Assembly: GCA_944385305.1 (NCBI GenBank) | Contig: CALWWS010000037.1 | Span: 1-19,313 of the forward strand | Source of the DNA: an uncultured Oscillospiraceae bacterium | GTDB taxonomy: Bacteria; Bacillota; Clostridia; Oscillospirales; Oscillospiraceae | DNA: 19,313 nt | Direction: 5' to 3' | Shown: piece after piece, positions 1 through 19,313 of the stretch | Layout: every line of letters begins with the position of its first letter | Numbering within the stretch: the first letter of the stretch is position 1 | Notes under the pieces: generated by a model | Database searches by the model: none | What the model was told of the DNA's origin: nothing | What the model saw: the letters and a program-made list of their open reading frames with translations, nothing else | Program-made: the position numbers and the translations under genes

Positions 1-474
1 CGCCTGCGGGATTTTAAATCGGTGAATGTGGGACTGCTCATTTTTCTCACCGCCGCCTTCTCCATCGGCGGGGTGCTGACCTCCTGCGGTGTGGCCGACC
101 GGCTCTTCGCCCTGTTTGTCCCCCTCCTCCCCGCCCGGTTCGGGCTGGGCTACGCGGCGGTGGCCCTGCTGGCCACCATGGTGCTCCACGCGGTGCTGGG
201 CAGCAATATCACCACCCTGTCGGTGGCCGTTCCCGGACTGCTGGCCGTGGGCGCGGGTACCGCCCCCATTCTCCCCCTCAGCTTTTTGGTGTTCACCGGC
301 ATCTGCGCTCACCTGGTGCTCCCCTTCCACAATGTGATCTTCCTGTTGGGAGAGGGCAGCGGGCGGTTTGACACCAAATTTCTTCTGCGCTACACCATTC
401 CCTTCACCGTCGTGGCCTTTCCTGCCATCCTCTTCTTTTATATGGGCTGGTGGCAGCTGGCCGGCCTGCTCTGA
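1..474 (+). CDS. DASS/SLC13-type anion:sodium symporter, C-terminal part (5' end outside window)
   Basis: The reading frame is open from the first base of the window, so this is the 3' part of a longer gene; about 157 residues are visible. The segment is very hydrophobic, with about four membrane spans. It contains GSNITTLSVAVPGLL, which resembles the conserved SNT-type substrate/sodium-binding hairpin of the divalent anion:Na+ symporter (DASS, SLC13) family. It ends in LPFHNVIFLLGEGSG and a final span closing with WWQLAGLL, the usual ending of that family. Members import dicarboxylates, citrate or sulfate across the cytoplasmic membrane; the substrate cannot be told from this fragment. The next gene, rsmA, starts 39 bases downstream with its own ribosome binding site, so the two may be co-transcribed, but I see no functional link. 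The family call is fairly firm and the substrate is unknown. Confidence 0.75.
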   Translation, partial: RLRDFKSVNVGLLIFLTAAFSIGGVLTSCGVADRLFALFVPLLPARFGLGYAAVALLATMVLHAVLGSNITTLSVAVPGLLAVGAGTAPILPLSFLVFTGICAHLVLPFHNVIFLLGEGSGRFDTKFLLRYTIPFTVVAFPAILFFYMGWWQLAGLL

Positions 475-513
475 CTGCGGCGGGGATGATACCCTGTCCA
501 AAGAGGTGTTTTT

Positions 514-1377
514 GTGGATCTCTGCAATGTAAAGGATATCAAAGCCCTGCTGGCCCGGCACGGGTTTCACTTTTCCAAAAGTATGGGCCAGAACTTTCTC
601 ATTGAGAGCTGGGTGCCCCGGGACATTGCCCAGGCCTCGGGTGCGGACAAGGGCTGCGGCGTGCTGGAGATCGGCCCCGGCATCGGCCCCCTCACCGTGC
701 AGCTGGCCCAGCTGGCGGGAAGGGTGGCAGCGGTGGAGCTGGACAAAACCCTGCTCCCCATCCTGGCCGAGACCCTGACCCCCTACGACAATGTACAGGT
801 TATTCCGGGGGATGTGATGAAGCTGGATCTGCCCGCTCTGGTGTCGGAGCAATTTTGCAGCCTCACCCCTATCGCCTGCGCCAACCTGCCTTACAACATT
901 ACCACCCCGGCTATCACCGCCCTGCTGGAGGCAAAATGCTTTCGAGCCATTACGGTGATGATCCAGCGGGAGGTGGCTCTGCGCATCTGCGCCGCTCCGG
1001 GCACGGCGGACTACGGCGCCTTCTCCGTCTTCTGCCAGTACCACGCCCGGCCGGAGCTGCTCTTTGAGGTACCCCCCCACTGCTTCCTACCCGCCCCCAA
1101 GGTGACCTCCGCCGTTCTGCGCCTTCTGCCCCGTGAGCAGCCGCCCCAGAACCTGGTGAGCGAGGAGCAGTTCTTCCGGGTGGTGCGCGCCGGCTTTGCC
1201 CAGCGGCGCAAGACCCTGCTCAACTGCCTGTGCTCCGCCTTTGGGGGACAGCTGGACAAGCAGGCTGTTGCCCAGACCATTGCACAGTGCGGCCTGCCCG
1301 CGGACGTGCGGGGGGAGCGGCTCTCCATCCCGGAATTTGCCGCCCTGGCCCGGGCCCTGTATGCCGCCATGAATTGA
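514..1377 (+). CDS. rsmA: 16S rRNA (adenine1518/1519-N6)-dimethyltransferase RsmA/KsgA
   Basis: The 287-residue product matches the KsgA/RsmA family, which dimethylates two adjacent adenines in the 3'-terminal helix of 16S rRNA during small-subunit maturation, using SAM. Visible motifs are GQNFL (residues 25-29), the SAM-binding loop LEIGPGIGPLT (51-61), the acidic VELD (74-77, ribose contact), GD (99-100), and the catalytic NLPYNI (124-129). The basic C-terminal region with QRRKTLLNCL is also typical of the family. Length is normal (273 in E. coli, about 290 in Bacillus). The start is GTG at 514, preceded by AGAGGTG at 502-508; this agrees with where family members begin. The usual Firmicute neighbour rnmV is not visible in the window. 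No terminator is evident before the pckG promoter. Confidence 0.95.
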   Translation: MDLCNVKDIKALLARHGFHFSKSMGQNFLIESWVPRDIAQASGADKGCGVLEIGPGIGPLTVQLAQLAGRVAAVELDKTLLPILAETLTPYDNVQVIPGDVMKLDLPALVSEQFCSLTPIACANLPYNITTPAITALLEAKCFRAITVMIQREVALRICAAPGTADYGAFSVFCQYHARPELLFEVPPHCFLPAPKVTSAVLRLLPREQPPQNLVSEEQFFRVVRAGFAQRRKTLLNCLCSAFGGQLDKQAVAQTIAQCGLPADVRGERLSIPEFAALARALYAAMN

Positions 1378-1415
1378 ACCCGTCTTCTGATTTTTGCAAA
1401 ACAAGGCGAAAAGAC

Positions 1416-1444
1416 TTGCAAAATTTGCCGCGTTCCCATACAAT
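1416..1444 (+). promoter_or_regulatory. Sigma-A-type promoter of pckG
   Basis: TTGCAA at 1416-1421 and TACAAT at 1439-1444 are separated by 17 bases, close to the sigma-70/sigma-A consensus, and lie 54 bases before the pckG start codon. The surrounding sequence is locally AT-rich compared with its neighbours. This was recognised by eye; no start site has been mapped. Confidence 0.7.
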
Positions 1445-1497
1445 AGCTGTAATCTGTCTTTTCGGGACAAATGGACTACCCAAAGGAGGAACCACCT

Positions 1498-3267
1498 ATG
1501 GCATTGACTGAGAATCGCGCCGTGCTGGACTGGATCGACCAGATGGCGGCCATGACCCGCCCGGATCAGATCGTCTGGATTGACGGCTCCCAGGAGCAGC
1601 TGGAGCAGCTGCGCGCCCAGGCCTGCTCCACCGGCGAGCTGGAGAAGCTCAACGAGGAGAAGCTGCCCGGCTGCTACCTCCACCGTACCGCAGTGAACGA
1701 CGTGGCCCGGGTGGAGGATCGCACCTTCATCTGCTGCAAAAAGCAGGAGGACGCCGGCCCCACCAACAACTGGATGGACCCCCAGGAGATGTACGCCAAG
1801 CTGAAGAAGCTCTACACCGGCGCCATGCAGGGGCGCACCATGTACGTCATTCCCTACTCCATGGGTGTGGTGGGCTCCCCCTTCGCCCAGTACGGCATTG
1901 AGCTGACCGATTCCATCTACGTGGTGCTCAACATGTGCATCATGACCCGGGTAGGCAAGCAGGTGCTGGAGGCCCTGGGCGACTCCCCCGACTATGTGAA
2001 GGGTCTGCACGCCAAGGCGGACATCGACCCGGAGAACCGCTACATTGTCCACTTCCCCGAGGACAACACCATTATGTCGGTCAACTCGGGCTACGGCGGC
2101 AACGTGCTGCTGGGCAAGAAGTGCTTTGCCCTGCGCATCGCCTCCTACCTGGGCCGCAAGCAGGGCTGGATGGCGGAGCACATGCTCATTCTTGGTATCC
2201 AGAACCCCCAGGGCGAGGTGCGCTACCTGGCCGCTGCCTTCCCCTCCGCTTGCGGCAAGACCAACCTGGCCATGCTCATCCCCCCCGCCATCTATAAGGA
2301 GAAGGGGTGGAAGGTCTGGTGCGTGGGCGACGACATTGCCTGGCTCCGGGTGGGCGAGGACGGCCGTCTGTGGGCCATGAACCCCGAGTACGGCTTCTTC
2401 GGCGTGGCTCCCGGCACCAACGAGAAGTCCAACCCCAACGCCCTGCACACCACCCAGGCGGGCACCATCTTCACCAACGTGGTACATAACCTGGACGACA
2501 ACACCGTGTGGTGGGAGGGGCTGGACAAGAATCCTCCCGCCAACGCTGTGGACTGGAAGGGCAACCCCTGGAACGGCCAGACCTCCCAGGAGAAGGGAGC
2601 CCACCCCAACTCCCGCTTCACCGCTCCCGCCAAGAACTGTCCCTGCATCTCCCCCGAGTTTGAAAATCCCCAGGGCGTGCCCATCTCCGCCATTGTGTTC
2701 GGCGGCCGCCGGGCCAAGACCGCGCCCCTGGTCTACCAGTCCCGGGACTGGGAGCACGGCGTGTTCGTAGGCTCCATCATGGCCTCGGAGACCACCGCCG
2801 CCGCCACCGGTGCGGTGGGCGTGGTACGCCGGGACCCCATGGCCATGCTCCCCTTCTGCGGCTACCACATGGGCGACTACTGGCAGCACTGGCTGGACAT
2901 GGGCAAGGTTCTGGGCGACAAGGCCCCCAAGATCTTCAACGTCAACTGGTTCCGCACCGACGACGAGGGCCATTTCATCTGGCCCGGCTTCGGCGACAAC
3001 CTGCGGGTGCTGGAGTGGATCATGAAGCGCTGCTTCAGCGAGGCGGACGCGGCCCAGACCCCCATCGGCTACGAACCTCTGCCCCAGGACATCAACCTGG
3101 AGGGCTCCGGCGTGGATCTGGACACCCTGAAGGGCCTGCTCTCGGTGGATAAGGATCTGTGGCGCCAGGAGGTGGACGGCATCCGGGACTTCTACGGCAA
3201 GTTCGGGGATAAGCTGCCCAAGACCCTCTCCGATCAGCTCAGCCAGCTGGAGGAAAATCTGAAATAA
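1498..3267 (+). CDS. pckG: Phosphoenolpyruvate carboxykinase (GTP)
   Basis: The 589-residue product belongs to the GTP-type PEP carboxykinases, which interconvert oxaloacetate + GTP and PEP + GDP + CO2 in the cytoplasm. Diagnostic features are the GTP-class P-loop FPSACGKTNLAM (residues 249-260) with the hyper-reactive cysteine C252, the metal/kinase-2 motif VGDDIAWL (277-284), and NPEYGFFGVAPGT (295-307). Length is close to the 600-620 of the family. An upstream in-frame ATG at 1471 exists, but ATG 1498 is preferred because AAAGGAGG (1482-1489) sits just before it and the family begins about there. The gene has its own promoter and terminator, so it is monocistronic. In fermenting anaerobes the enzyme can run towards oxaloacetate (CO2 fixation, GTP gain) as well as gluconeogenesis; direction is not visible here. 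The highly GC-biased third positions create a spurious 628-codon antisense frame. Confidence 0.96.
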   Translation: MALTENRAVLDWIDQMAAMTRPDQIVWIDGSQEQLEQLRAQACSTGELEKLNEEKLPGCYLHRTAVNDVARVEDRTFICCKKQEDAGPTNNWMDPQEMYAKLKKLYTGAMQGRTMYVIPYSMGVVGSPFAQYGIELTDSIYVVLNMCIMTRVGKQVLEALGDSPDYVKGLHAKADIDPENRYIVHFPEDNTIMSVNSGYGGNVLLGKKCFALRIASYLGRKQGWMAEHMLILGIQNPQGEVRYLAAAFPSACGKTNLAMLIPPAIYKEKGWKVWCVGDDIAWLRVGEDGRLWAMNPEYGFFGVAPGTNEKSNPNALHTTQAGTIFTNVVHNLDDNTVWWEGLDKNPPANAVDWKGNPWNGQTSQEKGAHPNSRFTAPAKNCPCISPEFENPQGVPISAIVFGGRRAKTAPLVYQSRDWEHGVFVGSIMASETTAAATGAVGVVRRDPMAMLPFCGYHMGDYWQHWLDMGKVLGDKAPKIFNVNWFRTDDEGHFIWPGFGDNLRVLEWIMKRCFSEADAAQTPIGYEPLPQDINLEGSGVDLDTLKGLLSVDKDLWRQEVDGIRDFYGKFGDKLPKTLSDQLSQLEENLK

Positions 3268-3277
3268 TGCTTGGAAG

Positions 3278-3308
3278 GGCCGCGGAGTGTACAGCTCCGC
3301 GGCCTTTT
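3278..3308 (+). terminator. Intrinsic terminator after pckG
   Basis: A perfect 10-bp stem, GGCCGCGGAG (3278-3287) with CTCCGCGGCC (3295-3304), closes a 7-base loop. It is followed by TTTT, 10 bases after the pckG stop codon. Confidence 0.85.
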
Positions 3309-3360
3309 GCTGTCATTTGGCATACCGGGCGCATAGGATGGGAAAAAAGGAGGTATTCCC

Positions 3361-4101
3361 ATGCCTGTCATCTACCTGTCCCCCTCCACCCAGGAGAACA
3401 ATCTGTACGTCAACGGCGGCACCGAGGAGGAGTGGATGAACCGCCTGGCCGACGCCATGGAGCCCTATCTCACCGCCTCGGGCATCTCCTACGTGCGAAA
3501 CACCCCGGACATGACCGCCGCTTCCTCCATCCGGGCCTCCAACGCCGGCAATTTTGACCTGCACCTGGCCCTCCACTCAAACGCCGCCCCCGAGGGCCGC
3601 TACGGCCAGGTGCGGGGCGTCATTGTCTACTACTTCCCCGGCTCGGCACAGGGTCAGGAGGCGGCCACGCTCATCGCCAACGGCCTGAAAAACATCTATC
3701 CCCTGCCCAATCTGATCCGGACGGAGTCCACCACCTCCATCGGGGAGGTGCGCCGGGTGCGGGCCCCCTCCGTCTTTCTGGAGCTGGGCTATCACGACAA
3801 CCCGGACGACGCGTCCTGGGTGAAGAATAACCTGGACGCCATCGCCCGGAACATCGTGCTCTCCCTCACCGAGTTTTTCGGCCTGCCCTTCCTCACACCC
3901 CAGCCCTCCCGCAGAGGGGTGGTAGACGTATCCTGGGGCTACCTGAACATCCGGGACCGGCCGGATCTCTCCGCCCCTGTGGTGGCCCGGGCCTATGACG
4001 GGGCCTCACTCACCATCCTCAACCAGTGGCAGGGGTGGTACCTGGTGCGCTTTGGAGATCAGCTGGGGTGGGCCAGCTCTGATTTCGTCACCCTGATCTA
4101 G
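3361..4101 (+). CDS. N-acetylmuramoyl-L-alanine amidase (Amidase_3-like) with C-terminal SH3 domain
   Basis: The 246-residue product has an N-terminal Amidase_3-like domain (about residues 3-172) and a C-terminal bacterial SH3 domain (about 184-246, with the GYLNIRDRPDLSAPVV core). Such enzymes cut the lactyl-alanine bond between glycan and stem peptide in peptidoglycan. Conserved positions seen are an acidic cluster EEE (22-24), the zinc histidine in LALHSN (H72), and the catalytic glutamate in FLELGYHDN (E141). The canonical first zinc histidine of the DPGHGG motif is absent: the matching strand reads YLSPSTQ. No signal peptide is visible, so secretion by Sec is unlikely; action on the spore cortex from the mother cell, or release by lysis, is inferred. 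The start is ATG with AAGGAGG at 3347-3353. The stop codon overlaps the ribosome binding site of the next gene, so the two are coupled. Confidence 0.85.
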   Translation: MPVIYLSPSTQENNLYVNGGTEEEWMNRLADAMEPYLTASGISYVRNTPDMTAASSIRASNAGNFDLHLALHSNAAPEGRYGQVRGVIVYYFPGSAQGQEAATLIANGLKNIYPLPNLIRTESTTSIGEVRRVRAPSVFLELGYHDNPDDASWVKNNLDAIARNIVLSLTEFFGLPFLTPQPSRRGVVDVSWGYLNIRDRPDLSAPVVARAYDGASLTILNQWQGWYLVRFGDQLGWASSDFVTLI

Positions 4102-4110
4102 GAGGCGCCG

Positions 4111-5394
4111 GTGTTCATTCATGTTGTAGAGCCGGGAGAGAGCGTCTACACCATCGCCCGGAAGTACCAGGTCCCCATGTCCCTGGTCATCGCGGCCAAC
4201 GGTCTGGAACCCCCCGACCGCCTGGTGGCGGGGCAGGCCCTGGTCATCCGCATTCCCGAGGAGACTTATACCGTCCGTCCCGGGGAAACTCTGGAGCAGA
4301 TTGCAGCCCGCAGCGGCCTGTCCTCCCGGCAGCTGCTGCGGCGCAATCCCGCTCTGGCGGGGGAGAATCCGATCTTCCCCGGTCAGACCCTGGTGCTTTC
4401 CTATCAAGAGGAGGAGAAGCTGGGTCCCCTGCTGGTCAACGGCTACGCCTACCCCTATGTGGACAAGGAACTGCTCCGCGCCACCCTGCCCTACCTCTCC
4501 GCCCTCACCCCCTTTACCTACGGCTTTACTCCCCAGGGCGAGCTGGTGCCTCTGGAGGACGAGGCCCTCTTGTCCATGGCGGCGGAGGGGGGCGCGGCGG
4601 GGCTGATGCATCTGTCCACCCTCACAGAGGAGGGGGGCTTTTCCAATGAGCTGGGCCATATCGCCCTGACAGACTCCCAGGTACAGGACACGCTGGTGCG
4701 CAATCTCCTGCGTACCCTGCTGCAAAAGGGCTACCAGGGTCTGGACGTGGACTTTGAGTACATCCCCGCCCAGGACGCGGCGGCCTATGCCGCCTTTATC
4801 CGCCGCCTCTCCCGGCGGCTCAACCCCCTGGGCCGCCCGGTAATCGTGGCCTTAGCCCCCAAGACCTCCCGGGAACAGGCCGGGCTTTTATATGAGGGGC
4901 ACAGCTACGGACTCATCGGCGCGGCAGCCAACGGTGTGCTTCTGATGACCTACGAGTGGGGCTACGCCTACGGCCCGCCCATGGCGGTGGCCCCCCTGCC
5001 CAACGTGCGTCGGGTGGTGGAGTATGCTCTGGAGGAGATCCCTCCGGGGAAAATCTGGCTTGGGATTCCCAACTACGGCTACGACTGGCCCCTCCCCTTT
5101 GTCTCCGGCCAGAGCAGGGCCAAGTCCATCTCCATGCCGGAGGCGGTGGCCCTGGCCTGGAAGTATGGCGTCTCCATCTCCTACAGCCAGCAGTCCCAGG
5201 CCCCCTGGTTCCGCTACACCGACGAAGCGGGTGTGCTCCACGAGGTGTGGTTTGAGGATGCCCGCAGCATCCGCGCCAAGCTGGAGCTCATCCGGGAGTA
5301 CGGGCTGTTCGGCGCGGGCTACTGGAATCTCATGCGCCCCTTCCCTCAGAACTGGCAGGTGCTGGACGCCCTGTACAGCATTCTGCCCGACTGA
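4111..5394 (+). CDS. LysM-LysM-GH18 spore peptidoglycan hydrolase (YaaH/SleL-like)
   Basis: The 427-residue product has two N-terminal LysM domains (about residues 4-48 and 52-97) followed by a glycoside hydrolase family 18 domain (about 107-427). The GH18 catalytic signature is visible in GLDVDFEY (210-217), giving D212, D214 and the acid/base E216. This architecture and size match Bacillus YaaH/SleL, an N-acetylglucosaminidase that degrades cortex fragments carrying muramic lactam during germination; LysM domains anchor it to peptidoglycan. No signal peptide is present, as in YaaH, which is made in the mother cell and placed on the spore. The start is GTG at 4111, with AGGAGG at 4100-4105 overlapping the stop codon of the amidase gene. 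The two genes therefore form a unit of complementary hydrolases, one cutting the peptide-glycan link and one the glycan chain. The spore role is inferred from the family. Confidence 0.9.
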   Translation: MFIHVVEPGESVYTIARKYQVPMSLVIAANGLEPPDRLVAGQALVIRIPEETYTVRPGETLEQIAARSGLSSRQLLRRNPALAGENPIFPGQTLVLSYQEEEKLGPLLVNGYAYPYVDKELLRATLPYLSALTPFTYGFTPQGELVPLEDEALLSMAAEGGAAGLMHLSTLTEEGGFSNELGHIALTDSQVQDTLVRNLLRTLLQKGYQGLDVDFEYIPAQDAAAYAAFIRRLSRRLNPLGRPVIVALAPKTSREQAGLLYEGHSYGLIGAAANGVLLMTYEWGYAYGPPMAVAPLPNVRRVVEYALEEIPPGKIWLGIPNYGYDWPLPFVSGQSRAKSISMPEAVALAWKYGVSISYSQQSQAPWFRYTDEAGVLHEVWFEDARSIRAKLELIREYGLFGAGYWNLMRPFPQNWQVLDALYSILPD

Positions 5395-5439
5395 AAACCG
5401 CTCTCAGGCGGAAAAAGAGAAGATTTGGCGGGATACCCC

Positions 5440-5468
5440 TGTACTTTTGGGCGGAAAGCGATTATACT
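5440..5468 (+). promoter_or_regulatory. Possible promoter of the methionine operon
   Basis: TATACT at 5463-5468 is a good -10 element 33 bases before the start codon. The hexamer at 17-base spacing, TGTACT (5440-5445), is only a poor -35. I saw no SAM, T-box or cobalamin riboswitch in the 106-base gap before the operon. The only hairpin is a small CCGC/GCGG one (5398-5411) without a T run. Confidence 0.3.
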
Positions 5469-5500
5469 GAAACCCAAACCCAAAGGAAGGAGGCGTGGGG

Positions 5501-6160
5501 ATGGAACTGGATCTCCGCCAGGCGCTCCACTATCTGGGCGCGGGCGAGCAGGTACCCCCCGCCCTCCTGGAGCAGGTCTCCCACCAGGCCGGACAGCTGC
5601 AGGCCGCCCTGCGGCCCCGGTACGTCTACCGGGTGTACGATATTACCCGAACCGGGCAGGGACTGTGCCTGTCTCAGGCCGGGCTTGTTCTGCCCGGGAA
5701 CACCGCCGGGCGGATGCTGGAGGAGTGCGGCAGGGCCGCCCTGCTGGCCTGCACCCTGGGGGCGGAGTATGACGCCATGCTGCGCACCTGCCAGGCCCGG
5801 GACATGGCCCAGGCGGTGATTCTGGACGCCTGCGGCAGCGCCTGGGTGGAAGCCGGGTGCGACGCGGCCGAGGCGGAGCTGGCCGGGCTCTTTCCCGGCC
5901 TGCACCGCACCGACCGCTTCAGCCCGGGCTACGGGGATCTGCCCCTGGAGCTCCAGGCCCCCCTGTGCGCCGCCCTGGACGCCCAGCGGCGCATCGGCCT
6001 GACAGTCACCCCCAGCTTTTTGCTCAATCCCACGAAATCGGTCACCGCCGTCATTGGCCTGGCCGCTGTACCCCAGAAAAAGCGCATCCGGGGCTGCGCC
6101 TACTGCTCCATGCGCCAGACCTGCAGTCTACGAAAGAGAGGAACCACCTGTGCACTCTGA
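5501..6160 (+). CDS. Stand-alone reactivation subunit of cobalamin-dependent methionine synthase
   Basis: The 219-residue product resembles the MetH activation domain (Met_synt_B12 family), which binds SAM and remethylates cob(II)alamin after accidental oxidation. The key SAM-binding signature is RFSPGYGD (residues 139-146), equivalent to the RxxPGY of E. coli MetH. In E. coli this is the last domain of a 1227-residue protein; here it is a separate gene directly before the MetH core, as in other Clostridia. The C terminus carries a cysteine group, C199-x2-C202-x5-C208 (GCAYCSMRQTC), plus C217, which the E. coli domain lacks as far as I recall. It might bind a metal or an Fe-S centre used in electron delivery, but this is conjecture. 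ATG 5501 is preferred to GTG 5495 because AAGGAGG lies at 5487-5493. The 3' end overlaps metH by 11 bases. Confidence 0.85.
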   Translation: MELDLRQALHYLGAGEQVPPALLEQVSHQAGQLQAALRPRYVYRVYDITRTGQGLCLSQAGLVLPGNTAGRMLEECGRAALLACTLGAEYDAMLRTCQARDMAQAVILDACGSAWVEAGCDAAEAELAGLFPGLHRTDRFSPGYGDLPLELQAPLCAALDAQRRIGLTVTPSFLLNPTKSVTAVIGLAAVPQKKRIRGCAYCSMRQTCSLRKRGTTCAL

Positions 6161-8519
6161 CCTGTTTCAAGGCCCCACCCTGCTGCTGGACGGCGCCATG
6201 GGCACCGTGCTCCAGCAGCGCGGCCTGCCCCCCGGGGGGCGGCCCGAGCTCTTAAACCTCACCCACGGCGCGCTCATCGAAGACATCCACCGGTCCTATC
6301 TGGAGGCGGGCAGCCAGGTGGTGTACGCCAACACCTTCGGGGCCAACGCCCTCAAACTGGAGGGCACAGGACACAGTGTGGAGGAGGTGGTCTCCGCCGC
6401 CGTCACCCTGGCAAAGCGGGCCTGCGCCCCCTACCCAGGCGCCCGGGTTGCCCTGGACATGGGCCCTCTGGGAGAGCTGCTGGAGCCCATGGGCAGCCTC
6501 ACCTTTGAGCAGGCCTGTGAGCTCTTCGCCCAGGTGGCCCGGGCTGGGGCTGCGGCAGGGGCCGACCTGGCGGTCATCGAGACTATGACCGACCTCTACG
6601 AGGCCAAGGCCGCCCTGCTGGCGGTGAAGGAGAACACCTCCCTGCCTGTTCTGGTTACCATGACCTTTGACCAGGGGGGGCGCACCTTTACCGGCTGCAC
6701 AGTGGCCTCCATGGCCGCCACTCTGGAGGGGCTGGGGGCGGACGCCATCGGCCTGAACTGCTCCCTGGGCCCCGATCTGCTCGCCCCCCTGCTGGAGCAG
6801 CTGTGCCGGAGCACCACCCTGCCCGTCATCGCCAAGCCCAACGCCGGCCTGCCCGACCCGGTGGACGGGCACTACCATATGTCCCCCCGGGAGTTTGCCG
6901 AAACCCTGGCCCCCTGCCTGGAGGCTGGGGTGTCCATCTTCGGCGGCTGCTGCGGCACCACGCCGGAGTACATCGCCGCCCTGAAGGCCGCCCTGGGGGA
7001 CAGGCTCCCCGCGCCCCGCACCCATACCCCCGCCAGCCTGGTGTGCACTCCCACCAACCCGGTGTTCCTGGACGGGGTGCGGGTCATCGGCGAGCGGATC
7101 AACCCCACGGGGAAAAAACGCTTCCAGCAGGCCCTGCTGGAAAAGGATCTGGACTACATTCTCCAGGTGGGCCTCCAGCAGGCGGACGCCGGGGCGGACA
7201 TCCTGGACGTAAACGTGGGCTATCCCGGGGTGGACGAGGTGGACATGCTCCCCCGGGTAGTGAAGAAGCTGCAAAGCGCCCTCTCCCTCCCCCTGCAGCT
7301 GGACTCCTCCAACCCCGACGCTCTGGAGGCGGGGCTGCGGGTGTACAACGGCAAGGCGGCGGTCAACTCGGTGAACGGCGACCGGGCGGTGCTGGAGCGG
7401 GTGCTCCCCATTGTGAAGAAGTACGGCGCGGCGGTGGTGGGTCTCACCCTGGACGAGGGGGGAATCCCCCAGAGCGCCCAGGCCCGCTTTGATATTGCCA
7501 AGCGGATTCTGGACGCCGCCCTGGCCCGGGGCATTCCCAGGCAGGACGTTTGGATCGACTGCCTTACCCTCACCGTCTCCGCCCAGCAGGAGCAGGCGGC
7601 CCACACCCTGCGGGCGGTGTCCATGGTGCGCAGTCAGCTGGGGCTGCAGACCGTGCTGGGGGTGTCCAACATCTCCTTCGGCCTGCCCAACCGGCTGCTG
7701 GTGGCCCAGAGCTTCCTTACCCAGGCCCTGGCCGCCGGACTCACCCTGCCCATCCTCAACCCCAACCAGGCGGAGATGATGGACGCGGTGGCCGCCTTCC
7801 GGGTGATCTCCGGGGAGGACGGGGAGAGCCGGGCCTATATCGCCCGCTTTGCCGCACAGGCCGGCGCCTCCGCCCCGGCCCAGGCGGCCGCCCCCGCCGC
7901 GCTGACGGTGGAGGAGGCGGTAATGCGCGGCCTGGCCGGAGAGGCAGGCAGGCTGGCCAGCCAGGCGCTGGAGACGGAGAGCGAGCTCTCCCTGGTGGAA
8001 AACCGCCTGATCCCCGCCCTGGATCAGGTGGGGGCCCAGTACGAGCAGGGCACCCTCTTCCTCCCCCAGCTGATGAGCGCCGCCCAGGCCGCCCAGGCGG
8101 TGTTTGAGGCGGTGCGGGCCCGCCTGGCCCAGCAGGGGGCCGCGCCGGTAAAGAAGGGCAAAATTATTGTGGCCACTGTCAAGGGGGACATCCACGACAT
8201 CGGCAAGAACATTGTGAAGACCATCCTGGAGAACTACGGCTACGACGTCATCGACCTGGGCCGGGACGTGCCCCCTGAGCGGGTGGCCCGTGAGGCGGAG
8301 GAGGGACAGGTACGCCTGGTGGGCCTGTCCGCCCTGATGACCACCACCCTGCCCGCCATGGAGCAGACCATCCGGGTACTCCGCGCCCTGCCCCACCCGC
8401 CGGTGGTCTTTGTAGGCGGCGCGGTGGTCACCCCGGAGTACGCCGCCCACATGGGGGCGGATTACTACGCCAAGGACGCCCGCCAGGCGGTCGTCATTGC
8501 CAAAGAGATATTGGAGTGA
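6150..8519 (+). CDS. metH: Cobalamin-dependent methionine synthase, core (homocysteine, pterin and B12 domains)
   Basis: The 789-residue product carries the first three modules of MetH. The homocysteine-binding barrel (about residues 1-290) has the zinc cysteines C204 (GLNCSLGP) and C267/C268 (GGCCGTTP). The pterin-binding barrel (about 305-565) includes RINPTGKKRFQQ and DVNVGYPG. The B12 cap and Rossmann domain (about 585-789) has the cobalt-ligating H682 in GDIHDIG. It transfers methyl from methyl-THF to homocysteine through methylcobalamin. The reactivation module is missing and is supplied by the gene just upstream. The frame is open further upstream (ATG 6054), but GTG 6150 is chosen because AGAGAGG lies at 6135-6141 and homology begins there (LLLDGAMGT follows within 20 residues). 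The gene overlaps the previous one by 11 bases and is followed 7 bases later by the next, indicating an operon. Domain limits are estimated by eye. Confidence 0.95.
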   Translation: MHSDLFQGPTLLLDGAMGTVLQQRGLPPGGRPELLNLTHGALIEDIHRSYLEAGSQVVYANTFGANALKLEGTGHSVEEVVSAAVTLAKRACAPYPGARVALDMGPLGELLEPMGSLTFEQACELFAQVARAGAAAGADLAVIETMTDLYEAKAALLAVKENTSLPVLVTMTFDQGGRTFTGCTVASMAATLEGLGADAIGLNCSLGPDLLAPLLEQLCRSTTLPVIAKPNAGLPDPVDGHYHMSPREFAETLAPCLEAGVSIFGGCCGTTPEYIAALKAALGDRLPAPRTHTPASLVCTPTNPVFLDGVRVIGERINPTGKKRFQQALLEKDLDYILQVGLQQADAGADILDVNVGYPGVDEVDMLPRVVKKLQSALSLPLQLDSSNPDALEAGLRVYNGKAAVNSVNGDRAVLERVLPIVKKYGAAVVGLTLDEGGIPQSAQARFDIAKRILDAALARGIPRQDVWIDCLTLTVSAQQEQAAHTLRAVSMVRSQLGLQTVLGVSNISFGLPNRLLVAQSFLTQALAAGLTLPILNPNQAEMMDAVAAFRVISGEDGESRAYIARFAAQAGASAPAQAAAPAALTVEEAVMRGLAGEAGRLASQALETESELSLVENRLIPALDQVGAQYEQGTLFLPQLMSAAQAAQAVFEAVRARLAQQGAAPVKKGKIIVATVKGDIHDIGKNIVKTILENYGYDVIDLGRDVPPERVAREAEEGQVRLVGLSALMTTTLPAMEQTIRVLRALPHPPVVFVGGAVVTPEYAAHMGADYYAKDARQAVVIAKEILE

Positions 8520-8526
8520 ACCAGCC

Positions 8527-10293
8527 ATGGATATCAGAACCTATCTGGAACAGCACGCCCCCCTGGTATTTGACGGAGCCATGGGCACCTACTTCGCCGC
8601 CCGCCGGGGCCACAGCGCAGAGATCCCCTGCGAGCAGGCCAACCTGGACAGCCCGGCGGAGATCCTGGCCATCCATCGGGAGTATCTCCAGGCCGGGTGC
8701 AGGGCCATCAAGACCAACACCTTCTCCGCCGGAGCTTTTCTGGCCCAGGGGGAGGAGGAGCGCTGCCGGGCGGTGATTGAGGCGGGCTGCCGCCTGGCCC
8801 TGGAGGCGGCGGAGCCCTATCAGGCCTTTGTCTTTGCCGATATAGGCCCCGCCTGGCACGGGGAGAACCTCTCCCCCGCCCGGATTTATGAGCGGCAGGT
8901 GGATCTCTTCCTGGAGATGGGCCTGCGCCACTTCCTGGCGGAGACTCTGCCCGGGGACGAGGGGGTGGAGCACCTGGCGGTCTACCTCAAACAGCGTTGC
9001 CCTGACGCATTCCTTTTAGTCTCCTTTGCCGTCCAGCCCGACGGGGCCACCCGGGACGGCCACATCGGCCAGGCCCTCTACTCCCGCACCGCCGCCCTGC
9101 CCCAGGTAGATGGGGTAGGCTTCAACTGCGTCTCCGGTCCACACCACCTGCTGGAATACATCAAGCGGCTGGAGCGCTCGGACAAGCCCCTGTGCGTCAT
9201 GCCCAACGCCGGCTACCCCACCGTGCTGGGCCGCCGCACCGTCTACCAGGGCCTGCCGGACTACTTTGCCCGGCAGATGGCCCGCATCGTCCAGGCGGGG
9301 GCAGGCATTGTGGGAGGCTGCTGCGGCACTACCCCGGCCCACATAGCGGCCATGGTGCAGGCCCTGCGCACCCCCCTGCCCCCCATCAAGGTACGTCCCG
9401 CCGCCAAGCCCCAGGCCGCCGCCCCCTCCCCCGCGGCCAACTCCCTGTGGGATAAGCTGGAGGCGGGCAGGCGGGTCATTGCCGTGGAGCTGGACCCCCC
9501 TGCCGACGCCGACATCGCCCCCTTCCTGGAGGGGGCAAAGGCCATCTGGCAGGCCGGAGCGGACGCGGTGACCATCGCCGACTGCCCTGTGGGCCGCACC
9601 CGGGCGGACAGCAGCCTGCTGGCCTGCAAGCTCAAGCGGGATCTGGGCATCGAGCCCCTGCCCCACATGACCTGCCGGGATCGGAATCTGAACGCCACCA
9701 AGGCCCTGCTGCTGGGGCTTTCCATGGAGGGGGTACATAACGTGCTCCTGGTCACCGGCGACCCCATCCCCACCGCCGACCGGGACGAGGTGAAGAGCGT
9801 CTTCAACTTCAACTCCCGCAAGCTGGCCCGCTATGTCACCGGCCTGAACGAGACGGTGCTGCCCACCCCCTTCCGGGTCTACGGCGCCCTCAACCTCAAT
9901 GCCCGCAACTTCCAGATGCAGCTTAAGCTGGCCCAGGAGAAGGAGGAGAACGGCGTATCCGCCTTCCTCACCCAGCCGGTACTCTCTTCCCAGGCTCTGG
10001 AGAACCTGAAGCTGGCCCGCTCGGCCCTGAAGGGCAAGATTTTAGGGGGCATCTTCCCGGTAGTAAGCTACCGCAACGCTTGCTTCCTCAACAACGAGGT
10101 GGCCGGCATCCACGTGTGCGACGAGATTCTCGCCCTCTATCAAGACAAGAACCGGGAACAGGGGGAGGCTCTTGCCGTGGAGATCTCCCAGTGGGCGGCC
10201 CATGAGATGGCCCCCTTCACCGACGGCTTCTATCTGATGACCCCCTTCCGCCGCATCGCCCTCATCACCGAGATCATCCGGCTGATCCGCTAG
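8527..10293 (+). CDS. Bifunctional homocysteine S-methyltransferase / 5,10-methylenetetrahydrofolate reductase
   Basis: The 588-residue product joins two domains, as in Bacillus YitJ. The N-terminal homocysteine-methyltransferase barrel (about residues 1-285) keeps the zinc triad C201 (GFNCVSGP) and C265/C266 (GGCCGTTP). An Ala/Pro-rich linker (about 287-305) precedes the C-terminal MTHFR barrel (about 316-588), which has AVELDPP, PHMTCRDRN and LLVTGDP. The MTHFR half makes methyl-THF, the substrate of the MetH encoded just upstream; the other half could methylate homocysteine from another donor. ATG 8527 is preferred to an in-frame ATG at 8497 inside metH: GGAGTGA at 8513-8519 (overlapping the metH stop) is correctly spaced, and the family begins there. 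No terminator was found after the stop; a strong promoter for the next gene starts at once. The MTHFR electron donor is not predictable from this protein alone. Confidence 0.93.
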   Translation: MDIRTYLEQHAPLVFDGAMGTYFAARRGHSAEIPCEQANLDSPAEILAIHREYLQAGCRAIKTNTFSAGAFLAQGEEERCRAVIEAGCRLALEAAEPYQAFVFADIGPAWHGENLSPARIYERQVDLFLEMGLRHFLAETLPGDEGVEHLAVYLKQRCPDAFLLVSFAVQPDGATRDGHIGQALYSRTAALPQVDGVGFNCVSGPHHLLEYIKRLERSDKPLCVMPNAGYPTVLGRRTVYQGLPDYFARQMARIVQAGAGIVGGCCGTTPAHIAAMVQALRTPLPPIKVRPAAKPQAAAPSPAANSLWDKLEAGRRVIAVELDPPADADIAPFLEGAKAIWQAGADAVTIADCPVGRTRADSSLLACKLKRDLGIEPLPHMTCRDRNLNATKALLLGLSMEGVHNVLLVTGDPIPTADRDEVKSVFNFNSRKLARYVTGLNETVLPTPFRVYGALNLNARNFQMQLKLAQEKEENGVSAFLTQPVLSSQALENLKLARSALKGKILGGIFPVVSYRNACFLNNEVAGIHVCDEILALYQDKNREQGEALAVEISQWAAHEMAPFTDGFYLMTPFRRIALITEIIRLIR

Positions 10294-10322
10294 TTGCAAA
10301 CCCTCCCTCCCCCGGTTATAAT
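10294..10322 (+). promoter_or_regulatory. Near-perfect sigma-A promoter of the AlbA_2 gene
   Basis: TTGCAA (10294-10299), a 17-base spacer and TATAAT (10317-10322) directly follow the stop codon of the preceding gene. Expected transcription starts near 10329. This separates the small AlbA_2 gene from the methionine operon. Confidence 0.8.
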
Positions 10323-10355
10323 GGGGGAGAGATTGTACGGCGGGGAGGCGGCGGC

Positions 10356-10811
10356 GTGTTTGACTTTTCCCATATCCACCAGTATAAGGAGAACAACCGG
10401 CTGGAGGCCAAGCTGGCCACCGGCGGGCTTCCCCGCAGCATCTGGGAGACTTATTCCGCCTTTGCCAACTCCTACGGCGGGGTAATCGTGCTGGGGGTGG
10501 AGGAGCTGCCCGACAAGTCCCTGCGGGTGCAGGGCCTGCTCAACCCCCAGGAGCTGGTGGATCAGTTCCTGGCCCTGGTGAACAACCCGGCGGTGGTCAG
10601 CGCCAACATCCTCACCGAAGAGAGCGTCCATATCGAGCATGTGGACGGCGGGGATATCGTGGTTATCGAGGTCCCCTCCGCCCCGCCCAACCTGCTGCCC
10701 GTCTACCTGGGCCGGGATCTCTACACCGGCTCATACCGCCGCAGCGGGGATGGGGACTACCACTGCACCCTGGCGGAGATCAACGCCATGCTCTCCTCCC
10801 GCTCCCATTGA
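10356..10811 (+). CDS. Standalone AlbA_2 (Schlafen-type) domain protein
   Basis: The 151-residue product looks like the AlbA_2/Schlafen N-terminal domain: E-x-K after a short lead (LEAKLATGGLPRSIWET), then SAFANSYGGVIVLGVEE, which is the family's core (a small alpha/beta fold linked to nucleic acids or nucleotides). It continues through IVVIEVPSAPPNLLPVYL to YTGSYRRSGDGDYHCT, the usual end of the domain. In most relatives (the former divergent AAA-4 or RecG-like proteins) several hundred further residues follow, including a GHKL-like region and winged helix. Here the frame stops soon after and a strong terminator follows 7 bases later, so this is a complete short gene rather than a sequencing break. 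The start is GTG 10356 with GGGGAGG at 10341-10347. Family members are often described as transcription regulators, but the function of this one is unknown. Confidence 0.8.
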   Translation: MFDFSHIHQYKENNRLEAKLATGGLPRSIWETYSAFANSYGGVIVLGVEELPDKSLRVQGLLNPQELVDQFLALVNNPAVVSANILTEESVHIEHVDGGDIVVIEVPSAPPNLLPVYLGRDLYTGSYRRSGDGDYHCTLAEINAMLSSRSH

Positions 10812-10817
10812 TACAGC

Positions 10818-10859
10818 GCAGGCCCCCCGGCAAAAGCCGGGGGGCCTGCTTATTTTTCT
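10818..10859 (+). terminator. Intrinsic terminator after the AlbA_2 gene
   Basis: A 13-bp perfect GC-rich stem, GCAGGCCCCCCGG (10818-10830) with its complement (10837-10849), closes a CAAAAG loop and is followed by TTATTTTTCT. On the minus strand the same hairpin lies 20 bases after the trxA stop but lacks a T run, so it may only weakly terminate the converging trx operon. Confidence 0.9.
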
Positions 10860-10868
10860 CTGACAGAA

Positions 10869-11177
10869 TCAGCCGTCCAGCACGGCGGTATAGGCGGCGG
10901 CGGGCATCACGCCCACCTTGCGGTCCACCTCCACCCCGTCCTTGAAGAAGATCACCGTGGGGATGCTCATCACCCCAAAGCGGGCGGCCAGCTCCGGCTC
11001 GTCGTCCACGTTCACCTTGCCCACCAGGGCCTTGCCCTCGTACTTCCCCGCCAGATCGTCAATCACAGGGGCCAGCATCTTGCAGGGGCCGCACCAGGAG
11101 GCCCAAAAATCCACCATCGCGGTGCCGCTGGAGATCGCTTTATCAAACGCTTCCTTAGTCAGATGAATGGTTGCCAT
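10869..11177 (-). CDS. trxA: Thioredoxin
   Basis: The 102-residue product is a classical small thioredoxin that reduces protein disulfides in the cytoplasm. The active site WCGPC lies at residues 28-32 (C29, C32) and the cis-proline is P73 in MSIPT. Length is normal for the family. The start is ATG with AAGGAAG seven bases before it. It lies 22 bases after the reductase gene in the same orientation and is its likely substrate. The operon order is arsR, reductase, thioredoxin, which suggests induction under the control of the ArsR-type repressor. Nothing in the protein is unusual. Confidence 0.96.
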   Translation of the reverse strand: MATIHLTKEAFDKAISSGTAMVDFWASWCGPCKMLAPVIDDLAGKYEGKALVGKVNVDDEPELAARFGVMSIPTVIFFKDGVEVDRKVGVMPAAAYTAVLDG

Positions 11178-11199
11178 AGTCGTACTTCCTTTCTATCTC

Positions 11200-12054
11200 T
11201 CAAGATTTGTCCATTTGGTCTATATATTCCGCCGCCCGGTGGCCCGCCACCAGCCCCTCCCCTACGGCCTTGGAAACCTGAAGGGGGGTGCCGGTACAGT
11301 CGCCTGCCGCGAAAACGCCGGGCAGATTGGTTGCCATGTTTCGATCCACCGCGATATAGCCTCCCTCAAGGGCCAGCCCCGGGAGAAGCTGAACGGGAGC
11401 CAAAGAGGGCCGGAGGATAAACACACCGGCGCAGGGCAGCCTCTCGCCGTCCACCTCCACAGCCTCCACGCTCTGGCCGCCTACCACTTGCCGCTTAAAA
11501 CCCCTCCGGAAGGCAATGTCCTTGCGCAGCCCCTCCGGCTGTCTGTCGCTGATGTAAGTGACCTTGCAGCCCAGCTCCTGGAGGTAGTTGGCCTCCTCGG
11601 GGGCGTCCGCCGCCATGCCCAGCACGGCCACTTCCTTACCCCGGTAGAGCATGCCGTCACAGGTGGCGCAGTAGCTCACCCCCCGGCCCAGATACTCCGC
11701 CTCTCCGGGAAGTTGGGCGGCGCGCACCACCCCGGTGGCCAGGATTACCGCCCGCGCCTCCTCCACCTGGCTGCCTATCCCCAGATAGAATGAGCTGCTG
11801 GCGGGCATGATATTCAGTACCCGGCCATTTATCTCCTCCACGCCCATCTCCCGGGCGTGCTTCTGGAAGGACTCCAGCATCTCCTGTCCGGAAAGCCCGG
11901 GCATCCCCAGATAGTTGTTGACCAACCGGGCCTTCCAGAGGGGATTATCCCGCACATCCCCCGACACCACCAGCACCGACTTGTTCCGGGTGCGGGCCTG
12001 CACCGCCGCGGATAACCCTGCCGGGCCGCCGACCACTACTACAACGTCGTACAA
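11200..12054 (-). CDS. Thioredoxin reductase-like flavoprotein without NADPH-binding motifs (probable ferredoxin-dependent type)
   Basis: The 284-residue product has the two-domain thioredoxin reductase fold. An N-terminal FAD motif GGPAGLSAA (residues 9-17), the redox disulfide CATC (C129, C132) and the second FAD motif FAAGDCTG (248-255) are present. Where NADPH-dependent enzymes have GxGxxA, this one reads VLGMAADAPEEA (144-155); where they have HRRxxxR it reads SDRQPEGL (169-176). Both NADPH motifs are thus lost, and the protein is shorter than the usual 305-320. This matches the ferredoxin-linked flavin thioredoxin reductases known from Clostridia. The electron donor is inferred, not shown. 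The start is TTG 12054: an in-frame stop lies three codons upstream, no ATG or GTG is available before the FAD motif, and GGAGG is 10 bases away. It overlaps arsR by 16 bases. The first glycine of the FAD GxGxxG loop is valine (V8), which is odd. Confidence 0.85.
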   Translation of the reverse strand: MYDVVVVVGGPAGLSAAVQARTRNKSVLVVSGDVRDNPLWKARLVNNYLGMPGLSGQEMLESFQKHAREMGVEEINGRVLNIMPASSSFYLGIGSQVEEARAVILATGVVRAAQLPGEAEYLGRGVSYCATCDGMLYRGKEVAVLGMAADAPEEANYLQELGCKVTYISDRQPEGLRKDIAFRRGFKRQVVGGQSVEAVEVDGERLPCAGVFILRPSLAPVQLLPGLALEGGYIAVDRNMATNLPGVFAAGDCTGTPLQVSKAVGEGLVAGHRAAEYIDQMDKS

Positions 12055-12350
12055 TAGTATTCATCCTCCGCATCGCCGAACAGCGCGGCAATCACCGCCG
12101 CCGCCTCCGGGTTTGCCACCTCGTAGTAGACCTCGTTGCCCGTGCGCTCACACTTTACAATCCCAGCGGCCTTCAGCCGCATGAGATGCTGGGAGATGCA
12201 GGACTGGGACTGGCCGGTGTTTGCCTCCATACATCCCACGTTGCGGCAGCCGCACTGCAGCAGTCCCCGCACAATCCGCAGGCGCAGCGGATGGGACAGG
12301 GCCTTGAGCATCGCGGCCCGCTCCTCATAGCAATTGTTTGACTGTTCCAT
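12039..12350 (-). CDS. ArsR-family winged-helix repressor, cysteine-rich
   Basis: The 103-residue product has the ArsR/SmtB fold: ALSHPLRLRIVRGLL (residues 17-31), then the recognition helix region SQSCISQHLMRLKAAGIV (48-65), then the wing (KCERTGNEVYYEV, 66-78). Such dimeric repressors sense metals, metalloids or redox change through cysteines. This one has seven (C7, C33, C35, C40, C51, C67, C100). C33-x-C35-x4-C40 lies just before the recognition helix, near the position of the arsenic-sensing CxC of E. coli ArsR, but the alignment needs a gap. Thioredoxin genes downstream suggest a thiol or redox signal. ATG 12350 is preferred to GTG 12359 because that GTG is part of the AGGTGA ribosome binding site. 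A perfect palindrome overlaps its promoter, so autoregulation is likely. Confidence 0.88.
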   Translation of the reverse strand: MEQSNNCYEERAAMLKALSHPLRLRIVRGLLQCGCRNVGCMEANTGQSQSCISQHLMRLKAAGIVKCERTGNEVYYEVANPEAAAVIAALFGDAEDEYYCTTL

Positions 12351-12382
12351 GGCTCTCACCTGTATTTGTTATTTCTAATATT

Positions 12383-12410
12383 ATTATATTCGAATATTCT
12401 AATTTGTCAA
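12383..12410 (-). promoter_or_regulatory. Consensus promoter of the arsR-trx operon
   Basis: On the minus strand TTGACA (12410-12405) and TATAAT (12388-12383) are both exact consensus hexamers, with a 16-base spacer. Together they form the strongest promoter visible in the window. They lie in an AT-rich island. Confidence 0.85.
12386..12397. promoter_or_regulatory. Palindromic operator candidate in the arsR promoter
   Basis: ATATTCGAATAT is a perfect 12-bp inverted repeat that overlaps the first three bases of the -10 element and part of the spacer. A direct repeat TTCTAAT (12373-12379 and 12397-12403, 24 bases apart) flanks it. Position and symmetry suit a dimeric ArsR-family repressor that blocks RNA polymerase. 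Binding itself is inferred. Confidence 0.65.
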
Positions 12411-12419
12411 CTGCATTTT

Positions 12420-12431
12420 AAAAAAATTTTT
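12420..12431. promoter_or_regulatory. A-tract upstream of the arsR promoter (possible UP element)
   Basis: A run of seven A followed by five T lies about 10 bases upstream of the arsR -35 box (minus strand). It is in the place of an UP element and is likely to bend DNA. It stands out against the GC-rich background. Confidence 0.4.
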
Positions 12432-12465
12432 CCACCCCCTTCCCCGGGCCGAAGGGAGACAGCTC

Positions 12466-12494
12466 TTGCATTTTTCCACATTTCGGGGTAAAAT
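12466..12494 (+). promoter_or_regulatory. Sigma-A-type promoter of glnS
   Basis: TTGCAT (12466-12471), a 17-base spacer and TAAAAT (12489-12494) lie 33 bases before the glnS start. The leader is too short to contain a T-box. The promoter diverges from that of arsR, with about 55 bases between the two -35 boxes. Confidence 0.65.
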
Positions 12495-12527
12495 ACTTTT
12501 CTGTATCAATATGAAGGAGTGAACGGC

Positions 12528-14216
<1,689 letters not shown>

Positions 14217-14229
14217 TCAAACAAGTTAG

Positions 14230-14256
14230 AAATGGCCGCCCGTGAGGCGGCCATTT
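14230..14256 (+). terminator. Hairpin terminator after glnS
   Basis: AAATGGCCGCC (14230-14240) pairs perfectly with GGCGGCCATTT (14246-14256) around the loop CGTGA. The T run is short and part of the stem, so read-through into the aldolase gene is possible. Confidence 0.65.
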
Positions 14257-14291
14257 CCCTATGGAACAGCATATGTGAGGTGTGTGAAATC

Positions 14292-15320
14292 ATGTACCAG
14301 TTCCGAAACGACTACTCCTTCGGCGCCCACCCCAAGGTGCTGGAGGCCCTGGCGGCCACCAACCTGGAGGGCAATATAGGCTACGGCGGCGACCCCTACT
14401 GCGACCGGGCCGCGGATCGCATCCGGCAGCTGTGCGGCTGTCCCCAGGCGGAGGTTCAGTTCCTCATCGGGGGCACCCAGGTGAATTTCACCGCCATTGC
14501 CGCCCTGCTCCGCCCCTGGGAGGGAGTCATCTGTCCCGCTACCGCCCACATCAACGGCCACGAAGCGGGGGCGGTGGAGGCCACCGGCCACAAGCTCATC
14601 CCCCTCCCAGCTGGGCGGGACGGCAAGCTCACCCCGGCGGCGGTGGCCGCCGCGGTGAAGGAGTACGACAACCCCCACCTGGTGCGCCCCGGCCTGGTCT
14701 ACATCTCCCAGGCCACGGAGAACGGCGCGGTGTACACCCTGGCGGAGCTGGAGGCCCTCTCCGCTCTGTGCCGGGAGAACAGCCTGTTCCTCTTCGTGGA
14801 CGGAGCCCGGCTGGGCGCCGCCCTGACGGCCTGCGGCTGCGACATGTCCCTGGCCGACCTGGCCCGGCTCACCGACGCCTTCACCATCGGCGGCACAAAA
14901 AACGGCGCCCTCATGGGGGAGGCCCTGGTAATTCCCGACCCCGCCCTGGGCCGGGACTTCTTCCGTATCAAAAAGCAGCGGGGCGGTGTGCTGGCCAAGG
15001 GCTGGCTGCTGGGGGTGCAGTTTGAGGCCCTGCTCTCCGGCACGCTCTACTTCGACCTGGCCGCTCACGCCAACCGCATGGCGGGCCTGCTCCAGCAGGG
15101 GCTGGCAGATTTGGGCCTGGAGCTCTACGTTCCCTCCGCCACCAACCAGATCTTTGTCAGCGTGGAGGACAGCCTCCTCCCCGCCCTGGAAAAGCTGGCC
15201 GCCTGGGAGGTCTGGTGCAAAGAGGATGAAACGCACACGGTGGTGCGCTTTGTCACCTGCTTCCACACCTCGGAGGAAGATATAAACGGCTTCCTGGGGG
15301 AGCTGGCTAAGCTGCTGTAA
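14292..15320 (+). CDS. Low-specificity threonine aldolase (PLP-dependent beta-eliminating lyase family)
   Basis: The 342-residue product belongs to the fold-type I PLP enzymes of the GLY1/LtaE group, which split L-threonine or allo-threonine into glycine and acetaldehyde. Visible features are a histidine pair H87/H90 for cofactor stacking (TAHINGHEAGA), FVDGARLGAAL with D170 and R173 for the cofactor, and the probable PLP lysine K203 in IGGTKNGALMGEA. ATG 14292 is chosen because GTGAGGTG lies before it and the protein then begins at the usual place (MYQFRNDYS). The frame is open upstream to 14232, but that would lie inside the glnS terminator. Glycine produced here could feed the one-carbon pool used by the methionine operon, but there is no direct link. 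A strong terminator follows. Confidence 0.88.
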   Translation: MYQFRNDYSFGAHPKVLEALAATNLEGNIGYGGDPYCDRAADRIRQLCGCPQAEVQFLIGGTQVNFTAIAALLRPWEGVICPATAHINGHEAGAVEATGHKLIPLPAGRDGKLTPAAVAAAVKEYDNPHLVRPGLVYISQATENGAVYTLAELEALSALCRENSLFLFVDGARLGAALTACGCDMSLADLARLTDAFTIGGTKNGALMGEALVIPDPALGRDFFRIKKQRGGVLAKGWLLGVQFEALLSGTLYFDLAAHANRMAGLLQQGLADLGLELYVPSATNQIFVSVEDSLLPALEKLAAWEVWCKEDETHTVVRFVTCFHTSEEDINGFLGELAKLL

Positions 15321-15322
15321 CA

Positions 15323-15354
15323 AAAAATCCGCCCGGAGCACCGGGCGGATTTTT
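15323..15354. terminator. Bidirectional intrinsic terminator after the aldolase gene
   Basis: ATCCGCCCGG (15327-15336) pairs with CCGGGCGGAT (15341-15350) around AGCA. An A run precedes it and a T run follows, so it can work on both strands. It insulates the sigma-factor promoter just downstream. Confidence 0.9.
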
Positions 15355-15383
15355 CTGTTTTCAGGAAAAAAGTGTTTGACGTC

Positions 15384-15411
15384 TGAAACCTTTTTCTATT
15401 TTATCCGTATA
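15384..15411 (+). promoter_or_regulatory. ECF-sigma-type promoter (probable autoregulation)
   Basis: TGAAAC (15384-15389), a 16-base spacer and CGTATA (15406-15411) reproduce the promoter pattern of Bacillus SigW-like ECF sigma factors, including the pyrimidine/T-rich run after the -35 box. The start codon of the ECF sigma gene is 36 bases downstream. Autoregulation of ECF sigma genes through such promoters is common; here it is inferred from sequence. Confidence 0.75.
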
Positions 15412-15446
15412 ACCAGGCGAACCGGTTCTGGAGAGGAGTGGGACAT

Positions 15447-15989
15447 GTGAATGACGAGGCGCTGATCCGGCGGTTGGCCGCGGGGAGCCGGACGGCACTG
15501 AATCAGGCGGTGGACCGCTTCACCCCCTATGTAAGCGCCGTGGCCTGGCGGGTGCTGGCCCCCTCCGCCGCCACGCGGGAGGATCTGGAGGAGGTTGTTG
15601 CCGACGTATTTTTGGCCTTGTGGAGCCACGCCATGGATATTGATCCCGGCCGGGTGCGCACCTGGCTGGGGGCGGTAGCCAAAAACAAGGCGGTGGATCG
15701 CCTGCGCACCCTCTCCCCCACCCTCCCCCTGTGTGAGAACGCCGCCGACCGCTCCCCCGGCCCTGAGGAGGAGACCCTGCTGCGGGAGCGGGCCGCCCGG
15801 CTCCTGGCCGCCGTGGAGGCGCTGGAGGAGCCCGACCGCACGCTCTTTCTCCGCCACTACTATGCAAACGAAAAGCTCAAGGATGTGGCCCGGGATCTGG
15901 GTATGAACCAGGCCACCGCCCGCACCCGGCTCCACCGGGGCCGCAGGCTGCTGAGGGAACAGCTGATGAAAGGAGGGGACGAACCATGA
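15447..15989 (+). CDS. ECF-type RNA polymerase sigma factor
   Basis: The 180-residue product has only sigma regions 2 and 4. Region 2 (about residues 18-88) contains DLEEVVADVFLALW and WLGAVAKNKAVDRLR. Region 4 (about 115-172) ends in the helix-turn-helix KLKDVARDLGMNQATARTRLHRGRRLL. This is the layout of extracytoplasmic-function sigma factors. GTG 15447 is preferred to GTG 15438 because GAGGAGTG (15433-15440) acts as its ribosome binding site. The stop overlaps the start of the following membrane protein gene by four bases (ATGA), the arrangement expected of a sigma/anti-sigma pair. The signal sensed and the genes controlled are not visible; the upstream promoter suggests it drives its own transcription. 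Confidence 0.92.
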   Translation: MNDEALIRRLAAGSRTALNQAVDRFTPYVSAVAWRVLAPSAATREDLEEVVADVFLALWSHAMDIDPGRVRTWLGAVAKNKAVDRLRTLSPTLPLCENAADRSPGPEEETLLRERAARLLAAVEALEEPDRTLFLRHYYANEKLKDVARDLGMNQATARTRLHRGRRLLREQLMKGGDEP

Positions 15990-17395
15990 GACAGCATCTG
16001 GATCAGCTCTGGCGCCAGGTATACCCCGACGGGACGCCGTGTCCCACTGTCCGTCCCGGCGATATCCGCAGCCGGGTCAACGCCGCGCTGGACGCCGCCC
16101 CCTCGGAGAGGAGACAACCGATGAGACACAAGACACGCTTTGCCGCCATTCTCACCGCCGCCGCGGTGGCTCTGGGGAGCACCGCACTGGCTGTCACCGT
16201 CCAATGGGATGTTCTGGACGCCTTTTTCCGGGGGGATACCTCCCCGGCGGAGACCCTGGTGGATCGACAAGCCCCGTCGGCCAACGATGAGAATTACACC
16301 TTTACCGTGGAGAGCTCCGTTTCCGACGGGGACACCGCCTACCTGGTGGTGCGGGTGGACGCCCTCACCGAGGATGCCGCCGTCCAGCTGTACTCGAAAT
16401 ACTTTTTGAACATGGACACCTTCAGCGTCTACCCCGTGGCCGACCCGGAGGAGCCTATCCCCGAAGATCTGGGGGTGGATGAGCAGACCGGCTGCAACAT
16501 ACCGGCCCGCAACGCCATGAGTATGGGGGTCAGGGAGATCAAGCAGGCCGCCACGCAGACCTCACGCACCTGGCAGCTGGACGTCTCCTTAGACTCCAAC
16601 GAGGCGGCAAATTACCTCCATGCCCGGCTGTGCTACATGAACCGGGCCTGCACCATCGCTCTGCCCCTCTCCCCCGCTGAAAGCGTCACTCTGGACATCG
16701 GGGCATCGGGGCCGGGCTCTCCCACCAGCGAAAACGCCCAGGGCGGAACTATCACCCTGGAGTCGGTGACCCTGAGTCCCTTTACCTGCCAGATTGCCGC
16801 CCGCCACGAGGACGGCAACAAAGAAGTGGATCCCCTGATCTTCTTCCTTCTGGAAGACGGGACGCTGCGCACCAGCGGACAGCTTCTGTTCCACAGCAAA
16901 ACCAGCTACCACAGTGACGGTACCGCCGACTACTCCTACCAGTTCCAGGAGGTGCTGGATCTCTCCCAGCTGTCCGCCGTGGTCTTTGACGGCACGGCCT
17001 ATCCCCTGGACGGCGGGGCAGCCTACGGGGTAGAAGTTGACTCCCGGCTGTATCCCTTCCAGCTCCCCCTGATGGATCGTCTCTCAGAGGACAGCGGCCT
17101 GGCCCTGCCTCTGGAGGCCCTGTATGAGGCGCTTGGCGCCTCCTACACCTGGGACGGGGAGGCTCAGACCGCCGTCTGCTCCTATCGGGGCGTTACTCTG
17201 GAGCTCACCGTGGGCAGCCGCACCGCCCTGGTAAACGGCGTGCCTGTAGCCCTGGAGGATGCCCCCGCCCTGCAAAACGGCATACTGGCCGTAGGCAATG
17301 ATATCTCGGATTTCCTGGGCCTCAATACCTTTGTGGTCTACAACACCGAAGAGGATAGTTTCCTCGATTACCTGTGCTGGATCGTTATCCCTTAA
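15986..17395 (+). CDS. Membrane anti-sigma-factor-like protein with C-terminal copper-amine-oxidase-N-like domain
   Basis: The 469-residue product has a short cytoplasmic head (about residues 1-50), one membrane span (about 52-70) and a large extracytoplasmic part. The outer part begins WDVLDAFFRGDTSPAETLV and resembles the DUF4179-type ectodomains of Clostridial anti-sigma proteins. The last 95 or so residues (LALPLEALYEALGASYTWD, then ELTVGSRTALVNG) look like the copper amine oxidase N-terminal stalk domain common on Firmicute surface proteins. No HxxxCxxC zinc anti-sigma motif is present; the head has only C19. It overlaps the sigma gene by four bases with AAAGGAGG before its ATG, so stoichiometric production and membrane sequestration of the sigma factor are expected. 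The role is inferred from position and topology; the ligand is unknown. Confidence 0.78.
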   Translation: MRQHLDQLWRQVYPDGTPCPTVRPGDIRSRVNAALDAAPSERRQPMRHKTRFAAILTAAAVALGSTALAVTVQWDVLDAFFRGDTSPAETLVDRQAPSANDENYTFTVESSVSDGDTAYLVVRVDALTEDAAVQLYSKYFLNMDTFSVYPVADPEEPIPEDLGVDEQTGCNIPARNAMSMGVREIKQAATQTSRTWQLDVSLDSNEAANYLHARLCYMNRACTIALPLSPAESVTLDIGASGPGSPTSENAQGGTITLESVTLSPFTCQIAARHEDGNKEVDPLIFFLLEDGTLRTSGQLLFHSKTSYHSDGTADYSYQFQEVLDLSQLSAVVFDGTAYPLDGGAAYGVEVDSRLYPFQLPLMDRLSEDSGLALPLEALYEALGASYTWDGEAQTAVCSYRGVTLELTVGSRTALVNGVPVALEDAPALQNGILAVGNDISDFLGLNTFVVYNTEEDSFLDYLCWIVIP

Positions 17396-17411
17396 TCTGC
17401 GCAAAAATAAG

Positions 17412-17450
17412 AACGGGCGTCCTTCGGAGAGGGGCGCCCGTTTTTTGTTT
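17412..17450. terminator. Bidirectional terminator between the sigma/anti-sigma operon and rpoD
   Basis: ACGGGCGTCC (17413-17422) pairs with GGGGCGCCCGT (17431-17441), allowing G-T pairs, and is followed by TTTTTT on the plus strand. On the minus strand it is followed by TTCTTATTTTT. It lies right after the outer copy of the rpoD 3' end (17449-17494), as expected if it was the original rpoD terminator. Confidence 0.85.
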
Positions 17451-17494
17451 AGTTCAAAAAGTCCTTCAGCTTCTTGCTTCTCGAAGGATGGCGC
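17449..17494 (-). repeat. Outer (vestigial) copy of the rpoD 3' end
   Basis: These 46 bases match 17649-17694 at 45 positions, with an offset of exactly 200. Read on the minus strand they encode the last 14 residues of RpoD (starting RHPSRSKK) plus a TAA stop. The single difference (AAC for AAT) is synonymous. This copy is no longer joined to the rest of rpoD but sits directly against the terminator. Confidence 0.95.
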
Positions 17495-17648
17495 GTCGTC
17501 GCCGCGGACTGCGTATCCCTCCCCTCCGCCCCTGGGCGAAGGCTCGCTCACTCCGTCGCGGCTCCTCTCCCCACGCGACCCGCTGCGCTGGGCTCGCGCG
17601 GGGGCCCCGAAAATTGCGCCCCTATAACAGAAAGCACGTCGCTCCCCG
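17495..17648. other. GC-rich non-coding insert between the two rpoD 3' ends
   Basis: This is 154 bp of sequence without a credible gene, bounded by the 46-bp direct repeats. Its middle (about 17540-17610) is very GC-rich with many TCGCG/CGCGA and GGCTCGC-like words that can fold, for example CGCGA (17575-17579) with TCGCG (17594-17598). It resembles the dispersed GC-rich intergenic repeats of gut Clostridia, but I cannot check other copies. With the adjoining repeats it accounts for the whole gap of about 250 bases between the anti-sigma gene and rpoD. Confidence 0.6.
17609..17620. repeat. 12-bp inverted copy of the rpoD coding sequence inside the insert
   Basis: GAAAATTGCGCC here is the exact reverse complement of GGCGCAATTTTC at 17690-17701, within rpoD codons just before the duplicated tail. 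The match stops sharply at both ends. In the rpoD transcript the two could pair across a 69-base loop that contains the end of the coding region and the stop codon. Confidence 0.85.
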
Positions 17649-17694
17649 TTAATTCAAAAAGTCCTTCAGCTTCTTGCTTCTCGAAGGATGGCGC
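17649..17694 (-). repeat. Inner (functional) copy of the rpoD 3' end
   Basis: This copy forms the present end of rpoD, from the last base of codon 421 through codons 422-435 and the stop. It is the partner of 17449-17494. No terminator-like hairpin with a T run follows it directly; transcription would continue through the insert to the hairpin at 17412-17450. Confidence 0.95.
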
Positions 17695-18956
17695 AATTTT
17701 CTCAGGGCCTTGGCCTCAATCTGGCGGATGCGCTCCCGGGTGACGCTGAACTCCTTGCCCACCTCTTCCAGAGTGCGGGTGCGGCCGTCCTCAATGCCAA
17801 AGCGGAGCTTGAGCACCTTCTCCTCCCTGGGGGTGAGGGTACCCAGCACATCCACCAGCTGCTCCTTGAGCAGGGTAAAGCTGGCGGCCTCGGAGGGCTC
17901 GGAGGCGTCCTCGTCGGGGATGAAGTCCCCCAGGTGGGAGTCCTCCTCCTCGCCGATGGGGGTCTCCAGGCTCACCGGCTCCTGGGCGATCTTCAAAATC
18001 TCCCGCACCTTGTCCACCGGCATGGACATCTCCTCGGCGATTTCCTCGGGGCTGGGGTCGTGGCCCAGCTCCTGGAGCAGCTGCCGGGAGACCCGGATGA
18101 CCTTGTTGATGGTCTCCACCATGTGTACCGGAATGCGGATGGTGCGGGCCTGATCGGCGATGGCCCGGGTGATGGCCTGGCGAATCCACCAGGTGGCATA
18201 GGTGGAGAACTTATAGCCCTTGGTGTAGTCAAACTTCTCCACGGCCTTGATAAGGCCCAGATTGCCCTCCTGGATCAGATCGAGGAAGAGCATGCCGCGG
18301 CCCACATACCGCTTGGCAATGGAAACCACCAGGCGCAGGTTGGCCTCCGCCAGGCGCTGCTTGGCCGCCTCACCCCGGCGCTCCAGCCGGTGCAGCTCCT
18401 GCATCTCCTCGGGGCTGAGCTCAATTCCATCCCGCTCCAGCTCCTCCAGCTGCTCCTTGGCGGCGTCCCCCGCGCCCATGTCCTGGGCCAGCTCAATCTC
18501 CTCCTCAGGAGTGAGCAGGTTAACCTTACCGATCTCCTTGAGGTACATACGCACAGGATCGTCAATGCCGAAGGAATCCACCAGAGTGTTGGGGTCGACG
18601 ATCTCCTCCTCGGGCAGCTCCTCCAGCTCCTCAATGGGGGGTACCGCCTCGTCAGCCAGCTCAGGCAGGTAGTCATCCCCCACCGTGTCAATGCCCAGGT
18701 TCTCCAGAGTGTCATAGATCTTGTCCATCTGGTCGCTCTCAAGATCCATGTCATCCAGCACATCCATCAGTTCGCTGGCGGAGAGCTTCCCCTTCTTCTT
18801 GCCACGCTCGATGAGTTCGCCCAGCTTTTCCGCACCCTGGATACCCTCTACGACCTTCATCACTTCGATCTTGCCCTGCTCCATCTTCTCCTCGTTGGAC
18901 AGGCGGGGCTTATCCTTGCCAAGCGCCTCAGGCGCGGTCACTTTCTTCTCGCTCAT
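17649..18956 (-). CDS. rpoD: Primary RNA polymerase sigma factor (sigma-70/sigma-A)
   Basis: The 435-residue product is the housekeeping sigma factor. Region 1.1-like acidic N terminus spans about residues 20-125; region 1.2 includes [17 protein letters not shown] (132-148). Region 2 (198-280) contains [29 protein letters not shown] and the -10-recognition helix around [15 protein letters not shown]. Region 3 spans about 281-360, and region 4 (361-435) ends with [26 protein letters not shown] 18956 is chosen because the ribosome binding site GGAGGGTGA lies just upstream, overlapping the dnaG stop codon; the frame is open further upstream, but that region is dnaG. The gap to dnaG is four bases, the conserved dnaG-rpoD arrangement. 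The 3' end is unusual: its last 46 bases recur 200 bp downstream, so the terminator now lies about 200 bases beyond the stop. Confidence 0.98.
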
Positions 18957-18960
18957 GCGC

Positions 18961-19313
18961 TCACCCTCCATAGCCTTTTTTCTCTCTGAATTTTTCCCGC
19001 GCGGCAAGCAGTGGGTCCACCTGCGCCGCCCCGGAGCGCTTGAGCGCCTCGGTTTCAATGGTCTGTATGTAGTCTTCCATGGCCTGGCCGCTGTTGGCCA
19101 GAACCTGGGGCTGGTCAATCACGCCGGCCAGATGGCTCATCTCTTCCGCCGTCAGCTCTCCGGTCAGGGCTGCCAGCTGGGTACTGCGCCCCTCCCGGTG
19201 CCGCTCGCTCAGCAGCCGGTAGATTTTCCCCAGCAGCGGGGAGGAGAACTGCCCGGGCGCAAGCTGTCCGGCCCGGGCGAAGAGGCCGGGATCCAGCATC
19301 AGCAGCCGGATGA
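18961..19313 (-). CDS. dnaG: DNA primase, C-terminal part (5' end outside window)
   Basis: The frame is open to the window edge; about 116 residues of the C-terminal end are visible. They read [16 protein letters not shown], then [17 protein letters not shown] and [20 protein letters not shown]. This is the helical pattern of the DnaG C-terminal region that binds the replicative helicase DnaB/DnaC. The catalytic zinc and TOPRIM domains lie outside the window. It ends in GYGG four bases before rpoD, and its last codons form the rpoD ribosome binding site, so the two are translationally linked. The identity rests on this weakly conserved domain together with the position upstream of rpoD, which is where dnaG is found in most Firmicutes. 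Confidence 0.85.

Follow-up and report, generated by a model that had tools for sequence, protein, structure and literature searches.

The CGTC-tagged REPs, as far as the available text of Di Nocera et al. (2013; PMC3733652) describes them, are dispersed palindromic repeats that are often transcribed downstream of genes, each consist of one short hairpin with an 8-9-bp stem and a 4-5-nt loop, and occur in five phyla without Firmicutes, and no dedicated transposase is reported there. The repeat family that we describe here from the 3' end of rpoD in an uncultured Oscillospiraceae bacterium is likewise dispersed and palindromic, no dedicated transposase was found for it, and most of its cores end in GACGA, GACGC or GACGT, the reverse complement of (T)CGTC. 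Unlike the CGTC-tagged REPs of that text (PMC3733652), it has a core of ~110 nt with two hairpins and is accompanied by duplications of gene tails. By size and structure it is not one of the described CGTC REPs; it is a family of structured mobile repeats in Oscillospiraceae-type bacteria, REP-like in kind. Full-text literature searches returned no description of this family or of gene-tail doubling with an inverted arm.

Other elements share single features with the repeat. As in eukaryotic SINEs and target-primed reverse transcription, its 3' end is precise and its 5' side looser, and, as in SINEs, target duplications vary (19 of 153 copies) and extra sequence lies at the 5' junction; unlike for SINEs, a reverse transcriptase partner was not found here and an RNA intermediate is only hypothetical. 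Rickettsia palindromic elements are also small repeats that sit inside genes and RNA genes with function kept, but they insert codons within the frame. MITEs are similarly short, non-autonomous copies, yet they are bounded by terminal inverted repeats and make duplications of short, fixed length, whereas here the core ends are unlike each other and the duplications span 20-85 nt and are mostly absent; an origin as the MITE of a DDE transposon was rejected on these grounds. Group IIC introns insert by hairpins too, but are ribozymes with a reverse transcriptase. The bridge RNA of IS110 carries two target-derived arms, one per strand, that overlap at the cut. Our repeat resembles it in outline only, with paired target-derived arms overlapping at the cut, but these flank the core instead of sitting in loops, and no recombinase was found.

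The 3' end of rpoD is duplicated around a 154-bp insert

The window, by which we mean the whole 19,313-nt stretch of DNA analysed, is contig C37 of the source genome G000, an assembly that is 80% complete and comprises 1.8 Mb in 266 contigs. On its minus strand lies rpoD (17649-18956, within an open reading frame of 17649-19118), named from the encoded protein and from rpoD matches among relatives, with its stop at 17649 and a start ATG at 18956 picked by eye. A repeat search confirmed the duplication that the original prediction had reported for the 3' end of this gene: 46 nt at 17649-17694 (the inner tail copy, x + T1) recur on the same strand at 17449-17494 (the outer tail copy, x + T2), with 45 of 46 positions identical (98%) and a start-to-start distance of 200. 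Both copies encode the same 13 residues and stop, their sole difference being synonymous (AAT/AAC, Asn), and the reading frame closes in the inner, working copy.

The insert between the tails (17495-17648) holds a feature that was missing from the earlier description, namely a 12-nt exact inverted copy, X' (GGCGCAATTTTC, 17609-17620, minus strand), of the rpoD segment X (GAAAATTGCGCC, 17690-17701, minus strand), which is the gene DNA where the duplication begins. The last 5 nt of X (17690-17694) overlap the start of the duplicated tail. From the rpoD stop to X' there is a 28-nt spacer (17621-17648), which measures 26-30 nt across 12 rpoD loci. X' is followed by a structured repeat core (17496-17608) that consists of GGGG (17605-17608) and a match to our covariance model R1 (17496-17604, 103.8 bits) ending in GACGA; spacer and core are likewise read on the minus strand, and a single base, 17495, separates the core match from the outer tail copy. 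The RNA of the window is predicted to fold with an X:X' helix (z -3.7).

A terminator-like hairpin of 17 pairs (17409-17445) adjoins the outer tail copy, and the terminator scan of the window found no such site next to the inner copy, both as originally predicted. The hairpin had also been taken to be bidirectional; it was called on the + strand only, with an A run on its other side, and that it serves both strands is plausible as judged from sequence. Inserts of this kind place the native terminator farther from a gene such as rpoD. On the + strand, at 15438-17395, two genes run towards rpoD and stop at the rpoD terminator: one for an ECF-like sigma factor (183 aa) and, after it, one of 469 aa that is perhaps its partner, both named by eye.

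The insert is one copy of a dispersed structured repeat

In a DNA search of 60 genomes, rpoD was matched, and the middle of the insert was also matched at scattered places elsewhere. Alignment of 17 cores gave a consensus element of ~110 nt with two hairpins and 24 pairs, 19 of which had two-sided changes, and covariation was present in both hairpins. The covariance model R1 matched 21 of 40 genomes (E<=0.01), including the source genome, where at least three R1 places were found (on C37, C208 and C188); G329 has at least 58 (E<=0.001). These copy numbers are lower bounds, with 96 candidates scored per genome and 150 in the G329 search. Across 102 distinct rows of an alignment that was fitted to R1, 96.1% of cells were paired, against 68.3% when shuffled and 35-47% when slid. 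G-U pairs are frequent (e.g. 70 of 94 lettered cells at columns 13-50), which favours the rpoD sense strand, rather than its complement, as the one that would fold. The 3' end of the core is sharp, with exceptions such as GACGG and GAGCT to the endings given above, and the 5' side is less sharp and often GGGG.

No Rfam family matched the core when the window stretch and 12 loci were searched (E<=1, E<=0.5), and a group I or II intron or another described RNA was rejected as its identity on this basis. The original prediction had pointed to this genome and to mobile DNA as places where the unit might recur: the repeat was indeed found elsewhere in the source genome, phages gave no match to the insert, and plasmids gave one partial match, to the core (82 nt, 79%, in a Subdoligranulum record).

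It is well supported that the rpoD insert is a copy of a dispersed, mobile, structured non-coding repeat and that the duplication was made with the insertion. One of the two origins offered earlier, a mobile non-coding repeat, is borne out by this. The other, a scar left at an att site by an excised integrative element, has in our estimation almost no chance of being correct. The frame-restoring duplication of a gene end does recall att sites, but here a single repeat family, with many copies per genome, lies at many unrelated genes, and each locus duplicates DNA of its own gene, whereas a single att site would not give a different gene-derived duplication per locus; the phage and plasmid results argue in the same direction.

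In G329, cores form dense clusters (L260-L265), with 13 within ~37 kb of C12 and 10 within ~91 kb of C4; a gene-cassette array on C12 was rejected because the longer ORFs between copies, in the stretch that was listed, look by eye like ordinary housekeeping genes. A further repeat, TGTCATTCCGAGGAGCGAAGCGACG..., encloses core copies in G001 (L114-L117, L119), a genome of the same family; this enclosing repeat resembles TGTC/CGTC-type REPs.

Copies adjoin RNA genes and double the ends of protein genes

We read 153 copies in two sets. The first, of 86 (93 rows minus seven, namely L050 and six weak ones), was drawn from the DNA search and the better R1 matches and is therefore not a random sample; the second, of 67 (70 rows minus three), covers 53 of 58 places in G329, 13 of 14 in G398 and one of six in G100. 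As called by ARAGORN and one rnpB sequence motif, the core 3' end lies -1 to +3 nt from a tRNA, or at an rnpB motif, in 17 of the 86 and eight of the 67 copies, and by eye five further copies (L039, L113, L129, L285, L297) are at or next to the 5' end of what we take to be tmRNA. About one-fifth of the copies read adjoin tRNA, tmRNA or RNase P RNA. Where a copy adjoins a tRNA, it meets either the 3' end of an antisense tRNA or the 5' end of a tRNA in sense. At L142 (G042), two tandem cores sit inside the presumed RNase P RNA gene, in the place that we take to be helix P12. Such inserts can lead to misannotation where genes end, in tRNA flanks and in RNase P RNA.

In 19 of the 153 copies (17 cases outside rpoD, the window and L004), the element is directly followed by a repeat of the neighbouring gene's end, and most copies have no duplication. 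The 17 cases are what remained of 24 non-rpoD rows after seven had been removed by hand as intergenic, tRNA or other-repeat matches. The genes concerned, whose names we presume from the encoded peptides, are aspS, serS, tpiA (three tandem units), EF-G (two genomes), PFOR (three), an OppD-like gene (three), crt, lepA and two that are unnamed; lepA is an exception in that the gene start, in antisense, is duplicated and not the gene end. The recurring order, shared by aspS, tpiA, PFOR, crt and others, is arm X, working tail, spacer, inverted X', element and second tail. The second tail begins 5-8 nt ahead of the end of X, which in most cases places the end of X 5-8 nt into the duplication; in L266:7899, X ends at about the duplication start. 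At gene ends the duplication begins -3 to +5 nt from the element's 3' end, and its length varies (20-85 nt or more).

The inverted arm X' was found in eight of the 17 non-rpoD gene-end cases (shuffle p<=0.005, 200 shuffles each), and a ninth gave p = 0.035. The automated search did not find it in nine of the 17, in one of which, a tpiA copy, it is visible by eye; X' at L158 is visible by eye and was missed by the automated search. A fixed ruler from X to X' was rejected, the distance being 67-71 nt at rpoD and 52-167 at other genes. Some junctions take other forms: the flank at serS is a plain 41-nt direct repeat, the core at two EF-G loci and at L111, a PFOR locus, lies within the second copy and the flank is direct instead of inverted, and at tpiA the duplication ends before the stop codon and filler supplies the stop of the inner copy. 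Some tail pairs are nearly or fully identical, as at PFOR (47/47) and tpiA (77/79), and a gene drive by recoded tails was rejected for this reason. A parasitic repeat can thus repeatedly enter the ends of essential genes harmlessly by doubling the end that it breaks.

The rpoD site in relatives

The rpoD query was matched at E<=1e-30 by 307 of 400 genomes of the family. Among the matches listed, 11 genomes, G000 included, matched the whole query, and G236 and G278 matched up to position 320; with G426 (genus g22) added, 12 rpoD loci carry the arrangement, 11 of them outside G000. Since the same layout is present in 11 other genomes, one of which, G291, is a single contig, an assembly artefact is unlikely. 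The original prediction had named presence of the arrangement in all relatives as evidence that would speak against insertion, and this is not what was found: of the 19 g22 genomes with a match, five have an intact unit, one (G429) a decayed unit and 13 none. The core was absent from all 80 rpoD loci from named and MAG records, some of which end close behind the gene; the best of these 80, from Pseudoflavonifractor sp. An184, reached 86% in its best segment.

An empty site is provided by G340, a congener of G398: beyond its outer copy, G398 matches the native flank of G340. The duplication in G398 passes the stop (TGATGCA) before filler starts, and its outer copy has lost the stop codon and carries an L->R change. 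From the stopless outer copy and the G340-like flank it follows that in G398 the inner tail works and the outer one runs on into what was once the native flank, which upholds the earlier proposal that DNA entered the 3' end of rpoD and that the doubled tail preserves the protein.

At the 12 rpoD loci, each X' agrees with its own X in 9-11 of 11 positions; the mean is 10.6 and falls to 9.5 when partners are swapped. An equally good result came from 13 of 50,000 permutations, and from 517 of 50,000 when permuting was confined to nine loci regarded as a single lineage. This covariation suggests that X:X' pairing would be kept in the transcript. In a FastTree tree of 104 cores, which are short sequences taken without support values, nine rpoD cores (G000, G398, G361, G426, G111, G329, G204, G415, G026) have rpoD cores as nearest neighbours, while those of G155, G315 and G291 join other cores. 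On this grouping, the rpoD site has probably taken about four hits by the core and a further one, in G100, by another insert, core B.

Core B is a second structured insert with the motif CCAAAACCTTGATGCCG or one close to it, and lies between doubled tails at rpoD in G100 (L171), where it has its own X' (10 of 11), and at crt in G426 (L411). It probably represents a separate repeat family that inserts in the same way. Other g22 genomes carry, between doubled crt tails, core A (G329, G431) or, in G021, a third, different insert of roughly 170-180 bp (L405), and crt is empty in G429, G433, G415 and G424. An empty tpiA site was also found in this genus. At L109 and L111 in G021, core B lies upstream of core A.

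Divergence between the rpoD tails is largely synonymous

Over the 12 rpoD loci, the two tails differ synonymously in 35 codons and non-synonymously in four (35/39), whereas about 20% synonymous would be expected from random single changes. A dead outer tail should decay, as it has by eye in G429, where the core is deleted. The 12-locus pattern could come from gene flow with empty alleles, from conversion between the direct repeats or from real use of the outer tail. Such use is what one would see if the 200-nt unit were removed from RNA or DNA in some cells, by intron-like or precise excision, with both tails selected. The synonymous excess and the decay that accompanies core loss in G429 fit this reading, and the X:X' helix both spans the left junction and covaries; we nevertheless regard it as unlikely, given that Rfam holds no matching intron family, that gene flow or direct-repeat recombination could also preserve the outer tail, and that in G398, G361 and G111 the outer tail is partly decayed, with its protein changed, despite a core that matches R1. 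An identical T-to-G change (CTG to CGG, L to R) occurs in three outer tails (L154, L157, L184), and the stop has changed from TGA to GGA in two, so both changes are recurrent.

A proposed nick-primed route of insertion and its alternatives

We consider it likely that the rpoD arrangement is a structured mobile repeat inserted by nick-primed copying with two template switches. A nick in the gene-complementary strand at the right edge of x would give a free 3' end, which would be extended by 5-8 nt along the target DNA with displacement of a 5' flap; the growing end would switch to the 3' end of an element template (RNA or single-stranded DNA) and copy it to its 5' end. In a second switch, the displaced flap would be used as template and copied to its end, yielding the inverted arm X', which would stop at the nick because it would be a run-off copy of the flap. 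A second nick, 20-85 bp downstream and in the other strand, would leave a gene tail to either side, with filler joining the ends. The gene would survive because its tail is doubled, and X and X' would be able to pair in the transcript. This scheme, whose nick and template-switch steps were fitted to these same loci, would account for the exact 3' junction, the 5-8 nt overlap, the inverted arm that ends at the nick, the varying duplications and the filler at the last joint; loci without X' and the majority without a duplication fall outside the full scheme, and may be old or have had both nicks at one place. Its junction rule, with the duplication at the element's 3' end and the inverted arm 5-8 nt inside, makes the copying mechanism of repeats for which no transposase is known testable.

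RVT_1 was absent from six of 11 copy-bearing genomes (G000, G019, G022, G004, G001, G017) and present in five, and no core lay near nine reverse transcriptase loci. One of the six, G019, is 100% complete and has at least 48 matches. The reverse transcriptase may have been lost from copy-bearing genomes or be very divergent in them. No enzyme stood out as recurrent when the ORFs around 119 core loci were compared, and a recurrent protein beside the cores was rejected, the listed clusters being shared target-gene neighbours or repeat-derived frames.

A more speculative reading, to which we give little credence, is that a structured RNA element homes in an RNA-directed manner by means of guiding arms, X' and xT, and leaves a spare gene tail. 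X' would pair with one strand on the left of the cut and xT with the other strand on its right, and the arms would share an overlap of 5-8 nt, as half-guides do in a bridge RNA. If true, arm-guided homing with a spare gene tail would let essential genes be hit without harm.

Under insertion through DNA alone, which we rate as possible though short of probable, a Y1/HUH (RAYT-type) enzyme would move the REP-like hairpin in the form of single-stranded DNA, or the hairpin would spread as replication switches templates at hairpins; doubled tails and inverted arms would then be by-products of repair, retained as only products with an intact gene survive. Genes for Y1_Tnp do occur in nine of 11 genomes tested, but the repeat flanks none of the 16 Y1 loci (of 25) that were scanned with R1, and a RAYT/REP system with a Y1 transposase was rejected as its source, as was a TnpB/omega-RNA element, PF07282 being present in two of 11 genomes with no core at the seven TnpB loci scanned. 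Long target duplications would also be unexpected for Y1 transposition. More in keeping with a DNA route, core A, core B and the third insert all show the same doubled crt tail. Moreover, the loops of terminator hairpins are inverted between the two EF-G copies (L109) and between congeners at rpoD (G389 and G424; L186 vs L187), where strand switching at hairpins is a possible cause.
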